A stretch of 64,000 nucleotides of DNA from NCBI RefSeq assembly GCF_000377785.1, contig NZ_KB898732.1, positions 1-64,000 of the forward strand. Direction: 5' to 3'. The DNA comes from Thioalkalivibrio sp. ALJ24 (GTDB lineage Bacteria; Pseudomonadota; Gammaproteobacteria; Ectothiorhodospirales; Ectothiorhodospiraceae). Positions within the stretch are counted from its first letter, which is position 1. Each line of letters starts with the position of its first letter. The position numbers were made by a program, and so were the translations under genes. The notes under the pieces are model-generated. The model made no database searches. It worked only from the letters and a program-made list of their open reading frames with translations, and had not been told where the DNA came from. This document shows positions 1 to 64,000 of the stretch, in pieces.

Positions 1-191
1 CGGTTCTCCTCCTCCAGCTCCTTGAGGCGCTTGAGGTCCGAGGCGGCCATGCCGCCGTACTTCGACTTCCAGTTGTAGAACGTCGGCTGGCTGATCCCGT
101 GCTTGCGGCAGATCTCCTTAACGGACTGCCCGGCATCCGCCTCCTTCAGGATCGACAGGATCTGGTTCTCGCTGAAGCGTGACTTCCGCAT
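1..191 (-). CDS. IS3-family transposase orfA, 5' part only
   Basis: The first 63 residues are visible before the window edge. They begin MRKSRFSENQILSILKEA and continue with a helix-turn-helix of the HTH_8/IS3-IS911 type (KEICRKHGISQPTFYNWKSK), followed by the start of a leucine-rich segment (LKRLKELEEEN) that in this family forms the dimerising coiled coil. OrfA supplies DNA binding and is normally joined to the OrfB DDE integrase by a programmed frameshift; orfB would lie beyond position 1. The start at 191 fits the normal N-terminus of the family. Confidence 0.85.
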   Translation of the reverse strand, partial: MRKSRFSENQILSILKEADAGQSVKEICRKHGISQPTFYNWKSKYGGMAASDLKRLKELEEEN

Positions 192-328
192 GGCTCCCCT
201 CCCGGCGGCTCGACCTCGATTGTGCCAGAGCACTCTAATAACCACTGGTCCTCGTGGATGGGAAGCTTACGTTTTCAGCGCTGACACTCTGGCGTTTTCT
301 GCTAATACTGGTTTTCCGGGGTGGGTCA
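1..328 (-). mobile_element. IS3-family insertion sequence, one end (rest beyond window edge)
   Basis: The minus strand carries the 5' part of an IS3-type orfA whose start is at 191, and about 137 bp upstream of it the element appears to end. The proposed terminus is TGACCCACCCCGG read on the minus strand from 328 downwards; IS3-family ends characteristically begin with TG. That TGA also serves as the stop codon of the CapK-like gene, so the element seems to have inserted into the 3' edge of that gene. The transposase gene is well supported. The exact terminus is inference, because the other end and the target duplication lie outside the window. Confidence 0.55.
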
Positions 329-1690
329 GCAGTGACCTTCAATGCTGGAGACCTTGCAGATAACATGGCGGTGCTTCCCGTTGGGCTCGGGGGATATGAC
401 GTCCACCTCGTTCACATCGATCTCGACCGCCCCGCCCAGTGCCTCGGCGAAGCCCTGGCGCAGGTGTCGTTCAACATCGGCTGGCAAGGGCGCGGCGAGA
501 CTCAACAGGAGCTCCACCCGCTGGCGGTCGTGCTGGATGATCTTGTAGGCACGCAGGCCGTTCAGGTCGCGCAACATGTAGTTGAACCGACTGCCGTGAA
601 CCCAGGATCCATCAGCAGCAATCAACCCGTCGTTTGCCCGGCCCTCGATGTCGCGCAGTAGCGGAAGCCCACGCCCGCAGGGGCAGATCCCGGGATCCAG
701 TGCTCCGCGATCGCCGGTGCGATAGCGAAGAAAGGGGAACTCCGGCCCCGCGAGGTTGGTGACGACAATGTTGCCAGTCGTTCCGTCCGGCACCGGCTGG
801 TCGTTGTCGTCGAGGATCTCCACGATGAGTTCCTCCGCCGTAATGTGCAGCCCTCCCTCGGGGCACTCTCGCGCGATGAACCCGGCATCGCGGGCTCCAT
901 ACTCGTTGGATACCCCGCACGCCATGACCTCGCCAATCACCTCGCGCCACTCCGGCCGCAACACCTCCGAAGTGGTGAACGCCACCCGGATTCCCAGGTC
1001 ATCGAGGCGCTGGCCATTGTCCCGTGCGTGCCAGGCCAGACGCGCGATCGCGGACGGGTAACCGAACAGCATTCTCGGGCGGATCACACGCAGGCGCGCG
1101 ATGATCTGGTCCAGCCGTTCCGGGTTCAGGTCACTGGCCGGGACCAGCGACGACCGGAACAGGCGATCGCGCCACGCCCGCGCGCGGTTCTGGTTCGCGG
1201 TCTCTACCGGGGATCCCCACAGCACGACTTCGGGATCCCCGATATCCACACTCCACCACCGGGTCGCACGCCACTTGGCAGCGATATCCATGCCAATGCG
1301 GTCTGCTCCCAGCCAGAAGGTCAGCGGCTCGCCAGACGACCCACTGGTGCGGTGTTCGGTCAGGCCAGCCGCGTCGTCCGCACGCCAGGATGTGCCCTGA
1401 TTGCGGATCAATGACTTGTCGGTGACCGGCAAGTGGCGTAGATCCTCGATCCGGGAGAAATCGCTGATATGAAATCCGTGCTGCGCAAACCAGTCACGAT
1501 AAAAGGGCACCTGAGCGGTCACGCGTTCGAGAAGCCGGCTCAGGCGTTCCTCCTGCAGCGTTCGCAGGGCCTCCGGCGCCCACCACTGGCTGGTTTCCAG
1601 CGCGCGCCGATACCGCACGGTCGGGTGTCCCTTGAGCCGCTCCTGCAAGGGAAACAGACCGCGCGACACCCACTGCGTATACAGACTCAC
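326..1690 (-). CDS. CapK/PaaK-type adenylate-forming ligase of the XrtA polysaccharide locus
   Basis: 454-residue protein of the phenylacetate-CoA ligase/CapK family (COG1541), which activates a carboxylic acid as an adenylate. The phosphate-binding motif TSGSSGEP is at residues 115-122, NEYGARDAG lies near 245 and RYRTGD near 330, with the small C-terminal lid domain after that. Members inside exopolysaccharide loci are thought to activate an acyl group for decorating the polymer, but no substrate can be read from this sequence. It is the last gene of the long minus-strand operon and starts 3 bp after the upstream glycosyltransferase stop. The C-terminus reaches the usual GK.R.VI..V end and then reads a few residues into the proposed IS terminus, where TGA stops it. 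Probably still functional. Confidence 0.85.
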   Translation of the reverse strand: MSLYTQWVSRGLFPLQERLKGHPTVRYRRALETSQWWAPEALRTLQEERLSRLLERVTAQVPFYRDWFAQHGFHISDFSRIEDLRHLPVTDKSLIRNQGTSWRADDAAGLTEHRTSGSSGEPLTFWLGADRIGMDIAAKWRATRWWSVDIGDPEVVLWGSPVETANQNRARAWRDRLFRSSLVPASDLNPERLDQIIARLRVIRPRMLFGYPSAIARLAWHARDNGQRLDDLGIRVAFTTSEVLRPEWREVIGEVMACGVSNEYGARDAGFIARECPEGGLHITAEELIVEILDDNDQPVPDGTTGNIVVTNLAGPEFPFLRYRTGDRGALDPGICPCGRGLPLLRDIEGRANDGLIAADGSWVHGSRFNYMLRDLNGLRAYKIIQHDRQRVELLLSLAAPLPADVERHLRQGFAEALGGAVEIDVNEVDVISPEPNGKHRHVICKVSSIEGHC

Positions 1691-1693
1691 CGC

Positions 1694-2938
1694 TCAGTCC
1701 GGAGGAGGGGAGCGGGGCGATGGTTCGGACTGTGCGGCCATGATCGCCTCGAATTCCGCGACGAGCCGGGGAATGCGCGCCTCCCAGGCATTGGCGCGGG
1801 CATGGGCCAGAATGGCGTCGTGGTCCCAGTCCCGCCGCAGGGCTTCGAGGAGCGCATCGCGCAACGCGTCGTGGTCCCCGAACGGTACCACCAGCCCGAC
1901 CTGTTCCGAGTTGACCACTTCCGCATTACCCCCCACGCGGGTCGTGACGATCGGCAGGCCACAGGCAGATGCCTCGAGGAACACGTTTGCCCACCCTTCG
2001 AAGCTTGTCGCCAGCACGAAAAGATCGCCGGCCGAATAGACGAGGCGCAGTTCGTCCGGTGCGACTTGCCCCAGAAACCAGACCCTTCCTTCCAGTCCCA
2101 GCTCCTGCACCTGCTTGCGCAACTCGTGTTCGTTATTGCCTTCCGGTGTGGCGCCCCCCGCGATCACGAAGTGCAGGTCGGGGTGCTGCTGCAATAGCTG
2201 CGGCAATGTCGCAATCACGCGATGGAAGCCCTTGCGTTCGGTCAGCCCCCCCACCGAGATCAGCAGACGTGCCTGTTCGGGCAACCCCAGACGGCGGCGC
2301 GCCTGCGTCCGGTCTTCGGGGTAAAAGCGCGCGAGATCCGCCCCATTACCGATTACCTGAACATGATCGGGTGGCTGCCCCCACGCCGTTGCCTCCTGAC
2401 GCAGTGCGTCCGCGACCGAAAACACCCGTGCCGCGTCATTCAGCGCCCGGTCGATCTGTCGTCGATGCAGGCGGCTGTCCGCAAACCGGGACAGCCCTCC
2501 GCGTAGGGTGATCGTGTACGGACGCCCCAGCCAGCGCGACAGCCAGCGAGCCGCCACACCATCCGGGTAGATGAAATGGGCATCGATCAGATCGAATCCG
2601 AATTCGCGCTTCAGGCGCCGCAGCAGGGGCAGGCTGCCGAGGGCCTGAAAGAAGCCATCGGTCCACTTGAGAACGCCGGGAAAACAGAAAAAGCGCGGGT
2701 GATAGACCGCGATACCGTCCTGTTCCTCGAATCGCGGAGGCATCGGGCGCGAATGAGGGCGCAGACGCCCCAGAAGTCCCTGTAACGGGAACCAGGGCGC
2801 GGGCGCGACCACCACCAGATCCAGATGCTCGGCCACGCGACGCATACGTTCACGCACGAACAGCCCGAGATTGGGTTGCGCGGCATTCGGGTACACCCGG
2901 GTAAACACGACCAGCCGTGGGCGGTGACTATCCGGCAC
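1694..2938 (-). CDS. Glycosyltransferase family 4 (GT-B)
   Basis: 414-residue GT4-type glycosyltransferase. The N-terminal Rossmann domain begins RLVVFTRVYPN and includes the helper motif NLGLFVRERM. The C-terminal nucleotide-sugar-binding domain shows ISVGGLTERKG and the E-x7-E motif EGWANVFLE ahead of ASACGLPIVTT. It would transfer a sugar from a nucleotide donor to the growing lipid-linked repeat unit at the cytoplasmic face of the inner membrane. The start at 2938 overlaps the preceding glycosyltransferase gene by 11 bp, which indicates translational coupling. The donor sugar and linkage cannot be told from sequence. It does not show the diagnostic N-terminus of any of the three named PEP-CTERM sugar transferase families present in this locus. 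Confidence 0.88.
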   Translation of the reverse strand: MPDSHRPRLVVFTRVYPNAAQPNLGLFVRERMRRVAEHLDLVVVAPAPWFPLQGLLGRLRPHSRPMPPRFEEQDGIAVYHPRFFCFPGVLKWTDGFFQALGSLPLLRRLKREFGFDLIDAHFIYPDGVAARWLSRWLGRPYTITLRGGLSRFADSRLHRRQIDRALNDAARVFSVADALRQEATAWGQPPDHVQVIGNGADLARFYPEDRTQARRRLGLPEQARLLISVGGLTERKGFHRVIATLPQLLQQHPDLHFVIAGGATPEGNNEHELRKQVQELGLEGRVWFLGQVAPDELRLVYSAGDLFVLATSFEGWANVFLEASACGLPIVTTRVGGNAEVVNSEQVGLVVPFGDHDALRDALLEALRRDWDHDAILAHARANAWEARIPRLVAEFEAIMAAQSEPSPRSPPPD

Positions 2939-4148
2939 GGGCCACCTCCGGGATCCCCTTCAGTCCCTCGTAAATTGGCCGATAACGGGCGACGCTGCGG
3001 ACCCAGGTGCGTTCTTCTTCGACGAAGTGGCGTCCGGCGGCCCGCACCTGCGGCCATTCGGACTCGCGGGCCAGGGTGTCGAGAACCGTGCGGGCCAGCG
3101 ATTCCACATCGTCGGCCCGGAACAGCCAGCCGGTTTCGCCATGGCGAATCAGCTCCCGGTGACCACCAACGTCGGACGCGACGAGAAGGCGCCCCTGAGC
3201 CATCGCCTCCAGCGGTTTGAGCGGCGTGACCAGCTCGGTCAGACGCATTGAATGGCGCGGGTACACAAGCAGATCGACCAGATCGTAGTAGCGTTGCACC
3301 CGGTCATGCGCAACCCGACCGGTGAACACGACCCGACCGGCCACGCCGAGACGTCGCGCCTGCTCCTCCAGGCGTTCGGCCTGAGGGCCGCCTCCCACGA
3401 GCAGGATGCGAACATTCGGGGCCTGCTCGAGGATGTGCGGGAAGGCTTCCAGCAGCAGATCGAGGCCCTCGTAGGCGTAGAACGATCCGATGAATCCGAG
3501 CACCCGTGCGTCGTCCAGTCCCAGCTCGGTCTTGAGATCGGCATCCGGCTCCCCGCCAAGCCGGAACGCCTCGGCATCGACCGCATTCGGGATGACCGTG
3601 ACACGGTCGCCCGGAATACCCCGAGCAATGATGTCTTCGCGCAGCCCGTTGCAGATCGTCGTGACGTGATCCACCCGCCGCAGGATGTATGACTCGAAGG
3701 CGCGTGTCGCACGGTAGCGCAGCCCGTTCTCACGGCTCGTACCGTGATCCACCGCCGCGTCTTCCCAGAACGCACGAACCTCGTAGACCACCGGAATCCC
3801 CAGTCGGCGCCCCACCCGCAGTGCGGGCAGCGCGTTCAGGGCCGGGGAGTGGGCATGCAGCACGTCCGGCCTCAGCTCCCGCGCAACTGCCTCCAGGCGC
3901 CGCGTGAGGGCCTGCATCAGCCCCCACTCTCCCAGCCCGGGGCTTTTGCGGGGTCGGTAGCGCGTGCGATGGAAATGCAGACCATCGACATCCTCTTCGT
4001 CGCCCTCAACCTCGCCCTGTTTGGGGCTGGTCAGGTGAAATGTCTCCCAGCCCAGGCGGTGCTGCTCGCGCAGGATGGCCGCGGTGCGGAAGGTGTACCC
4101 GCTGTGCAGCGGTATGGAGTGGTCGAGGATGTGCAGGATCTTCATCAT
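2928..4148 (-). CDS. XrtA-associated glycosyltransferase, Daro_2409 family
   Basis: 406-residue GT-B glycosyltransferase. Its N-terminus, MKILHILDHSIPLHSGYTFR (from Met2), is the signature of the PEP-CTERM/exosortase-A-associated Daro_2409 family (TIGR04063). The middle contains DVLHAHSPALNALPAL and VYEVRAFWEDAAVDHGT; the C-terminal domain has LGFIGSFYAYEGLDLLL and PLKPLEAMAQGRLLVASDVGG. Known members sit only in XrtA loci and are presumed to build the repeat unit of the polysaccharide. It lies 10 bp downstream of the amidotransferase gene and overlaps the next glycosyltransferase by 11 bp, so it belongs to the same operon. Which sugar is added is not known. Confidence 0.92.
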   Translation of the reverse strand: MMKILHILDHSIPLHSGYTFRTAAILREQHRLGWETFHLTSPKQGEVEGDEEDVDGLHFHRTRYRPRKSPGLGEWGLMQALTRRLEAVARELRPDVLHAHSPALNALPALRVGRRLGIPVVYEVRAFWEDAAVDHGTSRENGLRYRATRAFESYILRRVDHVTTICNGLREDIIARGIPGDRVTVIPNAVDAEAFRLGGEPDADLKTELGLDDARVLGFIGSFYAYEGLDLLLEAFPHILEQAPNVRILLVGGGPQAERLEEQARRLGVAGRVVFTGRVAHDRVQRYYDLVDLLVYPRHSMRLTELVTPLKPLEAMAQGRLLVASDVGGHRELIRHGETGWLFRADDVESLARTVLDTLARESEWPQVRAAGRHFVEEERTWVRSVARYRPIYEGLKGIPEVARAG

Positions 4149-4158
4149 CGCTCCCGCA

Positions 4159-6054
4159 TCAGTTGGCGGATCGGGCCAGAAAGCCCTCGAACATCAGGAG
4201 AGACCACAGCGCCGGGCTGTGATCGCGGGCGCCACTGACATGCTGCTTCACCAGGGTATTCAGGTAGTCCATGTTGAAGATGCCGGAGTCGGCCATGCGG
4301 GGACCGAGGACCTGGGCTTGCATGCGTTCGCGCAGGGGGCCGCGGAACCATTCGGCCACCGGTATGGAAAAGCCTTTCTTGCGGCGGTACAGGATTTCGT
4401 CCGGCAGGTAGGGCTCCATGGCCTTTTTGAATACATATTTGCCTTCGCTGCCGCGCAGTTTGAGATCCGGTGGCAGCCCCGAGATCCACTCGACCAGCTT
4501 GTGGTCGAGGATGGGGACGCGCACTTCCAGCGCGTGCGCCATGCTCGCCCGGTCGACCTTGGTCAGGATGTCGCCCGGCAGGTAGGTCTTCATGTCGAGG
4601 TACTGGACCAGCGACAGCGGGTGGTCGGTGGGGGCCCGTTCCGCATGCCCGCGCAGCACCTCGACCGCACCGTAGCCCTGCAGCGAGCGGCGGAACTCGG
4701 GCGAGAACAGATGGGCGCGCAGGTCGTCACGCAGGATCGACACGCCCTGGAAATAGCCTTCGATCGAATCCCGCGCCAGGGCCTGGAACGTGGCCTTGGC
4801 GCGCAACGGGCGCGGGGCCCAGTCGGCCTTGGGGTAGAGGCGTGCCAGGGCCCCGAACAGCCCGCGCCGCAGGCTCAGTGGCAGCGGACTCCGCAGGCGT
4901 TCTTCCGAGAGGTGATGACGGTAGCGCCGGTAGCCGGCGAGGTTTTCGTCGCCGCCGTCGCCCGACAGTGCGACAACCACCTGCTCACGCGCCTGCTCGC
5001 AGACCCGGTAGGTCGGCAGGGCGGAGCTGTCGGCAAAGGGTTCGTCGTAGATTCCCGCGAGCCGGTCCAGCAGCGAGAAGTCGTTCGGGTCGACCTCGCG
5101 CACGCTGTGACGGGTGTGGTAGCGGTCGGCCACCATTTGCGCATAGCGGGATTCGTCGAACGCGGCGTCGGCAAAGCCGATGGCGGAGGTCCGCACCGGG
5201 TCATCGGACAGCCCCGCCATCATGGCGACCACGGCGCTGGAGTCCACACCGCCGGAGAGGAAGGCGCCCAGCGGGACCTCGGCGACCATGCGAATGTCCA
5301 CGGCCTCGTTCAGACGCGCGGTCAGCTCTTCGGCCGCGGTGGCGACATCCGCGACCCCGCTGTCGGCAAACGGGACATCCCAGTACTCCCGTGGCTCGCC
5401 GGGCGTGCCCTGGCCCCGTCGGACGGTGAGCGTGTGCCCGGGGGGCAGCTTGTGGACGCCCTGGAAGATACTGCGCGGTTCGGGTACATAGCCGAAGGCG
5501 AAGTAGTCCTCGACCGCAAACGCGTCCATGCGCCGCGGCAGGTCGGGATGCGCCGTCAGGGCCTTGAGTTCGGAGCCGAAGATCAGGTGGCCGTCCGGCA
5601 GCGTGCTGTAATAAAGCGGCTTGATGCCCATCCGGTCACGGGCCATGAACAGGGTGTCGCGATTGCGATCCCAGACGGCGAACGCGAACATCCCGCGAAA
5701 GCGTTCCACGCAGGCCTCGCCCCATTCCTCCCAGGCATGCACGATGACTTCGGTGTCGCTGTGCGTGCGGAACTGATGTCCTGCCCGCTGCAGCTCGGTG
5801 GTGAGCTCCGGGAAGTTGTAGATCTCGCCGTTGTAGGTGACGACGACGGTCTCGTCCTCGTTGAACAGCGGCTGCTGTCCGCTGGAGAGGTCGATGATGG
5901 AAAGGCGTCGGTGGGCGAGCCCCACACCCGGTTCCAGATGCGTTCCCCCTTCATCCGGCCCGCGGTGAAACTGCGTTGCGTTCATCGTTTCCAGCAACGA
6001 GCGGTTGATGGGGCGCTGCTCTCTGAGGTCGAAGATGCCGGTGATGCCGCACAT
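4159..6054 (-). CDS. XrtA/PEP-CTERM-system amidotransferase (asparagine-synthase-like)
   Basis: 631-residue glutamine-dependent amidotransferase of the asparagine synthetase B fold. The start at 6054 gives MCGITGIFD, placing the catalytic Cys at position 2 as class II glutaminases require; longer upstream readings would destroy this. The glutaminase domain shows RGPDEGG (31-37), HRRLSIIDLSSG (48-59) and YNGEIYN (74-80). The synthase domain has the PP-loop SGGVDSS at 267-273. In exosortase A loci this family (TIGR03108) is thought to amidate a sugar carboxylate or another polymer component rather than make asparagine. It lies between two glycosyltransferase genes in the same direction, 110 bp after the previous one. 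Confidence 0.93.
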   Translation of the reverse strand: MCGITGIFDLREQRPINRSLLETMNATQFHRGPDEGGTHLEPGVGLAHRRLSIIDLSSGQQPLFNEDETVVVTYNGEIYNFPELTTELQRAGHQFRTHSDTEVIVHAWEEWGEACVERFRGMFAFAVWDRNRDTLFMARDRMGIKPLYYSTLPDGHLIFGSELKALTAHPDLPRRMDAFAVEDYFAFGYVPEPRSIFQGVHKLPPGHTLTVRRGQGTPGEPREYWDVPFADSGVADVATAAEELTARLNEAVDIRMVAEVPLGAFLSGGVDSSAVVAMMAGLSDDPVRTSAIGFADAAFDESRYAQMVADRYHTRHSVREVDPNDFSLLDRLAGIYDEPFADSSALPTYRVCEQAREQVVVALSGDGGDENLAGYRRYRHHLSEERLRSPLPLSLRRGLFGALARLYPKADWAPRPLRAKATFQALARDSIEGYFQGVSILRDDLRAHLFSPEFRRSLQGYGAVEVLRGHAERAPTDHPLSLVQYLDMKTYLPGDILTKVDRASMAHALEVRVPILDHKLVEWISGLPPDLKLRGSEGKYVFKKAMEPYLPDEILYRRKKGFSIPVAEWFRGPLRERMQAQVLGPRMADSGIFNMDYLNTLVKQHVSGARDHSPALWSLLMFEGFLARSAN

Positions 6055-6164
6055 GTCAGGATTCCAGGCTCCGTCCGGGGACAGGTTAGGGGGCTGCCGC
6101 GTCGCTGCGCGGATCCATTGTGACGGAACTGCATGGCCCCGCGCCACGTGGGGGTGTGGCTCGT

Positions 6165-7340
6165 TCAGCGCCGGTCCTGCAGCACCCGGTCATAGACATC
6201 GAGGTAGCCGGCGACCATCGCCTCCATGCTGAACGCTTGTTCGGCGCGGGCGCGGGCACCGGCCCCCTCGCGGGCCCGTCGCTGCGGGTCCTCCGCATAA
6301 GCGGCGATGGCGTCGGCGAGGTCCGGTGGCTGCCCTGCCGGTACCAGGATGCCGCTCTTCCCGGGCTCGACCAGATCGGGATTGCCGCCCACATCCGTGG
6401 CAATCACCGGGAGGCCGCTGGCCATGGCCTCCAGAACGGTGTTGCACACGCCCTCCGCGAGCGAGGGCAGGACGAACACGTCCATCGCCCGCATGCAGTC
6501 CGCCACGTCGTTACGCGCGCCCGCGAGCCATGCCTGCTCCGCCACGCCCGCCTGTTCGAGGGCCGAACGTGCGGACTCCAGCAGGGGGCCGTCGCCGACC
6601 AGTACCAGACGCAGGCGCGGGAAGGTCTCCGGCATGCGTTCGCGCAGCAGCACGAAGGCCTCGACCAGATCGAGCGGGGCCTTGACCGCCTGCATGCGCA
6701 TGACGCCGCCGATCACGAGGCTTTGCGCGTCGACGAACCCGGGGGGCAGCGGGGAGTGGGTCTCGCCCGTGGCGGGGGCGAAGTGTCCGGTATCCACCCC
6801 GTTGTAGATATGTGACAGCCGGTGTTCCGGGACGCCGATCGCCTGTTGCAGATAGTCGCGCTGGTGCCGGGACAGGGCGATGTAATGGCCGACCAGCGGA
6901 CGGGCGGCCCGGCGCAGCCGGCGGTTCTTGACCCGGGAGCCGTCGAGGTCACCGACATCCCAGCCGTGTTCTCCGTGGACGCGGGCACGCACCCCGGCGA
7001 GCCACGCGGTGACCTGCGCCTCCAGCGTGCCCAGGTTGCGGGTGTGGACGATATCCGGGCGCAGTCTGCGCAGTTCCCGCCACAGTCGAACGTGGACGCC
7101 GAGGTCCTTGCCCTCGCGCTTGTTCAGGGCGTGCAGCGTGACGTCCGACCGGCGAATGCGCTGGCGGAAGTCCGTGAAGTCGGCCATGCAGATGATCGAG
7201 TGGCGGAAACGCTCCGCCGGCATGTGGTTGATGAGATTGACCAGGCCGTTTTCCATGCCGCCCACGTCCAGGCGGTGGATGATGTGCGCGATGCGCGGAC
7301 GCGGGTCGCCATCGCGGGTTGCCATCGGCGTCTCGCTCAC
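6165..7340 (-). CDS. XrtA-associated sugar transferase, Stp2 type
   Basis: 391-residue GT-B glycosyltransferase of the PEP-CTERM/EpsH1-system family TIGR03088. Typical features are RIAHIIHRLDVGGMENGLVNL near the N-terminus, DIVHTRNLGTLEAQ and HGEHGWDVGD in the first domain, and the E-x7-E motif EGVCNTVLE followed by AMASGLPVIATDVGGNPDLV in the second. It would act at the cytoplasmic membrane face in repeat-unit assembly. Its start overlaps the end of the exosortase gene by 4 bp. Met1 and Met6 are both possible starts; Met1 is used because of the tight ATGA overlap. Confidence 0.92.
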   Translation of the reverse strand: MSETPMATRDGDPRPRIAHIIHRLDVGGMENGLVNLINHMPAERFRHSIICMADFTDFRQRIRRSDVTLHALNKREGKDLGVHVRLWRELRRLRPDIVHTRNLGTLEAQVTAWLAGVRARVHGEHGWDVGDLDGSRVKNRRLRRAARPLVGHYIALSRHQRDYLQQAIGVPEHRLSHIYNGVDTGHFAPATGETHSPLPPGFVDAQSLVIGGVMRMQAVKAPLDLVEAFVLLRERMPETFPRLRLVLVGDGPLLESARSALEQAGVAEQAWLAGARNDVADCMRAMDVFVLPSLAEGVCNTVLEAMASGLPVIATDVGGNPDLVEPGKSGILVPAGQPPDLADAIAAYAEDPQRRAREGAGARARAEQAFSMEAMVAGYLDVYDRVLQDRR

Positions 7341-8899
7341 CTCTGGTTCACTTCGGCAAGCCGGTCCAGGACGTCGGGCAGGACCGCCTCTGCATAGTCG
7401 CGCAGCCGCTCCTCCGCGGGATCGGGATCAAAGCCGTACGGCGCATACAGAACGATCAGCGCGGCGTCGTCGCGCTGGCCCAGCAGGCGATTGAGGGCCT
7501 CGCGCGCCTTGACCTCATGCGGCGAGGTCGTCAGGCGGCCATCGACCCAGTACCAGCGCCAGACCACCAGCTGCTGCTGCCCGGGGCCTTCCAGCAGGAA
7601 CCGCTGGGCATCGGGGAACTCGTCGAATGCGGTGCGGCCCCGCCGGGTTTGCGACCAGTCCTCGGCGCGATCGCGACCGGCCAGGGTGTTGGCCCAGCCG
7701 ACCATGCTCCCGTGCCGGGCCTGACCGCGGTAGAACAGCACGTGCGCGCCCACCGGGTCGTTGCCCCCCTCCGGCTGTACGAGGCCGCCGCGTCCGTCCC
7801 TGGCAAACCGGTATCCGGGCGTCCAGGCGAGGTCCTGCTCCTCGGCGGCATGCCAGCCGTCGGGGGCCAGCGGGCCCTCGCCCAGTCCGGTGACCGGCCC
7901 CAGGTCGCGCTGATTCATCCAGGCCGCGTAGAGCGGCGCCGCGCTTGCCAGGGCGCCGGCGAATACCGCGGCGGTCACGAACCGGCGGATCGCGGGGTGC
8001 GTCCGGGCGGCGGGCCGGGCCGGTTTCCGTTGCGTTTGGTCGTCGAGGTGGTCTTCTCGCCAGATCGCTCCAATGAGGAACATCAGGAAGATGATCACGC
8101 CAAAAAACACCCATCCGTACACCAGATGGTCGACACCGGCCGCCAGCCGCATGTCGCTCAGGTGGCCGATCATCACGATGCCGTAGGCGCGCATCCAGTT
8201 GGCGACAATGGGCACCAGGATGGCGACCCCGACGAACGCCACCCGGCGCCAGGGGCTGCGATAGATCAGGAATGCATACAGGGTTCCCACCGCTACCGAG
8301 GCCATCAGGTAGCGGACCCCGGAGCAGGCCTCCACGACCGACCATCTGCCCGTTGGCAGCTCGAAGTTCAGGCCATCGCGATAGATGGGGATGCCCGACC
8401 ACTGCACCGCCGCAACCGTGAAATCGGCGGTCCAGATCATCATGGGTTCGACCATGAATTCGCCGAAGGGGACCGCGAACAGCAGGTAGGCCAGCGGGAA
8501 CTGCAGTCGCCAGGTGATCGCGCTGCCCAGCACCAGCCAGAAGAGCGCGGGAATCATCAGCACCGCCGCGAACTGGCGCACCGAGATCACGTCCACCAGC
8601 TCGCCGGCGACCCAGACCAGCGAAAGCCCCAGCAGCGGCACCATGGCCCACCAGGTCGGCTCCGGTGCCAGGTGCCGGACCTCGTCGCGCTTGAGGTAGA
8701 GCAGAAACAGAACGATCGGGACGATCAGGAAGCCGTGCGCGAAGGTATCGGAGCGCTGCCAGATGGCGACCATGGAGGCGAACGTCGGGTAGTACGCGAC
8801 GCCCAGGATGACCAGGCCCAGCCCGAGTGCGGCGGCTGCCAGCCACCAGCGCATCTGCAGTGCGTCCGGCATGGATTGGGTGCGGGATTCAGAGGCCAT
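7337..8899 (-). CDS. xrtA: Exosortase A fused to an EpsI domain
   Basis: 520-residue integral membrane protein. Residues 20-280 form the eight-helix EpsH/exosortase domain with the three catalytic positions visible: Cys192 in VVEACSGVRY, Arg237 in NWMRAYG and His258 in DHLVYGW. After a charged linker at about 281-305 and one further membrane segment, residues 330-520 form the periplasmic EpsI domain. By analogy with the family, it cleaves PEP-CTERM sorting signals and transfers the substrate protein to a membrane or polysaccharide-linked acceptor. Two possible substrates are in this window (41356 and 51590). The start at 8899 overlaps the upstream glycosyltransferase stop by 11 bp; Met10 is an alternative. 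The fusion of both domains is usual for XrtA. Confidence 0.95.
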   Translation of the reverse strand: MASESRTQSMPDALQMRWWLAAAALGLGLVILGVAYYPTFASMVAIWQRSDTFAHGFLIVPIVLFLLYLKRDEVRHLAPEPTWWAMVPLLGLSLVWVAGELVDVISVRQFAAVLMIPALFWLVLGSAITWRLQFPLAYLLFAVPFGEFMVEPMMIWTADFTVAAVQWSGIPIYRDGLNFELPTGRWSVVEACSGVRYLMASVAVGTLYAFLIYRSPWRRVAFVGVAILVPIVANWMRAYGIVMIGHLSDMRLAAGVDHLVYGWVFFGVIIFLMFLIGAIWREDHLDDQTQRKPARPAARTHPAIRRFVTAAVFAGALASAAPLYAAWMNQRDLGPVTGLGEGPLAPDGWHAAEEQDLAWTPGYRFARDGRGGLVQPEGGNDPVGAHVLFYRGQARHGSMVGWANTLAGRDRAEDWSQTRRGRTAFDEFPDAQRFLLEGPGQQQLVVWRWYWVDGRLTTSPHEVKAREALNRLLGQRDDAALIVLYAPYGFDPDPAEERLRDYAEAVLPDVLDRLAEVNQR

Positions 8900-10142
8900 C
8901 GGCTGACTCCGATACGACGCCCGCGTCGTGCGCGGGGGACAGGGGTTTCGCCTGGAGCATCTCCTCCAGGCGGGACAGGTTGCGCTCCCAGTCATAATCC
9001 CGGAGGACCCTTTCCCGGGCGGCGGCGCCCAGTTCCGGGGTGGGGTCGTGCAGCTCCCCGGAAACCGCCGCGAGGAACGCATCCGGCGTTGCGGGCGCGC
9101 GGATCACCTCGGTGTCCGGCTCGGCCGTCAGTCCCTCGAGGGCCTGGGGGGTGGCGACAACCGGCCGGGCCAGGGCCATCGCCTCCAGCACCTTGTTCTG
9201 TACACCCCGGGCAATCCGTAGCGGTGCCACCGCGAGGCGGGCATGCGCGATCCAGACCCGGATGTCGTCCACGAACCCGGTCACGGTCACCCCGGGGCGC
9301 TCCGCCAGCGCGAGTACCTCCGCGGCCGGTCGACTGCCCACGATGAAGAACTCCACATCCGGACAGGACTCGCGCAGGGAGGGCAGCACGTGATCGGCAA
9401 ACCAGAGCACGGCATCCACGTTCGGCCAGTAGTCCATGGCCCCGGTAAAAACGATGGGCCGGCAACCGTCGGGGTACGGGCTTGCGCCCGCCACGGCCGC
9501 GGGCGAAAAGTAATCGGCGTCGACCCCGTTATTCAGGGCATGTACGCGGCTTGCGACGCCCGGGGCGCGCTCGCGAAAGGCCCGGGCCTCATCGGGCGAG
9601 ACGAACACACTGGCATGCGCGGATTCGGCCATGCGGCGCTCGCTGGCCAGAAGGCGCTGTCCCTCGCGGCGGTAGACGGCGCTCATCGGCCAGTTCCTGG
9701 TTGGGGCGTACTGGGTCCACTTGTCGGAGTCGACGTCGACGAAATCGATGACGCGCGTGAGGTCTCCGCTGGTCGGCAGGTACTGCGCCATCGCGGAGGA
9801 AAAGGCCAGCGCGCGGGAGATGTCGTGGCTTCGAAGGGTGTGGTCAACCCAGCGCTGCAGGGTGCGGTCCCGGTACCAGGGCAGGGTCAGGGGTTCGCCG
9901 GTGATCAGGCCGCTCAGGGCGCGCAGCTGCGCCCGGCGCCGTGGCAGGGGGCGGGCGCAGACGCTGGTGCATATTTCCTCGAGTTCGGCGACGTACGCGT
10001 GATCGGCGGGGTCATCGATGAACGTCCCCAGGTGGACCCGATAGCGCTGCGTCAGGTAGCGGAGGATGTGGTGTGAGCGGATCTTGTCGCCCTTGTTCGG
10101 CGGCCATGGGATCCGGTGGACGAGATAAAGAAGGTCTTCCAT
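8889..10142 (-). CDS. XrtA-associated sugar transferase, Stp1 type
   Basis: 417-residue glycosyltransferase of family TIGR03087. It starts MEDLLYLVHRIPWPPNKGDK, the diagnostic N-terminus of this group, which fixes the start at 10142. Further landmarks are DFVDVDSDKWTQYA, the domain-boundary segment PIVFTGAMDYWPNVDAV and the C-terminal NKVLEAMALARPVVATPQALEG. It is found only in exosortase A loci and is presumed to assemble the exopolysaccharide repeat. It overlaps xrtA downstream and lies 13 bp after the FemAB-like gene, so it is in the same operon. Donor and acceptor are unknown. Confidence 0.93.
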   Translation of the reverse strand: MEDLLYLVHRIPWPPNKGDKIRSHHILRYLTQRYRVHLGTFIDDPADHAYVAELEEICTSVCARPLPRRRAQLRALSGLITGEPLTLPWYRDRTLQRWVDHTLRSHDISRALAFSSAMAQYLPTSGDLTRVIDFVDVDSDKWTQYAPTRNWPMSAVYRREGQRLLASERRMAESAHASVFVSPDEARAFRERAPGVASRVHALNNGVDADYFSPAAVAGASPYPDGCRPIVFTGAMDYWPNVDAVLWFADHVLPSLRESCPDVEFFIVGSRPAAEVLALAERPGVTVTGFVDDIRVWIAHARLAVAPLRIARGVQNKVLEAMALARPVVATPQALEGLTAEPDTEVIRAPATPDAFLAAVSGELHDPTPELGAAARERVLRDYDWERNLSRLEEMLQAKPLSPAHDAGVVSESADGL

Positions 10143-10155
10143 CGCTCTGCACCCG

Positions 10156-11190
10156 TTAGCCAAGTGAACGCGAAAGTTTGGGGCCGAGCCAGTTGGCGAC
10201 CGGCAGCGGCAGCCGCTGCCACGCAGCGATGAAATAGCGGTATTTCGGGTTGAGCGGATTGACGTTGGGGATCTCGCTCGCCCGCACGAGATGGTATTCG
10301 TAGTACAGCGGCTGAGGCTCGAAGCCCCAGTTTTTCTTGAAGCTGAACGAGCCTGTGTCGCGCTTGCTGCGGCCGAAGTCAAACACGCGATAGCCATCCT
10401 CGCAGGCGCGGCGCATCAGCTCCCAGTAGAGGAAATCGTAGCCCGCCACCTGACGTGCCTCGGGCGTGCCGGCACCGTAATAGGGCAGCACCTCGTCGCG
10501 GAAGTAGAAGGTCACCACGCTGGCCACGGGCTGCCCGTCCTGCGCGGCCGTCAGCACCCGGCAGTCGTCCCCGAAGACCTCGATCAGCGTCTCGAAGTAG
10601 CGACGGCTGAAGACGGGGGTGCCCAGACGGCGCACGTTGGCGGCGAAGATCGGATAAAAGCGCTCGATATCCGGCTCGAATTCGCTGGCAAGACCGGCCT
10701 TGATCCCCTTGCGCACCATCCGGCGCTGCTTGCGGGGGATCGCGTTCATGTTGGCCTCGACCTCCGGTTCCAGGGTCTTGCGGAAGGTCACGTACAGGTC
10801 CTTGGTGGGCCTCCCGGGGTGCTGTTGCCGCAGATTGCGATACTCGAGATGGTCCACCTGCAGGTCTTCGGCCAGTTTGCAGGCCGCGTTGTCGAGCGCC
10901 GCACGGGCGGCGGGGGTGTCGGCAAGAATGCCGCCATAAACCCCGAACGGGATGGACATCAGGGCATTGCCGAACAGCCGGGACCGGATGTGCACCAGTG
11001 GCAGCACGCCCTGAATCGTGCCGCCGGCTTCGGCCAGCAGGTAATGCGTGGGGTGCCCGAACGCGCGCTGCATCACGGTACTCCACCCGGCGCGGTGGAA
11101 GAACGTGGCTTCGGGGTGTCCGTCGACGTAGGTGTCCCAGCGTTCATGCGAGTCCCCGTCGAGGACGCGCACCTGCAGTTCGTTTTCCAT
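10156..11190 (-). CDS. FemAB-related protein, PEP-CTERM-system-associated
   Basis: 344-residue GNAT-fold protein of family TIGR03019. Two acetyltransferase-like halves are visible. The second carries GQPVASVVTFYFRDEVLPYY, AGYDFLYWELMRRACEDGYR and FDFGRSKRDTGSFSFKKNWG, the usual C-terminal signature. FemAB proteins transfer amino acids from aminoacyl-tRNA to peptidoglycan precursors. The XrtA-associated branch probably adds an aminoacyl or acyl group to the exopolysaccharide or its lipid carrier, but this has not been shown for the family. The start at 11190 gives MENELQVRVLDG, and the gene is spaced 3 bp from the deacetylase stop. Confidence 0.92.
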   Translation of the reverse strand: MENELQVRVLDGDSHERWDTYVDGHPEATFFHRAGWSTVMQRAFGHPTHYLLAEAGGTIQGVLPLVHIRSRLFGNALMSIPFGVYGGILADTPAARAALDNAACKLAEDLQVDHLEYRNLRQQHPGRPTKDLYVTFRKTLEPEVEANMNAIPRKQRRMVRKGIKAGLASEFEPDIERFYPIFAANVRRLGTPVFSRRYFETLIEVFGDDCRVLTAAQDGQPVASVVTFYFRDEVLPYYGAGTPEARQVAGYDFLYWELMRRACEDGYRVFDFGRSKRDTGSFSFKKNWGFEPQPLYYEYHLVRASEIPNVNPLNPKYRYFIAAWQRLPLPVANWLGPKLSRSLG

Positions 11191-11193
11191 GCC

Positions 11194-12105
11194 TCAGGTC
11201 ACCGGGATTCGGCTGCTTTCCCCGCTACGGGCCGCCGGCATGCCTGTCGGACCCAGATGATCGGCAAACACCGTGTCCATGCGGCCCCACGAGAAATCCT
11301 GCAGCAGGCGTTCCAGACGGCTTTCCATCCGGTGCAGGTTCACGTAGTGACGGAATCGGGATTTGGCGCTGATGCCGGGTACGCGCGGCTGGTCCGGATC
11401 GATTTCCCACGGGTGGAAATAGAACACGGCGGGCATCCGGTCGACCTGTTCGATGCGACGCAGCGCGCGCCGTGACATGGCGTAAGGCAGCAGCCGGAAA
11501 TAGCCCCCGCCGGCGGCCGGCAGGTTCCGGCCCCGCAGCCGCAAAGTGGCGGGGGGGAGTTCGAGGATCCCGCCTTCCAGCGGGTAATGGGGCTCCCGCG
11601 GGGCCTCGTGCATGCCGTAGTGGTCATGCCGGATGGGGTAGATGCTGGAGCTGTACTGGTGGCCGGTTTCGGCCAGGATCTCCAGGGCCCAAAGGTTGCT
11701 GCGACCGATCGAGAAACTTGGCGCCCGGTATCCGCGAATCGGCTGACCCGACAGGTCTTCCAGCAGGGAACGGGCGCGTTCCACATCGGCACGAAACGCC
11801 TTCGCGTCCAGCTCGGTGACACGCTGGTGTCCGTAACCGTGGCTGGCCAGCTCGTGTCCGGCTTCGACGATGCGGCGCACCGCGTGCGGGTAACGCTCGG
11901 CAATCCACCCCAGGGTAAAGAACGTGGCGGAAACACCAAAGCGGTCGAACAGCGCGAGAATCCGGTCGAGGTTGCGCTCGATCCGGCACTCGCGCGAGTC
12001 CCAGGTGTCGCGCGGGATCTGCGGGGCCAGTGCCGCAACCTGAAAATAATCCTCGACGTCGACCGTCAGGGCATTTCTCACCGAGTGTGTTCCGTGGCTG
12101 GCCAT
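11194..12105 (-). CDS. Polysaccharide deacetylase of the XrtA locus
   Basis: 303-residue NodB-homology deacetylase of family TIGR03006. The metal-binding and catalytic motifs are present: TVDVEDYFQ near residues 14-22 (first catalytic Asp), ELASHGYGHQRV with the two metal-ligand histidines, RGYRAPSFSI, and the late FYFHPWEID motif. It would remove N-acetyl groups from amino sugars of the polymer, in the periplasm or on the lipid-linked intermediate; no signal peptide is visible, as is common for this subgroup. The gene lies 12 bp after the ATPase gene and 3 bp before the FemAB-like gene. Confidence 0.93.
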   Translation of the reverse strand: MASHGTHSVRNALTVDVEDYFQVAALAPQIPRDTWDSRECRIERNLDRILALFDRFGVSATFFTLGWIAERYPHAVRRIVEAGHELASHGYGHQRVTELDAKAFRADVERARSLLEDLSGQPIRGYRAPSFSIGRSNLWALEILAETGHQYSSSIYPIRHDHYGMHEAPREPHYPLEGGILELPPATLRLRGRNLPAAGGGYFRLLPYAMSRRALRRIEQVDRMPAVFYFHPWEIDPDQPRVPGISAKSRFRHYVNLHRMESRLERLLQDFSWGRMDTVFADHLGPTGMPAARSGESSRIPVT

Positions 12106-12117
12106 GGTCGCTCCTGT

Positions 12118-13203
12118 TCAGCGTGGCTCCTTGCCGGTTTCCGTCGAACGCTCGCAGGCAAACTCTTCGTGCAGGATTTTCAGCACCTTCTGCGACAGGC
12201 CGAAGTTGATCGAGGTGTTTTGTTCGAGCCGCCGCAGGCGCTCGTGCAGCCCCTCGATTTCCAGCTCGATACGCGCCAGGGCCAGGTGATTCGCGGGCCC
12301 GGTCTCGACTGAATCATCCGCGAATTCCGGCTCGGGGCCTTGTGCGAGTGTCGGCGCCTCGGCCGGTGCGCTTTCTTCCGTCGAGTCCTGCCCGAGGTCT
12401 TCGGTGATCTCGTCGATGACCACCTGGGCGTGGGCGGCATCCAGCCACGTGCGTTCTTCCAGATAGCCCATCAGCAGCAGCCGGTCGCAGAACGTATTGA
12501 CCTGGCGCGGGATACCCCCGGTATAGGAGTGAATGCGTTCCCAGATGTCATCGGAGAACTGGGGACGGCCTTGCCAGCCGGCGCGTTTCAGGCGGTGTTC
12601 GATGTATGCCCGGGTGTCGTCCGTATCCATCGGCCCGAGGTGGTAGGTGGCGATCACCCGCTGGCGCAGCTGCTGCATGTTTTCACTGCGAAGAAGCTTG
12701 CGGAACTCGGGCTGACCCAGCAGGAAGCTCTGCAGCAGCGGGCCTTCGGCCCCCTGAAAGTTCGAGAGCATTCGGAGTTCTTCGACCGCCTGGGGCCCGA
12801 GGTTCTGGGCTTCGTCGACCACCAGCAGGGCCCGCTGACCGCGCGCCCGCGTGTCGTGGAGGAAGCGTTCAAGCCGGCGCAGCTGACCGGCCTTGTGGCT
12901 GGGGGCGTCTTCCAGCCCGAAGGCGAGACATACGGAGCGCAGAAGATCCGCAGCGTCCAGCTGGGTGCTCACCAGCTGGGCGGCCACCAGCGGCTTGTCG
13001 TCCAGCATCTGGAACAGGCTGCGGACCAGGGTGGTCTTGCCGGCGCCGACTTCCCCGGTGATGACGATGAAGCCCTCTTCGAGCTGCACGCCGTATTCGA
13101 GGTAGGCCATGGCACGGCTGTGGCCCTTGCTCGCGTAGTAGAAGCGCGGATCCGGACTCAGCGCGAAGGGGCGCGATTCCAGGCCGTAGAACTCTTCGTA
13201 CAT
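12118..13203 (-). CDS. XrtA-associated ExeA-like AAA ATPase
   Basis: 361-residue P-loop ATPase related to ExeA/GspA (family TIGR03015). The N-terminus MYEEFYGLESRPFALSPDPR is the standard start. Walker A is GEVGAGKTT at 50-58 and Walker B is LLVVDEAQN, followed by a sensor region (LLGQPEF) and an arginine-rich second domain (TGGIPRQVNTFCDRLL). The last 60 or so residues form an acidic linker and a predicted helical tail. ExeA-type ATPases couple ATP hydrolysis to envelope assembly; here the likely role is energising or positioning the polysaccharide export machinery. It starts 3 bp after the stop of the barrel gene. Confidence 0.92.
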   Translation of the reverse strand: MYEEFYGLESRPFALSPDPRFYYASKGHSRAMAYLEYGVQLEEGFIVITGEVGAGKTTLVRSLFQMLDDKPLVAAQLVSTQLDAADLLRSVCLAFGLEDAPSHKAGQLRRLERFLHDTRARGQRALLVVDEAQNLGPQAVEELRMLSNFQGAEGPLLQSFLLGQPEFRKLLRSENMQQLRQRVIATYHLGPMDTDDTRAYIEHRLKRAGWQGRPQFSDDIWERIHSYTGGIPRQVNTFCDRLLLMGYLEERTWLDAAHAQVVIDEITEDLGQDSTEESAPAEAPTLAQGPEPEFADDSVETGPANHLALARIELEIEGLHERLRRLEQNTSINFGLSQKVLKILHEEFACERSTETGKEPR

Positions 13204-13206
13204 GAC

Positions 13207-14727
13207 TCAGAATTCCTTGGTCAGGGTGCCCATGATCGAGTTTTCCCGGTACTCGTTCTCCGGAGCATCGGCGCCGCGCCGCTGATGACGATAGGACAGC
13301 CCGGCCGTCAGATCCGGTGTCAGATCCCGCGTGACGCCTGCGCGCAGGAACCAGCGGTCGTCCTCGCGCTCGTCGTCCAGGTACTCGGTCAGGGAATACC
13401 CGACCGCCAGCTCCGTGGTGGTGCCCGGCCCGTATCGCCACTGCCAGGAGGCGTTGACGCCGGTGTTGCGGCGGTTGTCCTCGAACAGCCCGATGCCGGA
13501 CCGGGTCTCGGATTCGCGCTCGGTCTGGAAGGCGTTGACGTTGAAGACGCTGCGGCCGGTGTCGTAGCTCCACCCTGCGCGCCAGGTCTGCGTGAAGAAA
13601 TAGTCCTCGACCAGCGCCTCCTCGGTGAGACCGGAAAGCGCAAGGAGCACCGAGATTTGGTCCAGCGTGAACTCATCAAACAGCTCGTCGACCGAGCGGT
13701 TAAGCTGGGTGGCCAGTTCGTCGAACTGCGCGCCGCGCCGCTGGCGGGTCGAATTGATGCCCTCGCTGAAACTCAGGCGGTACGTTGCGTTCCGGCTGCG
13801 GTGGTCCACCGACAACGAGCGGGTCTTGCCGAAAAAGCGTTCGCCGTAGCGTGCCTCGATATTGGTGACGCGCGTCGGCGCCCAGCCCGCACCCACTTCC
13901 CAGAAGCTTCCGTCATCGTCGTCGCGGGTGGTGGCGAAATCGTTGAATTCTCGTCCGATCACCCCGAAGAGTCGGGCGGACCGTCCGAATTCATAGCCGA
14001 GGGTTCCGCTGACTTCGCCGAATTCGCCGTCCACGTCATCTTCGAAATTCTCGCGTTCGTGAAACGCCGCGATCTGCCAGAACGGGCGGTTGAACGCAGG
14101 GCCGCTGTCCAGGGTGAAGTCGATCCGGTGGGCGTCGTTGTTGGGACGGTCGCTGCGGTGGTAGCGGATCTCGTCGTAGGTGTAGCGGATCTCCTGGCTG
14201 GCAAAACTGCCGTACCGCGTGCGCAGTACCGGGGAGATGCTGTAGCGCGTGGTTTCCTGCAGATTGTCCCGGGGCGTGCTGCCGCCGATGCCGATCGGAT
14301 CGAGCAGCGATGCGGCCTCCTCGGTCCGGGTCGCCCGGGTTTCGAGGAAAAAGGTATCCTCGACGATCTCCCAGTCGTTGCGGGCCCGCAGTGAGTGCGT
14401 GGTCCGGTCCTCGCGCGATTCGCTGGCGTGAAACCGAGCGTTCAGGTTGTAGTCGATCTGCGTGTCCATGCGCGGCCCTTCCTGACGGAAGGAGATGCCC
14501 GGACGCAGGGTCCCGATGAAATCGGACGTCTCCTCGCCGCGCGGGGCGAGGGTGACGTTGTCGGTCCATTCGAGCGAGGTCGAGACCCGCGGAGTGATGT
14601 CCCAGTCGCTTGCCGCAAGCGGGCCGGCGGCCAGCGCGACTATGCCCGCCAGACCCCAGTGCAGGCTGCCCCGGCCGGGCGATCCTCGACGTGTCCCGTC
14701 AGGAGGGTTCACGCGCGTCTTCCCCAT
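13207..14727 (-). CDS. XrtA-system outer-membrane beta-barrel protein
   Basis: 506-residue protein of the PEP-CTERM-system-associated family TIGR03016. The chosen start at 14727 (MGKTRVNPPDG) gives a signal peptide with hydrophobic core GLAGIVALAAGPLAAS, and the mature part opens with DWDITPRVSTSLEWTDNV. The rest is rich in alternating aromatic/polar strands ending in a C-terminal TKEF phenylalanine, as expected of an outer-membrane barrel. The gene is conserved at this place in XrtA loci and is a candidate outer-membrane partner for polymer or PEP-CTERM protein export; no function has been shown. The start overlaps the upstream kinase gene by 29 bp. A longer in-frame reading to 14844 lacks a plausible signal peptide and is rejected. 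Confidence 0.82.
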   Translation of the reverse strand: MGKTRVNPPDGTRRGSPGRGSLHWGLAGIVALAAGPLAASDWDITPRVSTSLEWTDNVTLAPRGEETSDFIGTLRPGISFRQEGPRMDTQIDYNLNARFHASESREDRTTHSLRARNDWEIVEDTFFLETRATRTEEAASLLDPIGIGGSTPRDNLQETTRYSISPVLRTRYGSFASQEIRYTYDEIRYHRSDRPNNDAHRIDFTLDSGPAFNRPFWQIAAFHERENFEDDVDGEFGEVSGTLGYEFGRSARLFGVIGREFNDFATTRDDDDGSFWEVGAGWAPTRVTNIEARYGERFFGKTRSLSVDHRSRNATYRLSFSEGINSTRQRRGAQFDELATQLNRSVDELFDEFTLDQISVLLALSGLTEEALVEDYFFTQTWRAGWSYDTGRSVFNVNAFQTERESETRSGIGLFEDNRRNTGVNASWQWRYGPGTTTELAVGYSLTEYLDDEREDDRWFLRAGVTRDLTPDLTAGLSYRHQRRGADAPENEYRENSIMGTLTKEF

Positions 14728-15595
14728 AGGTTCGCCCCCCGGAGTAGTAACCGCCCCCGTAACCCAGACCGGGGGCCGGCGCCGCGCGGTTGAGCATGGA
14801 AAGGACGACATCACAGGACTGCAGCTGCTCCATCGCGCGCTCAACCGAGGAGGCCGGCGTGGTGTCGGCGTCCACCACCATCACCACCTGCCCCATGTGA
14901 TGCGCCAGCACGCCCGGTTCGCTGGTCGCCAGAAGCGGCGGCGAATCGAACAGGATGACCCGGTCGTCATAGCGCTCGTAGAGGTCGTCGAGCAGTTGCA
15001 TCATGGCCTGGCTGGCCAGGAGCTCGGTCGAGCGCCCGTGCGGCCGACCCGCCGGAAGCACGCTCAACCCTTCGACGTTGGTTCGCAGCAGCACGTCGGG
15101 GATATCGAGATCCGGCTCGGTGAGGACGTCCATCAGGCCGCGGTCGGCCTGGAACCCGAGGGTGTCCGGAACCGCCGGCCGCGCCACATCCGCATCCACC
15201 AGCAGAACGGTTCGATCCACCTCCATCGCGATGCTGAGGGCGAGGTTGGTGGTGGTGAAGGTCTTGCCTTCCCTCGGCAGCGAGCTGGTCACCATGATCA
15301 GCCGACCCCGCCGGACCTGCATCGCGGAGTGCCGGCCAAAGGCGTTGTTCAGCAGCGGGCGCTTCATCATGCGGAACTCTTCCGCGACCGAGGAGCGCGC
15401 TTCGCCCGGAACCACGATGCCCTGCTTGCGCAGCCAGCCGAAGTCGATCTGCACCTCGCGTGAGCGTACGGGCGCCTGCGCAGCGGCCGGAGCGGGCGTC
15501 GCTTCGGCCGCATCCTCGGCCGGCGTCTCCTGGGTCTCCGGCGGCGCCGGCTTGCGTGTCCGGTTCTTGTCGAGGGCCTTCTCGATAATGCTCAT
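14699..15595 (-). CDS. XrtA-associated tyrosine autokinase (BY-kinase)
   Basis: 298-residue cytoplasmic BY-kinase (family TIGR03018). The N-terminus MSIIEKALDKN is followed by an Ala/Pro-rich linker to about residue 44. The kinase core has Walker A TSSLPREGKTFTT (about 103-115), Walker A' LLVDADVARP and Walker B VILFDSPP. The C-terminus is a Tyr-rich cluster (GYGGGYYSGGRTYGE), the usual autophosphorylation site. It should work with the Wzz-type protein encoded immediately upstream (121 bp gap) to control chain length and export by cycles of phosphorylation. Confidence 0.94.
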   Translation of the reverse strand: MSIIEKALDKNRTRKPAPPETQETPAEDAAEATPAPAAAQAPVRSREVQIDFGWLRKQGIVVPGEARSSVAEEFRMMKRPLLNNAFGRHSAMQVRRGRLIMVTSSLPREGKTFTTTNLALSIAMEVDRTVLLVDADVARPAVPDTLGFQADRGLMDVLTEPDLDIPDVLLRTNVEGLSVLPAGRPHGRSTELLASQAMMQLLDDLYERYDDRVILFDSPPLLATSEPGVLAHHMGQVVMVVDADTTPASSVERAMEQLQSCDVVLSMLNRAAPAPGLGYGGGYYSGGRTYGEDAREPS

Positions 15596-15716
15596 TCGCC
15601 GCGTCTCCGGCCGGGCCGCGGCGTGTATCCCCCGCAGCCGGTGAAATGTAGGCAGTGGAGCGCCGTCTGCTCGGCATCCCGCCGCGACGACGGTTTTGTC
15701 TGGCCCGGAATGGCGG

Positions 15717-17258
15717 TCATGTCACCAACCGGAGCAGTTCATCCAGTACCCCGGCGGAGCCGGTCAGGTAGAGGGCCATGACGACGAGGAAGACCGCCAG
15801 CAGTGTACCCAGGCCCAGCACGAAGAAGACCAGTTCCGAGAACCTGCGACGCTTGTGCATGGGGGTCCGCACCCGCGAAACGCTGCCCAGCACCGGACGC
15901 CCGGTGATCTCCGCCAGCTGCCGGCTGTCGCCGACCGTACGTCGCATCTGAGACAGCAGGAAGGCGAATCCGGTGCCGGCCCCGAGCCCCAGGATCAGCA
16001 CGGCGGTGGCCAGCATCGGGCGGTCCGGCGAGGCCGGTGAGGTCGGGCGTTGCGGCGGCTCCAGCACGCGGAAGTCCACCGAGTCGGTCTGCATCTCCAC
16101 CTCGCCGGACATGACCGCCTGTTCGCGGCGATCCTGCAGCTGACGGAAGGATTCCCGCAATACGTCGTAATTCCGGGTCAGCGAGGTCAGTTCGGATTCG
16201 ACCGCCGGGGCCCGGTCGACGTCGCCCTCGAGCGTGTCCACGCGCTCCTCGAAATCCTCGATTCGGGTCCGAAGGGAAGCCAGCTCGCTCTCGGTTTCGG
16301 CGATGGCCGCCTGCAGCGGATCGTTGCTGTCGAAGGAAGCGAAGGTCTGCGGATCGCGAGCGTGTTCCTCGGCTTCGCGTTCACGTCGCTCCTCGAGATC
16401 GGTCAGCGTCCGCTGCGCCGCGACGACGTCCGGGTGCTCGTCGGTGAAGCGCTGGCGCAGGTTGTCGATGTTTTCCTGAAGCTCGTTGATTCGCCGATCC
16501 AGCTCCGGGTTCTGGTACCCGGAGCCTGCGTGTGCGGAACGTTCCTGGGCGGTTTGCCGCAGGGTCTCGAGTCGGCTCTGGGCCTCGCGTTCCTGCAGCC
16601 GCGCTTGCCTCAGCTGCTCGCGGGCGCGCTCCAGCCGGCTGTAGAAGTTGCCGTCCCCGCTGAGGAAGCGGGCGTTTTCGCGCCTGAACTGTTCGATCTC
16701 CTGTTCCTTTTCCTGCAGCTGCTCTTCGTAGCTTTCCAGCTGCCGCTCGATGAACTGCTGGGAGGTGGTCAGGTCCAGGCGGGAATCGCCCATGCCCCTC
16801 TCCATGAAGAGGTCGACGGTTTCGCGCACCACGCGATGGGCAACCTCGGGATCGTTGTGGCGGAAGCTTACGCTGTAGATGTTGTCGCGCTGTCCCCCTG
16901 ACAGATCGATCCCCGAGCGCAGCATCGAGACTTGGGCATCCAGGCTGGAGGTGCCGGTCAGCACGTCGAGCTCGCTCTCGCGCGCGATCTGTTCGAGGTT
17001 TTCGCGGCTGAGCAGGGTGCTGGTGACCATGCGCAGGCGCTGCTCGGTGTCGGGCCGCACGGTCATGCCGCTCAGAAGGGGGTCAAGAACCGACTGGGTA
17101 TTGACGAACACACGCGAGTCGGACTCATAGACATCCGGGAGGCTGTGCACGTAAGCCCAGCCAACCAGGCAGACCAGCCATGCAATCGGCAGGATCCACC
17201 AGCGCCGACGCCAGGTGGCGCGTGTGTGTTGCAGAAGCTCGTGTACGATCTTTTCCAT
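15717..17258 (-). CDS. XrtA-system polysaccharide chain-length determinant (Wzz type)
   Basis: 513-residue PCP/Wzz-family inner-membrane protein (family TIGR03007). The first membrane helix, WWILPIAWLVCLVGWAYV, is at about residues 20-37. A long periplasmic coiled-coil section rich in Glu/Arg/Gln follows (roughly 170-400), and a second helix lies near 430-450, preceded by PPQRPTSPASPDRP, the typical proline-rich motif. A third hydrophobic segment near the C-terminus (LVFFVLGLGTLLAVFLVVMALYL) is also usual in this branch. It sets polymer length together with the tyrosine autokinase downstream. It is the first gene of the minus-strand operon, and the 203-bp gap upstream holds the likely promoter. 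Confidence 0.94.
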   Translation of the reverse strand: MEKIVHELLQHTRATWRRRWWILPIAWLVCLVGWAYVHSLPDVYESDSRVFVNTQSVLDPLLSGMTVRPDTEQRLRMVTSTLLSRENLEQIARESELDVLTGTSSLDAQVSMLRSGIDLSGGQRDNIYSVSFRHNDPEVAHRVVRETVDLFMERGMGDSRLDLTTSQQFIERQLESYEEQLQEKEQEIEQFRRENARFLSGDGNFYSRLERAREQLRQARLQEREAQSRLETLRQTAQERSAHAGSGYQNPELDRRINELQENIDNLRQRFTDEHPDVVAAQRTLTDLEERREREAEEHARDPQTFASFDSNDPLQAAIAETESELASLRTRIEDFEERVDTLEGDVDRAPAVESELTSLTRNYDVLRESFRQLQDRREQAVMSGEVEMQTDSVDFRVLEPPQRPTSPASPDRPMLATAVLILGLGAGTGFAFLLSQMRRTVGDSRQLAEITGRPVLGSVSRVRTPMHKRRRFSELVFFVLGLGTLLAVFLVVMALYLTGSAGVLDELLRLVT

Positions 17259-17426
17259 ACTGCCCGGATTCCAGTCAACCGCCTGTGTGCGGCATCGATA
17301 CGTCGCCTCTGGCCGATCGAATCGGGAGTCCCATCGCGAGACGGCCTGTCATCAAGATTGACGACAAGTCCATTGAAAAGCCTTTTCGCAGTGGTGTCCA
17401 GAATTGTCGAGGGTCTTTACGGTACC

Positions 17427-17442
17427 CGCAACAGGGTTGCCC
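17427..17442 (-). promoter_or_regulatory. Possible sigma-54 promoter for the polysaccharide operon
   Basis: On the minus strand GGGCAACCCTGTTGCG has the required GG-N10-GC geometry (GG at 17441-17440, GC at 17429-17428) and a good TTGC -12 element, but the -24 box departs from TGGCACG at three positions. Transcription would start near 17415 and leave a leader of about 157 nt before the chain-length gene. The idea is attractive because PrsR is a sigma-54 activator encoded in the same locus, but the match is weaker than the two PEP-CTERM promoters. Confidence 0.35.
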
Positions 17443-17461
17443 GGCGTGAAGGGCGCGTCCG

Positions 17462-18931
17462 TCAACGGAGATGACGCCAGTCCTTCAGTTGTTCGACTAG
17501 CGGCCGAGGGTCCTCGGAGCCGCGGCGCAGGTGTTCTTCCAGGGCCTGCTGGGAGCCGAATCGCTCCGAGGCAAAACGGTGCACCGGTGCCTGCGGCGCG
17601 ACAGTCGGGCGCGACTCGGCGATGCCGGCACCCAGCGGGGGCGGTGTCGGTTCCTCGTGCAGAGGGGGCTGGTCCAGAGGGGGCTGGTCGGTGTCTTCGA
17701 CCCGGCTCGCTGTTTCCCTGGTGTCGAGAAGGCGGCGGATTCCGCGCAGGGCCGAGGCCGAAGTCTCGGGGTGCTCCAGTAACCACTCGACGGTCGTCTC
17801 GGGATCAACCGCCGGTATCCCGAAACGTTCGCGATAATCCGCCTCCAGTGCCTGGATCCATTCGGCGATCCGGCACGGGTCACCGGAATCCGCCACCCGC
17901 TGGAACGATTCGCGCAGATCCGCGAGGGCATCGTCCCCGGGGGGCGGAACGGGCTCGGACTCCGGCTCCCGGGTCTGGAGGATGTCTGCTTCGACATCAT
18001 CATCCGGTGGCTCTTCGGCTTCTTCCCGGGAGACCGCTGCGTCTCCGACCAGCTGTCTCATCCAGAAACGGCTGAGGCTGTGGCCCCTGGCCGGATTGAA
18101 GCTGTCGGTCGCCAGGGAGCGGGCCAGTCGTCGGAAAGGTCGCGCCGACGGATCCTCCTCGCCGAACAGGGCCACCGGGTGCTGCAGGGTCACCGCGGAA
18201 CGCAGGCTTTCGTCTCTCTGGATGAATCCGAGAAACTGGACCCTGCTCTTCAGGTACTTTTCCACGGCCGCGCTGAACCGCTGGAACACGGTTCGCGCCT
18301 CATCGATGCCGCTGACCATGTTCACGACCACCCCGCAGTCGACCTGTTGCCGTCGCAGCAGGAGCTTGAGCAGGGAAAAGGCATCCGTCAGCGAGGTGGG
18401 TTCGGGGGTGATGACCAGCAGGATCCGGTCCCCGGCCGCCAGGAAATCCAGGGTCGTGTCTCCGATGCCGGCTGCGGTATCCACGATCAGATCATCGAAC
18501 CGGCGCTCGATGCGCGCCAGTTCCGTTACCAGGCGTCGCTGGCGTGCCGGCGAAAGCTCCACGAATTCGCGGATCCCGCTGGCGCCCGGAATGATCTTCA
18601 GGCCGTGCGGCCCCTCCAGCAGGATCTCCTCGATCGAGCATTCCTCGGCGAGGACTTCGGCGAGCCCCTTTTCCGGTCGCAAGCCGAGCAGGATGTTCAC
18701 GTTGGCCAGGCCGGTATCGGCATCGAGGACACACACCCGGCGCCCCTGGCGCGCCAGGGTGATGCCGAGGTTCACCGCGATGCTGGACTTGCCCACACCT
18801 CCCTTGCCGCTGGCGACAGGCAGCACGCGCGGACGCGATACGGATTCGCGCCGGTCGGGCGATTCCGTGCCTGCGTTCGCGGCAGGGGCCGGCGTGGGGA
18901 TTCCTGGTTCACGCAACGCTCTGTTTCCCAT
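17462..18931 (-). CDS. MinD/FlhG-like P-loop ATPase with long C-terminal extension
   Basis: About 489 residues from ATG 18931 (a GTG at 18943 would add four). After a short Pro/Ala-rich tail, residues 35-280 are a MinD/ParA-type ATPase: deviant Walker A SGKGGVGKSS, Walker A' LDADTGLANVNILLG, and DDLIVDTAAGIGDTTLDFL. The overall pattern is closest to FlhG/YlxH (ITPEPTSLTDAFSLLK). The remaining 200 residues are acidic and proline-rich with a short tandem DQPPL repeat and no recognised domain. FlhG-like ATPases control the number or placement of polar structures; no flagellar genes are nearby, so a role in positioning the polysaccharide machinery is a guess. It is divergent from the HDOD kinase gene (about 140 bp apart). 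Confidence 0.72.
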   Translation of the reverse strand: MGNRALREPGIPTPAPAANAGTESPDRRESVSRPRVLPVASGKGGVGKSSIAVNLGITLARQGRRVCVLDADTGLANVNILLGLRPEKGLAEVLAEECSIEEILLEGPHGLKIIPGASGIREFVELSPARQRRLVTELARIERRFDDLIVDTAAGIGDTTLDFLAAGDRILLVITPEPTSLTDAFSLLKLLLRRQQVDCGVVVNMVSGIDEARTVFQRFSAAVEKYLKSRVQFLGFIQRDESLRSAVTLQHPVALFGEEDPSARPFRRLARSLATDSFNPARGHSLSRFWMRQLVGDAAVSREEAEEPPDDDVEADILQTREPESEPVPPPGDDALADLRESFQRVADSGDPCRIAEWIQALEADYRERFGIPAVDPETTVEWLLEHPETSASALRGIRRLLDTRETASRVEDTDQPPLDQPPLHEEPTPPPLGAGIAESRPTVAPQAPVHRFASERFGSQQALEEHLRRGSEDPRPLVEQLKDWRHLR

Positions 18932-19083
18932 TACCGGATACACTGGCGCAGGACAATTCCGGGAAGTATAGTAGGAAATCGGGCGCCGAATCGCGACAGA
19001 TTCCGGATGCGGTCTCGCGCGCGCCGCCGGGGGCGCCCGGCCACCATCAGCAGGGGCCGTTATTCAGGGCTCCGGGGAGCGGC

Positions 19084-21189
19084 ATGGTCAGGGTCAGTGC
19101 ATCAACGGAAAGTGTTCCCAGCCTGCCTCAGACGCTGGTGGCGATCCTCGATGCATCGGATCCGGCTGACGCCGATTTCGCGGCTCTGGGACACGCCATC
19201 CTGCAGGACGGTGGGATGGCGACTCGTCTGGTGGCCGCCGCCAATTCGCCGGCCTTCTACCGCAGCTCGCCCTGCCGCACCGTCGATCGCGCCCTGCTCA
19301 CCCTCGGCCTCGATACCGTACGCGACCTGGCCCTGACCGCGGCCATTCAGCAGCTGTTTGGTCAGTACCGACCGCGACATCGGGAGTATCTCCGCGAGAT
19401 CTGGCGACGGGCCTTGACGACCGCCCACATGGGCCAGGTTCTGGCGACCCTCACGCGCTACCCGCGACCGGAGGAGGCCTACCTTGCCGGCCTTCTCGTC
19501 GATCTGGGGCGTTTGATTCGCCTGAGCGAGGACGAGGGGCATTACTGGCCCCTCTTGCAGGGGGCCGGCGATGATCATGAGCTTCTGGAGCTCGAGCGTG
19601 CGCATTATGATCGCAGTCATGCCGAACTGGCTGCGGATCATCTGGAATCCTGGGGTCTGGGAACGTGGATCGCCGACGCAGTCCGCTACCACCTCGCCCC
19701 GGCGGAACAGGTTCGCGATGCCCACCAGCTCGTCAAGCTGGTGAACCTCGCCAGCGCCCTCGGCCCGGTGCCCGGGGGCAGCGAATCATCCGTTACGGAT
19801 GCCGCTCTGGTTGCGGCGCACACCCTGTTTGATCTCAACGAAGGGCTGACCCGCGAACTGCGTGGGCGGATCGACAAGGATGTGGCGCGCATTGCCGGGT
19901 CGCTCGGGATCGAACTCGGCGATGGCCCCGGTCTGGGCGGCGATGAGCACACTGAAGACAGCCTGGAACGCCGGGCCGAGGCCGCTCTGGGCGAGCGCGT
20001 GCGGGATCTCACCGAAATCGATCGCCTGAACGGCGTGCTGGCCCGCAGCGACTCGGTGCAGGCGTGCTCCGATGCCGTCCGGCGTTCCCTGTTTCTGACC
20101 CTGGGGGTGGAGCAGAGTCTGCTCTTTTTGCGCGACGCGGGGGGCGCGAGTCTGTCCGCATGGATGGAGGACGATGAAGCCCCCGAGTTCACCCTGCCCC
20201 TGCTGCCCGGGCGCAGTCTCGTTACCGATACCCTGCTGGACCGTGAAAGCCGGCGCCACGAGCGCACCGCTGACGGGGTGATCCCCGTGGTGGATCAACA
20301 GCTCTTCCGCGTGTGTGGCAGCGAGGTTCTCTGGGCCTTTCCGTTGGTCGACGCGAACGAAGAACCGGTCGGCGTGCTGATTCTGGGGCTGGAGCGGAAC
20401 CAGGCCGACGCCCTGGAGGCCCGTAGCGGCTTTATCCGTGCGCTGTCACGCGAGATCGCCCGCGCGCTGAGTGCCATTCAGCCGGAGCCGCCACGCGCTC
20501 CCGCTCCCGCCACCGAACCCGGCGTTTCCGGCGAGATGATTCGCGAGACGCTGCATGAGGCCGGCACCCCCCTCAGCATCATCCAGAACTACCTGGGTGC
20601 CCTTCGAATGAAGCTCTCGGAAGATCCTGAAGCGCAACACGAGCTCGGTCTGATACGCGAGGAGATCGATCGTGTCGGGCGGATCCTGATGCGTCTGCGT
20701 GACCCCGAATCCGGCGACCGGTCGACCCCGACCGATCTGAATGCCACCGTCCAGCGGGTTGCGCAGGTGTTTGAGGGTTCGCTTGGCGAGGCGCACGACA
20801 TCCGGTTACAGCTCGAGCTGGCCCCGGAGTCGCCGGTCGTCGACGTGCCTCCGGACCACCTGCGTCAAATCCTGACGAATCTGCTGACGAATGCGGTGGA
20901 GGCAATCGAGTCCGGGGGCAGGATCGGGGTCCGGACCATGGTCCCGAACGGGCTTGAGGGCCGCCGTACGGCGCTGCTCAGCATTGAGGACGACGGCCCC
21001 GGGATCCCGGCCGAGGTGCTCGACGCAGGTTTCGAGCCGGTGCCCTCGACCAAGGGCGGAGGCCACGCGGGGGTCGGCCTGAGTATCGTGAAACGCCTGG
21101 CCGATGAAGCGGGAGCCAGGATCGAGGTGCAAAGCAACGAGCAAGGAACGCGTTTCGAGCTCTGGCTACCCTGTACACCCGACACCTGA
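19084..21189 (+). CDS. HDOD-domain sensor histidine kinase
   Basis: 701-residue cytoplasmic protein. Residues about 15-215 form an HDOD domain (LPQTLVAILD, DGGMATRLVAAANSPAF, LGLDTVRDLALTAAI, GLLVDLGRLI). A GAF-like middle segment lies at about 320-460. The kinase core starts near 480 with His491 in the H-box HEAGTPLSIIQNYL. The ATPase domain shows LRQILTNLLTNAVEAI (N-box), IEDDGPGIP (G1) and GHAGVGLSIVKRLADEAG (G2). No membrane segment is visible, so it senses an internal cue. It is followed after 56 bp by a receiver-GGDEF-EAL gene, its probable partner, making a two-component route to cyclic-di-GMP. Confidence 0.9.
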   Translation: MVRVSASTESVPSLPQTLVAILDASDPADADFAALGHAILQDGGMATRLVAAANSPAFYRSSPCRTVDRALLTLGLDTVRDLALTAAIQQLFGQYRPRHREYLREIWRRALTTAHMGQVLATLTRYPRPEEAYLAGLLVDLGRLIRLSEDEGHYWPLLQGAGDDHELLELERAHYDRSHAELAADHLESWGLGTWIADAVRYHLAPAEQVRDAHQLVKLVNLASALGPVPGGSESSVTDAALVAAHTLFDLNEGLTRELRGRIDKDVARIAGSLGIELGDGPGLGGDEHTEDSLERRAEAALGERVRDLTEIDRLNGVLARSDSVQACSDAVRRSLFLTLGVEQSLLFLRDAGGASLSAWMEDDEAPEFTLPLLPGRSLVTDTLLDRESRRHERTADGVIPVVDQQLFRVCGSEVLWAFPLVDANEEPVGVLILGLERNQADALEARSGFIRALSREIARALSAIQPEPPRAPAPATEPGVSGEMIRETLHEAGTPLSIIQNYLGALRMKLSEDPEAQHELGLIREEIDRVGRILMRLRDPESGDRSTPTDLNATVQRVAQVFEGSLGEAHDIRLQLELAPESPVVDVPPDHLRQILTNLLTNAVEAIESGGRIGVRTMVPNGLEGRRTALLSIEDDGPGIPAEVLDAGFEPVPSTKGGGHAGVGLSIVKRLADEAGARIEVQSNEQGTRFELWLPCTPDT

Positions 21190-21245
21190 TCCGACAGGAA
21201 CAGGGTTGACCGAGCAGCCGCACGAGCTGCAGGGAGAATTCCCGA

Positions 21246-23390
21246 ATGAGCGAAGGGGCCACCCGAGACGATTCAGACCGAGCTCGCCGTCTGCTGCTGG
21301 TCGACGACGATCCGGCCCTTCTGCGCAGTCTGGAAAACCTCCTGACGCCGCAGGGTTTCGAGGTGAATACGGCGAACGGCGGAAGGGCTGCGATCGAACG
21401 CCTGCGTGAAACGCACTACGACCTTCTGCTGCTCGATCTGGGCATGCCGGATCTGGGCGGTCGCGAGGTCCTGCGTTTCATGCAGACACACGATCGGGTC
21501 GTGCCGACCGTAGTGATCAGCGGCAACGCTTCAGCGGATGACGTCGCGGGTGCGATACGCGACGGCGCAGACGACTATCTGAAAAAGCCGTACCAGCCCG
21601 AGGAGCTGATCGCGACGGTCCGCAATGTTCTGCACAGGAAGGATCTGGAAGCGGCCAACCGGAACATGCGCCGGCGCCTGGAGCAGTCCGAGCGTCTGCA
21701 CCGGCTGATCGTGAACAACTCTCCGGACATCGTCTTCGTGCTGGACAGCGCCGGACACTTCCGCTTTGTGAATGCACGGGCTCACGAACTGCTGGGTTAC
21801 GCCCGTCAGGATCTGCTGGGGCGCTCCGTCCTCGATCTGGTCGGCGCCGAGGACCGGGACAAGGCGGCCTATTTCTTCAATCAGGCCGGGCACGGCGGGA
21901 CCCATCTGCGCTCGGTGGAACTGGTGTTGAAACCGAAGGAGGGGGGCGACTGGGCCCAGCGTTACTTCGAGGTCGCCGTGTGTCCCACCCCGGTGGAGGG
22001 GGGCGATACGGAGAATCTCATCTACGGCACCGCCCGCGATGTCACGGAGCGCAAGGAATCCGAGGCCTTCATCAATTTCCAGGCCTATCATGATCTGCTC
22101 ACCCGCCTGCCGAACCGGGCCCTCTTCCGTGACCGCGTGGAAGTGGCGATCGCCCATGCCGAACGCTACCAGTCACGCCTGGCGGTGATCTTCATCGACC
22201 TCAACCGGTTCAAGGTCATCAACGACTCCCTCGGGCATACGCTCGGTGACCGCCTGCTGCAGGCCGTGGCCCAGCGCCTGCAGGGCTGTATCCGCGAGAG
22301 CGATACCCTCTGCCGCTTCGGCGGCGACGAGTTCACCCTTCTGCTCCCGGGGATTGCGGACAGTCAGGCTGCGGTCCAGGTCGGCGAGAAGCTTGTGGAG
22401 AGCCTGCAGACGCCGTTTTATCTGGGGGGCGATCAGGAGCTTCACGTGGGCGCCAGCCTCGGGATTGCGGTGTATCCCGAAGGCGGGGATTCGCTGGAGG
22501 CGCTGATCCGGCATGCCGACATCGCGATGTACCGGGAAAAAAGCACCGGCAAGAACGGTGTCTGTCTTTTCGAGCCGGAGATGGAGGGCGCAACGCCCAA
22601 TCGGCTGGAACTCGAGCAGGACCTGCGCAGGGCGCTGGAGCGCGACGAATTCTGCGTGCTGTATCAGCCGCAGGTCAGTGGCGAGGACGGGCGTCTTCTG
22701 GGGGTCGAGGCCCTGGTCCGCTGGAGCCACCCGAAGCGGGGCGAGCTGGGCCCCACGGAGTTCATCCCCCTTGCGGAGGAGACGCGCCTGATTGTCGAAC
22801 TGGATCGGCTTACCCTGCGCCAGGCGATACGCGGTCTCAATAAAGTGAACGGGCAATGCCCGGATTTGCGCCTGTCCGTGAACCTGTCGCCCGCTCTTTT
22901 CGAAGGGGACGGCTTTGTTGATGAGCTGCTGGAGTTCCTTCACAGCGAGGGTTTCCCGGCCGAGAGGCTGGAAATCGAGATCACCGAAAGCCTGTTGCTG
23001 AATGATGCCGAGGACACCATTGCCAAGCTGAATCGCCTCAGCGCTGCCGGTGTCCGGATTGCGGTGGATGACTTCGGGACCGGCTACTCGTCACTCAGCT
23101 ATCTGCAGAAATTCCCGCTGCATACCCTCAAGATTGACCGCAGTTTCGTTCGCGCCGTCTGCAACGACGGGGAGGCCTGCATCGTGAACGCCATTGTTTC
23201 CATGGCGCGCGGCCTGCAGATGGATATCGTGGCGGAAGGGGTCGAAACCACGGCCGAGCGCGATTATCTCCGCCGTCTGGGCTGTCCGGTGCTGCAGGGC
23301 TTCCTGTTCGGGCGGCCCGCGCCGCTGGAGCACGTACTGACCAGCTGCGCCACGCCTGCCCGGTCTGACCGTTTACCCTACGACGCTTGA
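21246..23390 (+). CDS. Response regulator with PAS, GGDEF and EAL domains
   Basis: 714-residue cyclic-di-GMP enzyme. The receiver domain (15-125) has LLVDDDPALL and phospho-acceptor Asp64 in LLLLDLGMPD. A PAS domain follows (about 145-270, IVNNSPDIVFVLDSAGHF). The diguanylate cyclase has an intact GGDEF at 359-363 with an I-site RESD exactly five residues before it, so product inhibition is expected. The phosphodiesterase domain carries EALVRW at 488-493, EITESLLL and DDFGTGYSSLSYLQ, so both activities may be present. The start at 21246 follows a purine-rich ribosome site (AGGGAGAA). It is probably phosphorylated by the HDOD kinase upstream and may adjust polysaccharide output. Confidence 0.93.
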   Translation: MSEGATRDDSDRARRLLLVDDDPALLRSLENLLTPQGFEVNTANGGRAAIERLRETHYDLLLLDLGMPDLGGREVLRFMQTHDRVVPTVVISGNASADDVAGAIRDGADDYLKKPYQPEELIATVRNVLHRKDLEAANRNMRRRLEQSERLHRLIVNNSPDIVFVLDSAGHFRFVNARAHELLGYARQDLLGRSVLDLVGAEDRDKAAYFFNQAGHGGTHLRSVELVLKPKEGGDWAQRYFEVAVCPTPVEGGDTENLIYGTARDVTERKESEAFINFQAYHDLLTRLPNRALFRDRVEVAIAHAERYQSRLAVIFIDLNRFKVINDSLGHTLGDRLLQAVAQRLQGCIRESDTLCRFGGDEFTLLLPGIADSQAAVQVGEKLVESLQTPFYLGGDQELHVGASLGIAVYPEGGDSLEALIRHADIAMYREKSTGKNGVCLFEPEMEGATPNRLELEQDLRRALERDEFCVLYQPQVSGEDGRLLGVEALVRWSHPKRGELGPTEFIPLAEETRLIVELDRLTLRQAIRGLNKVNGQCPDLRLSVNLSPALFEGDGFVDELLEFLHSEGFPAERLEIEITESLLLNDAEDTIAKLNRLSAAGVRIAVDDFGTGYSSLSYLQKFPLHTLKIDRSFVRAVCNDGEACIVNAIVSMARGLQMDIVAEGVETTAERDYLRRLGCPVLQGFLFGRPAPLEHVLTSCATPARSDRLPYDA

Positions 23391-23401
23391 GGGGTGGTAG
23401 T

Positions 23402-23428
23402 TGCCTTTGGTCGAGCTCGGCAAAGGCA
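23402..23428 (+). terminator. Hairpin downstream of the GGDEF/EAL gene
   Basis: TGCCTTTG and CAAAGGCA form a perfect 8-bp stem around an 11-nt loop, 11 bp after the stop codon at 23390. The following bases are TACTTAAAC rather than a T tract, so termination efficiency is uncertain, but the position fits the end of the two-gene regulatory operon. Confidence 0.45.
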
Positions 23429-23546
23429 TACTTAAACTAGGCGTAAGGATGGCTTGATCCGAGTGTCGTAATATGGCAGGGCCAGACGGGTTGTTCACAC
23501 GTTTCGTCGCGTGAGGAGGCCGTCGATCTTCTGTCGAGACCTGCAT

Positions 23547-24227
23547 ATGTACCAAGACTCTCCGCTTCAGATCTGCCGTGTGCGTTCCGAATCCCTGAAG
23601 CGCATCCACTTTCGGATTCGCTATCAGACGTATTGCGTGAAGAAGAATTATGAACCGCGCGATGCGTATCCGGACGGGCTCGAACGCGACGAGCATGATG
23701 CCTATGCGGAGCATTTTCTGGTGCGCTCCAACGCATGCAGCAAGCCCGGACAGTGGGTCGGGACCATGCGGCTCATCCCGCCGCGGAAGGAACGATCCTC
23801 GACGGCATTGGACGCTTCGACCATCGAGGTGTCCCGGCTGATCGTGAGTGACCCGGAAGCGCGTGGCAGTTCCCGGGTCCTGTATCTTCTGTGCCAGGCA
23901 GCGCAGGCGTACGCCGTGGAGCAGGCTTACACGCATCTCTCGTTTCTGGTTCGACCGGGACTTGCCCGTATTCTCAAACGCCACGGATTGCCCATCGAGC
24001 AGGCCGGCGAGGCCTGCGACCACCGGGGAGTGCGTATTCCGTACCGGATCCACGCCGAAAAGGCGCGTGAAGGACTTGAACGCTGGCGTGCGCGGCTGGG
24101 GTTGCCCGCGTCCGCCAGTTCGTCCGCATTGCACTACACTTCGTGCAGTAGTGCGCATTGTCCGCTCGGCTACTCCGACGGCCATCATCCAGCAGGCAAA
24201 AATCCAGAGGCGGAACTGTCCTTGTAG
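23547..24227 (+). CDS. Exosortase-system-associated acyltransferase (AHL-synthase-like), copy 1
   Basis: 226-residue protein of the PEP-CTERM/exosortase-associated acyltransferase family (TIGR03694), distantly related to LuxI-type N-acyl-homoserine-lactone synthases. The core pattern is visible: RIRYQTYCVKKNYEP, GTMRLIPP, TIEVSRLIVSDPEARG, then LVRPGLARILKRHGLPIEQAGEACDHRGVRIPYRI. The start at 23547 is the first ATG of the conserved part. It lacks the FDRYF-type N-terminal segment found in copy 2 (47028-47801). The family is presumed to make an acylated product from acyl-CoA or acyl-ACP; the product is unknown and it is not a demonstrated quorum-signal synthase. It stands in front of a graveyard of related fragments and a LolA-like gene. 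Confidence 0.85.
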   Translation: MYQDSPLQICRVRSESLKRIHFRIRYQTYCVKKNYEPRDAYPDGLERDEHDAYAEHFLVRSNACSKPGQWVGTMRLIPPRKERSSTALDASTIEVSRLIVSDPEARGSSRVLYLLCQAAQAYAVEQAYTHLSFLVRPGLARILKRHGLPIEQAGEACDHRGVRIPYRIHAEKAREGLERWRARLGLPASASSSALHYTSCSSAHCPLGYSDGHHPAGKNPEAELSL

Positions 24228-24257
24228 GCGGTACGACGTTTGAGGCCGCCGGGGTTT

Positions 24258-24502
24258 CGACCATTCGAAGACGAATCCGTAACCAAATCCGCGAGAAGGA
24301 GCATGCCTTCGCGCTGATGGGGCCGGCCCTGACCGGCATCCTGCCCGGAGCGGGGGTGCCTGCCACAGGCGGATGTGGCCATGCCATGACCGGGGCAGCC
24401 CCGGGTCGAAGCACTTCGCGACATGGCCCCGGACTGCTCCATTTTGCCCCCGAGGGCATGAGTTTTGACCGGTATTTCGACCTGCACGAGGTGAACACAT
24501 GA
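24258..24502 (+). pseudogene. Remnants of exosortase-associated acyltransferase genes
   Basis: Two short stretches in one frame resemble acyltransferase copy 2. First, EKEHAFALMGPALTGIL followed by GVPATGGCGHAMTG (from about 24292) aligns with KRHAFAMMEPALARIL and the following conserved segment near the C-terminus of that protein. Second, MSFDRYFDLHEVNT (24458-24499, stop at 24500-24502) aligns with its N-terminus, DSFNRYFSLTEPRT. The order C-terminal piece then N-terminal piece indicates at least two decayed copies in tandem. The second piece overlaps the first bases of the LolA-like gene. The matches are short and read by eye. Confidence 0.5.
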
Positions 24503-25311
24503 TCCGAGCCATCCCGCCGCTCGCTCTCACCGGACTGCTGGCCTTCGGGCTTGCAGCCCCCGTGATGGCCAGCGGGTACTCCGACGGTGAGGCCCTGGCC
24601 GAGGCCATCTACGAACGTCCGGACGGGAATGACGCCGTCACTCGCGGCCAGATGACCCTGACCGGCGAGGGGCGCAGACGCGATCGAGTGCGCGAGAGCT
24701 ACCAATACCGGCTTGACGGCGACGAGGGGGAAAGCTGGAACCTGATCCGTTTCACTTCGCCGAGCAATATTGCGGAAACCGCCCTTCTGGTGCACAACCA
24801 TCCCGGCGGCGATGTGGATCAGTGGCTGTTCCTTCCGGCGGTCCAGCGCGAGCGCCGTATCAGCAGCGAAAACCGTGGCGGAAGTTTCGTTCAGTCCGAG
24901 CTCTACTTCGAAGATCTCGAGGATCGCGAACCGCACAAGGACGACCACCGGATCGTCGGGACCGACACCTTCGAGGATGTTGAAGTGACCCTGCTCGAAA
25001 GTACTCCGGTGGATCCGGACAATTCGGTGTACAGCAAGCGGCTGAGCTGGGTGCACGAAGAGACCCTGATCCCCTTGCGTATGGACCTCTTCGAAGGCGG
25101 GGAGGAGCCGTCCAGGCGCATGGAAGTCCAGGAGATTCAGGAGGTCCAGGGATACTGGACCATCATGCGCAGCACCATGACCGATCTGGAGAGCGGCCGC
25201 CAGACCGTGCTCAATGTCGACGAGGTCGTCTACGACACCGACCTGCCCCGCGACCTCTTTTCCACCCGCAGTCTGTCGGACCCCGAGCGTGCACGCCCCC
25301 ATCGTCCATGA
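24499..25311 (+). CDS. LolA-like outer-membrane lipoprotein-sorting family protein
   Basis: 270-residue exported protein with signal peptide (IPPLALTGLLAFGLAAPVMAS, cleavage around residue 25). The mature part is a LolA/LolB-like half-barrel of the COG2834 type: QMTLTGEGRRRDRVRESYQY, WNLIRFTSPSNIAETALLVHN, the central WLFLPAVQRERRIS and a late YWTIMRSTMTDL. Family members are usually encoded next to an RND/MMPL exporter and an outer-membrane barrel and probably carry a lipid across the periplasm. Here the barrel gene follows with a 23-bp overlap but the exporter is reduced to a 48-bp remnant. Confidence 0.85.
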   Translation: MIRAIPPLALTGLLAFGLAAPVMASGYSDGEALAEAIYERPDGNDAVTRGQMTLTGEGRRRDRVRESYQYRLDGDEGESWNLIRFTSPSNIAETALLVHNHPGGDVDQWLFLPAVQRERRISSENRGGSFVQSELYFEDLEDREPHKDDHRIVGTDTFEDVEVTLLESTPVDPDNSVYSKRLSWVHEETLIPLRMDLFEGGEEPSRRMEVQEIQEVQGYWTIMRSTMTDLESGRQTVLNVDEVVYDTDLPRDLFSTRSLSDPERARPHRP

Positions 25312-27262
25312 GCCGTCCCGGGCCGGAGGCCTGAAACCGTCGGCCGTGGCGCTGGTGGTGGTCTGTGCGTTCGGGGTTGCCGGCACCGCCCATGCAGGTG
25401 AGGCCGACGCCGAGTCCTACACGGTGGGCAGCGAGGACACCCTCTGGAGCATCGCCGAACGTCTGCGGCCCGACTCCGGAACCAGCGTGCAGCAGATGAT
25501 GCTGGCGCTGTTCGAACGCAACCCGCAGGCCTTTGACGGGGCCATGGATCGCATGCGCAGCGGCGCGACGCTGATGGTCCCGGACGCCGAGCAGGTGCAG
25601 AGACATGATGCCAAAGACGCCCGCGATCAGGTCGAAGCGACCGGCCCTGATGTCCGGGTCAATGGTGGCAACGACGGGCATCGCGTGCAGGGCGACGAGA
25701 CTCTGTGGAGCATCGCCAGGCAGCTGCGCCCCAGTGCGGAAGTCCCGATAGACGCGATGGCGCAGGCATTGTTCGAGCACAACCCTCATGCCTTCGATGG
25801 CGCCCGGGACCGCATGCTGGCCGGGGCGTTGCTCCGCATCCCGCCGGAATACGCCTCGGAGGAACGCCGCCAGGCCGACGCGTCCGCGAATGTCCCGGCG
25901 GAAGTCGCACAGGCCGCACAGGATGACGACTCTTCCGTCTCCGGCGAGGAACGGGAATCCCCGCGCGGCTTCACGTTTGGCGAAGAGCAGCCCGATGCGG
26001 ACGACGACGCCGATGAACCGTCCGAATGGGATGTGCGCCTGAGAGACGTCCTGGTTGAGGGCGGCGTCCTCGGCACGTCCGACCGGCCGGTGCACACTAC
26101 CCAGTACGGGCGAGCGATCCTCACTGCCGCGCGGCCGCTGGGTGAAGGCTGGGAACTGCGGCTCGGCGCCCGTGCCGATCTGCAGGCGCAACACGGCAGA
26201 GAAGCGCCCAACGACACCCGGCTACGTGCGGATTACCACGAGAACTACCTGCGCTACCGCGGCGATAACACGCGCCTGACTCTCGGTACCCAGCGCATCC
26301 TGTGGGGGCAGGTGGATGAGATCCCCCCGACGGATCGCCTGAGTACCAGGGACCTGACCCGCTTCGGACTGGACCCCTACGCGGAGCGGCGCAGGGCCAA
26401 CCCCGCGATCCGCGCCGAGTGGTTCCAGGGGCCGTGGCAGGCCGATCTGGTATGGCTGCCCGTTTTCCGGCCGGCCGAGATGCCCGATCGTGACAGTCTG
26501 TGGCATCCAGTGGACCGTAACCGTGGCCGCCTGCTGGGACTGCCGGAGGATCCCGCGCTGGCGCCGGTCATCCGCGAGGCCGGTCTGGATGACGATGTCT
26601 CCGGGGACGGGGGCGGTGGGGTGCGCCTGAGCCGTTCCGGTCGCGGCGCCGATCTGGCTGTCACGGTCCAGCGCGCGCGCCATTCCGAGCCGTACTACCG
26701 GTTCGATGACGAGACGCGCGAGGCCCTCCTTGCGGGAACGCCTCCGCAAGACCCCATGCTGGAGAGTGTCCACCCGCGTACCTGGGTCGTAGGCGGCGAT
26801 GTGGTCTTCGTGGCCGGGGCATGGACCTGGCGGGCGGAGGCTGCCTGGCTGAGCGACGTACCCGTGACGCAGAGCGAGGATCTCCGTCAGACCACGAAAG
26901 AGGGCGTTGACTGGGTGGTGGGTGTTGAGGGGTTCCCCGGGGGCGGAGACTTCCGCATGACCACGCAGCTGGCGGGGCAGCACCTGCTCGACGCGAGCGG
27001 TGTGCTGGACGTGCGTGAAAGTTATTTCCTCACCGGTGAACTGGAAGCCCCGTTCTCGGCGCACGAATGGCGGGCGCGCATGCGTTATTCTCTGGGGCTG
27101 AACCAGCGCGACGCGTACCTGAATCCGGAGATCGCCTGGGTTGCAAACGAGCCCCACGAGCTGTTTGTGGGGGCGCATTGGCTGGACGGCGCCGAGGATA
27201 CGCCCGGCGGTTTTTACCGGGATAACCGCATGCTGGTTCTGGGCTGGCGAGGGGAGTTCTGA
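25289..27262 (+). CDS. FimV-type LysM repeats fused to a DUF1302-like outer-membrane barrel
   Basis: About 657 residues from GTG 25289; an ATG at 25214 would overlap the previous gene by 98 bp and put non-signal sequence in front. From the GTG there is a basic n-region and hydrophobic core SAVALVVVCAFGVAGTAHA. Residues 43-99 and 131-186 are two copies of the FimV core LysM motif (DTLWSIAERLRP and ETLWSIARQLRP, each followed by an LFE.NP.AFDGA.DRM block). An acidic linker follows, and from about 255 a DUF1302-type porin-like barrel (TLGTQRILWGQVDEIPPTDRL, VWLPVFRPAEMPDRDS) ends in GWRGEF with the C-terminal Phe. LysM would bind peptidoglycan, so the protein could fix an outer-membrane channel to the wall. 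Paralogous C-terminal fragment at 45089-45238. Confidence 0.78.
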   Translation: MHAPIVHEPSRAGGLKPSAVALVVVCAFGVAGTAHAGEADAESYTVGSEDTLWSIAERLRPDSGTSVQQMMLALFERNPQAFDGAMDRMRSGATLMVPDAEQVQRHDAKDARDQVEATGPDVRVNGGNDGHRVQGDETLWSIARQLRPSAEVPIDAMAQALFEHNPHAFDGARDRMLAGALLRIPPEYASEERRQADASANVPAEVAQAAQDDDSSVSGEERESPRGFTFGEEQPDADDDADEPSEWDVRLRDVLVEGGVLGTSDRPVHTTQYGRAILTAARPLGEGWELRLGARADLQAQHGREAPNDTRLRADYHENYLRYRGDNTRLTLGTQRILWGQVDEIPPTDRLSTRDLTRFGLDPYAERRRANPAIRAEWFQGPWQADLVWLPVFRPAEMPDRDSLWHPVDRNRGRLLGLPEDPALAPVIREAGLDDDVSGDGGGGVRLSRSGRGADLAVTVQRARHSEPYYRFDDETREALLAGTPPQDPMLESVHPRTWVVGGDVVFVAGAWTWRAEAAWLSDVPVTQSEDLRQTTKEGVDWVVGVEGFPGGGDFRMTTQLAGQHLLDASGVLDVRESYFLTGELEAPFSAHEWRARMRYSLGLNQRDAYLNPEIAWVANEPHELFVGAHWLDGAEDTPGGFYRDNRMLVLGWRGEF

Positions 27263-27310
27263 TCCTCCTCGGCCATCCTGCCGCCGTTGCTCACGGCGCT
27301 GACGGTGGCC
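27263..27310 (+). pseudogene. 48-bp remnant of an RND/MMPL exporter gene
   Basis: Immediately after the barrel stop the DNA reads in frame SSSAILPPLLTALTVA and then a stop. This matches TAIMPPLLTALTVA, a transmembrane segment of the intact exporter at 42807-45089, at both protein level and DNA level (most mismatches at third codon positions). It indicates that an MMPL gene once followed the LolA-like and barrel genes here and was deleted. Confidence 0.7.
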
Positions 27311-27340
27311 TGACCCCCGTCGCGGTCCACGTTTCCGCTA

Positions 27341-28783
27341 TTAACGGCCGTGCGGGTCCTCGATGCGGACGATGTCATCCTCGCCAAGGTAGCTGCCGGA
27401 CTGGACCTCGATGACTTCCAGCGGGATGTTGCCGGGGTTTTCAAGGCAGTGTTCCCGCCCGATGGGGATGAACGTCGACTCGTTTTCGGTGACCAGGTAG
27501 CTTTGCTCACCGTTGGTCACCCGGGCGGTACCGCGCACCACGACCCAGTGTTCGGCTCGATGATGGTGGAGCTGACGGGAGAGTCGCGCCCCGGGTTTCA
27601 CGGTGATGCGCTTGACCTGGTAGCGGTGACCGCTGTCGATCGCATCGAAACAGCCCCAGGGGCGGTAGACCTCGCGGTGCTGATCGGATTCCGGGCGCCC
27701 GCGCGCCTTGAGCTCGTCCACCAGGCGCCGGATCTCCTGAACACGATTGCGGTCGGCGACCAGCACCGCGTCCGCTGTGGCGACAACGATCAGGTTGTCG
27801 ACCCCGAGACAGGCGACCAGATGGTGGCCGGCATCGACCAGGGTATTGCTCACCTCGTCCAGCAGCACGTCGCCCCGGGTGACATTGCCGGCGGCGTCGT
27901 GTTCGCCCGCCTCCCACAGGGCCGACCATGAACCGACGTCACTCCATCCGGCACCAAGCGGCACCACGGCCGCTCGGTGGGTGTTTTCCATGACGGCATA
28001 GTCCACGGAGATGTCCGGGCTTCGTTTGAAGGCCTCGCCATCAAGCCGGATGAACGGGTACAGGGCATCGGCTTCGGGCTCGGCCGGTGAAAGGGCTTCG
28101 CGGCAGGCGGTCAGGACATCCGGGGCGTGGCGCTCCAGTTCCTCGAGATAGGCGGATGCGCGGAACAGAAACATGCCGCTGTTCCAGAGGTAGTCTCCGC
28201 GCGCCAGATACTCGCTGGCGGTCGTGGCATCCGGCTTTTCGACAAAGCGCCGTACGGCATGGCCAACGAGGCGGTCACCCGCGTCGTTCAGCGGGTCGCC
28301 CCGCTGGATGTAGCCGTAGCCCGTCTCCGGTTGCGTAGGGACGATGCCGAAGGTCACCAGGTGCCCGCCTTGCGCGAGGGCCACGGCGTCCATGACGGCC
28401 GCCTGGAACGCAGGGGTATCGGCGATGGAGTGATCGGCCGCCTGTACCAGCAGCAGGGGGTCGTCGGCATCGCGACTCGCGTGCAGGGCGGCCAGCGCGA
28501 TGGCTGGGGCCGTATTGCGCCCCTCGGGTTCCAGAATCAGCGGAGCCGCTTCCAGACCGCACTGGCGCATTTGTTCGGCGGCCAGGAAGCGGTGTTCCTC
28601 GTTGCAGATCAGCAGCGGCACGGCGTGGTCCAGCCCGGCAAGGCGCCGAACCGTCTGCTGCAGGAGGCTTTCCTCTCCCAGCAGTGGAAGGAACTGCTTC
28701 GGGTGCAGGCGGCGCGAAGCCGGCCACAGACGGGTGCCCGAGCCGCCGGCCATGATCACGGGCTGAAGGCGTTCCGGATTCAT
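27341..28783 (-). CDS. manC: Mannose-1-phosphate guanylyltransferase / mannose-6-phosphate isomerase
   Basis: 480-residue bifunctional type II enzyme. The nucleotidyltransferase domain opens [16 protein letters not shown] (9-24) and includes [26 protein letters not shown] and [14 protein letters not shown]. The C-terminal cupin has [28 protein letters not shown] (metal-binding His cluster) and [10 protein letters not shown]. It makes GDP-mannose from mannose-1-phosphate and may interconvert mannose and fructose 6-phosphates. The start at 28783 overlaps the manB stop by 4 bp (ATGA), so the two are translated together and supply GDP-mannose to the polysaccharide glycosyltransferases. Confidence 0.96.
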
Positions 28784-30168
28784 TGCGACGACTCCCGGAT
28801 CAGTTGGCTCAGGTTTTCGGTCAGGGTGTGCAGCATCGCGGGATCGCCACGGGTTTCGACGTTCAGGCGCAGGACCGGCTCGGTGTTGGATCCGCGCAGG
28901 TTGAAACGCCAGTCGGCGAATTCGACGCTGACGCCGTCGGTGTAGTCGATTGCCGGGGCTGCGTCTGCCCCGTCGCGATAGACCGCCAGGATCCGTTCGA
29001 TGGTGCCCCCGACGTCGTTGACCGTGAAATTGATTTCGCCGCTGCACGGGAAGGTGGCGATGCGTTCATCGACCAGGCTGGACAATGGCGCGTTGCTGGC
29101 GCTGAGGCGTTCGGCGACCAGCAGCCACGGCAGCATGCCGCTGTCGCAGTAGGCAAAGTCCCGAAAATAATGGTGTGCCGACATCTCGCCCCCGTAGAGA
29201 GCATTTTCGGCCCGCATCCGTTCTTTCATGAAGGCGTGGCCGGTCTTGTTCTGGATCGGGGTGCCGCCTGCTTCCCGGGTCATCGTGATGGTGTTCCAGG
29301 TCAACCGCGGGTCATGGATGATCTTTTCGCCCGGATGATGTTCCAGCAGCTGGGCGGCCAGCAGGCCTACGATGTAGTAGCCTTCGATGAACCGCCCCTG
29401 CTCGTCAAAAAGGAAACAGCGGTCAAAATCGCCGTCCCAGGCGACCCCGAAATCGGCCCCGTGTTTGCGTACGGCCTCCGACGTGATCGAGCGCATTTCC
29501 GGCAGCAGCGGATTGGGCACGCCGTGCGGGAAGTTGCCGTCCGGTTCCCCCTGGATGGTGATCCATTCGAACGGCAGCTCGGGCTCCAGGGCATCGAGCA
29601 CCGGGCCGGCGGCTCCGTTGCCGGGGTTGGCGACGATCTTCAGTGGTCGCAGCCGGGAACGGTCAATCGCCTCAAGGAGGCTGGCGATATACGCGCTTTT
29701 GTCGGTGTTCCGGGTGTAACGGCCGGGTGCTGCGCCAGTCGGGGGCCGGCTTTCGGGGTCCACTACGGCATCCCGGATGGTGTGCAGGCCGCTGTCGCCA
29801 CTGATGGGCTCGCTGCCCCGCCCCACCAGCTTCATGCCGTTCCACCCCTTGGGATTATGACTGGCCGTAATCATGATGCCGCCGTCAGTTTCGTGGTGGA
29901 CGGTGCCGAAATACACCTCTTCAGTGCCGCACAGGCCGATATCGATGACGTCGGCGCCGGCCTCGGTCAGGCCGTGCGCGAGGGCTTCGGACAGCTCCGG
30001 GCTCTCCAGCCTCATGTCATGCCCGATCAGGACCGTGCGAGCGTTCCGGGTGGCGACAAAGGCATGGCCGATCCGGCGGGCCATGCCGGCATTCAGATCC
30101 TCCGGCACCCGCCCGCGGATGTCGTAGGCCTTGAATGCGGCGGCAGTGTTCTCGGGGCGGGCCGTCAT
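28780..30168 (-). CDS. manB: Phosphomannomutase (CpsG/ManB type)
   Basis: 462-residue alpha-D-phosphohexomutase. Landmarks are FKAYDIRGR (12-20), the active-site serine loop TASHNP with Ser103, the metal loop DGDFDR at 245-250, the sugar loop [10 protein letters not shown] and the phosphate-binding [12 protein letters not shown]. Sequence layout follows enterobacterial CpsG/ManB rather than bifunctional PMM/PGM enzymes. It converts mannose-6-phosphate to mannose-1-phosphate for ManC. The start at 30168 is the first Met of the conserved N-terminus. It is divergent from the YdcF-like gene, with a 256-bp intergenic region between them. Confidence 0.95.
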
Positions 30169-30424
30169 GGAGGTCAGAAATTCACCGATTCGGCAGCGGG
30201 ATGTATAACGAAGAATAGCAGCTCGGACGGGGCCTGCGGCATCCCTCCCGGGCCCATCCTGCATCCGCCAGGGGCGGGTGGGTCGTGTCCCGCTCAGGGC
30301 CCCTGTTGTAGCGCTGACCGTGTTCACCGATGATGGACCCGGAGACGGTGGCGTACCCGTGCCGGCCCGTGGGTTGCCCGCCTGCCTGCGGGCCGCAGGC
30401 CGCCATGGCATCGCATGAGGACTC

Positions 30425-31240
30425 GTGTTGGAATCGATATCGCTTCGTCCGCTGGCCGACTGGCTCTTGCCCCCGGCCGGTCCGCTTCTGCTGCTCCTGG
30501 CGGGCCTGCTCCTGGTGCGTTACCGGTTGGGTCGCTGGCTTGCCGTCACCGGCGGGATCCTCCTGTACGCCTTCGCCACTCCGCTGGTCAGTCACGCCAT
30601 CATCGCGCCTTTGCAGGATCCCTTTGCTCCGCCGTCCGAGGAAGATCTGGAAGCGGCCGAATTCATCGTGGTCCTGGGGGCGGGTTATCGCGCCGGGGCG
30701 GTCGAGTTCGGCGGCGAGACGGTCAACGACCTGGCGCTGGAGCGCCTGCGTTATGCCGCGTCCCTGCATCACCGGACCGGGCTCCCGGTGATGGCGACCG
30801 GCGGTGCGGCCGAGGATCGGGAGCCCGAAGCCCGATGGATGGCGGAGGTCCTCGAGGAACTGGGCGTGCGTCAGATCGTGCGTGAGTCCCGCGCGCGCGA
30901 TACGCGGGGGAATGCGCTGTACTCCGCAGAACTTCTGCAGGAGATGGGCGTAGGGGAAGTGTTGCTGGTGACTCATGCCCATCACCTCAGGCGCGCCGTT
31001 CCTGCATTCGAGAACACGGGCCTGCGTGTCACGGCCGCCCCCACGGGCGCGTTCGTGCCCTCCAGCGACGGGGTCGGGATCGGTACGCTCCGGCCCACCG
31101 CGAGTGCGCTGCGCGTCAGCTGGCTCGCCATGCACGAATACCTCGGTATTTTGTGGTATTTTATGCGGGGCGACCTGGAGCCACCGGGCCACGTGTCGGG
31201 GGAGCGGTCGGCCACTTACGACGGAGCGGCTGGAGAATAA
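30425..31240 (+). CDS. YdcF/SanA-type DUF218 membrane protein
   Basis: 271 residues with a GTG start (TTG two codons in reads LESIS). Two N-terminal membrane helices (LLPPAGPLLLLLAGLLLV and WLAVTGGILLYAFATPLV) precede a DUF218 domain containing FIVVLGAGYRAGAVEF, LPVMATGGAAEDREPEA, RDTRGNALYSAELLQ and LLVTHAHHLRRAVPAFENTGL. E. coli relatives (ElyC, SanA, YdcF) affect envelope integrity and lipid-carrier homeostasis. The gene ends 3 bp before galE, so they are cotranscribed. The biochemical function is not known. Confidence 0.85.
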   Translation: MLESISLRPLADWLLPPAGPLLLLLAGLLLVRYRLGRWLAVTGGILLYAFATPLVSHAIIAPLQDPFAPPSEEDLEAAEFIVVLGAGYRAGAVEFGGETVNDLALERLRYAASLHHRTGLPVMATGGAAEDREPEARWMAEVLEELGVRQIVRESRARDTRGNALYSAELLQEMGVGEVLLVTHAHHLRRAVPAFENTGLRVTAAPTGAFVPSSDGVGIGTLRPTASALRVSWLAMHEYLGILWYFMRGDLEPPGHVSGERSATYDGAAGE

Positions 31241-31243
31241 CGG

Positions 31244-32227
31244 ATGAAGCTCCTGGTGACCGGCGGAGCCGGATATATCGGCAGCCACGCGACGCGCCAC
31301 CTGGTGGAAGCCGGGCACACCGTGACCGTGTACGACAACCTCAGTACCGGCCATGCCTGGGCGGTCGGTGATGCCGAGCTGGTTGAAGCCGACCTTGCGG
31401 ACACCCGGACGCTGCGGGCCACGCTGGCGTCCGGCTACGACGGGGTCCTGCATTTTGCCGCGCACACCGTTGTGCCGGAATCCGTGAGCGACCCGCTCAA
31501 GTATTACCGCAACAACACCTCCAGTACTCTGGGTCTGCTGCAGGCCTGCGTGGAAACGGGGGTGCGCAATTTCGTGTTCTCCTCCACGGCTGCGGTCTAC
31601 GGGGTCCCGGCGACGATGTCCGTTGCCGAGGATGCCCCGCTGCAGCCGATCAACCCCTATGGCGCCTCCAAGATGATGTCCGAACGGATGTTGATGGACC
31701 TGGGGGCGGCGTCTTCCTTGCGTTACGTCAGCCTGCGTTATTTCAACGTGGCCGGGGCGGCCCCCGACGCGCGGCTGGGGCAGGCGACGCCGGAAGCCAC
31801 GCACCTGATCAAGGTTGCCTGTCAGGCGGCCACCGGTCAGCGCGACGGGATGGAGGTGTTCGGCACCGATTACGACACCCGCGACGGAACCTGTGAACGG
31901 GACTATATTCACGTGGAGGATCTTGCGGCTGCGCACGTCCGTGCAGTGGAACATCTGGCAGGAGCAGGGCGCTCGCAGGTGCTCAACTGTGGTTACGGGC
32001 GTGCCTACAGCGTTCTGGAGGTGATCGATGCCGTGAAACGGATCAGCGGCGTGGACTTTCCGGTCACCGTGGGCTCGCGTCGCGAGGGTGACCCGCCGGC
32101 TCTGATGGCCGATGCCCGCCGTATCCGCGAGACCCTCTCCTGGGAGCCGCGGTTCGACGATCTCGACGAGATCGTTCGCCACGCACTGGCCTGGGAAGAA
32201 AAAGTGGTCGGGGGCCAGCAGGGATGA
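31244..32227 (+). CDS. galE: UDP-glucose 4-epimerase
   Basis: 327-residue short-chain dehydrogenase/reductase of the GalE family. NAD-binding motif TGGAGYIGSH (6-15), catalytic residues Ser/Thr in VFSSTAAVYG (111-120) and YxxxK with Tyr139 and Lys143 in NPYGASK. It interconverts UDP-glucose and UDP-galactose (and possibly the N-acetyl forms), supplying the polysaccharide locus. It directly follows the YdcF-like gene and precedes the export lipoprotein by about 200 bp. Confidence 0.94.
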   Translation: MKLLVTGGAGYIGSHATRHLVEAGHTVTVYDNLSTGHAWAVGDAELVEADLADTRTLRATLASGYDGVLHFAAHTVVPESVSDPLKYYRNNTSSTLGLLQACVETGVRNFVFSSTAAVYGVPATMSVAEDAPLQPINPYGASKMMSERMLMDLGAASSLRYVSLRYFNVAGAAPDARLGQATPEATHLIKVACQAATGQRDGMEVFGTDYDTRDGTCERDYIHVEDLAAAHVRAVEHLAGAGRSQVLNCGYGRAYSVLEVIDAVKRISGVDFPVTVGSRREGDPPALMADARRIRETLSWEPRFDDLDEIVRHALAWEEKVVGGQQG

Positions 32228-32431
32228 AGCCTTCCGCACCGCTTGCGGTCGCATGTTTCCGGAATCGTCCGGATCGCGTGGACGCGATGCGCCGTTCAGC
32301 GGTACCGTTGCAGGAAAGGGGAAAAGGCCGATGCGGGCGAGAGAGCTTCGTTTCGGGGGCGATCCGCGGTGCAGTCCGGCCTTCTGTCGGTTAACGTATA
32401 ACGATCTCGACCAGACTCCGGGGGAACCGCG

Positions 32432-33061
32432 ATGTCCTTCTTGTTGCATGCTCCGAAAGCCGGAATCGGCCTGGTGGTGTTCGTCTCCCTGCTGCTGGGA
32501 GGCTGCGCCATGACCGATTATCCGGATGCACCTTCCACCGTTGAACGCACGGTTCTCGAGCAATACGTCATCGGCCCGGGCGACTCTCTCCAGGTGGCGG
32601 TGCGCAACAATCCGGACTTGTCCACCAGTGTGGGCGTTCGTCCCGACGGGCAGATCACGACACCGCTGGTGGAAGATGTGCAGGCCAGCGGCCTCACCCC
32701 GACGGAGCTGGCTCGCGCGATGGAGGAGGAGCTCTCGCGTTATCTGCGTGATCCGATCGTCACGGTCATGGTTACCGGGTTCAGCGGGCCGTACGATCGC
32801 CAGGTCCGTGTGATCGGCCAGGCGGCCGAACCCCAGGCCCTGCAGTACCGTGAAGACATGACGGTCATGGATGTGATGATCGCCGTCGGAGGCATTACGG
32901 ATTTTGCCGCCGGCAACCGCGCCGTGATTGCGCGTCAGGAGGACGGAGAGACCGAGCAGTATCGCGTGCGGCTGGATGACCTGATCAACGGGGGAGATAT
33001 CTCGGCCAACGTGGATATGCAGCCGGGTGACACGCTGGTGATCCCGGAACGGCGATTCTGA
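32432..33061 (+). CDS. XrtA-associated polysaccharide export lipoprotein
   Basis: 209-residue OPX/Wza-type protein (family TIGR03027). A lipoprotein signal ends at the lipobox LLGGC with Cys25. The mature part has YVIGPGDSLQVAVRNNPDLS, the polysaccharide-export beta-grasp domain, and a SLBB-like second part (VRVIGQAAEPQALQYREDMTVMDVMIAVGG), ending DTLVIPERRF. It should form the outer-membrane/periplasmic exit for the polymer, opposite the Wzz-type protein. In most XrtA loci it is directly upstream of the chain-length gene; here the two are 15 kb apart. Confidence 0.93.
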   Translation: MSFLLHAPKAGIGLVVFVSLLLGGCAMTDYPDAPSTVERTVLEQYVIGPGDSLQVAVRNNPDLSTSVGVRPDGQITTPLVEDVQASGLTPTELARAMEEELSRYLRDPIVTVMVTGFSGPYDRQVRVIGQAAEPQALQYREDMTVMDVMIAVGGITDFAAGNRAVIARQEDGETEQYRVRLDDLINGGDISANVDMQPGDTLVIPERRF

Positions 33062-33137
33062 CGGCCCGGGCGCGCTGCCATGGTTTTGCAGCTCAGGTGC
33101 CGGCCCCGACCATCGAGTAATCGGGGCTGACAGCGCG

Positions 33138-34535
33138 ATGCGACTCTTCGGCCATTACGTGAAGCGGCATGTGCTGCTCGTGGGGTTGACCGAATTGGCC
33201 GTCGTTTACCTGTCCCTGAGTCTGCTCCTGCAGTTGCCGCCTTTCCGGCCGGAGGCCTCGAGTGTTCTGGCCTTCGAGCCGGTGGCCGCGTCCGCGGTCT
33301 TTCTCCTGGCCCTCCTGCTTGCCGGCCATTACGAGGAAGATCGTCTGGTCACCCGCCATCCCGGGCGGTGTGCGCTCCAGGTGTTCCCGGTGCTGGTGGT
33401 CGCGGGGGGTGCCCTCCTGCTCTATGCCATGTTCGTTCCTGCATCCGCATTTACCGTGTTCTATGTGGGGGCCGGAATCCTGACCATCCTGTTGGGGCTG
33501 GTGGTCGAACGAACCCTCTGGGCCAGCCTCTCCAGTGCCGATGCGTTCAAGCGCAAGATACTGGTCCTGGGGGTGGGCAGCCGCGCGCGCGAAATCGAAC
33601 ACGTGCATCCCGAGAAAAGCCCCGCGGCGCTGCCGTATCGCCTGCTTGGCTATATCGCCACGCCGGAAGAGAAGGACGACACTTCCGCTAGCCGACTCCC
33701 GACACTGCGGCTTGAGGGGGATATCACCCTGCTCGAAATGGCGCGTGACCAGGGTGCGCACGAGATCGTTGTGGCGATCCGCGACAGACGCGGCAACCTG
33801 CCGATCAAGCAGTTGCTGGATTGCAAATTGCACGGCATCCGGGTCATGGACCTGACGGCCTTTTTCGAACGGGAGCAGCAGAAGCTTCAGCTCGGTTCCC
33901 TGAACGCCAGCTGGCTCGTGTTTGGCGAGGGGTTTCGTCAGGACGGGTTGCGTCAGACGGTGAAACGCAGCTTTGATGTGCTGGCCAGCGGCCTTTTGTT
34001 GCTGGTGACGTTGCCGGTGATGCTTCTCACGGCCATTGCCATCAAGCTTGAAAGCCGCGGCCCGGTATTCTACTGGCAGACGCGCGTCGGGCTGGCCAAT
34101 GAGCCGTTCGAGGTGTGCAAGTTTCGCAGCATGCGCGAGGACGCCGAGGTCGATGGCGTCGCCCGCTGGGCGGCGCAGGACGATGACCGCATTACCCGGG
34201 TCGGTCGCATCATCCGGAAGCTGCGCATTGACGAGCTGCCGCAGGTGATCAACGTCTTTCAGGGCACCATGTCGTTCGTCGGCCCCCGACCGGAGCGCCC
34301 GATCTTTGTCCGGGAGCTCTCCAGGGAGATTCCGTATTTCGAGGCGCGCCACTCCCTGCGGCCGGGGATCACTGGCTGGGCGCAGGTTCGCTATCCTTAC
34401 GGTGCGTCCGTCGAGGATGCCCGGGAGAAGCTGCAGTACGACCTGTACTACGTGAAGAACCACACCCTGTTTCTGGACATCGTGATCCTGGTCGAGACCG
34501 TCAAGGTCGTGCTGTTTGGTCGTGGGGCCCGATAA
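33138..34535 (+). CDS. XrtA-system polyprenyl-phosphate sugar-1-phosphate transferase (EpsB type)
   Basis: 465-residue initiating glycosyltransferase (family TIGR03013). Four N-terminal membrane helices lie in about residues 10-130, then a CoA-binding-like Rossmann region (ILVLGVGSRAREIEH). The C-terminal bacterial sugar transferase domain starts KRSFDVLASGLLLLVTLPVM and carries the catalytic and PGT motifs FRSMREDAE, RKLRIDELPQVINVFQG, SFVGPRPERP and PGITGWAQVRYPYG. It loads the first sugar phosphate on undecaprenyl phosphate to start the repeat unit. The prsK gene overlaps its 3' end. Confidence 0.95.
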   Translation: MRLFGHYVKRHVLLVGLTELAVVYLSLSLLLQLPPFRPEASSVLAFEPVAASAVFLLALLLAGHYEEDRLVTRHPGRCALQVFPVLVVAGGALLLYAMFVPASAFTVFYVGAGILTILLGLVVERTLWASLSSADAFKRKILVLGVGSRAREIEHVHPEKSPAALPYRLLGYIATPEEKDDTSASRLPTLRLEGDITLLEMARDQGAHEIVVAIRDRRGNLPIKQLLDCKLHGIRVMDLTAFFEREQQKLQLGSLNASWLVFGEGFRQDGLRQTVKRSFDVLASGLLLLVTLPVMLLTAIAIKLESRGPVFYWQTRVGLANEPFEVCKFRSMREDAEVDGVARWAAQDDDRITRVGRIIRKLRIDELPQVINVFQGTMSFVGPRPERPIFVRELSREIPYFEARHSLRPGITGWAQVRYPYGASVEDAREKLQYDLYYVKNHTLFLDIVILVETVKVVLFGRGAR

Positions 34536-36597
34536 CACGTTGTTTCCCCTGGCCGCCGCCAGTTACTTCGCCGCGGCCGTTGCCTTCCTGGTGCTCGCGT
34601 TTCTTGCCCTGGTGCCCTGGCGCAAGCGGCCGGGCAGCCTGTGGGTGGCGGGTGCATCCACGCTGTCGGTGGCCTGGGCGGTGCACTTCGGCCTGCTTGC
34701 GCTGCAGACCGATATCACCCCCATGGCCGGTGGTGCCTTTGAAGTCCTGCGCAATGCGGGCTGGTTCGCACTCCTGCTTGCCCTTCTCGCCGGACGTACC
34801 GATTCGGCCGGCCAGTCCTTCGGGCCGTTGCGCACCATCGCCCTGATCACCGCAGCGGTTCTGGTCGTTGCGCTGGTGCTGCTGGTGTTGCCCGAAATGG
34901 CGGCACTGGGCCCGTGGCCCGCGATTGCCGTCCTGGCGATGGTGGTTCTGGGACTGGTCCTGGTCGAACAGGTCTACCGCAACACTCCCCCGCAGCGCCG
35001 CTGGGAGATCAAGTTCCTGGCTCTGGGGCTGGGGGCGATATTCGCGTTCGATCTGTTCCTGTTTGCGGACCTCGCGCTCTTCCAGGCGGTGGAGAGCCCG
35101 GTCTGGCAGGCGCGTGGCCTGGTCAACGCGATCGTGGTTCCGCTGATCGCGATCGCTCTGGCGCGGCGCCCGGTCCGGGATGAGGCACCCACGGTTTCGC
35201 GACAGCTGCTGTTTCACGGCGCCGCACTGACCGGTGCCGGCGTGTACCTGCTGGCCGTGGGGGCCGCCGGGTATTACCTGCATAATTTGGGAGGCGAGCT
35301 GGGCGCCGTGCTGACCGTGGCATTCCTGTTCGGCGCCGTGGTCCTGCTGGTCGTGATCTTCACCTCGGGCAGTGCCCGCGCAAGGCTGCGCGTGTTCCTG
35401 TCCAAGCATTTCTTTCGCGATTCATTCGACTATCGACAGGAGTGGCTGCGTTTCACGGGCACGCTCTCGGCAGAAGACGGCGACATGCCGCTGCGGCAGT
35501 GCGCGATCCAGGCGATCGGGGAGCTGGTGGAAAGTCCCGGCGGACTGCTCTGGGTGCGCGAGCGCGACGGGGGATACCGTCTGGACGGTGTGCTCAATCT
35601 GGGGGAGCCGGACTATGCGCCGGAAACGGACGAAAGCCCTCTGGTGGAATTTCTCGCCCGGACCGGCTGGGTCATCGATCTCGATGAATTCCGGCGGAAT
35701 CCGGAAGCCTATCGCTCACTGGAGCTGCCCCGCTGGCTCCGGGACAACCCCCGCCACTGGCTGGTCGTCCCGCTCCTCAAGGGCGATTTGCTGCAGGGCT
35801 TCGTGGTGCTGGCGCGCCCTCGCGCGCCGCGCAAGATCGACTGGGAAGAACGGGATCTGCTGAAGACCGCCGGGCGCCAGCTGGCGGTCTATGTGGCACT
35901 GGTGCAGACGGACGAGGCGCTGCTCGAGGCGCGCCAGTTCGAGGCGTTCCATCGGCTGTCGGCGTATCTGGTTCATGACCTGAAAAACATCTCGGCCCAG
36001 CTGTCGCTGGTGTGTTCCAACGCGGAGCGCCACGCGGACAATCCTGAGTTCGTGCGGGACGCGTTCCGCACCGTGGCCAGCGCCCGCGAGCGCCTGGAGC
36101 GGACGCTGCTCCAGCTGCGTCAGCCCCACTCCGCCACGGTCGCCACTCCGCGTACCGTGGATCTGGGACAACTGGCCCGCGAGGTCGTCGATGCCGTGGG
36201 TGACCTGAAACCGGAGCCGTCGCTGGAAGTCGAGGGATCCCTGATGGTCCGGGCAGATGAGGAAATCCTGCGCAATGTCTTCATGCATCTGGTCCGGAAC
36301 GCCCAGGAGGCCACCCCGGATAACGGGCGTATCACGCTGCAGTTGCATGCCGAAGGTCCTTGGGCCAAGGTTCTGGTAGAGGATGACGGTCGCGGGATGG
36401 ATCAGGATTTTCTGAAGCATCGCCTGTTTCGTCCCTTCCAGACGACCAAGGGCAACGCCGGCATGGGTATCGGACTGTACGAGGCACGCGACCGGATCGT
36501 GGCCATGGGTGGTCGCATCGATGTGGAAAGCGAATCGGGCGTGGGGACGCGTTTCACTCTGCGCCTGCCGCTCCAGAGAACCGCGGAGGGGTCGTGA
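34522..36597 (+). CDS. prsK: PrsK, XrtA-associated membrane sensor histidine kinase
   Basis: About 691 residues from GTG 34522 (TTG 34516 is also possible); no ATG is available, and either start overlaps the upstream gene by 14-20 bp. The N-terminal 285 residues contain roughly nine hydrophobic helices. A GAF-like segment follows (about 320-460, ending DWEERDLLKTAGRQLAVYVAL). The H-box HRLSAYLVHDLKNISAQLSL has the phospho-His near 485, and the ATPase domain shows NVFMHLVRNAQEATPDNG, VEDDGRGMD and GNAGMGIGLYEARD. This is family TIGR02916. Its partner PrsR starts in a 4-bp GTGA overlap. It is thought to signal envelope or polymer status to PEP-CTERM gene expression. Confidence 0.94.
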   Translation: MGPDNTLFPLAAASYFAAAVAFLVLAFLALVPWRKRPGSLWVAGASTLSVAWAVHFGLLALQTDITPMAGGAFEVLRNAGWFALLLALLAGRTDSAGQSFGPLRTIALITAAVLVVALVLLVLPEMAALGPWPAIAVLAMVVLGLVLVEQVYRNTPPQRRWEIKFLALGLGAIFAFDLFLFADLALFQAVESPVWQARGLVNAIVVPLIAIALARRPVRDEAPTVSRQLLFHGAALTGAGVYLLAVGAAGYYLHNLGGELGAVLTVAFLFGAVVLLVVIFTSGSARARLRVFLSKHFFRDSFDYRQEWLRFTGTLSAEDGDMPLRQCAIQAIGELVESPGGLLWVRERDGGYRLDGVLNLGEPDYAPETDESPLVEFLARTGWVIDLDEFRRNPEAYRSLELPRWLRDNPRHWLVVPLLKGDLLQGFVVLARPRAPRKIDWEERDLLKTAGRQLAVYVALVQTDEALLEARQFEAFHRLSAYLVHDLKNISAQLSLVCSNAERHADNPEFVRDAFRTVASARERLERTLLQLRQPHSATVATPRTVDLGQLAREVVDAVGDLKPEPSLEVEGSLMVRADEEILRNVFMHLVRNAQEATPDNGRITLQLHAEGPWAKVLVEDDGRGMDQDFLKHRLFRPFQTTKGNAGMGIGLYEARDRIVAMGGRIDVESESGVGTRFTLRLPLQRTAEGS

Positions 36598-37940
36598 GTT
36601 CGTTGCCGAAACTGCTGATCGTGGAAGATGACCCGGGGCTGCGCAGTCAGCTCCGCTGGTGCTTCGATGGTTATGAAGTCCTCGAGGCGGAGGACCGGGC
36701 CAGCGCCATTTCTCAGGTCCGTCGCCATGACCCCGGCCTTGTGACGCTGGATCTGGGACTCCCGCCGGATCCGGCAAATGCCTCCGAGGGCCTCGCGCTG
36801 CTGGAGGAGATCCTGGTCGAGGCCCCGCAGACCAAGGTCATCGTGGTGACCGGTAACGATGATCGAGACAACGCGCTCAAGGCCGTGTCGCTGGGTGCCT
36901 ATGACTTCTACATCAAGCCGGTCGATTCGGAACTGCTGCGTCTGATCGTGGACCGGGCGGCCAGGCTCTACGAGCTGGAGGCGGAGAACCGCTCGCTGAC
37001 CCGCAATTCCCGGAGCCCGCTGGCAGGCCTGATCACCGCCGACCCCGGCATGCTCGAGGTGTGCCGGATGGTGGAACGGGTCGCGCCTTCGGATGCCACG
37101 GTGCTCCTGCTGGGTGACAGCGGGACCGGAAAGGAAGTCCTGGCCCGCGCCATCCACGACCTCAGCGACCGATCCGGCGAGCGCTTCGTGGCGATCAACT
37201 GCGCGGCCATTCCCGAGAACCTGCTGGAAAGCGAACTGTTCGGTTACGAGAAGGGGGCCTTCACCGGCGCGACCCGACAGACGATCGGCAAGATCGAACA
37301 CGCCAACAACGGCACCCTGTTCCTGGACGAGATCGGCGACCTGCCGCAAAGCCTGCAGGCCAAACTCCTGCGCTTTCTGCAGGAGCGCAAGATCGAGCGT
37401 CTGGGCGGGCGCAGCGAAATCCCGGTGAACGTGCGCATCGTCGGGGCGACCAACCAGGACCTGCAGGCCCGGATCCGCGAGGGCCATTTCCGCGAAGACC
37501 TCTACTACCGTATCTCCGAGATCTCGATTGACATCCCGCCCCTGAAAGAGCGCCAGGGTGATCCGAGCCTGATCGCCCACGCCCTGGTGGAGCGGTTTGC
37601 GCGCGAGCAGCGCAAGTCTCTGCGCGGGTTCACCCGGGATGCCGCCGACGCGATCGAATCGTATGAATGGCCGGGGAACGTCCGCGAGATGGAGAACGTG
37701 ATTCGGCGCGCAGTGATCATGGCGGACGGTCCACGCCTCACCGCGCGCGATCTTGGCCTGGAGCGCCTGACCGAGGAGGCGCCTTCTCCTCGCCTGAGGG
37801 AGGTACGGGACAACGCCGAACGGGAGGCCGTCCTGCGCGCGATGGCACGCTGCAACCACAACGTTTCACAGGCGGCCGACCTGTTGGGGATTACCCGGCC
37901 AACGCTGTACAACCTGATGGACAAGTTTGGGCTTAAATGA
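36594..37940 (+). CDS. prsR: PrsR, sigma-54-dependent response regulator
   Basis: 448-residue NtrC-type regulator (family TIGR02915), with a GTG start inside the prsK stop (GTGA). The receiver domain has Asp53 in LVTLDLGLPP. The AAA+ domain shows Walker A GDSGTGKE (174-181), the sigma-54 contact loop GAFTGA (221-226), FLDEIGDLPQSLQAKLL and RIVGATNQDL. A Fis-type helix-turn-helix closes the protein (NVSQAADLLGITRPTLYNLM). It should activate sigma-54 promoters after phosphorylation by PrsK; candidate target promoters in this window are at 41280 and 51529, each with a shared upstream element. Confidence 0.96.
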   Translation: MSSLPKLLIVEDDPGLRSQLRWCFDGYEVLEAEDRASAISQVRRHDPGLVTLDLGLPPDPANASEGLALLEEILVEAPQTKVIVVTGNDDRDNALKAVSLGAYDFYIKPVDSELLRLIVDRAARLYELEAENRSLTRNSRSPLAGLITADPGMLEVCRMVERVAPSDATVLLLGDSGTGKEVLARAIHDLSDRSGERFVAINCAAIPENLLESELFGYEKGAFTGATRQTIGKIEHANNGTLFLDEIGDLPQSLQAKLLRFLQERKIERLGGRSEIPVNVRIVGATNQDLQARIREGHFREDLYYRISEISIDIPPLKERQGDPSLIAHALVERFAREQRKSLRGFTRDAADAIESYEWPGNVREMENVIRRAVIMADGPRLTARDLGLERLTEEAPSPRLREVRDNAEREAVLRAMARCNHNVSQAADLLGITRPTLYNLMDKFGLK

Positions 37941-37952
37941 TTTCGGATGGGT

Positions 37953-37975
37953 CTGCTACCCGGAGAGGGTGGCAG
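37953..37975 (+). other. Hairpin in the prsR-prsT gap
   Basis: CTGCTACCC and GGGTGGCAG form a 9-bp stem (one G-T pair) around the loop GGAGA, 17 bp before the prsT start. It has no T tract and may modulate the step from prsR to prsT translation or transcription; this is only a structural observation. Confidence 0.35.
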
Positions 37976-37991
37976 CCGAGTGAGGTAGACC

Positions 37992-40769
37992 ATGAAACGC
38001 TTCAGGGTAAGGAACGGGTTCCCAATTCGGCGCGGAGTGCGGGCTCTGTCCGTGGGCGTTGTCGCGCTGATGGTCGGGGGCTGCGACGGCCTGTTATCCA
38101 CCGATGAACAGGAGTATATGGCACGCGGCGTCGACTACTACCAAGACGGGCGGCTGAACGAGAGCATCATCGAATTCCGTAATGCGCTGCAGGAAAACCC
38201 CGACAATGCCCGGGCCCGCTTTTACCTCGGCATTGCGCGAATCGATGCGGGTGACTACCCGACTGCCCGCCGCGACCTGGAGCGAGCGAAGAGTCTGGGC
38301 TACAGCCACGACGAGCTTGCGCTGCCCCTGGCGCAGGCGCGCTGGATGGGAGGGGAGGACGAAGGTGTCCTGGCCATCGAGCTGCCGCAAGAACTTGGTC
38401 AGACGGAGACGGCCGAATTGCATGCGCTGCGGGGCCGGGCCGCGCTACGCAAGGGGGATATGGAGCTTGCGCGGGAAGAATACCGCAAGGCACTTGCGGC
38501 CGACCCCGGGGCGGCCAATGCCCGGTTTGGCCAGGTGTTGCTGGCCCGCGCGGATAACGACGCCGAGCGCATGCGCGAATGGGTGGAGCGGACGCTATCA
38601 GCCGACGAGAACCACGCCGAGGCCTGGCGCACGCGCGCGATGCTCGACCACACGCAGGGGCGAAATGACGATGCCGAGGAGGCGCTCACGCATGCGATCG
38701 AGGCATTAGCGACGCCGGCGCCAAGGGACCTTTATCGCCGGGCCATGTTGCGACTGCAGCGCGATGCCGTGGATGAGGCGCGAGAGGATGCTGAGCGCCT
38801 GGCCCGTTTGGCGCCCGACTTTGCGGGCGGGCATTACGCCCTCGGGCTGGCGTACATGCACGAAGGCGACGCACGCTCGGCGCAGGCCGCCATGGAAGAC
38901 GCGGTTGCCCGTGATGACCGCTTCTCGCCCGCGCGGTTGATGCTGGGCGTGATCCACGGCGATGCGGGGCGCCACGACCAGGCGCGCCATCAGCTCGAAC
39001 GTTACCGCGTGCTGGAGCCGGAGGAGGCTGTCGGCTCACTCATGCTGGCTGTGCTGGAAATGCGAGCCGGCAACCATGACTCCGCTAAAGAAAAGCTGGA
39101 CGCCCATGTGCCGCGCTTTCCAGCGGATCGCCTTGCGGTTTCTCTCCGTGAGTCCTTGGACCGTGGTGATGAAGCCACACCAGAGATGACTCGCGTCGCC
39201 TTCTCCATGATGCGAGATGACGATGGGTCCCCCATGGCCGCCGCGATCAGTGACGAGAGCCTCGTCTTGGAGGCAACTGAACATGATGCCGAGCCGAGCG
39301 AAGAGGAACTCGGAGCGGTGCGCTCTGCCTTGGCGGAGGGGCAGTATCATGACGCATTGCAGCTGGCGAAAGCGCTGATCGACGAATATCCCGATTCGGG
39401 CGCGCTATACAACCTTAAGGCGGGGGCACATATCGCACTCGGTGATACACGGGACGGGATTCAAGCGCTTGTGCGCGGGATTGATTTGGATCCTGGCTAC
39501 GTTCCAGCGGTTCATTACCTCGCCCAGCTGCTCATTCGCGAGGGGCGAGAGGACTCCGCCCTGGCTGTGTACCGGCGTGCGCACGATGCCAATCCGGAGG
39601 AATTGGGGGTCACCTTGCGACTCGCTCGGCTTGAGGAGAGCGTCGGCAACAGCAGCGAGTCCAGGCGTCTCGTGCGTGAAGCCATGGAGCAACACCCGGA
39701 CGCGCTCCCGCCGCGGCTAATACATGCACGCCTCATGGTGGCGGAGGGCAATCCGGAGGACGCTCTGGCGACGCTCGAGTCGATACTGGACGCGCATGCC
39801 GATAACCCGGATGTGCTCCTCGTCCAGGCCGCGGCGCTTGAATCCTTGGGCGAGCACGCGCAGGCGCGGACACCTTGGGAGAGGCTCGTAGAACTCCAGC
39901 CCGACGACGCCCGACTGCGAATGCGGCTCGCAGAGAACCAGGTACGGCTGGAGGATTATGCATCGGCGCGGGAAACCCTGCGCCGCGCATCCGAACTCGA
40001 ACCTCAGGCGCTTGAACCGCGCATCTTACTGGTGCGCGCCTACCGGCTGGAGCAGGAATATGAGTCCGCCATGGCAGAATACCGCACGCTGCTGGAGGAC
40101 TTCGAGCCCAGGCGGGACGTGCTCAATGAGGGGGCTAATCTCGCCCTGGCACAAGGGAATCTCGACGACGCCATCGAGCGACTGCGAGAGGCGCAGCGCG
40201 TCGACCCCTCGGAGCGCGGCGCACTTGCTCTGGCGGAGGTACACCGGCGCGCCGATAGCGATGCGGATGCCCTTGCAGTACTTGAAGAGTGGTATGGGGG
40301 CGCAGATGAGCCCATGAGTTATGCCGGCCGGCACACCTTGGCGGCGCTGCACATCGCTGAAGGCAACGACGCCGAAGCGGTGTCACTGTACGAGCACATG
40401 CTCCAAGACAACCCCGATGATGTCTTGATGCTTAACAACCTGGCATGGCTGCTACGGGAGACGAGCCCCAGGCGAGCCGTCAGCCTGGCTGAGCGTGCTC
40501 GCGACCAGGCACCTGCCTCCGCGGACGTCCAGCATACGCTGGGTACCGCTCTGGCCAATGCTGGCGAGCACGCCCGAGCCCTGGAGGCCATGGAGAAGGC
40601 TGTCGAACTGAATCCCAGGCCGGAGTTTCGTCTCGCGCTCGCCGAGGCGCACATACAGGTAGATCAGACCGAGGAGGCGCGCTCAATCCTGACGGAACTG
40701 AGCGATTTGGACGACTTCGTCGACGTCGATCGGGCACGGGGTCTAATGGAGGAATTGTCACAGGAGTAA
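37992..40769 (+). CDS. prsT: PrsT, XrtA-associated TPR lipoprotein
   Basis: 925-residue lipoprotein (family TIGR02917). The signal peptide ends at the lipobox MVGGC with Cys31. Nearly the whole remainder is tetratricopeptide repeats, for example ESIIEFRNALQENPDNARARFYLG early, DGIQALVRGIDLDPGYVPAVHYLAQLL in the middle and VSLYEHMLQDNPDDVLMLNNLAWLL near the end. It is expected in the periplasm or outer membrane as a scaffold for polysaccharide secretion or PEP-CTERM sorting. It is last in the prsK-prsR-prsT run, 51 bp after prsR. From about 39.2 kb the DNA is noticeably less GC-rich and the codon choice less strict than in prsK/prsR. Confidence 0.94.
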   Translation: MKRFRVRNGFPIRRGVRALSVGVVALMVGGCDGLLSTDEQEYMARGVDYYQDGRLNESIIEFRNALQENPDNARARFYLGIARIDAGDYPTARRDLERAKSLGYSHDELALPLAQARWMGGEDEGVLAIELPQELGQTETAELHALRGRAALRKGDMELAREEYRKALAADPGAANARFGQVLLARADNDAERMREWVERTLSADENHAEAWRTRAMLDHTQGRNDDAEEALTHAIEALATPAPRDLYRRAMLRLQRDAVDEAREDAERLARLAPDFAGGHYALGLAYMHEGDARSAQAAMEDAVARDDRFSPARLMLGVIHGDAGRHDQARHQLERYRVLEPEEAVGSLMLAVLEMRAGNHDSAKEKLDAHVPRFPADRLAVSLRESLDRGDEATPEMTRVAFSMMRDDDGSPMAAAISDESLVLEATEHDAEPSEEELGAVRSALAEGQYHDALQLAKALIDEYPDSGALYNLKAGAHIALGDTRDGIQALVRGIDLDPGYVPAVHYLAQLLIREGREDSALAVYRRAHDANPEELGVTLRLARLEESVGNSSESRRLVREAMEQHPDALPPRLIHARLMVAEGNPEDALATLESILDAHADNPDVLLVQAAALESLGEHAQARTPWERLVELQPDDARLRMRLAENQVRLEDYASARETLRRASELEPQALEPRILLVRAYRLEQEYESAMAEYRTLLEDFEPRRDVLNEGANLALAQGNLDDAIERLREAQRVDPSERGALALAEVHRRADSDADALAVLEEWYGGADEPMSYAGRHTLAALHIAEGNDAEAVSLYEHMLQDNPDDVLMLNNLAWLLRETSPRRAVSLAERARDQAPASADVQHTLGTALANAGEHARALEAMEKAVELNPRPEFRLALAEAHIQVDQTEEARSILTELSDLDDFVDVDRARGLMEELSQE

Positions 40770-40906
40770 AGGCCTCTGGTCCCGTCGTTCGTGTACTTGG
40801 TTGCGGGCGGACGTGGTCGCGGGTCGGGGCAACGTCGGGAAACTTTACATCGGCAGTCTCGTGACCCAGCGCACAGAAGAATTAACCGTTTGGCCGATAC
40901 CGCGCC

Positions 40907-40938
40907 TGTCAGGCCTAGCCAGGCTACTAGGCCTGACA
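40907..40938. other. Perfect 12-bp inverted repeat
   Basis: TGTCAGGCCTAG and CTAGGCCTGACA pair perfectly around the 8-nt loop CCAGGCTA, 137 bp after prsT. No T run follows on either strand, so a simple intrinsic terminator is not certain; it may end prsT transcripts by Rho-assisted means, or be a protein-binding site. Confidence 0.5.
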
Positions 40939-41185
40939 AGCCAGCCCGCGTGATGGACGTTATTTGCCAACTGTCTGCCGCCCTGTCCCCATAAGAAGCC
41001 GCTACCTTGGAGCCGGAGGCCAAGCACCGTCATGACCTCCCGGTTAATGCACCGACCCTGCTGCTACCCAGTCTGGGAGCTTGACGCCGCCGAAAACCCT
41101 GTATTTGCCGTTGGCGTTGGCCATCGGCGCTGATGTCTCCTCCCGCCCCGTGACCGACGAAGAAGCCGTTGTGGACTGTCAGGGG

Positions 41186-41193
41186 ACTTTACA
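41186..41193 (+). promoter_or_regulatory. Candidate PrsR upstream activating element
   Basis: ACTTTACACGTGC lies 89 bp before the GG of the sigma-54 promoter. A similar AATTTACAGTGC lies 87 bp before the sigma-54 promoter of the second PEP-CTERM gene, and another ACTTTACA is at 40842. The matched spacing suggests binding sites for the Fis-type domain of PrsR. Inference from two promoters only. Confidence 0.4.
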
Positions 41194-41279
41194 CGTGCGC
41201 ATCTCCCGACTCGGGGGGGGGCACGGACGGCCGGGGTCTTCTCTCTCCTAGTCAATGGCTTACAACTATTATTGCGGGA

Positions 41280-41297
41280 TTGGCAAGGTGTTTGCTA
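41280..41297 (+). promoter_or_regulatory. Sigma-54 promoter of the first PEP-CTERM gene
   Basis: TTGGCAAGGTGTTTGCTA matches the -24/-12 consensus (TGGCACG-N4-TTGCW) with one mismatch and exact GG-N10-GC spacing (GG 41282-41283, GC 41294-41295). Transcription should begin near 41307, giving a leader of about 49 nt with GGGAGG at 41341-41346 before the start codon. PrsR, encoded 3.4 kb upstream, is the obvious activator. Confidence 0.75.
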
Positions 41298-41355
41298 ATC
41301 CACTCATACAGGTAGGACGTACAGTCTTCACCCACAGATCTGGGAGGATCAAGAG

Positions 41356-42207
41356 ATGACCAAGAAGATGACAATGGCCGCCACCGGGGTGGCTCTACTT
41401 TTGGGGCTTTCTGCATCTAATGCGCTCGCCGGAAGCAAAGAGTTTGACGTGGATGCGAACCTGCTAGGTGAAGATGTTCAGTTCACGGCCGACGAAATCA
41501 CCGGAAGTTGGAGCACGGACCTCGACCAAACCTTTGATGGCGCGGGCGTTACCACGCAGGGCTCGGGCTGGCTCAACTTCGGCACATTTAAACTCGCCGA
41601 TACCGAGCTTGATTTTGACGTCACCAAACTCGCGTCTCGGGCCTCAGACACCACCTACGACCTCTGGGTGGAATATAGTTACACTGCATCCGGTGATCTT
41701 GACGGTCAAACTATTGATGAGTTGTCGTACTCGATGTGGGGGTTCAATCGGCCAGATGATGGGTCTGGGGAGCGACTGGAAACCACGTCCGCTGACCTTG
41801 ACAATGGCACGTTGATAGGAGCGACGACCAACTCAGACGACCTCGACTCAGGCCGCCTCTTTGAACTCGCCTTTGGCGGAATTGGTGGGCCTGAAGAGTT
41901 CTCTGGCTTTGGGAACCTTTTCGGTGGGTTGGATGATGCGTTTTTGTCGGCAACCGCCGAGTTCATCCTCACCGAGTATGGCGAACAGTTCTTCGTCTCG
42001 CCACGCCCGTTCTTCGACTTTGCGTTCGTCACCGAGAGTGCGCAAGACCCGGAGTTTAACGGCGAAATCGGCGAAGATCGGCAGGGTTTCGTCGGTGGCA
42101 GTGGTGAGTTCAGCTACACGGCCGTGCCAGAGCCTGCGACTCTGGCGCTGATGGGCTTCGGGCTTCTTGGCCTGGGTCTGATGATCGCGCGTCGCCGCGT
42201 GGGCTAG
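41356..42207 (+). CDS. PEP-CTERM sorting-domain protein, substrate of XrtA (1)
   Basis: 283-residue secreted protein. Signal peptide MTKKMTMAATGVALLLGLSA with cleavage after NALAG. The mature part is acidic, rich in Asp/Gly/Thr/Ser/Phe, with FTADEITGSWSTDLDQTF near the start, a layout reminiscent of the flocculation-associated PepA group. The C-terminal sorting signal is VPEPATLALMGFGLLGLG followed by LMIARRR, that is PEP motif (258-260), membrane helix and Arg cluster. It is expected to be cut by XrtA at the PEP motif and to join the extracellular matrix. Its own sigma-54 promoter precedes it and a strong terminator follows. Codon use is less GC-biased than in its neighbours. Confidence 0.95.
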   Translation: MTKKMTMAATGVALLLGLSASNALAGSKEFDVDANLLGEDVQFTADEITGSWSTDLDQTFDGAGVTTQGSGWLNFGTFKLADTELDFDVTKLASRASDTTYDLWVEYSYTASGDLDGQTIDELSYSMWGFNRPDDGSGERLETTSADLDNGTLIGATTNSDDLDSGRLFELAFGGIGGPEEFSGFGNLFGGLDDAFLSATAEFILTEYGEQFFVSPRPFFDFAFVTESAQDPEFNGEIGEDRQGFVGGSGEFSYTAVPEPATLALMGFGLLGLGLMIARRRVG

Positions 42208-42254
42208 CACTAGCCGACGCCAGGGGTTTAGGACCTCTGGCATCGAGGCACCAC

Positions 42255-42293
42255 AAGGTGGGTCACTGGAACGGACGGTGACCCACCTTTTTT
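42255..42293 (+). terminator. Intrinsic terminator after the PEP-CTERM gene
   Basis: AAGGTGGGTCAC and GTGACCCACCTT form a perfect 12-bp stem with an 11-nt loop, and the right arm runs straight into further Ts. It lies 47 bp after the stop codon and isolates the PEP-CTERM transcript. Confidence 0.92.
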
Positions 42294-42496
42294 CGTGCCA
42301 TTCCCCTCTCGCTACCAAAGTACCTTCGAAGACAGCCGCATGACGACGCGTCAAGGCTAGTCAGAGGTCGCTATTCCCAAGGAACACCCCAATCAATAAG
42401 CAGCCAACGTCATCAACCACCCTGTTGCGCCCGAGATCAGCGTTCAATTGATCGTTGGCACCACGGACATCCCGGTGAACCGATGGGCACGCCTGA

Positions 42497-42736
42497 TCAA
42501 GGCAGGTTATAACGACCTGGCGCAATGAGGTTATCCGGATCAAGTTCATTCTTGAGTTGCCGGATCTTCTGCCAGTAGCCATCGCCCGGATCCACGATCC
42601 GGCGCATCATGTCGCTTCGTGCTCGGTAGGGCGAGAGGCGCTCTCCCATGACATCGTCCAGCAGTGCGTCGGCACAGGCATGCGCCCGCTCCACCTCATC
42701 GGCGTGAGCCCGGTCAAACAAGAGTCGGCGGCAACC
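42497..42736 (-). pseudogene. C-terminal fragment of a FAD-linked oxidase
   Basis: In one frame the minus strand reads RRLLFDRAHADEVERAHACAD and on to PYRARSDMM, LKNELDPDNLIAPGRYNLP and a stop. This is clearly paralogous to the last 80 residues of the intact oxidase at 45256-46797 (NLLFDRTNAEEVERAHACAD, PYRARADMM, DPDNIIAPGRYSPL). DNA identity is well below that of a recent duplicate, so this is the tail of an older second copy whose first 430 residues are gone. It lies immediately downstream of the MMPL gene. Confidence 0.8.
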
Positions 42737-42806
42737 TTCGACGCAATGCGCAACAGCTTGTCCACCGTTTTGGGCAAGGTCGGCTTTTTGTGATCTCGGA
42801 TGCCCG

Positions 42807-45089
42807 TCAATTCTGCGCTTGTGTGAGTCTCGCGCGGAACCAAGCCATCCGAAGGCGATCCCAGACAACAAACATCGCGGGCAGCACCAGGAGGTCGAAG
42901 ACCAGGGCGACCACCAGGCCAAAGGCGGTCAGCCACCCGAATGCGGCTGTCGGGTGGAAATCCGACAGCGTCAGCAGTAAAAACTGGCCGACCAGCACAA
43001 GGGTGGTCGCGGTGACGGCACGCCCGGTACGCCTAAAGGTCCGCGCCAATGCCCAGGTCACCGGGCTACCCGCCCGACGGCGGCGCAGATAGTCGTGCAG
43101 GATGTGGATGGTGTCATCCACGGCGATGCCGATCGCGACACTCGCGATCATGGCGGTTGCCATGTCCAGCCAGATGCCGAGCACGCCCATCATGGCGAAG
43201 ATCATCGCCACCGGCGCCACGTTCGGGATAATGCTCAGGGCGGCGACCGGGACCGAACGCCACATCAGCAGCATCAGCACGGACAAGAGCGCTACTACAA
43301 CCAGCAGGCTGTGGAGCTGGCCCTGAATCAGCAACCGTTCCTGGTCGGCGAAGAGTCGCCCCATCCCCGCGATATCCCACTTCAGGTCGGCGGGGGGCTC
43401 CGCCCGCAGGTGCTCCCTCAGGTCGGCCATCAGGGCATTGAGCTCGGCTGCGCCGGTGACGTTCAGGTTGAGTAGCAATCGACTGCGGCTGAAATCCCGA
43501 TCCACGACGTCCCACAGATCCTGCCCGTCATAGATGAACAGGTATTGCGCGATCAGCGGCTCGCTGTCGGGCAAGGTTCGGTAATCCGGATCCTCCTCGT
43601 TGAAGGCCCAGTGCATCTCCGCGACCAGGTCGGGCAACGAAAGGCTGTGGTCCACCTCGGGCCGGGAATCGGCCCAGTCCTGCACCGCGTGGATCGCCTG
43701 CAGCCGCTCGGGGGCCGTCAGGCTGTCCCAGTCGGGGCCGTCAAAGACCACCTCCATGGCCATCACGCCGGCGAGGTGCGACTCGACCTGCCGGGTGGCC
43801 TGGATGATCTCGTGCTTTTCGTCGAAGAAGGCGTAAAGATCGGTTTCCACTTCGACGTGGCGGATCTGCGGGATGGCCAGGGCGAACAGCAGCACCGCCG
43901 CGGCGACCACCCACCCTGCCCGGCGCATCGCCAGGTGGGCGGAGAACCGCAGGGCCCGGTCCAGTTGCCGCATGCCACGGCGCTGGCCCGTCCACGGCCC
44001 GCGGTCGTAGTGGGCCAGGAGCGTCGGCAACAACACCAGTACACAGACCGCTGCGAGCAGGACGCCGACTGCGGACACCTGACCAAATGTCTCGATGGGG
44101 CGGATCGGGCTGACGCTCAGCGAGGCAAGGCCGGCTGCGGTCGTCAGGGCCATGAACAGGGTGGGGCGCGCCACTGCCTGCAGCGCGGCCTCCACTCGGG
44201 CACGCCCGTGGCAACCGCGTTGTGCGGCGTGCAGGACGGCATTGAAGAAATGCATCATCATCGCCACCGTCAGCGCGGTCAGCAGCGGCGGCATGATCGC
44301 GGTGACCAGGGTAAACGGCTTGCCGGTGAGCACCAGCAGGGCCAGGGCGGAACCGGTCACGGCACTGATGGTGGCGGCCGCCAGACCCACGACCAGCCAG
44401 CGGCGGAACAGCCACCACAGCAGCAACAAGCCAATACCCATGGTGCCCGGCACCAGCAGGGCGAGATCGCCGATCATCGCGCGCAGTTGGGCTACGTCCA
44501 GGGCCACGTGCCCGGCCACGGCGGTCAGTTCGCCTTCCAGTCCGTGGTCCGCGATGGAGTGGCGGAGGAGGCGTTCCAGCTCCAGGCGCTGCAGGCTGTC
44601 TTCCAGCACATGAGGGCGCACCACCAGCGCGGTGGCGTCTCCGGTCTCGGAGACGATGAGCCCCGGGGCGAAGGTATCGCCCAGGGCCCGCTCCCGCCAG
44701 CCCGAGGCGTCCAGCCGCTTGAGGTCGCCGGCGTCGACCAGCGGCTCCACCGCAAAACCGTCGTGCGTGGCGCGGATATGGTCCGTGCTGGTCAGGCCCA
44801 GCACCCGCTCCACTCGATCGTCACCCTCCAGGGCCTCGGTCAGCGCGTTGAGCCGGGTCAGAAAGTCGGCCTCGAAGACCTGCTCGCCCTCGAACAAGGC
44901 CACCAGCACCTCGTCCTGAGGGAAGGTCTCGCGCAGTTCGTTCTCCAGCAAGACCGCCGGAGCATCCTCGGGTACATAGGTCTCGGGGGCGTTGTCCAGG
45001 TTGATCTGGAGCAGTACGGGCCCGGGAAGCAGGATCAGGAGCGCAAGAAGCGCCAGGGCAAGCCGCGGATGCCGCAGCATCCAGCGCAT
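42807..45089 (-). CDS. RND-superfamily (MMPL-type) exporter
   Basis: 760-residue inner-membrane protein of the COG1033 type. The first helix is LALALLALLILLPGPVLL. A periplasmic domain follows to about 210, then five helices (LLLLWWLFRRWLVVGLAAA through ALTTAAGLASLS), a second periplasmic domain, and the repeated helix block beginning LLVVVALLSVLMLL with the conserved GIAVDDTIHILHDYLRRRR. Two-fold internal symmetry is obvious. Such exporters move lipids or acylated small molecules to the periplasm, usually with a LolA-like carrier and an outer-membrane barrel. The start codon overlaps the stop of the barrel remnant (TGATG), showing the ancestral operon order. Confidence 0.9.
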   Translation of the reverse strand: MRWMLRHPRLALALLALLILLPGPVLLQINLDNAPETYVPEDAPAVLLENELRETFPQDEVLVALFEGEQVFEADFLTRLNALTEALEGDDRVERVLGLTSTDHIRATHDGFAVEPLVDAGDLKRLDASGWRERALGDTFAPGLIVSETGDATALVVRPHVLEDSLQRLELERLLRHSIADHGLEGELTAVAGHVALDVAQLRAMIGDLALLVPGTMGIGLLLLWWLFRRWLVVGLAAATISAVTGSALALLVLTGKPFTLVTAIMPPLLTALTVAMMMHFFNAVLHAAQRGCHGRARVEAALQAVARPTLFMALTTAAGLASLSVSPIRPIETFGQVSAVGVLLAAVCVLVLLPTLLAHYDRGPWTGQRRGMRQLDRALRFSAHLAMRRAGWVVAAAVLLFALAIPQIRHVEVETDLYAFFDEKHEIIQATRQVESHLAGVMAMEVVFDGPDWDSLTAPERLQAIHAVQDWADSRPEVDHSLSLPDLVAEMHWAFNEEDPDYRTLPDSEPLIAQYLFIYDGQDLWDVVDRDFSRSRLLLNLNVTGAAELNALMADLREHLRAEPPADLKWDIAGMGRLFADQERLLIQGQLHSLLVVVALLSVLMLLMWRSVPVAALSIIPNVAPVAMIFAMMGVLGIWLDMATAMIASVAIGIAVDDTIHILHDYLRRRRAGSPVTWALARTFRRTGRAVTATTLVLVGQFLLLTLSDFHPTAAFGWLTAFGLVVALVFDLLVLPAMFVVWDRLRMAWFRARLTQAQN

Positions 45090-45238
45090 CAGAACTGCCC
45101 TCGCCAGCCGAAAACCAGCATGCGCTTGCCCTGATGAAACCCGCCGGGCCTGGTATCGGCGCCATGCACCCAGTGAACGCCCGCGTAGAGTTCATGGGGC
45201 TCGCTGGCGATCCAGGCCATTCCGAGATTTAGGTTGCC
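45089..45238 (-). pseudogene. C-terminal fragment of a DUF1302-like outer-membrane barrel
   Basis: The minus strand encodes 49 residues containing LNLGMAWIASEPHELYAGVH, PGGFHQGKRML and FGWRGQF, then TGA. It aligns without gaps to the last strands of the LysM-barrel protein at 25289-27262 (LNPEIAWVANEPHELFVGAH, PGGFYRDNRML, LGWRGEF). No start or upstream part remains; the FAD-linked oxidase gene begins its stop 17 bp away. It is therefore the tail of a second barrel gene that once preceded this exporter. Confidence 0.85.
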
Positions 45239-45255
45239 CACGGGTGGTCTCTGGC

Positions 45256-46797
45256 CTACAGCGGGCTGTAACGGCCGGGCGCAATGATATTGTCCGGGTC
45301 CACCACGCCTTTTATGCTCCGGACGTTATTCCAGTACGGGTCGTCTGCGGATATCAGTTGATTCATCATATCCGCGCGTGCCCGATACGGCGACAAGCCA
45401 GCTTGGATCATGTGCTCGAGAAGTGCGTCTGCGCACGCATGCGCCCGCTCAACCTCCTCCGCATTGGTGCGGTCAAACAGTAGATTGATGACAGCCACCA
45501 TGGATGTCGGTGTTTCAATATTCAGGGTCATGTAAATGACGTGGTCGTATTCGCGGGCGACCGCTTCCATGCCGGCTACCGTTTTGGCTGCCAGCGCACC
45601 ATCGAGCGGCAGTGCAGGATTCACGAACAGCAGGCCGCAGCGGGATGCATCAAGTTCCTGCGCCCGTCGGTTGGGGTGGCCGAATTTCCACAGCAGATTC
45701 TGGATTGGCACGTCGGTCGGCTCGCCCAAAGCCAGACGGTGGAGTGGCCTCATGGCGTGGATTGCAGCCGCGCTCGCGCGAGCCTTTGGGAGGAACCGTA
45801 ACGGCTTTAGCACTGCCTGCCCGAGGCTTAACATTCCCTCCGTCAGGACGACGAGCCGTGCCAGGCGATTTGTTCTGCGCCGAATCTCCCGCACGGCGGC
45901 CCGCACCTGACCCCGGTTGCCGGTCACCGCGGCGAGACTGGACCATTCATAGGGGGCAAGCATGTCCAGGGCGTGTTCCGCTTCCGTCCGCGCCTTCTCG
46001 GGTGTCAGGGCACAAGATTCGATCAGATAGTCGGTGATGCCGTGCATCAGTGTCGATTGATTGCGCGCCTTGTTCCCGATATGCGTCACGGAGGTCAGCA
46101 GACCGTCGCGCTTCAGACGCGCGAGAACATTGATCAGCTCCCCCAGATCCTCGGTACGGCGAAGAGACAGTGATACCGCGACCTCCCTGGGGCGCCTCGG
46201 ACGCAACTGAAGACAGGCGCTGGTGACAATGCCCGCATTGCCCTGAAAAAATAATCCGTCGAGTATGGGGCCCAGGCCGTGAGGATGGGCGTGGGCGAGA
46301 GGAGATTGTTCCCCGAGCCTGCGGAACCCGGTTTTCAGGACCTCCCCCGTGCCGAGTACCGCTTCCAGGCCGAATACATCCTCGTAGCGCGGGCCAAAAT
46401 AGCCGACACCACGGTCCAGGGCGCAGCCCAGGAGGCTTGTATCCTTGCCTGACCCTGTGACGTTGAAACTGAGTTCAGGGCAATGCTCCTGCAGAAATCG
46501 GAACAGCTGAGCCTGTGTCACGCCCGGCTCGATGACCGCGACGGGATTATCCACTGAAATCTCGTCCGCGTTGAGTATACGGTTCATGCCACTGAGGTCG
46601 ACGACCCGGTTGTCGTCGGTGACCGGGGCTCGTGAGCCGTATCCCCAGTTCAAACCCGTGGATATGGGGTACAACGGGACGCCATCCCGGCGCGCCTGCA
46701 GCACGATGTCGCGGACTTCCTGCACGGAGGTCGGCTTGACCACGCCACGGGTCTGCCGCTGGACGCCGGTTACGTTCGCGGTAATGTCATTGTTCAT
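45256..46797 (-). CDS. FAD-linked oxidase (vanillyl-alcohol-oxidase/PCMH fold)
   Basis: 513 residues from ATG 46797; a TTG at 46806 would add three, and GGAGG lies 12 bp upstream of the ATG. The FAD-binding half has VVKPTSVQEVRDIVLQAR, PISTGLNWGYGS, VIEPGVTQAQLFRFLQE and VTGSGKDTSLLGCALDRGVG. The second half resembles the cap domain of 4-cresol dehydrogenase/vanillyl-alcohol oxidases and ends DPDNIIAPGRYSPL. Substrate unknown; phenols or alcohols are typical. It lies downstream of acyltransferase copy 2 and upstream of the exporter, so it may tailor the acylated product. Confidence 0.85.
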   Translation of the reverse strand: MNNDITANVTGVQRQTRGVVKPTSVQEVRDIVLQARRDGVPLYPISTGLNWGYGSRAPVTDDNRVVDLSGMNRILNADEISVDNPVAVIEPGVTQAQLFRFLQEHCPELSFNVTGSGKDTSLLGCALDRGVGYFGPRYEDVFGLEAVLGTGEVLKTGFRRLGEQSPLAHAHPHGLGPILDGLFFQGNAGIVTSACLQLRPRRPREVAVSLSLRRTEDLGELINVLARLKRDGLLTSVTHIGNKARNQSTLMHGITDYLIESCALTPEKARTEAEHALDMLAPYEWSSLAAVTGNRGQVRAAVREIRRRTNRLARLVVLTEGMLSLGQAVLKPLRFLPKARASAAAIHAMRPLHRLALGEPTDVPIQNLLWKFGHPNRRAQELDASRCGLLFVNPALPLDGALAAKTVAGMEAVAREYDHVIYMTLNIETPTSMVAVINLLFDRTNAEEVERAHACADALLEHMIQAGLSPYRARADMMNQLISADDPYWNNVRSIKGVVDPDNIIAPGRYSPL

Positions 46798-47027
46798 GAT
46801 GGTCAAGGTCCTCCGCCTGGCCCGGGATGTCGGTGTCGAAGCCCCTGTGCAGTTGCTGCAGCGCAGCCGGATGAAGCCGGGTCATATGGCGGATTTGTTC
46901 GATTGGATCAGGAAGTCATTCAGGGAAACAGTGACTAATGAACACGCCGGTGTTCGGGTCGCCTTAGTGCAGGAACAAGGCGCGGTGACTGATTCATGCC
47001 CCGTGTTGTCCGGAACGGTGGCGCCAG

Positions 47028-47801
47028 TCACGGGCCTGGCGAGGCCGCCGGCGCTGAGGATTCGGTTCCGCCGTCCAGCGAGGATGCCAGGCGTGTGCAT
47101 AACGGACCGAGGGACTCCGACCGCATCAGACTCGCGTGGGCCTCACCTGAATCGATGTAGAACGCGGCCCGTTCGCCATGATAGTCCACTTTGGACCCGA
47201 TCTGAGTGAATTCGAGCCCGGTGCGGCGGAGGATCCGCGCGAGTGCGGGCTCCATCATGGCGAAGGCGTGGCGCTTGTTCTCACGGACGCAGACAACGGT
47301 CGCCGCAACGAACAGGCTTACCGCCAGAATCGGAAACACGCGAGTCTGTTCGGGCGTCAAATCCAGTGCTGCGGGGTCGCCGATCGGGCTGACCTGTTCA
47401 CCCGCACGGCGCCGGAACAGGCCATGCACAGCCAGTCGCGAGACCTCACAGATGCTGCCCCGGTCGAGCCGGTCCGGCCGTTGGGGCACGTCGAAAAAGC
47501 TATCCCGGCAATTCCGCTCCATTGGAAGGTCCGGGATGGGATCATCGGCATCGACATGGACCACGCGCACGCTACCTGCCGCGAATGCGCTAGGGATATG
47601 TCGGAGCAGACAATGCCAGGACTGGTCATCGTAGGCGTCGGCCTCCCGCTGGCCCGGACAATCCTCTTCACGTTCGAACTGGAATTCGCGGCAGTAGACC
47701 TCGTAGCGCAGTCGATATGCCGCCTCCCGTTCCTCCGGCGTCCTCGGCTCGGTCAGAGAAAAATACCGATTGAAGCTGTCCGTGATCGGTTCATCGTTCA
47801 A
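47028..47801 (-). CDS. Exosortase-system-associated acyltransferase (AHL-synthase-like), copy 2
   Basis: 257-residue member of family TIGR03694, full-length form. The N-terminus SFNRYFSLTEPRTPEE leads into YRLRYEVYCREFQFE; the core has SVRVVHVD, ICEVSRLAVHGLFRRR, FVAATVVCVRENKRHAFAMM and EPALARILRRTGLEFTQIGS followed by DYHGERAAFYI. The conserved segments fit LuxI-related N-acyltransferases that take acyl-CoA or acyl-ACP. The product is unknown. The FAD-linked oxidase follows after 230 bp and the MMPL exporter after that, in the same direction. Confidence 0.88.
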   Translation of the reverse strand: MNDEPITDSFNRYFSLTEPRTPEEREAAYRLRYEVYCREFQFEREEDCPGQREADAYDDQSWHCLLRHIPSAFAAGSVRVVHVDADDPIPDLPMERNCRDSFFDVPQRPDRLDRGSICEVSRLAVHGLFRRRAGEQVSPIGDPAALDLTPEQTRVFPILAVSLFVAATVVCVRENKRHAFAMMEPALARILRRTGLEFTQIGSKVDYHGERAAFYIDSGEAHASLMRSESLGPLCTRLASSLDGGTESSAPAASPGP

Positions 47802-48432
47802 GGTCGTTGTTCCTGTCGGCCGTAGTGCAACACCGGATGCTCACAAGCGAAACGCTGAGGAGCGCAGCTTTAACTTCTGCTGGGTCCATACAAGCAGGAG
47901 TGTAGTGCGATTCGGGAAGAATTGCCGGCGTAAGCGGGCCCGTCAAGCGGACCATCCATTCCTGGAGTCCTCGGGCGTCCAACGGAGCCCGGCGCAGACC
48001 ACCGGCGGCAGATCACCGGGTGCGTCATGCGCCCGCTTTCCGTGGGAGTCGAGCACCCACCAGTGGGTGATCTCCTGGATCTCGTCACGCTCACTGGCGT
48101 TGAAGCGCCCGATGAGCGCGCTCCGGTTCGGCACACGGTTTCCCGCCTGTCGGTCGGATCATGGCTCCGGATCGATGAGAGTCTTTCTCACCATGCTCTC
48201 GAGCGAGGGGTCACTTCAGTGCAGCCTGATATGCCCGCCCCGTGGCGAGCCCGGTGCAGGCTCCGCATCCCCTCGGTACCTTGTGTTTCCGTGTGAGGGC
48301 TGCGGGGCCTGTCCGGGGACGGTGGTCCGTCTTTGACGGTTGCCAGGGGCGGGTCTAGCGTCAAAGGCAAGGGGCAGGGAAAGGCTCCGCAAAACCCGTT
48401 GCAACCTCGCGGAATCGCGAAGGAGGCACACC
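47802..48432. other. 631 bp without a recognised gene
   Basis: The segment between acyltransferase copy 2 and the small plus-strand gene contains only short frames. The best is a 63-codon GTG-started minus-strand frame (47943-48134) that follows directly after an in-frame stop, lacks a ribosome site and matches no family I know. GGAGG-type sites and composition give no further support. It probably holds the promoter of the acyltransferase and the remains of decayed genes. Confidence 0.4.
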
Positions 48433-48753
48433 ATGCGCAGCGCAGACAACATGCCGGTCCTGGACTGGGAGAACGGCAAGAACGCCATGCGGGCGAAGTT
48501 CCAGGTGATGCACGAGGAACCGGTGGTGCTGAAGATGCCCGCCGACATGGACTGGTCGGTGAACGGGGGCGAGTTCGGCTGCACGCCGGACGACGGCGGC
48601 ATGCCGCGTGACTGCGAGGGCGGCAGCCTGCTGCATCGTCTGGCGGAGCTCAATGACATGCCGGCGCTGGAGGACATCGCGAAGGCCTGCGACTACTCCG
48701 GTTCCCGCGTGGACATCGACGCCGCCGGCTCCCGCATCATCGTGCACGACTGA
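48433..48753 (+). CDS. Small acidic protein of unknown function
   Basis: 106 residues, preceded by AGGAGG (48421-48426) at good spacing from the ATG. It is acidic and Met-rich (MRSADNMPVLDWENGKNAMR, LKMPADMDWSVNGGEFGCTP) with four scattered cysteines or Cys-containing motifs, and ends SRIIVHD. No signal peptide or membrane segment. I do not recognise the family. It is followed after 57 bp by an SRPBCC-fold gene in the same direction and may share its transcript. Confidence 0.65.
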   Translation: MRSADNMPVLDWENGKNAMRAKFQVMHEEPVVLKMPADMDWSVNGGEFGCTPDDGGMPRDCEGGSLLHRLAELNDMPALEDIAKACDYSGSRVDIDAAGSRIIVHD

Positions 48754-48810
48754 CGGGGCTCGTGCCGCCGGTCCGGCCGGCTCCCGGCCTGCATCCGGCA
48801 GGGGGGCGCG

Positions 48811-49230
48811 ATGTCGGTGATCCGCCACGAGATCGAGATCGATGCTGCTCCGGAGGCGGTGTTCGATCTGATGGCCCGGGTGGAGGCGTTCGCTGAGTAC
48901 AGCGAGGCCATCGAGTCCATCACCTGCGTCGGGCCCGGGCGCTACCGCTGGCGTGTGCGCGTGGCCGGGGTGCCGCTGTCTTTTGACGTGGAGGTGCTGG
49001 TGGCCGTCCCGCCGCGCCTGCTCGGCTGGCGCGCGCTGGCCGGGTTGTCCTGCGAGGGCTGCTACCGGCTGTCGGCGAGCGGGCGCGGCACGCATCTGCA
49101 GCTGGCCGTGCGCTGCGGCGGCGAGAATCCCCTGACCGACGGCCTGCTCGGCCTGGCCGCCCACCCGTTGCTGGACGAGCTGGGGGCCGAGGTGGTGCGT
49201 AATGCCCGGCCGGCCCTGCATCGGTCGTGA
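48811..49230 (+). CDS. SRPBCC-fold (START-like) protein
   Basis: 139 residues. It opens HEIEIDAAPEAVFDLMARVEAF, the typical first strand and helix of polyketide-cyclase/SRPBCC proteins, and continues through RYRWRVRVAGVPLSFDVEVL to a long C-terminal helix (PLLDELGAEVVRNA). This fold binds hydrophobic ligands; the specific ligand is not predictable. RatA-type ribosome-associated proteins are in the same superfamily but lack of the RatA signature argues against that. It is convergent with def, which ends 3 bp away. Confidence 0.75.
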   Translation: MSVIRHEIEIDAAPEAVFDLMARVEAFAEYSEAIESITCVGPGRYRWRVRVAGVPLSFDVEVLVAVPPRLLGWRALAGLSCEGCYRLSASGRGTHLQLAVRCGGENPLTDGLLGLAAHPLLDELGAEVVRNARPALHRS

Positions 49231-49233
49231 GCC

Positions 49234-49770
49234 CTATGCTTCTGCGTGGAATTCGCGGTATTCCTCGAGGAAGGCGAGACGGGTGGTGTCGGTCACCCGG
49301 TCGATGAACAGGGTGCCGTCGAGGTGGTCGATCTCGTGCTGGAACACGGTGGCCAGGAAGCCTTCGGGTTCCAGACGACGGGCGGTACCGTCGGGCTCGC
49401 GGTAGTCAACGGCGATGTGGCGCGGCCGGGCGACTTCGCCGCGCAGGCCGGGTACGGACAGGCAGCCTTCCCAGTAGCATTGCGGCGTCGAATCCAGCAC
49501 GGTGACCACCGGGTTTACCAGCACCAGTCGGCCGGTGGGTACGGCATCGGGGTAGCGCGTGTTGCCCGGCCGGATCTCGATCACGGCCACGCGCCGCGAG
49601 TCACCGATCTGGGCGGCGGCGAGGCCGAGCCCTTCGCTGGCGTGCATGGTGTCGACCAGGTCGTCCACCAGCGCCCGCAGCCCGGGGCTGCCGAAGTCGC
49701 CATCGGCCACCGGGTCGCAGACGCGACGCAGGTCGGGGTGGCCCATACGCAGGATACGACGAACGCTCAT
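49234..49770 (-). CDS. def: Peptide deformylase
   Basis: 178-residue metalloenzyme that removes the N-formyl group from new proteins. All three motifs are intact: GLGLAAAQIG (47-56), EGCLSVPG (101-108, Cys metal ligand) and QHEIDHLDG (144-152, two His ligands and catalytic Glu). The start at 49770 gives MSVRRILRMGHPDLR, the usual N-terminus. It stands alone, convergent with the SRPBCC gene and divergent from the DUF429 gene, so it is probably a second or stand-alone deformylase rather than the one paired with fmt. Confidence 0.95.
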   Translation of the reverse strand: MSVRRILRMGHPDLRRVCDPVADGDFGSPGLRALVDDLVDTMHASEGLGLAAAQIGDSRRVAVIEIRPGNTRYPDAVPTGRLVLVNPVVTVLDSTPQCYWEGCLSVPGLRGEVARPRHIAVDYREPDGTARRLEPEGFLATVFQHEIDHLDGTLFIDRVTDTTRLAFLEEYREFHAEA

Positions 49771-49842
49771 GGCATTGATGGTGCCACAGCGAAAAAGAAC
49801 GCTCGCGGCCTGGCGCGTTCGAAGCCGGCCAAAGGAGACCGC

Positions 49843-50475
49843 ATGGGGCAGTGGATCGTGGGGGTGGATCTGTCCGGGCCCGGGAGTGCCGGGCAGACGT
49901 CCGTCGCCGTTTTCGCCGAGCGCGGCGGGGCGCTCCGGCTGCAGGAGCTGCTTGCGGGGGCGGATGATCAGGCGATCCTGGACCGTGTGCCGGCTGCGGC
50001 GGTGGTGGGGCTGGATGCACCCCTGTCGTATTCGCCCGCCGGGGGGAGCCGCACCTCCGACCGGTCGCTGCGCCAACTGGCGGTGGAATGGGGCCTGCCG
50101 GCCGGCACCGTGATGGCGCCTTCCGCGCCGCGGATGAGCTACCTGACGCTCCGCGGTGTTGCGGTCAGCCGCATGCTCGCCACCGAGCGCCCGGATGCAC
50201 GCGTGGCGGAGGTGCACCCCACGGTCGCCATGGCGCTGGGCGGGGCTTCGGTCGAGACCCTGAAGGCGATGAAGCACGCGGCGGACGCGCGACGGCAACT
50301 ACTGGCCTGGCTGGATCGACAGGGTCTGGACGGGGTGCGCGATCTCGCCGAGGCCAGCGACCATTCAGTGGCGGCCTGCGCCGCGGCATGGGCCGCCTGG
50401 CAGTGGAGCCGGGGCCGCTCCGCCTGGATCCACCCGGCCGAGCCACCGCAACACCCGTACGATTTCGCCTGCTGA
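49843..50475 (+). CDS. DUF429 family protein (predicted nuclease fold)
   Basis: 210 residues preceded by AAAGGAG (49831-49837). DUF429 features are WIVGVDLSGPGSAGQTSVAV at the start, VVGLDAPLSY, EVHPTVAMALGG, and DLAEASDHSVAACAAAWAAW near the end. The family has an RNase H-like fold and is predicted to act on nucleic acids, but no activity is established. The last 115 bp (50361-50475) recur at 52489-52603 with only four differences, all synonymous. That makes this gene the boundary of a repeat-flanked segment. Confidence 0.8.
   Translation: MGQWIVGVDLSGPGSAGQTSVAVFAERGGALRLQELLAGADDQAILDRVPAAAVVGLDAPLSYSPAGGSRTSDRSLRQLAVEWGLPAGTVMAPSAPRMSYLTLRGVAVSRMLATERPDARVAEVHPTVAMALGGASVETLKAMKHAADARRQLLAWLDRQGLDGVRDLAEASDHSVAACAAAWAAWQWSRGRSAWIHPAEPPQHPYDFAC
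50361..50475 (+). repeat. 115-bp direct repeat, left copy (3' end of the DUF429 gene)
   Basis: It matches 52489-52603 at 111 of 115 positions. The differences are CAT/CAC, TCA/TCG, TGC/TGT and TGC/TGT in frame, so every one leaves the protein unchanged. The two copies are 2128 bp apart in the same orientation and enclose the second PEP-CTERM gene. Confidence 0.9.
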
Positions 50476-51528
50476 ACGGCGCGAAGGCGCAGCGGCACCC
50501 ACCAAGCGGAGGATGTCTCCGAGAGTCGTGTGCGCGATGCGGAACGGGACGGAAATTGTGGCCGGGGGCGTTGTGTGGAGCCGTCAAGGCCTTGATTTTT
50601 CATTAAGAATTTTCGTTTTGGTTCGATCAATGTCTGCAGAAAAACCTGAGATGAACCTGTCACGCGCGCCTATCGCGCCCGCGGAGCTGCGTTTTTGACA
50701 CTTCAACCCGGGGCAGCAGTCGTGCCGTGCTGCTGCACCCGCTGTTTGACCGCCTTATGCATACCGCCGTCGCCGAACGGACAGCCCTTCTCGCTACGCG
50801 TTGCGGCTCGCTTGCGATGACTACATAGGCTGCCATCGCACCCACACGGGACTTGCGTAGCAACAAGTGACCGGACGCCGGTAAGGGGGTGCAGGTAGCG
50901 CACGCCGCAGCTTACGGCGGGCGGATTTTCAATCCTTTGTGGGGGTCGCCGGGACACGTTCCCCACGGGTCAGTGCGGCAGTGCGCAAAACGGCTAACGC
51001 ACATGACGGGCGCGTCAACGGCGGAGGAACCGACGCCATACGGCGTGGCCAAGTGGTTCGCGCTGTTCGCTTTCTGACAGGAAGCCGGGCATCCGGGCCC
51101 AAAGAAGGAAGGAGTGCCCCTGGATGTCTGCTGTTGGGTCTGGAGGCTCCAGCTCCGGGAGTGAACGGGACGGCGAAGACCAGGGCGGCATCAGGTCCAG
51201 ATCGTGAATCCACAGCGGAGCGTCCGTTAGCCCGCCCGCCTGGCAGTAGACGAAAAGCCCGGACGGGGCCTCCGGCAAGCCCGGAAATACGCCACGCACC
51301 GGCCTTCGACGGCGGATGACCTACCAGTAAAACGGGAGCTTGTGTATCGCGCTCGGCCAGTGGGGGCATCTCGAAGGTCACCTCAAGACGGCGCTCCGCC
51401 GTGCTTCAGGTTACGAACAACACGCGCTGTCGATCGAATTTACAGTGCAATCTGCTCCGACGGAAGGACCAGTGCGACACCCGACAAAACATGGCGTAAG
51501 TTGCTGGCTGGGAGAGCCATTAAAGAAT
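50476..51528. other. Non-coding segment between DUF429 and the second PEP-CTERM gene
   Basis: About 1.05 kb with no gene I can support. A minus-strand frame at 50703-50966 has the look of a widely annotated false translation of a conserved intergenic repeat (it is Cys/Arg/Ser-rich with no fold pattern). The 13-mer GGATTTTCAATCC at 50923-50935 equals the anticodon-arm sequence of the tRNA-Phe gene at 53506-53518. An AT-rich patch lies at 50590-50625. The right part contains an activator-like element (51437-51444). Confidence 0.45.
51437..51444 (+). promoter_or_regulatory. Candidate PrsR upstream activating element (second PEP-CTERM gene)
   Basis: AATTTACAGTGCAATCT resembles ACTTTACACGTGCGCATCT at 41186 and lies 87 bp before the GG of the sigma-54 promoter, against 89 bp in the first gene. 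Inference. Confidence 0.4.
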
Positions 51529-51546
51529 TTGGCCTGAAGTTTGCTT
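51529..51546 (+). promoter_or_regulatory. Sigma-54 promoter of the second PEP-CTERM gene
   Basis: TTGGCCTGAAGTTTGCTT has GG-N10-GC spacing (GG 51531-51532, GC 51543-51544), a perfect TTGCT -12 box, and two mismatches in the -24 box. The start of transcription would be near 51556, about 34 nt before the ATG, leaving room for the GGAGG ribosome site. Confidence 0.7.
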
Positions 51547-51589
51547 GAAACGTTACGCTGTGCAAAGCACGTTAATTCGAGGAGGTTGT

Positions 51590-52255
51590 ATGATCGAAAA
51601 ATACCGATTTGCCCCCATGGTTGCCCGGCTCGCCACCGCGTCGGCTCTCGCCATGTTCTGGATGCACACAGCAGCCGCCGCTCCGATAACCTCTCTGGAA
51701 GATGATCCTACATGGTCCGTGGACGGAACCGGAGAGATCGTGGATGACGCACCGGGTGACCGCGGGGCGGCGTTCATCGAGGGCGGATCTACCCTTGTAG
51801 GCGATGAGTTTGATATTTCGTCACCGGAGTTGTTCGACGGAGACCCCGTGACGGCGAGCTTCACTGTTTTCGGTCAGGCCGGAGGAGATCTTGATCTGGA
51901 GCTAGAGGCTCCGAACGATAGAGTAAGCGGAGATGAAACCTTGTCGACCGATGAGGACGGCTGGACCGATATCACGGCCACTTTTAACATCCCTTGGTTT
52001 CTCATTGGATCGGAATCTATCGCTCCAGATTTCGCCAATATCGACTTTCAGGCGGACGACGACATGTACATTGACTCGTTCGCTCTGACGGCTGAGTCAT
52101 CAGATTTTGAAGGCCGGGAGTTCACTCTTGGCGAAGCGGATTTCGGTGAGGTTGCCGAGGTTCCGGTACCTGCCACATGGATCTTGATGGCTGCCGGGGT
52201 CGCTGGCTTGGGTCTGATTCGCCGTAAAAGGTTGCGCGGACAAGCGGCGGAGTAA
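51590..52255 (+). CDS. PEP-CTERM-like sorting-domain protein, substrate of XrtA (2)
   Basis: 221-residue secreted protein. GGAGG at 51581-51585 fixes the ATG at 51590. The signal peptide has the core VARLATASALAMFWMHTAAAA. The mature part is strongly acidic (many Asp/Glu, about 20% of residues) with a possible beta-sandwich pattern. The C-terminal signal begins at residue 191 as VPVPATWILMAAGVAGLGLI with RRKRLR, so the usual PEP is replaced by a VPVP variant also seen in exosortase substrates elsewhere. DNA is less GC-rich than the surroundings. The gene lies inside the segment bounded by the 115-bp repeats and may have arrived with it. Confidence 0.88.
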   Translation: MIEKYRFAPMVARLATASALAMFWMHTAAAAPITSLEDDPTWSVDGTGEIVDDAPGDRGAAFIEGGSTLVGDEFDISSPELFDGDPVTASFTVFGQAGGDLDLELEAPNDRVSGDETLSTDEDGWTDITATFNIPWFLIGSESIAPDFANIDFQADDDMYIDSFALTAESSDFEGREFTLGEADFGEVAEVPVPATWILMAAGVAGLGLIRRKRLRGQAAE

Positions 52256-52260
52256 AGGCA

Positions 52261-52278
52261 AGGGGCATGGACGCCCCT
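52261..52278 (+). terminator. Short hairpin after the second PEP-CTERM gene
   Basis: AGGGGC and GCCCCT pair around ATGGAC, 6 bp after the stop codon. The stem is GC-rich but no T tract follows, so it is a weak terminator candidate. Confidence 0.4.
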
Positions 52279-52488
52279 CCCGGTTGGGAAAGTGCTGTTC
52301 AATAGCCCTGTATCCGGCTCCATGTATCCTCCCAAAGCGTCTTGGGGAAGGAAATTGGGGCAATCCGCCTATGTAGGGCATCACCATGCAGGGTGTCTTC
52401 CTCGCCGTGAAGCCACTCCGGCACCTGGGAGACACTCGAGACCTTTGCAGCCGTCCCCTTCACGGTGTGACCAGGCCGGTCACGATGT

Positions 52489-52603
52489 CCACTCGGTGGC
52501 GGCCTGTGCCGCGGCATGGGCCGCCTGGCAGTGGAGCCGGGGCCGCTCCGCCTGGATCCACCCGGCCGAGCCACCGCAACACCCGTACGATTTCGCCTGT
52601 TGA
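52489..52603 (+). repeat. 115-bp direct repeat, right copy (orphan DUF429 3' end)
   Basis: It encodes SVAACAAAWAAWQWSRGRSA and the rest of the DUF429 C-terminus through its TGA, without the first 170 codons. See the left copy for the comparison. The truncated antitoxin reading begins 28 bp after its stop. Confidence 0.9.
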
Positions 52604-52630
52604 GTTTGTGACTCAGCGCATTGTGGACGG

Positions 52631-52774
52631 ATGTCGCTGGATTACTACAACAGCCTGATGGAGACCGTGCATCTTCTGCGTTCCCCGGCGAATGCCGAGC
52701 ATCTCAACAAGTCCATTGCGCAATACAAGGCAGGAAAGGCCACCGAGCGTGAGCTGGTAGGCGGGGATGAGTAG
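52631..52774 (+). pseudogene. YefM-type antitoxin, C-terminal half only
   Basis: 47 codons starting MSLDYYNSLMETVHLLRSPA and ending ELVGGDE. This corresponds to the second half of YefM, the toxin-binding part; in complete antitoxins the same MSL-D/E-Y segment is preceded by about 35-40 DNA-binding residues beginning MR.I.Y.EAR, which are absent here. The upstream frame holds unrelated codons after the repeat junction. The ATG could still serve as a start, giving a short toxin-binding peptide without operator binding. It overlaps the toxin gene by 8 bp, as in intact operons. Confidence 0.8.
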
Positions 52775-53030
52775 TCGGCTTCTTTGCTGGACCGACGAAG
52801 CATGGAACGACTACATCTGCTGGCAAGCCCAGGATCGGAAGCCCCTCGGGCGGATCAACAAGTTGATCGCGGATGTGAAGCGGTCACCACTGGAAGGTAT
52901 TGGCACGCCGGAACCTCTCAAGGAGAACCTGGCTGGTTTCTGGTCGCACCGTATTGATGACACCCATCGCCTGGTCTGTGCCGTGGACGGTTCGTCCATC
53001 ACCATCATCTCCCGCCGATACCACCATTGA
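52767..53030 (+). CDS. yoeB: YoeB/Txe-family toxin
   Basis: 87-residue RelE-superfamily ribosome-dependent mRNA endonuclease. Family landmarks are intact: CWTDEAWNDYICWQAQDRK at the N-terminus, GIGTPEPLKENLAGFWSHRI with Glu49, then DDTHRLVCAV and the C-terminal ISRRYHH with the catalytic His. Length is normal for YoeB (84-89). Its start ATG is embedded in the last codons of the shortened antitoxin (ATGAGTAG). Confidence 0.93.
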   Translation: MSSRLLCWTDEAWNDYICWQAQDRKPLGRINKLIADVKRSPLEGIGTPEPLKENLAGFWSHRIDDTHRLVCAVDGSSITIISRRYHH

Positions 53031-53075
53031 GCGCGATTGACGGGGCCGCTGGCCCTCGGCGAAAGGGGCCGGACC

Positions 53076-53312
53076 TCAGGCCGTGAGCATCCGGTACAGC
53101 TCATCCTTCAGTGCGAGGCGTTCTTTCTTCTTTTCCTCGAACGTGATGTCGGAGACGGGCACGCCTTCCTTTTCCAGGCGTTCGATTTCCTTGGTGAGGC
53201 TGCCGTAGCGTTCGAACTGCTTGCGGAAGTGGTCGTCCTGCGTTTTCAGCTCGTGAATCCGTTCTTTCAGTTCGGGAAATTCATGGGCCAGATCGTGATG
53301 TTCGATATCCAT
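53076..53312 (-). CDS. DUF465/YdcH-family small protein
   Basis: 78-residue, almost wholly helical and charged protein (LAHEFPELKERIHELKTQDD, RLEKEGVPVSD, ERLALKDELYRML). This is the DUF465 pattern of YdcH: a short coiled coil with a conserved hydrophobic-Glu heptad. Function unknown. The start at 53312 matches the family's MDIEHH.-like opening. It is convergent with the toxin gene. Confidence 0.85.
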   Translation of the reverse strand: MDIEHHDLAHEFPELKERIHELKTQDDHFRKQFERYGSLTKEIERLEKEGVPVSDITFEEKKKERLALKDELYRMLTA

Positions 53313-53470
53313 GGTCGCGCTCCGTTTGGGGGATTGAAAGGCGTCTGACAGCTGCAACGTAACAGCCGTACGGGGACGTGTTCGAGGGGCATGCCCGGGA
53401 GGCGCCTGCAAGGGAGGTTCAGCAGCCTGCGCGGGATGCGGATGCGAGAGGACGACTGCGGAAGGGGAAA

Positions 53471-53546
53471 TGGTGGCCGGGGACGGAATCGAACCGCCGA
53501 CACGGGGATTTTCAATCCCCTGCTCTACCGACTGAGCTACCCGGCC
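53471..53546 (-). tRNA. tRNA-Phe (GAA), CCA encoded
   Basis: The 76-nt minus-strand sequence folds as a full cloverleaf: 7-bp acceptor stem GGCCGGG/CCCGGCC, D-loop AGTCGGTAGA, anticodon loop TTGAAAA within stem GGGGA/TCCCC, variable loop, and T-arm GGTTCGATTCC. The anticodon is GAA (phenylalanine). The discriminator base is A and CCA is encoded. Confidence 0.97.
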
Positions 53547-53639
53547 AGTACTGGCTTGCTGCGAGGTTCGCCGTGAGGCGAAGGGCGATATTAAAGCGGG
53601 CCGGGGCGCTCACGTCAAGGGTGGGCCCCGGCGCCGGCT

Positions 53640-53915
53640 TCAGGACTGGTTGGGGTCGACGAAGCCTTCGGGCTTTTCCGAGCCTTCGCCGAACAGGAAC
53701 TTCTCCATTTCCTCTTCGAGGAACTTGCGGGCCTTGGGGTCCACCGGGGTCAGGCGATACTCGTTGATGAGCATGGTCTGGTGGCTCAGCCAGGCATTCC
53801 AGGCCTCCTTGGAGACGTTGAGGTAGATCTTCTTGCCCATCTCGCCCGGGTAGGGCGGGAAATCCAGGCCTTCGGCCTCTTTGCCGAGTTTTACGCAGTT
53901 AACGGTTCGTGCCAT
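53640..53915 (-). CDS. yggX: YggX, Fe(II)-trafficking/oxidative-damage protection protein
   Basis: 91 residues, the standard length. [20 protein letters not shown] with the single conserved Cys7, then [21 protein letters not shown] and [20 protein letters not shown]. The protein protects Fe-S clusters from oxidative damage. Its start overlaps the end of mutY by 17 bp. The yggX-mutY pairing is typical of gammaproteobacteria, and MutY itself has a 4Fe-4S cluster. Confidence 0.96.
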
Positions 53916-54954
53916 GGCCGGAATCCTTTTCGCTTTGCAGTAAGCCTTGTATGGGGGCCGGGATGCCTGCCGGCCGCGACTGGCCCGGTTTATACCAGAT
54001 CACCCCCGGGGCATCCATGATCCCGCACTCGCCCGACGGGAGGCGGTAGCGCTGCACGCGCAGGTCGAGCTGGTAGTGGCTGAAGCCGTGGCTCAGCGCA
54101 TCGCCATCCAGCGCCTCGGCGCGCGGCCAGTGGCTGCGCACCCAGGCCTCCAGCCGTTCCGGGTCTTCGGCCTCGGGCAGGGTGTACAGTCCGCCCCAGA
54201 TCCCGCTGGGCGGGCGCTGTTCGAGGTAGATGCCCTCGGGCGCGTGCAGCAGGGCGGCCCAGCGCGTACGTGTCGGGCGCTCGCGTTTCGGCCGCGGGTG
54301 CGGCAGTTCGGCGGTGCGGTCCTGCAGGCGGGCGCCGCAGTCTTCGGCCACCGGGCAGGCGGCGCAGTCGGGGCGGCTGCGGGTGCACACCAGTGCGCCC
54401 AGATCCATGATCGCCTGGGTATAGTCGGCGCAGCGGCTGGCGGGGGTGCGGGCCTCGGCCTCGCGCCACAGGGTCTTCTGGCTGGCGGTGCTGCCGGGCC
54501 AGCCGTCCACCGCAGCGTGGCGGGCGAGCACGCGTTTGGCGTTGCCGTCGAGGATGGCCTCGGGGGCATCGTGTGCCTGGGCGAGGATGGCGGCGGCGGT
54601 GGAGCGCCCGATGCCGGGCAGGGCTTCCAGCGCTGCGCGTTCGCGCGGGAAATGGCCGTCGTGGTCTTCCACCACCACGCGGGCACAGCGGTGCAGGTTG
54701 CGGGCGCGGGCGTAGTAGCCGAGGCCCGCCCACAGGGCGAGGACGTCGTCCACGGGGGCGGCGGCCAGGCTCTGCACGTCCGGGAAGCGCGCGGTGAAGC
54801 GCTCGAAATACGGGATGACGGTCTCGACCCGGGTCTGCTGCAGCATGATCTCGGACACCCACACGCGGTAAGGGGTGCGCGGGTGCTGCCAGGGGAGGTC
54901 GTGGCGGCCGTGGTGGTCGAACCAGTCCAGCAGGCGTTCGGCGAAGGGTTGCAT
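53899..54954 (-). CDS. mutY: Adenine DNA glycosylase MutY
   Basis: 351 residues. Catalytic Glu35 lies in [10 protein letters not shown], the helix-hairpin-helix is [14 protein letters not shown] with Asp136 in ILDGNAKRV, and the 4Fe-4S ligands are C190-x6-C197-x2-C200-x5-C206. The C-terminal NUDIX-like domain for 8-oxoG recognition is present ([29 protein letters not shown]). It removes adenine opposite 8-oxoguanine. It is followed by yggX and preceded on the same strand by the AsmA gene 65 bp away. Confidence 0.97.
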
Positions 54955-55019
54955 GCAGACAGGGCGGGAAGGCGTGCGCCCCGGGGCATGGGGCCCCGGG
55001 GGTGCGGTGGGTCGAGGCG

Positions 55020-57302
55020 TCAGTTGAAGAGGTCGCGCAGCCGTTCCTCGGCTTCTTCCTCGAGGGTGCGCTCTGCTTCTTCCTCGTCTTCGTCCGTGTC
55101 GGGTTCTTCCCCGTTATCGTCCTCTTCCTCCTCCTCGCGGGAGACGCCGAGGCGTTCCAGCAGGCGCCGGCTGGCCTCGTCGCGCAGCTCGTCCTCGTCC
55201 ACACCCAGTTCCTCAGCGGCGCGTGCGCGGACGATGGATTCGAGATCGAGGCGGAAGCTCGGATCGGAGAAAGTCCCGCGGATGCGAATCGGCAGGCGGA
55301 CCCCTTCAAGGTCTTCCAGCTTGCGCCCTCCCTGGCCTTCCAGGGTGTCTACCAGCGTGGCGTTCACGCGGTAGTCGAGGGACTCGTCGTTGAGGTCCGC
55401 GCTGCCCTCGCCGGTCACGCGCAGCAGGGGCGAGCTGCCCTCGAGGTCGTCATTGGAGACGACGCCGTCGTTGATGCGGAAGCTGCCGGCGATCTCGCTG
55501 AAGTCGGTCTCGCGCGGTTCGTCCGATTCGTACTCTTCGCCACGCAGGCGGGCCTCGGCGCGACGGATGATGTCGGCGATGTTGATGCCGCGCACCGCGC
55601 CGTCCTCGAAGCGCATGTTGCCGTCGCCATTGAGGTTGGCCTTGAGGTCGGACAGGGCCTCGCCGCGGGTGTTGATGTCCAGGCTCAGGTTGCCGATGCC
55701 CAGCAGCCGTGCGTCGTCGTCCTGCAGGTCTTCGAGCAGGGCGCCGATGTCGAGGCGCGTCAGGTCGGCCTGCAGGCCGTAACGTGGTTGGTCTCCGGAG
55801 GCGTCGAGCTGGATGCGGCTGGTGATGCGGCCGTCATCGTCGCCGGCGTCGTCGGGCGCGTAGGCATCGCCGCTCAGCGGGTCGATGACCCAGTCGCCTT
55901 CACGGGCCCGGACCTCGAGCTCGATGTTGCGCAGCTCCAGACCGAGGAGCTGGAGGCGCTCGTCCAGCATCAGTTGCCCGTCCACGTCCAGCGCGCGCAG
56001 GGCCTCCATCGGCAGCTCGATGCGCAGTTCTTCGGCCTCGGCTTCGTCCTCGTCGTTGCGGTCACCCTCGGTCCGCGCTTCTTCCACCTCTGGCGGGAGG
56101 TAGCGGTCGAGGTTGATCTGGTTGCCGCGCAGCTCGAAGCCGAAGTGTGGCCGGTCCCCGGTGTTGTTCAGGGTGGCGCTGCCGCTGAGGGTGGTGTCGT
56201 CCAGCGTGAACAGGAAGCGGGAGAGTTCCAGTTCGGCCGGCGTGCCCCCGCCTTCGAGCTCGAAGGCGACCCGCTGCATGGCCTCGGGATCGGTGGTGGC
56301 CGGTGCCTCCAGACCCAGCTCCTCGAACACGTGGCGCGGGTTGAAGGTGCTGGAGCGCAGTTCGCCGCGCAGTTCCGGGGTGTCGCCGGTCAGGTTGCCG
56401 ACCTGCGCGCGCCCGGTGACGGTCACGTCGAGCATGCCCAGGATCAGGCGGTCCATGCGCAGGCGGGCGTCGTCTTCGTCGACCTCCACCGCCACGTCAC
56501 TGTCGAAGCTCATGTCCATGGCCCGCGGCAGCGGCCCGCCCTCGGCGTTCAGCAGCATCGACATGCGGCGCACCGCATAGCGGTTGTTCAGCAGGTCGAG
56601 GTTCAGCAGGCCGTCGAGCTGGAGCCGCGTCGACAGGGCCTCTTCCAGCGGGCCGCCGTCCGCCTCCAGCTCGGCGGTGATCTCCAGCGGGGTCTCCATC
56701 CCGGGCTGGAACCGGCCGACGTTCAGGTTGAATGGGTCGAGTACCGCCCGCAGCCCGCTCTGGGCGTCGTCCCACACCACCCGGGCCCCGCGCAGGGTGA
56801 TGCCGGCGATGTCGATGCGCTCCATGGCCAGACGCGATTCGGTGGGGGTGCGTTCCTCTTCGCCGTTGCCGGCCACCGCCTCGTCGCGCGCCTCGTCCGC
56901 ACGCGCGGCCAGGTCGTCCCAGTTGTTGCGGCCGTCCTCGTCACGCGCGAGGTTCAGGTGCACGCCCTCGCCCACAACCTGACGGACATCCAGCTCGCGC
57001 CGCAGCAGCGGCACCACCGCCACCGCCACGTCGACCACGTCCAGGGTGGCAAAGGGTTCGTCGCCGAAGCCCTCGGCGTTGCCGAAGCGCACGTCCTCGA
57101 GACGCAGGCCGAGATTGGGGAACAGCGTCAGACTGACGTCCCCGGCCAGCTCGAGTTCGCGGCCGGTCTGCTCGTGCACCTCGGCCTCGATGCGCTCCTT
57201 GTAGTCGTTGGCGTCGAACGTCACCAGCAGATACGCGGCGACCACGATCACCACGAGGATCAGGATGCCGATCAGGCCAAACAGGCGCTTGATCCATTTC
57301 AT
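55020..57302 (-). CDS. AsmA-family protein
   Basis: 760 residues from ATG 57302 (MKWIKRLFGLIGILILVVIV), with one N-terminal membrane helix (7-28) and a long periplasmic part. The start of the bridge domain is typical (YLLVTFDANDYKERIEAEV, LELAGDVSLTLFPNLGLRLE); the rest is repeated beta-sheet (LRGELRSSTFNPRHVFEELG, DINTRGEALSDLKANLNGDG, ARLRGEEYESDEPRETDFSE) and ends in an acidic, Glu-rich tail. AsmA-like proteins carry phospholipids between the two membranes. It lies 2 bp after moaC. Confidence 0.92.
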   Translation of the reverse strand: MKWIKRLFGLIGILILVVIVVAAYLLVTFDANDYKERIEAEVHEQTGRELELAGDVSLTLFPNLGLRLEDVRFGNAEGFGDEPFATLDVVDVAVAVVPLLRRELDVRQVVGEGVHLNLARDEDGRNNWDDLAARADEARDEAVAGNGEEERTPTESRLAMERIDIAGITLRGARVVWDDAQSGLRAVLDPFNLNVGRFQPGMETPLEITAELEADGGPLEEALSTRLQLDGLLNLDLLNNRYAVRRMSMLLNAEGGPLPRAMDMSFDSDVAVEVDEDDARLRMDRLILGMLDVTVTGRAQVGNLTGDTPELRGELRSSTFNPRHVFEELGLEAPATTDPEAMQRVAFELEGGGTPAELELSRFLFTLDDTTLSGSATLNNTGDRPHFGFELRGNQINLDRYLPPEVEEARTEGDRNDEDEAEAEELRIELPMEALRALDVDGQLMLDERLQLLGLELRNIELEVRAREGDWVIDPLSGDAYAPDDAGDDDGRITSRIQLDASGDQPRYGLQADLTRLDIGALLEDLQDDDARLLGIGNLSLDINTRGEALSDLKANLNGDGNMRFEDGAVRGINIADIIRRAEARLRGEEYESDEPRETDFSEIAGSFRINDGVVSNDDLEGSSPLLRVTGEGSADLNDESLDYRVNATLVDTLEGQGGRKLEDLEGVRLPIRIRGTFSDPSFRLDLESIVRARAAEELGVDEDELRDEASRRLLERLGVSREEEEEDDNGEEPDTDEDEEEAERTLEEEAEERLRDLFN

Positions 57303-57304
57303 GT

Positions 57305-57793
57305 TCAGGAATCTCCTTGCCGGTCGGGGGCCGTCCACGACCCGCTGCGACCGCCGTGTTTCTCCAGAAGCCGGACCCCTTCCAGCGCCATGCCCCGGTC
57401 CACGGCCTTGCACATGTCGTAGATGGTGAGCAGGGCGGTGGAGACGGCGGTCAGGGCCTCCATCTCCACGCCGGTAACGGCGTGCACCTCGCAGGTGGCG
57501 CGGGCCACCACGGCGTCATCCTCCAGTTCGAACTCCACCGCCGCGCGGCTGAGTCCGATGGGGTGGCACAACGGGATCAGGTCTCCGGTACGCTTGGCCC
57601 CCATGATACCGGCAATGCGGGCAATGCCGAGAACATCCCCTTTGGAATGATTGCCTTCGCGGACCTTCTGCAGGGTCTCCGGCTGCATGCGGATGCGGCC
57701 CTCGGCAACGGCCACGCGGTGGCTGACGGCCTTCTCGCCGACATCCACCATGTGGGCATGGCCCCGGGCGTCAAAATGGGTGAATTCGTTCAT
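57305..57793 (-). CDS. moaC: Cyclic pyranopterin monophosphate synthase MoaC
   Basis: 162 residues. Landmarks [50 protein letters not shown] and [20 protein letters not shown], with [11 protein letters not shown] near the end, are the standard MoaC pattern including the catalytic Lys/Asp region. It converts the MoaA product to cPMP in molybdenum cofactor synthesis. It diverges from moaD/moaE across a 44-bp gap. Confidence 0.97.
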
Positions 57794-57799
57794 CCCGAG

Positions 57800-57805
57800 T
57801 ATAAT
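57800..57805 (+). promoter_or_regulatory. -10 box of the moaD-moaE promoter
   Basis: A perfect TATAAT lies 33 bp before the moaD ATG in the moaC-moaD gap, with a poor -35 region falling inside the moaC start. Transcription would start near 57812. Confidence 0.45.
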
Positions 57806-57837
57806 GCTTGTTTGGAAGCCATACGTGTAGGGTCTGC

Positions 57838-58071
57838 ATGGCGGTAAAAGTGCTGTATTTCGCGCGTCTGCGCGAGGAACTGGGGCGTGAGGGCGACCAG
57901 CCGGAACTTCCCGGCGATGAGGTCACCGTGGCCGGGCTGTGGGAATACCTGCACGGCGAACCGCCGCCTCCGCGCCTGATGAGCGCGGTGAATCAGCACC
58001 GCGCCGGTCTGGATGCCCCGGTGCGCGACGGCGACGAGGTCGCCTTCTTCCCGCCGGTCACCGGGGGCTGA
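57838..58071 (+). CDS. moaD: Molybdopterin synthase small subunit MoaD
   Basis: 77-residue ubiquitin-like protein from ATG 57838 ([16 protein letters not shown]), ending in the functional Gly-Gly (FFPPVTGG) that is thiocarboxylated. It donates sulfur to cPMP together with MoaE. The stop is 2 bp before the moaE start. Confidence 0.96.
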
Positions 58072-58073
58072 AC

Positions 58074-58508
58074 ATGACGGTCGCGATCCACCACGAGGAC
58101 TTCGATCCGTGGGCGCTGCTGCGCGAGGCGGAGCAGGCGATCCCGGCCGAGGCGCGTGGCGCGGCCAGCGTGTTCGTCGGGCGCATGCGCGACTTCAACG
58201 AGGACGACGCGGTGACCGGCCTGTTCCTGGAGCACTATCCGGGCATGACCGAGCAGGAACTGGAGCGCATCGTGGAGGCTGCCCGCGCGCGCTGGCCGCT
58301 GCTGGGCGTGCATGTCGCGCATCGGGTGGGTGAAGTGAGCCCGGGCGATGCGCTGGTGCTGGTGGCGACCTGGTCGGCGCACCGCGGCGCCGCCCGCGAT
58401 GCCTGCAGCGAGATCCTGGAACGGCTCAAGCACGAGGCCCCGTTCTGGAAGCGCGAGCGTCTGGCCGACGGCAGCAGCCGGTGGGTGGAACGTAACACCC
58501 CGGCCTGA
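58074..58508 (+). CDS. moaE: Molybdopterin synthase large subunit MoaE
   Basis: 144 residues: GAASVFVGRMRDFNEDDAVTG, LEHYPGMTEQELERIV, VAHRVGEVSPGDALVLVA, SAHRGAARDACSEILERLKH and APFWKRERLADGSSRWV with the active-site Lys residues. It forms the heterotetramer with MoaD. Only two bases separate it from moaD. Confidence 0.97.
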   Translation: MTVAIHHEDFDPWALLREAEQAIPAEARGAASVFVGRMRDFNEDDAVTGLFLEHYPGMTEQELERIVEAARARWPLLGVHVAHRVGEVSPGDALVLVATWSAHRGAARDACSEILERLKHEAPFWKRERLADGSSRWVERNTPA

Positions 58509-58510
58509 CC

Positions 58511-58539
58511 GGCACTGACCGGCCGTCCGGGCCAGTGCC
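58511..58539. terminator. Hairpin between convergent moaE and dnaJ-type genes
   Basis: GGCACTG and CAGTGCC pair around a GC-rich loop in the 34-bp gap between the converging stop codons. No T tract is present on either strand; it may serve both transcripts. Confidence 0.4.
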
Positions 58540-58542
58540 CGC

Positions 58543-59457
<915 letters not shown>

Positions 59458-59526
59458 CTCCTGCCTCGAGTCGGAACCCCTTCGGCGGCCGGCAAGGCCG
59501 GCGGGTATGCATTCGCGTTCGGGTAC

Positions 59527-59564
59527 CACCCGAATCCCGGGCCATCATACCCGGGATTCGGGTG
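59527..59564. other. Perfect 15-bp inverted repeat upstream of the dnaJ-type gene
   Basis: CACCCGAATCCCGGG and CCCGGGATTCGGGTG pair perfectly around an 8-nt loop, about 70 bp before the dnaJ-type start. No T tract follows. It could be an operator or a structured 5' leader. Confidence 0.5.
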
Positions 59565-59579
59565 CCACCGGCACCAACC

Positions 59580-59611
59580 AAAAGGCGCTGCCCGCTCGCG
59601 CCGGCAGCGCC
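59580..59611 (-). terminator. Intrinsic terminator of hsp20
   Basis: On the minus strand GGCGCTGCC pairs with GGCAGCGCC around a GC-rich 10-nt loop and is followed by TTTT. It lies 52 bp after the hsp20 stop. Confidence 0.75.
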
Positions 59612-59662
59612 CGCTGGAAGGCCCGCGCCCCGGCCGCGGCCGGGGACGCAGCCGAATGCGGA

Positions 59663-60094
59663 TCAGCTGTCGATCTCGATCCGGCGCGGCTGCACCTTGG
59701 CCTGCTTGGGAATGCGCACTTCGAGCACGCCGTTCTGGCTGCGCGCGGAAATGTTCTCCGCATCGGCAGTATCCGGCAGCGAGAACCGACGGAAGAAGGT
59801 GCCACGCATGCGCTCCACGCGCTTGTAGCCTTCCTTCTCTTCCTCGTTCTCGTACTTGCGCTCGCCGCGCAGGGTCAGCACGCCGTTTTCCATGTGCAGT
59901 TCGATATCCTTCGGGTCCACGCCGGGTACGTCGGCATGCAGCACGTAGGCATCGGCCTCCTCGCGGATATCCACTGCGGGGCTCCAGTCGGCCGCGCTCA
60001 CCGAGTCATCCCCGCCGGGTACCTCGGGCAGGCGGCCGAGTTCGCGCGAGAGCTGGTTGAGCAGGCTCCAGGGTTCGTAACGCATCATGTTCAT
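59663..60094 (-). CDS. Small heat-shock protein Hsp20
   Basis: 143 residues with a complete alpha-crystallin domain: WSPAVDIREEADAYVLHADV, PGVDPKDIELHMENGVLTLR, FFRRFSLPDTADAENISA, and the C-terminal V-x-I type motif. It is an ATP-independent holdase under heat stress. GGAGGGG precedes the ATG at 60094. A sigma-32-type promoter is recognisable upstream (60139-60166). Confidence 0.95.
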   Translation of the reverse strand: MNMMRYEPWSLLNQLSRELGRLPEVPGGDDSVSAADWSPAVDIREEADAYVLHADVPGVDPKDIELHMENGVLTLRGERKYENEEEKEGYKRVERMRGTFFRRFSLPDTADAENISARSQNGVLEVRIPKQAKVQPRRIEIDS

Positions 60095-60138
60095 GGCAAT
60101 CCCCTCCTTCTTCGGGTGTCTTGTTGACTCATAAACCG

Positions 60139-60166
60139 AGATGGGGGGCGGCCCGGAGAATTCAAG
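60139..60166 (-). promoter_or_regulatory. Sigma-32 (heat-shock) promoter of hsp20
   Basis: On the minus strand CTTGAA (60166-60161) and CCCCATCT (60146-60139) match the sigma-32 -35 and -10 boxes with a 14-bp spacer. Transcription would start near 60131, giving a 37-nt leader. The -35 box overlaps the stop codon of the DUF2835 gene. Confidence 0.75.
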
Positions 60167-60386
60167 GGCCCAGCCGGCGGAAATCCTGCAGGCGGAATTC
60201 GCCGTCGGTGATCAGCTCGAACAGGCCGTGGATGCCCTCGTGGGTCATGTACGGGCGCAGCAGCCGCGCCGGGAACTGGACGCTGACGCCGCCCTCGGAG
60301 ATCGCGAATACGGTGGTGGAGCGCCCGGCGTAGTACTCCTCCATCATGTCCGGGGAGATGTCCAGGCGGATGCGAAAGCGCTGCAT
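60162..60386 (-). CDS. DUF2835 family protein
   Basis: 74 residues from ATG 60386 (MQRFRIRLDISPDMMEEYYA). The family's pattern is FxLxIs..., YY.G....V.....G..VQFPA..L, and GIHG.F: here EEYYAGRSTTVFAISEGGVS, VQFPARLLRPYMTHEGIHGL and FELITDGEFRLQDF. Function unknown. It lies head-on to rph with a short gap and upstream of hsp20. Confidence 0.88.
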   Translation of the reverse strand: MQRFRIRLDISPDMMEEYYAGRSTTVFAISEGGVSVQFPARLLRPYMTHEGIHGLFELITDGEFRLQDFRRLGP

Positions 60387-60507
60387 GCGGGCGGGTCCGG
60401 TGGTTCGGGGCGGTGGGCGCCGCACGGGGTCGGAGCGGGCGGGGCTGGCGCCGCGCCCCCCGGTCTCCCGTATACTGCGCGCCCGACAAATTTAGCAAGG
60501 AATCGCC

Positions 60508-61227
60508 ATGCGCCCCAGCGGCCGACAGCCCGACGAGATGCGCCCGGTCCGTTTTACCCGGCACTTCACCCGCCATGCCGAAGGCTCGGTGCTGGTGGAA
60601 TTCGGCGACACCCGGGTGCTGTGCAACGCCACCATCGAGCCCCGCGTGCCGCCCTGGCTCAAGGGCAAGGGCAAGGGCTGGGTCACCGCCGAGTACAGCA
60701 TGCTGCCGCGCTCCACCCATGACCGCATGGCGCGCGAGGCGGCACGCGGCAAGCTGGGCGGACGCACCATGGAGATCCAGCGCCTGATCGGACGCGCCCT
60801 GCGCGCGGTGGTGGACCAGGAGGCGCTGGGCGAGCGCCAGATCATCGTCGACTGTGACGTGATCCAGGCCGACGGCGGGACCCGCACCGCGTCCATCTCG
60901 GGTGCCTGCGTGGCCCTGCGTGACGCGGTAGCCCACGGGCGCGAGATCGGCCTGCTGAAGAAGGATCCGCTGCATGGCCAGCTGGCCGCGGTGTCGGTTG
61001 GGATCTTCCACGGCACGCCGGTGCTGGATCTCGACTACGACGAAGACTCCGCCGCCGAGACCGACCTGAACCTGGTGATGAACGAGGCCGGCGGGGTGAT
61101 CGAGATCCAGGGCACCGCCGAGGGCCACGCGTTCCGCCGCGACGAGCTGGACCGCATGCTGGATCTGGGCGAGAAGGGCATCCGTACCATCATCGACGCG
61201 CAGCGCGCGGTCCTGGGCGAGGGCTGA
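60508..61227 (+). CDS. rph: RNase PH
   Basis: 239 residues, the normal length. [61 protein letters not shown] and [20 protein letters not shown] are diagnostic; the phosphate-binding Arg-Thr and catalytic Asp are in place. It trims tRNA 3' ends using phosphate. It is followed by rdgB after 4 bp. Confidence 0.97.
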
Positions 61228-61231
61228 GGGC

Positions 61232-61846
61232 GTGACGGCGCAGCGCGTGGTCCTGGCGACCGGCAACCCGGGCAAGCGGCGCGAGCTGGCGGCGCTGCTG
61301 GAGCCGCTGGGCATGGACGTGGTCACGCAGACCGAACTGGGCGTGCCCGAGGCCGACGAGACCGGCCTGACCTTCGTCGAGAACGCGCTGCTGAAGGCGC
61401 GCAACGCGGCCCGGCATACCGGGCTGGCGGCGGTGGCCGACGACTCGGGGCTGGAGGTGGATGCCCTGGGTGGTGCACCGGGGATCTACTCCTCGCGCTA
61501 TGCCGGGGAGAGCGGCGACGGCGCCGATGCCGCCAACAACGCGAAGCTGCTGGATGCGCTGGCGGACGTGCCGCCGGAGCGTCGCGGCGCCGGCTTCCGC
61601 GCGGTGGTGGTGTTCCTGCGCCACGCCGACGACCCCGCCCCGCTGATCGCCGAGGGTGTGTGGCGCGGGCGCATCGCCACGGCACCGTCCGGCGGAGGCG
61701 GGTTCGGCTACGATCCGCTGTTCGAGCTGCCGGAACACGGCTGCACCTCGGCCGAGCTGGCGCCGGAGGAGAAGAACCGGCTCAGTCATCGGGCCCGCGC
61801 GCTGCAGAAACTGGGCGAGGCCCTGCGGGAACGTGCCGGGAGCTGA
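61232..61846 (+). CDS. rdgB: RdgB, (d)ITP/XTP pyrophosphatase
   Basis: 204 residues with a GTG start. [77 protein letters not shown] and the C-terminal [13 protein letters not shown] are the complete HAM1 motif set. It hydrolyses non-canonical purine triphosphates. It belongs to the rph-rdgB-hemW run. Confidence 0.97.
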
Positions 61847-61867
61847 GCCGGGGGCTATGCTCCCGGC

Positions 61868-63055
61868 ATGACCCCGAGTTTCGATACCCCGATTCCGCTG
61901 GCGCTGTACGTGCACCTGCCGTGGTGCGTGCGCAAGTGCCCGTACTGTGATTTCAACTCCCACGAACCCCGCGGCGGCGAGCCCCCGTTCGATGCCTATG
62001 TGGCCGCCCTGCTGCGCGATCTGGAGGCGCAGCTGCCCGAGGTCTGGGGGCGGCGCATCGAGAGCGTGTTCATCGGCGGCGGGACGCCCAGCCTGTTCCC
62101 GCCCGAGGCGATGGCGGAGCTGATGTCCGGGCTGCGTGCCCTGCTGCCGCTGCGCCCGGATGTGGAGATTACGCTGGAGGCCAACCCCGGTACCGCCGAC
62201 CGCGATTTCTTCCGTGGCTACCGCGAGGCGGGGATCAACCGGCTGTCGCTGGGGGTGCAGAGCTTCGACGGCGCGATGCTGCAGCGTCTCGGTCGCATCC
62301 ACGGGCCCGAAGAGGCGGCCGCGGCGGTGGAACATGCCCGGGCGGCGGGTTTCGAACGGATCAACCTGGATCTGATGTTCGGTCTGCCGGGGCAGTCGGT
62401 GGCGCAGGGTATGGCGGATCTGGAAGCGGCGATCGCGCAGCGGCCCGAGCACATCTCCTGGTACCAGCTCACGCTGGAGCCCAACACCCTTTTCGCCGCC
62501 CGGCCACCGGAACTCCCGGAGGACGATGCGATTGCGGAATTGTTTGCCGCCGGCAGATCGCGTCTCGTGGAGGCCGACTATACTCGCTACGAGGTGTCCG
62601 CTTACGCGAGGGTGGGTGAGACATGCCGGCACAATCTCAATTACTGGACCTTTGGCGACTATCTCGGCATTGGTGCCGGTGCCCACGGCAAGCTTACGCA
62701 GATGCACGACGGGGCGATCATCCGCCGCGCGCGGCCGCGCCAGCCGCAGGCCTACATGGCCGATCCGGCCGGAGGGCAGGACACGCCGGTAGCGCCGCGC
62801 GAACGGCCGTTCGAGTTCATGCTGAACGCCCTGCGGCTGGTGGAGGGGGTGCCCGAGGCGCTGTTTCGCGAGCGTACCGGGCTGCCCCTGACGGCTCTGG
62901 AGCCCGGGCTGGGGCGTGCGCGCCAGCGCGGCCTGATGGATCCCGCCGGAAGCGGTGTGCTGCGTGCCACGGAGGAGGGGCTGCAGTTTCTGAATGATGT
63001 GCTGGAAAGCTTTCTGCCGGAGGCGGCCGATACCGCCTGGGAGGTGTCCCGATGA
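61868..63055 (+). CDS. hemW: HemW-type radical SAM protein
   Basis: 395 residues. The radical SAM cluster motif is Cys20-x3-Cys24-x2-Cys27 followed by Phe-Asn (CVRKCPYCDFN), with FIGGGTPSLF, EANPGTAD, INRLSLGVQSFD and INLDLMFGLPGQ. The HemN C-terminal domain follows. HemW is a heme chaperone and not coproporphyrinogen dehydrogenase: it has C-x3-C-x2-C with F and lacks the extra N-terminal part of HemN. It overlaps the next gene by 4 bp. Confidence 0.95.
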   Translation: MTPSFDTPIPLALYVHLPWCVRKCPYCDFNSHEPRGGEPPFDAYVAALLRDLEAQLPEVWGRRIESVFIGGGTPSLFPPEAMAELMSGLRALLPLRPDVEITLEANPGTADRDFFRGYREAGINRLSLGVQSFDGAMLQRLGRIHGPEEAAAAVEHARAAGFERINLDLMFGLPGQSVAQGMADLEAAIAQRPEHISWYQLTLEPNTLFAARPPELPEDDAIAELFAAGRSRLVEADYTRYEVSAYARVGETCRHNLNYWTFGDYLGIGAGAHGKLTQMHDGAIIRRARPRQPQAYMADPAGGQDTPVAPRERPFEFMLNALRLVEGVPEALFRERTGLPLTALEPGLGRARQRGLMDPAGSGVLRATEEGLQFLNDVLESFLPEAADTAWEVSR

Positions 63056-63246
63056 CCCGACTGATCGAATTCGTGGCGTTTGTGTGTCCCTGGTGCGGGG
63101 AACCGGGCGAGATCACGGTGGATATGGTCAGCGAGGAGCAGTCCTGGGTGGAGGATTGCGGCGTGTGCTGTTCGCCCATCGTGTTCCGCCGCCTGTCCGG
63201 AGGCGATGACGAACCACCGGTCGTGGAGGCGCAGCGGGAGAGTTGA
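63052..63246 (+). CDS. CPxCG-type cysteine-rich small protein
   Basis: 64 residues: FVCPWCGEPGEITVD at the start and DCGVCCSPIVFRRL later, two CxxC pairs of the CPXCG family that probably bind zinc. Function unknown. ATGA overlap with hemW shows translational coupling. Confidence 0.85.
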   Translation: MTRLIEFVAFVCPWCGEPGEITVDMVSEEQSWVEDCGVCCSPIVFRRLSGGDDEPPVVEAQRES

Positions 63247-63250
63247 TGTG

Positions 63251-63505
63251 ATGGCGCCGGACTACGTGCCCATTTCCTGCGAGCGGTACTCCGAGCTGGA
63301 GCTGTGCATCATGCACGGGCGGTCGCTGCGGATCCGCTGGCAGTGGCACGGGATGGACCGGGTGGTGCGGGTGCGGCCGCTGGATCTGCGCACCCGGCAC
63401 GGCGCGGAGTACCTGATCCTGAGCGACGCCGACGGACGGCGTCAGTGGCGGCGGCTCGACCGGTTGCGCGATTTCGAGCCGCTGGACTCCGGGGCGTCCG
63501 ACTGA
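63251..63505 (+). CDS. rof: Rof/YaeO-like inhibitor of Rho-dependent termination
   Basis: 84 residues starting MAPDYVPISCERYSELELCI. The Rof pattern is visible: Y-x-P-I-x-C-x-x-Y-x-x-LE near the N-terminus, a middle VRPLDLRTRHGAEYLILSDA like the DL......EYL segment, and RLDRLRDFEPL at the end. E. coli Rof binds Rho's primary RNA site and blocks termination. The gene is 4 bp after the CPxCG gene and converges on rho itself, whose stop is 24 bp away, which supports the assignment. By sequence alone the match is moderate. Confidence 0.68.
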   Translation: MAPDYVPISCERYSELELCIMHGRSLRIRWQWHGMDRVVRVRPLDLRTRHGAEYLILSDADGRRQWRRLDRLRDFEPLDSGASD

Positions 63506-63529
63506 AGGCCCCCGCACCCGGACGCGACG

Positions 63530-64000
63530 TCAGGAGCGCTTCATCTGATCGAAGAACTCGGAGTTGGTCTTGGACGACTGCATGCGGCCGAGCAGGAATT
63601 CCATCGCCTCGATGTCGTCCATGCCGTGGAGGAACTTGCGCAGGATCCACAGCTTCTGCAGTTCTTCCGGGTCGGTCAGCAGTTCCTCGCGGCGGGTGCC
63701 GGAGCGGTTGACGTTGATCGCCGGGTAGATCCGCTTCTCGGCGATGCGCCGCTCCAGGTGCACCTCCATGTTGCCGGTACCCTTGAATTCCTCGTAGATC
63801 ACCTCGTCCATCTTGGAGCCGGTCTCGACCAGCGCCGTGGCGAGGATGGTCAGGCTGCCGCCCTCCTCGACGTTGCGCGCGGCGCCGAAGAAGCGCTTCG
63901 GGCGGTGCAGGGCGTTGGCGTCCACGCCGCCGGTGAGCACTTTGCCGGAACTGGGCGCCACGGTGTTGTAGGCACGTGCCAGGCGGGTGATGGAGTCCAG
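63530..64000 (-). CDS. rho: Transcription termination factor Rho, C-terminal part
   Basis: The last 156 residues are in the window; the gene continues beyond 64000. [20 protein letters not shown] is followed by [20 protein letters not shown], the Q-loop/R-loop region ([20 protein letters not shown]) and the family's C-terminus FFDQMKRS. Rho is the hexameric RNA helicase ending untranslated transcripts. It ends convergently with the Rof-like gene. Confidence 0.97.

Follow-up and report, generated by a model that had tools for sequence, protein, structure and literature searches.

Tandem FimV-type LysM units in front of a predicted OprD-like barrel linked to LolA-like and MMPL-type transporter genes in Thioalkalivibrio

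The window analysed here, a 64,000-nucleotide stretch of Thioalkalivibrio sp. ALJ24 (contig NZ_KB898732.1), encodes a protein in which two FimV-type LysM units and an acidic linker precede a predicted outer-membrane barrel. In other genera, orthologous barrels have SPOR domains where the LysM units stand here. In relatives the barrel gene typically has a LolA-like carrier gene on one side and an MMPL/HAE3-type RND transporter gene on the other, most often within an XrtA/PEP-CTERM exopolysaccharide locus. On balance, and with some reserve, we favour the reading that the protein, anchored to peptidoglycan, forms the outer-membrane exit of an exporter with LolA-like and MMPL components.

Gene and domain architecture

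The gene and its parts are located as follows.

25289..27262, forward strand: LysM-LysM-barrel gene, 657 aa, GTG start (profile matches and model)
25289..25396, forward strand: signal peptide, residues 1-36 (hydrophobic stretch ending AHA; model helix 16-28)
25415..25585, forward strand: FimV-type LysM unit 1, residues 43-99 (NCBIfam, Pfam, AlphaFold2 model)
25679..25846, forward strand: FimV-type LysM unit 2, residues 131-186 (NCBIfam, AlphaFold2 model)
25856..26023, forward strand: acidic disordered linker, residues 190-245 (composition and low pLDDT)
26024..27259, forward strand: DUF1302/OprD-like barrel, residues 246-657 (AlphaFold2 model; DUF1302 scores of orthologues)

The gene is a single open frame of 657 codons, and its coordinates agree with those given in a first-pass annotation of the window. 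GTG was taken as the probable start codon because GTG or TTG occupies the equivalent position in the genus orthologues and because the gene start overlaps the stop of the upstream LolA-like gene by 23 bases. Compared with the orthologue in genome G022, the gene has 0.18, 0.17 and 0.50 substitutions per site at codon positions 1, 2 and 3, respectively. At codon positions 1 and 2 the values are 0.19 and 0.14 for LysM unit 1, 0.25 and 0.21 for LysM unit 2, and 0.38 and 0.44 for the linker, while the barrel is the most conserved part of the protein (0.13 and 0.10). Since the third codon position varies most and the LysM units vary less than the linker, the substitution pattern indicates that the frame is a real gene under selection. 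A chance reading frame or a gene-boundary error is ruled out by the codon-position pattern together with the orthologues in the genus. A phmmer search of the protein against PDB sequences returned no match up to E = 1.

Two FimV-core LysM units had been proposed at residues 43-99 and 131-186, and profile searches uphold both the assignment and the ranges. The NCBIfam model TIGR03505 (FimV_core) scores 128.6 bits in total over two stretches, each of which passes the cut-off of 43.45 alone, and Pfam LysM scores 34 bits against a cut-off of 20.9, with one stretch passing alone. Unit 1 and unit 2 share 50% identity. An AlphaFold2 model of residues 37-192 contains two LysM-like units, which mostly have pLDDT values of 80-94 in the full-length model. 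A second-look structural alignment of the LysM-only model retrieved LysM domains (4uz2, Z 6.3; 4uz3, Z 6.1), with phage and injection-baseplate chains ranking above them (Z 7.0-7.9), and Foldseek with the same model gave no match at E <= 0.001. For these reasons the LysM identity of the N-terminal units is taken mainly from the sequence profiles.

The match to the FimV core model relates these units to the FimV/HubP polar landmark proteins. FimV itself is a hub protein of the inner membrane, with domains in the cytoplasm. Past its LysM units the window protein consists of linker and barrel, without a FimV/HubP-type inner-membrane helix and cytoplasmic region. Unlike in FimV/HubP, the FimV core here sits on a predicted outer-membrane barrel.

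The linker is acidic, as the first-pass annotation had it, with 18 D+E against 4 K+R among its 56 residues, and its pLDDT is below 50 across residues 192-243. The full-length AlphaFold2 model, built on a 23-sequence alignment, has a mean pLDDT of 82.1. Residues 247-656 are modelled as a barrel with a pLDDT of about 90 and about 18 strands (counted from the model), and the last residue of the protein is Phe, in keeping with the earlier description of a C-terminal barrel ending in Phe. The nearest solved folds in the second-look alignment are OprD/Occ channels (OccK7, Z 21.7, rmsd 3.6, 299 aligned); AlgE (Z 20.3) and Wzi (Z 19.5) also match the barrel model. With the whole model as query, the top Foldseek matches are general porins (OmpF, TMt about 0.55), whereas the second-look aligner places OprD/Occ first. 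The barrel had also been called DUF1302-like. No direct Pfam match of the window protein to DUF1302 (PF06980) was found at E <= 1, but orthologues in four other genomes score above its cut-off of 23.2 bits (G046, 31.0; G182, 25.9; G293, 26.7; G097, 24.9). Judged from these orthologues and the barrel model, the label seems a fair one for the window barrel.

Orthologues and the interchange of front modules

A barrel profile detected strong orthologues in 13 of 47 genomes of the order, including 9 of 30 in the genus. In the class sample, strong orthologues were found in 14 of 369 genomes at E <= 1e-30; at E <= 1e-10 the count rises to 33 of 369, the other 19 being remote barrels. The phylum sample gave a strong match in 2 of 398 genomes, neither of them new. 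The union of the strong-orthologue searches comprises 24 genomes. Two of three genomes matched in the family of G182, and just the centre genome in the orders of G091, G393 and G159 (1/1, 1/23 and 1/40, respectively). Five loci in named genomes, all Thioalkalivibrio, encode proteins 61-73% identical to the window protein.

FimV-type LysM occurs in 8 of the 24 orthologue-bearing genomes, all of them Thioalkalivibrio, which extends the architecture to seven genomes of the genus besides that of the window. Five orthologues have two LysM units (G000, G022, G024, G021 and G004; FimV_core 85-129 bits, two stretches each) and three have a single unit (G009, G011 and G002), scoring 34.7, 34.2 and 41.5 bits, below the FimV_core cut-off of 43.45. 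SPOR is above the Pfam cut-off in seven of the 24 (G036, G046, G091, G093, G097, G182 and G293), with three stretches in each of G036, G091 and G182 and two in each of G097 and G293. A wall-binding module is thus recognised by profile in 15 orthologues (8 LysM, 7 SPOR). Three more are SPOR-like without profile proof: G102 by eye, being reported by neither Pfam nor a local SPOR profile; G226 with E = 0.0085 for the local SPOR profile and no Pfam SPOR match; and G393, in which the SPOR-like stretch lies in a different frame from the barrel. No recognised anchor was found in the other six (G007, G035, G405, G406, G142 and G159). SPOR was also detected by Pfam in three remote barrels of one family (G117, G241 and G344), which likewise lie in XrtA loci.

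DUF1302 proteins and OprD/Occ channels share the barrel fold with the window protein, but in 30 control DUF1302 loci from the class sample, each extended by 1500 bases of flank, the local profiles gave no SPOR or FimV-type LysM match at E <= 0.01; this control may miss weak modules, as the local SPOR profile missed G102. No paper on a LysM- or SPOR-bearing DUF1302-type protein was found in the open-licence literature.

From these sequence comparisons, the front module of the barrel family is interchangeable (LysM, SPOR or none) and FimV-type LysM is one of several predicted anchors. The absence of a recognised anchor from six of the 24 orthologues indicates that the barrel can do without a wall anchor. 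One report gives denuded peptidoglycan as what AMIN, SPOR and LysM motifs target (PMC5285504), and binding of SPOR to denuded glycans is demonstrated in another (PMC6895207). The main reason for thinking that the module would serve to hold the wall is that LysM and SPOR, which are unrelated but overlap in their targets, are found at an equivalent position in orthologous barrel proteins. The presence of SPOR there strengthens the proposal of a channel attached to peptidoglycan.

The history of the modules was examined with two trees. The barrel tree has 23 of the 24 rows (G093, cut by a contig end, was left out), with G102, G226 and G393 entered as SPOR. The LysM bearers and G007, which is module-less yet lies inside their clade, form one group with 100/100 support. 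The LysM label needs two changes on this tree, so that one gain and one loss fits. In the LysM tree, 13 barrel LysM units group together against 15 FimV units (97/96, and in 96% of bootstrap trees), on a short alignment of 59 columns that limits the conclusions. Five of the 20 FimV loci (L026, L032, L035, L036 and L038) were dropped from it because their unit start was not located by the pattern. The simplest account of both trees would be a single capture of FimV-type LysM, then tandem duplication and later losses. The spread of SPOR across several families suggests, though the deep forks of the tree do not settle it, that SPOR preceded LysM on the barrel family. Two long branches (G046 and G142) meet in the barrel tree.

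Gene neighbourhood

Five further features of the window are relevant to the barrel gene.

23511..24227, forward strand: exosortase-associated-type acyltransferase (TIGR03694, 110.1 bits, just below the cut-off of 111.95)
24499..25311, forward strand: LolA-like periplasmic carrier (PF17131, from Pfam), overlapping the barrel gene
42807..45089, reverse strand: MMPL/HAE3-type RND transporter (profile match; adjoins the barrel in relatives)
45092..45259, reverse strand: 3' remnant of a second barrel gene, immediately preceding the MMPL gene (52% over 56 residues)
47028..47801, reverse strand: second exosortase-associated acyltransferase (TIGR03694, 203.8 bits)

The LolA-like gene scores 186.9 bits with PF17131 and 39.3 with DUF1329. 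Such a gene is directly upstream of the barrel in 22 of the 24 genomes; none was found in G226 or in G393, whose contig begins 729 bases ahead of the barrel frame. An MMPL gene lies directly downstream of the barrel in 18 genomes and divergently beyond LolA in three (G035, G405 and G406), and is out of sight past the contig end in G093 and G226. The MMPL protein of the window belongs to the MMPL family, and its best NCBIfam match, HAE3 (TIGR00921), scores 165.6 bits where the cut-off is 351.9. Exosortase-type acyltransferase homologues are present within the fetched stretch in 19 of the 24 genomes and XrtA-locus markers in 18, with G046 counted on a weak TPR match. Beside the barrel, LolA-like and MMPL genes, no adaptor that would form a closed conduit was recognised. 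In the remote-barrel genome G117 a LolA-like gene adjoins MacB/FtsX-type permeases, and the search of the stretch there returned no MMPL homologue.

The window has a full set of XrtA/PEP-CTERM genes, and its XrtA locus includes its own Wza-type export protein and a polysaccharide deacetylase. The MMPL gene is 15.5 kb from the barrel gene, and the second-barrel remnant matches all of the genus orthologues (56-64% over 43-47 residues). The window copy of the system is in a rearranged locus, and this strain may be losing the transporter system or pairing it anew. At locus L009 a ThiF-type gene (300 aa) is located just before LolA; frames of similar length precede LolA in other genus loci, and the window has none at that place.

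Of the porin-like channel described in the first-pass annotation, the barrel stands, but not as a lone porin: the neighbours in the XrtA loci of relatives suggest that it belongs with the LolA-like/MMPL transporter set.

Proposed export, known systems and alternatives

The closest comparison is AmeABCD of Castellaniella defragrans, which consists of AmeA (a DUF1302 outer-membrane protein), AmeB (LolA superfamily/DUF1329), AmeC and AmeD (HAE3 RND), and whose deletion is reported to lower monoterpene tolerance and to increase dye accumulation (PMC6394551). Because the window system has matching kinds of part, a DUF1302-like barrel, a LolA-superfamily protein and an MMPL pump that resembles HAE3 below the curated cut-off, we read it as a putative exporter whose product would be hydrophobic or acylated. 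The description of AmeA comprises a signal peptide and DUF1302 and mentions no wall-binding module (PMC6394551), whereas the window barrel has LysM. Unlike AmeABCD, the window-type system sits in XrtA loci with acyltransferases.

In the proposed exporter, the MMPL/HAE3-type RND pump would extract the product from the inner membrane, the LolA-like soluble protein would ferry it through the periplasm and the OprD-like barrel would receive it into or through the outer membrane. The substrate would probably be an acylated product of the neighbouring exosortase-associated acyltransferases. LysM in the window protein, or SPOR elsewhere, would pin the periplasmic face of the barrel to peptidoglycan; we propose this role for the wall modules because no closed-conduit adaptor was recognised nearby. 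The anchor would fix the distance and position of the barrel, letting a diffusing carrier hand over its load. The wall-binding modules may also bias the barrel toward peptide-poor glycan at poles and septa, where pump and carrier would meet it. In FimV, LysM is reported to bind peptidoglycan and to be required for polar placement of a pilus machine (PMC5285504). That anchoring would lead to placement at poles or septa is our inference, as are the peptidoglycan binding, location, transport direction and substrate of the barrel protein. Several points count against this reading: six of the 24 orthologues have no recognised anchor, one of them (G007) in the LysM clade; the window barrel is parted from the MMPL gene and has no direct DUF1302 match; the MMPL protein is below the HAE3 cut-off; and OprD/Occ proteins, the nearest folds of the barrel, are mostly uptake channels.

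The family bears on how MMPL/HAE3-type pumps move lipids over the Gram-negative periplasm without a closed conduit: here the predicted outer-membrane exit bears its own putative cell-wall anchor. A more general idea, which we put forward tentatively and which may well prove wrong, is that the LolA/MMPL lipid-exporter family sites its outer-membrane exit at particular wall sites such as poles and septa via exchangeable glycan-reading modules (SPOR in several lineages, a captured tandem of FimV LysM in one genus), the anchor replacing the missing adaptor. The natural orthologues, with two, one or no LysM units or with SPOR, allow a comparison of whether anchoring determines where, or how efficiently, this unexplained transporter set tied to the XrtA/PEP-CTERM exopolysaccharide system exports its product.

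The fusion had been regarded as unusual. The FimV-type LysM on a barrel is confirmed, but LysM before a barrel has precedent in intimin and YeeJ, in which an N-terminal LysM, reported to bind peptidoglycan, lies between signal peptide and outer-membrane barrel (PMC5595812). The intimin/YeeJ barrel is 12-stranded and is followed by a passenger, whereas the window protein has about 18 strands, ends with its barrel and has no passenger, and its LysM units, unlike those of intimin/YeeJ, are FimV-type and doubled. An inverse autotransporter is ruled out by the strand number and by the barrel running to the last residue. What sets the window system apart from these precedents is the combination of FimV-type tandem LysM, a passenger-less OprD-like barrel, LolA/MMPL partners and exchange with SPOR.

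A second precedent is OmpM of diderm Firmicutes. Its wall-binding region is an SLH domain, and it differs from the window protein in this domain and in its partners. In the way predicted for the window protein, OmpM is a porin with a wall-binding periplasmic region, described as having a periplasmic stalk and combining tether and channel (PMC10628300). An SLH-type porin was rejected for the window protein, there being no SLH family among its Pfam matches up to E = 1. Given the OmpM precedent (PMC10628300) and the wall-binding modules that profiles recognise ahead of the barrel in 15 of the 24 orthologues, the protein might mainly be a general envelope tether in the manner of OmpM or OmpA, linking outer membrane and peptidoglycan, with the barrel as a mere membrane plug. 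We consider this unlikely: presence in 9 of 30 genus genomes is a patchy distribution, odd for a general tether, the linkage to LolA-like and MMPL genes is constant, and members that lack an anchor retain the same neighbours.

About as improbable, in our view, is that LysM and SPOR bind the XrtA exopolysaccharide or another amino-sugar glycan and that the barrel exports or attaches the polymer like AlgE or Wzi. LysM binds GlcNAc-containing glycans, the locus is of the XrtA type with a polysaccharide deacetylase within it, and AlgE and Wzi are among the structural matches (Z about 20). However, SPOR is known for binding denuded peptidoglycan (PMC6895207), the LolA-like and MMPL partners point to lipid, and the locus already has its own Wza-type export protein.

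Least probable of all is an uptake channel, in which the barrel would import a hydrophobic or aromatic substrate, as some OprD/Occ proteins do for small acids, and MMPL and LolA would serve otherwise; OprD/Occ channels are the best structural matches, but the neighbours in the stretches read are of kinds that serve biosynthesis (acyltransferases) and export (LolA-like, MMPL) rather than catabolism.

Surroundings of the MMPL gene and the barrel remnant

In the window, the MMPL gene and the barrel remnant (the 3' end of a second barrel gene) lie within 42497-46806 on the reverse strand, flanked by an FAD-linked oxidase gene and by a fragment resembling the C-terminus of this same oxidase:

45256-46806, reverse strand: FAD-linked oxidase gene
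about 42497-42922, reverse strand: fragment similar to the C-terminus of the above FAD-linked oxidase (80% over 64 bases)

This arrangement looks as if it were left over from a recombination or duplication.

Linker and frame variation among the barrel orthologues

A long Ser-Ala repeat enlarges the linker between LysM units and barrel in the orthologue from Thioalkalivibrio sp. AKL19 (L015), which is what a flexible spacer would lead one to expect. In the orthologue at L099 (G393:C38), the barrel and the SPOR-like stretch are in different frames (about bases 500-1000), suggesting either an assembly frameshift or a gene in decay.

Neighbouring genes and a second FimV-core protein

The more remote SPOR-DUF1302 barrel of G117 is encoded within an XrtA locus (L131, 4738-10562), where the LolA-like gene adjoins two genes for MacB/FtsX-type permeases; the stretch examined showed no homologue of the MMPL protein. 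This locus possibly follows the same design as the LolA/MMPL set but with an ABC-type pump. At the Thioalkalivibrio locus L009, a ThiF-type gene (E1-like, PRK08223; 4301-5203, forward strand; 300 aa) sits between acyltransferases and the LolA-like gene, immediately 5' of the latter; it is absent from the equivalent place in the window. In the window, the interval that separates the XrtA polysaccharide genes from the barrel gene includes an HDOD domain-histidine kinase fusion and, adjoining it, a response regulator that contains PAS, GGDEF, and EAL domains (19084-23390, forward strand). The XrtA locus also includes a MinD-like ATPase (17462-18943, reverse strand; 493 aa), which carries a long extension at its C-terminus. 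Elsewhere in the same genome, a second, short FimV-core protein (G000:C5:251637-251930, L004; 455-codon frame) has a stretch resembling a coiled coil, a hydrophobic segment, and a long tail of Glu-Pro repeats.

Follow-up and report, generated by a model that had tools for sequence, protein, structure and literature searches.

The locus lies in a 64,000-nucleotide stretch of Thioalkalivibrio sp. ALJ24 (contig NZ_KB898732.1, positions 1 to 64,000, hereafter the window). It is bordered on the left by def, encoding peptide deformylase (49234..49770, minus strand; PF01327, E 4e-46), and on the right by a tRNA-Phe gene (53474..53546, minus strand; RF00005, 70.7 bits), the sole Rfam family above the gathering score in 48-55 kb. 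The first gene to the right of def is an intact DUF429 gene (49843..50475, plus strand; PF04250, 64 bits). Relatives were sought among genomes of the genus Thioalkalivibrio, a comparison set with one near relative (about 94%), of another species; the source genome is referred to as G000. The DUF429 gene is 94% identical to its counterpart in T. halophilus HL17 (G007) and 85% identical to that of Thioalkalivibrio sp. ALJT (G026). Its last 115 bp form copy 1 (50361..50475, plus strand) of a direct repeat, and copy 2 is an orphan DUF429 3' end on the same strand (52489..52603). The copies, delimited by repeat search and copy alignment, are 97% identical and spaced 2128 bp, and this is by far the top-scoring repeat in 46-57 kb.

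As the preliminary description had noted, the two copies differ at four positions of the repeat (4, 7, 19 and 112), all of them third codon positions and all synonymous, and both copies give the same translation. Four synonymous differences out of four would have a probability of about 0.002-0.006 under random change. With only four changes this argument taken alone is suggestive only, and the sequences flanking each copy were therefore made the main test of the origin of the repeat. The differences are not only silent but also shifted to the two ends of the repeat: three of the four fall within its first 19 bases and none at positions 20-111, an uninterrupted identical core of 92 bp or more having a probability of 0.0066. 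At the left end, copy 2 bears C4, G7 and T19, which are the states found in the more distant strains G002 (ALMg11), G009, G011 and G021, and then continues with a 92-bp core identical to that of copy 1. This pattern suggests a crossover or a conversion within the repeat core. The cores of the two copies also have three differences from G007 in common.

Between the two copies, the segment is a mosaic. The sequence at 50500..50570 (plus strand) is homologous by local alignment to the spacer that separates DUF429 from tRNA-Phe in G026, and it ends in a remnant of the tRNA-Phe 3' end (about 50554-50570). Alignment with the G026 spacer, including the tRNA 3' end, gave a score of 40, the best of 2,000 dinucleotide shuffles reaching 31; the same stretch also aligns with the tRNA-Phe region of the window itself (35, versus at most 29 in 500 shuffles). 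The tRNA remnant in the window is weak, only about 17 bp long. It is followed by a stretch (50571..51589) with a GC content of 0.57-0.65, below the approximately 0.70-0.73 of the def-DUF429 flank. No relative of this stretch was found in 30 genus genomes, 369 class genomes, plasmids or phages, and its ORFs gave no Pfam domain. The single PEP-CTERM gene of the segment comes next (51590..52255, plus strand, 221 aa; PF07589, 21.8 bits for a cut-off of 20.7; TIGR02595, 20.1 for a cut-off of 16), and neither the genus genomes nor the wider genome contig collection contained a homologue. The search for a donor of both the unmatched stretch and the PEP-CTERM gene yielded nothing in the genus beyond one 30-bp match of chance level, and no match in the 369 class genomes, genome contigs, plasmids or phages. 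In agreement with the preliminary description, no integrase was found in the segment, either in the ORF list or by Pfam searches on its ORFs.

The right end of the segment is occupied by the remnant of an IS5-family element (52288..52485, minus strand), present as two pieces, the left end of the element (52288-52361) and an internal part (52368-52485). Full-length counterparts are found in the source genome itself (G000:C9:132209) and in G029, and the transposase of the full copy is assigned to NF033581 (E 2e-95). The remnant is 82% identical to these full copies, which marks it as an old or a different element. It lacks an internal piece and breaks off inside the element, not at its end, where copy 2 begins, microhomology at the joint amounting to a few bases at most. 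Movement driven by IS5 was rejected as the cause of this joint, the break being internal to the element.

Copy 2 is followed by a 31-bp flank (52604..52634, plus strand) also found after the single DUF429 gene of G007 (reverse complement of G007, 4631-4776, aligned with 52489-52634 at 92.5%). Beyond this flank, the sequence enters yefM at an internal codon. The yefM antitoxin gene is thus a remnant without its 5' part (52631..52774, plus strand), matching PF02604 at profile positions 40-74 only; a 47-aa ORF is possible from an internal ATG, the G007 counterpart being an intact ORF of 105 aa. The adjacent yoeB toxin gene (52767..53030, plus strand; TIGR02116, 93.1 bits; PF06769) has an open frame, with several residues different from those of G007; among them is the final residue (H for Y). 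Judging from these changes, decay of the pair may be under way. Between yoeB and tRNA-Phe, about 360 bp carrying a DUF465 gene (53070-53429) are present in the window and absent from G007, where the flanks of this stretch meet directly. Four of these features, the IS5 remnant, the tRNA-Phe 3' remnant, the missing 5' part of yefM and the tRNA-Phe gene, are additions to the preliminary description.

The true focus of the locus is the tRNA-Phe gene at 53474-53546. Comparison with relatives placed the interval in a gene-gain hot spot of Thioalkalivibrio located between def and tRNA-Phe. The site is empty in G025, G029 and G024, with def and tRNA-Phe 7-9 bp apart, and it is occupied by differing cargo in other relatives. 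G001, G020, G005, G011, G002 and G004 carry a HigB-HigA-like pair or just the antitoxin half of one (this naming is based on ORF sequences, not on a profile). The 3' part of tRNA-Phe is repeated at a distance, at the far end of the cargo, in G004, G021, G011, G002 and G007; the window has only the weak remnant. This repeat measures 51 bp with 100% identity in G004 and G021, and 25-30 bp in G007, G011 and G002. In G004 (L044, 3322-10155), the two perfect 51-bp repeats enclose an integrase element (PF00589 and an arm-binding domain); the same 51-bp repeat surrounds a similar element in G021 (L046), the integrase having been confirmed in G004. In G026, tRNA-Phe lies 130 bp after DUF429. G007 shows the succession DUF429, a three-gene operon, a 25-bp tRNA 3' fragment, a 5' fragment of def, intact yefM-yoeB and tRNA-Phe, and the operon (L014, 2947-6071) matches all three parts of the candidate defense system PDC-M28. 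A short MITE-like insert with long inverted ends, recognized by eye, interrupts the end of the higB-like gene in G002 (L050, about 8350-8530, reverse strand). The preliminary description had suggested looking for other cargo between the same repeats: other cargo is indeed present in this interval, but its borders are def and tRNA-Phe and not the DUF429 repeat.

Fragments of neighboring genes recur at the hot spot. Fragments of the def 5' end lie beside the higBA-like genes in six genomes, and in G007 the tRNA 3' fragment is joined to a def 5' fragment. In G001, G020 and G005 these def fragments are nearly identical, and they are no closer to the def gene of their own genome than to those of others, so they seem to travel with the higBA-like cassette. 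We considered on this basis whether small hot-spot cassettes in general could carry pieces of neighboring genes (def 5' with tRNA 3', or DUF429 3') as homology handles, with which they would spread between strains and stack at def/tRNA-Phe without an integrase. The near identity of the higBA-linked def fragments in three genomes is the best hint of such built-in handles, a reading that we nevertheless consider unlikely.

The two flanks of the DUF429 repeat are of different types. The sequence after copy 1 resembles that of G026 and the sequence after copy 2 that of G007, each of these strains having a single DUF429 gene, which implies that the two DUF429 ends have different histories and that two haplotypes stand in tandem. 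This supports, mainly through the flanks, the earlier proposal that one copy came from another strain, and G007 is the relative that had been predicted, with DUF429 directly joined to the copy-2 flank. The repeat is therefore probably the scar of a joining in tandem of two hot-spot haplotypes, homologous on one side and illegitimate on the other. From the sequence arrangement we infer the following order of events, homology-facilitated route and direction of transfer. In a haplotype X, a short spacer would have separated DUF429 from tRNA-Phe, at whose 3' end foreign DNA had been inserted, comprising the unmatched stretch, the PEP-CTERM gene and an IS5 copy. In a haplotype Y, DUF429 would have been followed by another flank and then by yefM-yoeB and tRNA-Phe. 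On entry, the X DNA would have paired with Y within their common DUF429/def sequence, the crossover taking place either in DUF429 or to the left of it. The non-homologous end of X, inside the IS5 remnant, would then have been joined illegitimately to the resident DUF429 about 38 codons before its end. As a result, DUF429 would have been kept whole and the cargo gained, the old 115-bp end being left before the flank of Y. One such event would account for most of the arrangement.

Several observations argue for this joining of haplotypes. Taking out one repeat unit restores a whole DUF429 gene followed by a flank as in G007. The copy-1 flank is homologous to the G026 spacer, with a score that 0 of 2,000 shuffles attained. 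Homology is one-sided, with DUF429 on the left and, on the right, the IS5 remnant, cut inside the element, joined into DUF429 at copy 2. The distant-strain states of copy 2 before a core identical to copy 1 point in the same direction, as do similar gene-end scars with other cargo at the locus and published precedents for the process (PMC5361080, PMC3240628). The search for a donor having both the same homology arm and the cargo gave no relative of the cargo in 30 genus or 369 class genomes. Against the joining of haplotypes stand the three core differences from G007 common to both copies, by which either the joint is younger than the split between G000 and G007 or the core was converted. As to which arrangement came first, G026 suggests that the copy-1 flank is ancestral, but these core differences would date the latest exchange between the copies to after that split.

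Other histories could produce a repeated gene end, and the flanks and the IS5 joint bear on each of them. Arrival of the segment as a circle carrying the 115-bp DUF429 end, followed by a single Campbell-type crossover with the chromosomal gene, would leave exactly the intact gene on the left, the cargo and the orphan end on the right, and it also predicts that differences should lie towards both repeat ends, with an identical core between them. However, the IS5 remnant would have to have been joined to a DUF429 end beforehand, on a molecule of which no example was found in plasmids or phages, and the copy-1 flank resembles a chromosomal DUF429-tRNA-Phe spacer; we regard this route as rather unlikely. 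The copies might instead both date from the ancestor of G000 and G007. Recombination between the repeats would then have removed the segment from G007, and gene conversion would have kept the G000 core identical. The ancestral look of the copy-1 flank in G026 fits such a history, and a single gene bearing the copy-2 flank, as in G007, is what a repeat-mediated deletion would leave. Against it, the three differences from G007 common to the copies would then need conversion, and the PEP-CTERM segment left no trace in G007, making the loss unlikely.

Site-specific elements typically sit at the 3' end of a gene and restore the gene end. Both features are seen here, and an element whose integrase is now gone could have attached at the DUF429 3' end, in line with the earlier suggestion of integration there. 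As a recurring target, the DUF429 3' end found no support, and it was rejected as an integration site: each of the six other genomes having DUF429 carries just one copy of the 115-bp end, and three of them have similar DUF429 3' flanks. Moreover, the recurrent attachment gene at the locus is tRNA-Phe, and the right joint falls inside the IS5 remnant, so that we hold such an element to be very improbable. No more credit can be given to a tandem duplication within one genome, followed by deletions and by decay of copy 2 in place. The 97% likeness of the copies and the frequency of gene-end fragments at the locus would suit it, but the two copies have different, separately attested flanks, and the exclusively silent nature of their differences would not be expected (see the probabilities above).

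The preliminary description had also raised the possibility of a small unit that exchanges exosortase substrates. Among the PF07589 matches in 29 relatives, none falls within the recovered hot-spot intervals. The exosortase gene is separate, at 8060-8812 of the window, and close relatives have exosortase too. Since PEP-CTERM motifs are absent from the other recovered hot-spot intervals and exosortase is both separate and present in close relatives, substrate swapping is left unsupported. Two further results fail to support a swapping unit: no repeated DUF429 end was found elsewhere, and no relative of the PEP-CTERM gene could be detected. Two further PEP-CTERM motifs were noted in the source genome, at 42121-42195 of the window and at G000:C2:1092. 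What the locus has in common with PEP-CTERM/exosortase sorting is the PEP-CTERM signal of the cargo gene and the exosortase gene in the window; the repeat is not explained by the sorting system.

Genomic islands are known to use tRNA genes as integration hot spots, for example the asparagine tDNAs of Klebsiella (PMC4891358). The Thioalkalivibrio locus is similar in that a conserved gene and the tRNA 3' end enclose variable cargo, with tRNA 3' fragments at the far end and an integrase element in G004, and differs in that no integrase was found in the window, its tRNA remnant is about 17 bp, and its mosaic cargo is bounded by gene-end scars. Homology-facilitated illegitimate recombination has been reported in three competent species, where insertion typically goes together with a deletion in the product (PMC3240628). 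The proposed event resembles it in the homologous exchange on one side, the non-homologous join on the other and the gain of foreign DNA; unlike the published cases, it is deduced from sequence only, as an insertion. The same route was proposed for the orphan immunity arrays of the V. cholerae T6SS (PMC5361080). These arrays and the displacement of Rhs C-termini (PMC5361080) likewise have a homologous upstream anchor and an old 3' part pushed downstream as an orphan; in contrast, DUF429 is not known to encode an effector or an immunity protein, and the 38-codon fragment that forms the orphan end has no known function. A repeated gene end that resembles a mobile unit can thus be read, through the flanks of each copy, as the fossil of two strain haplotypes in tandem, and the def/tRNA-Phe interval is a compact spot in which to search for toxin-antitoxin and defense cargo in Thioalkalivibrio.
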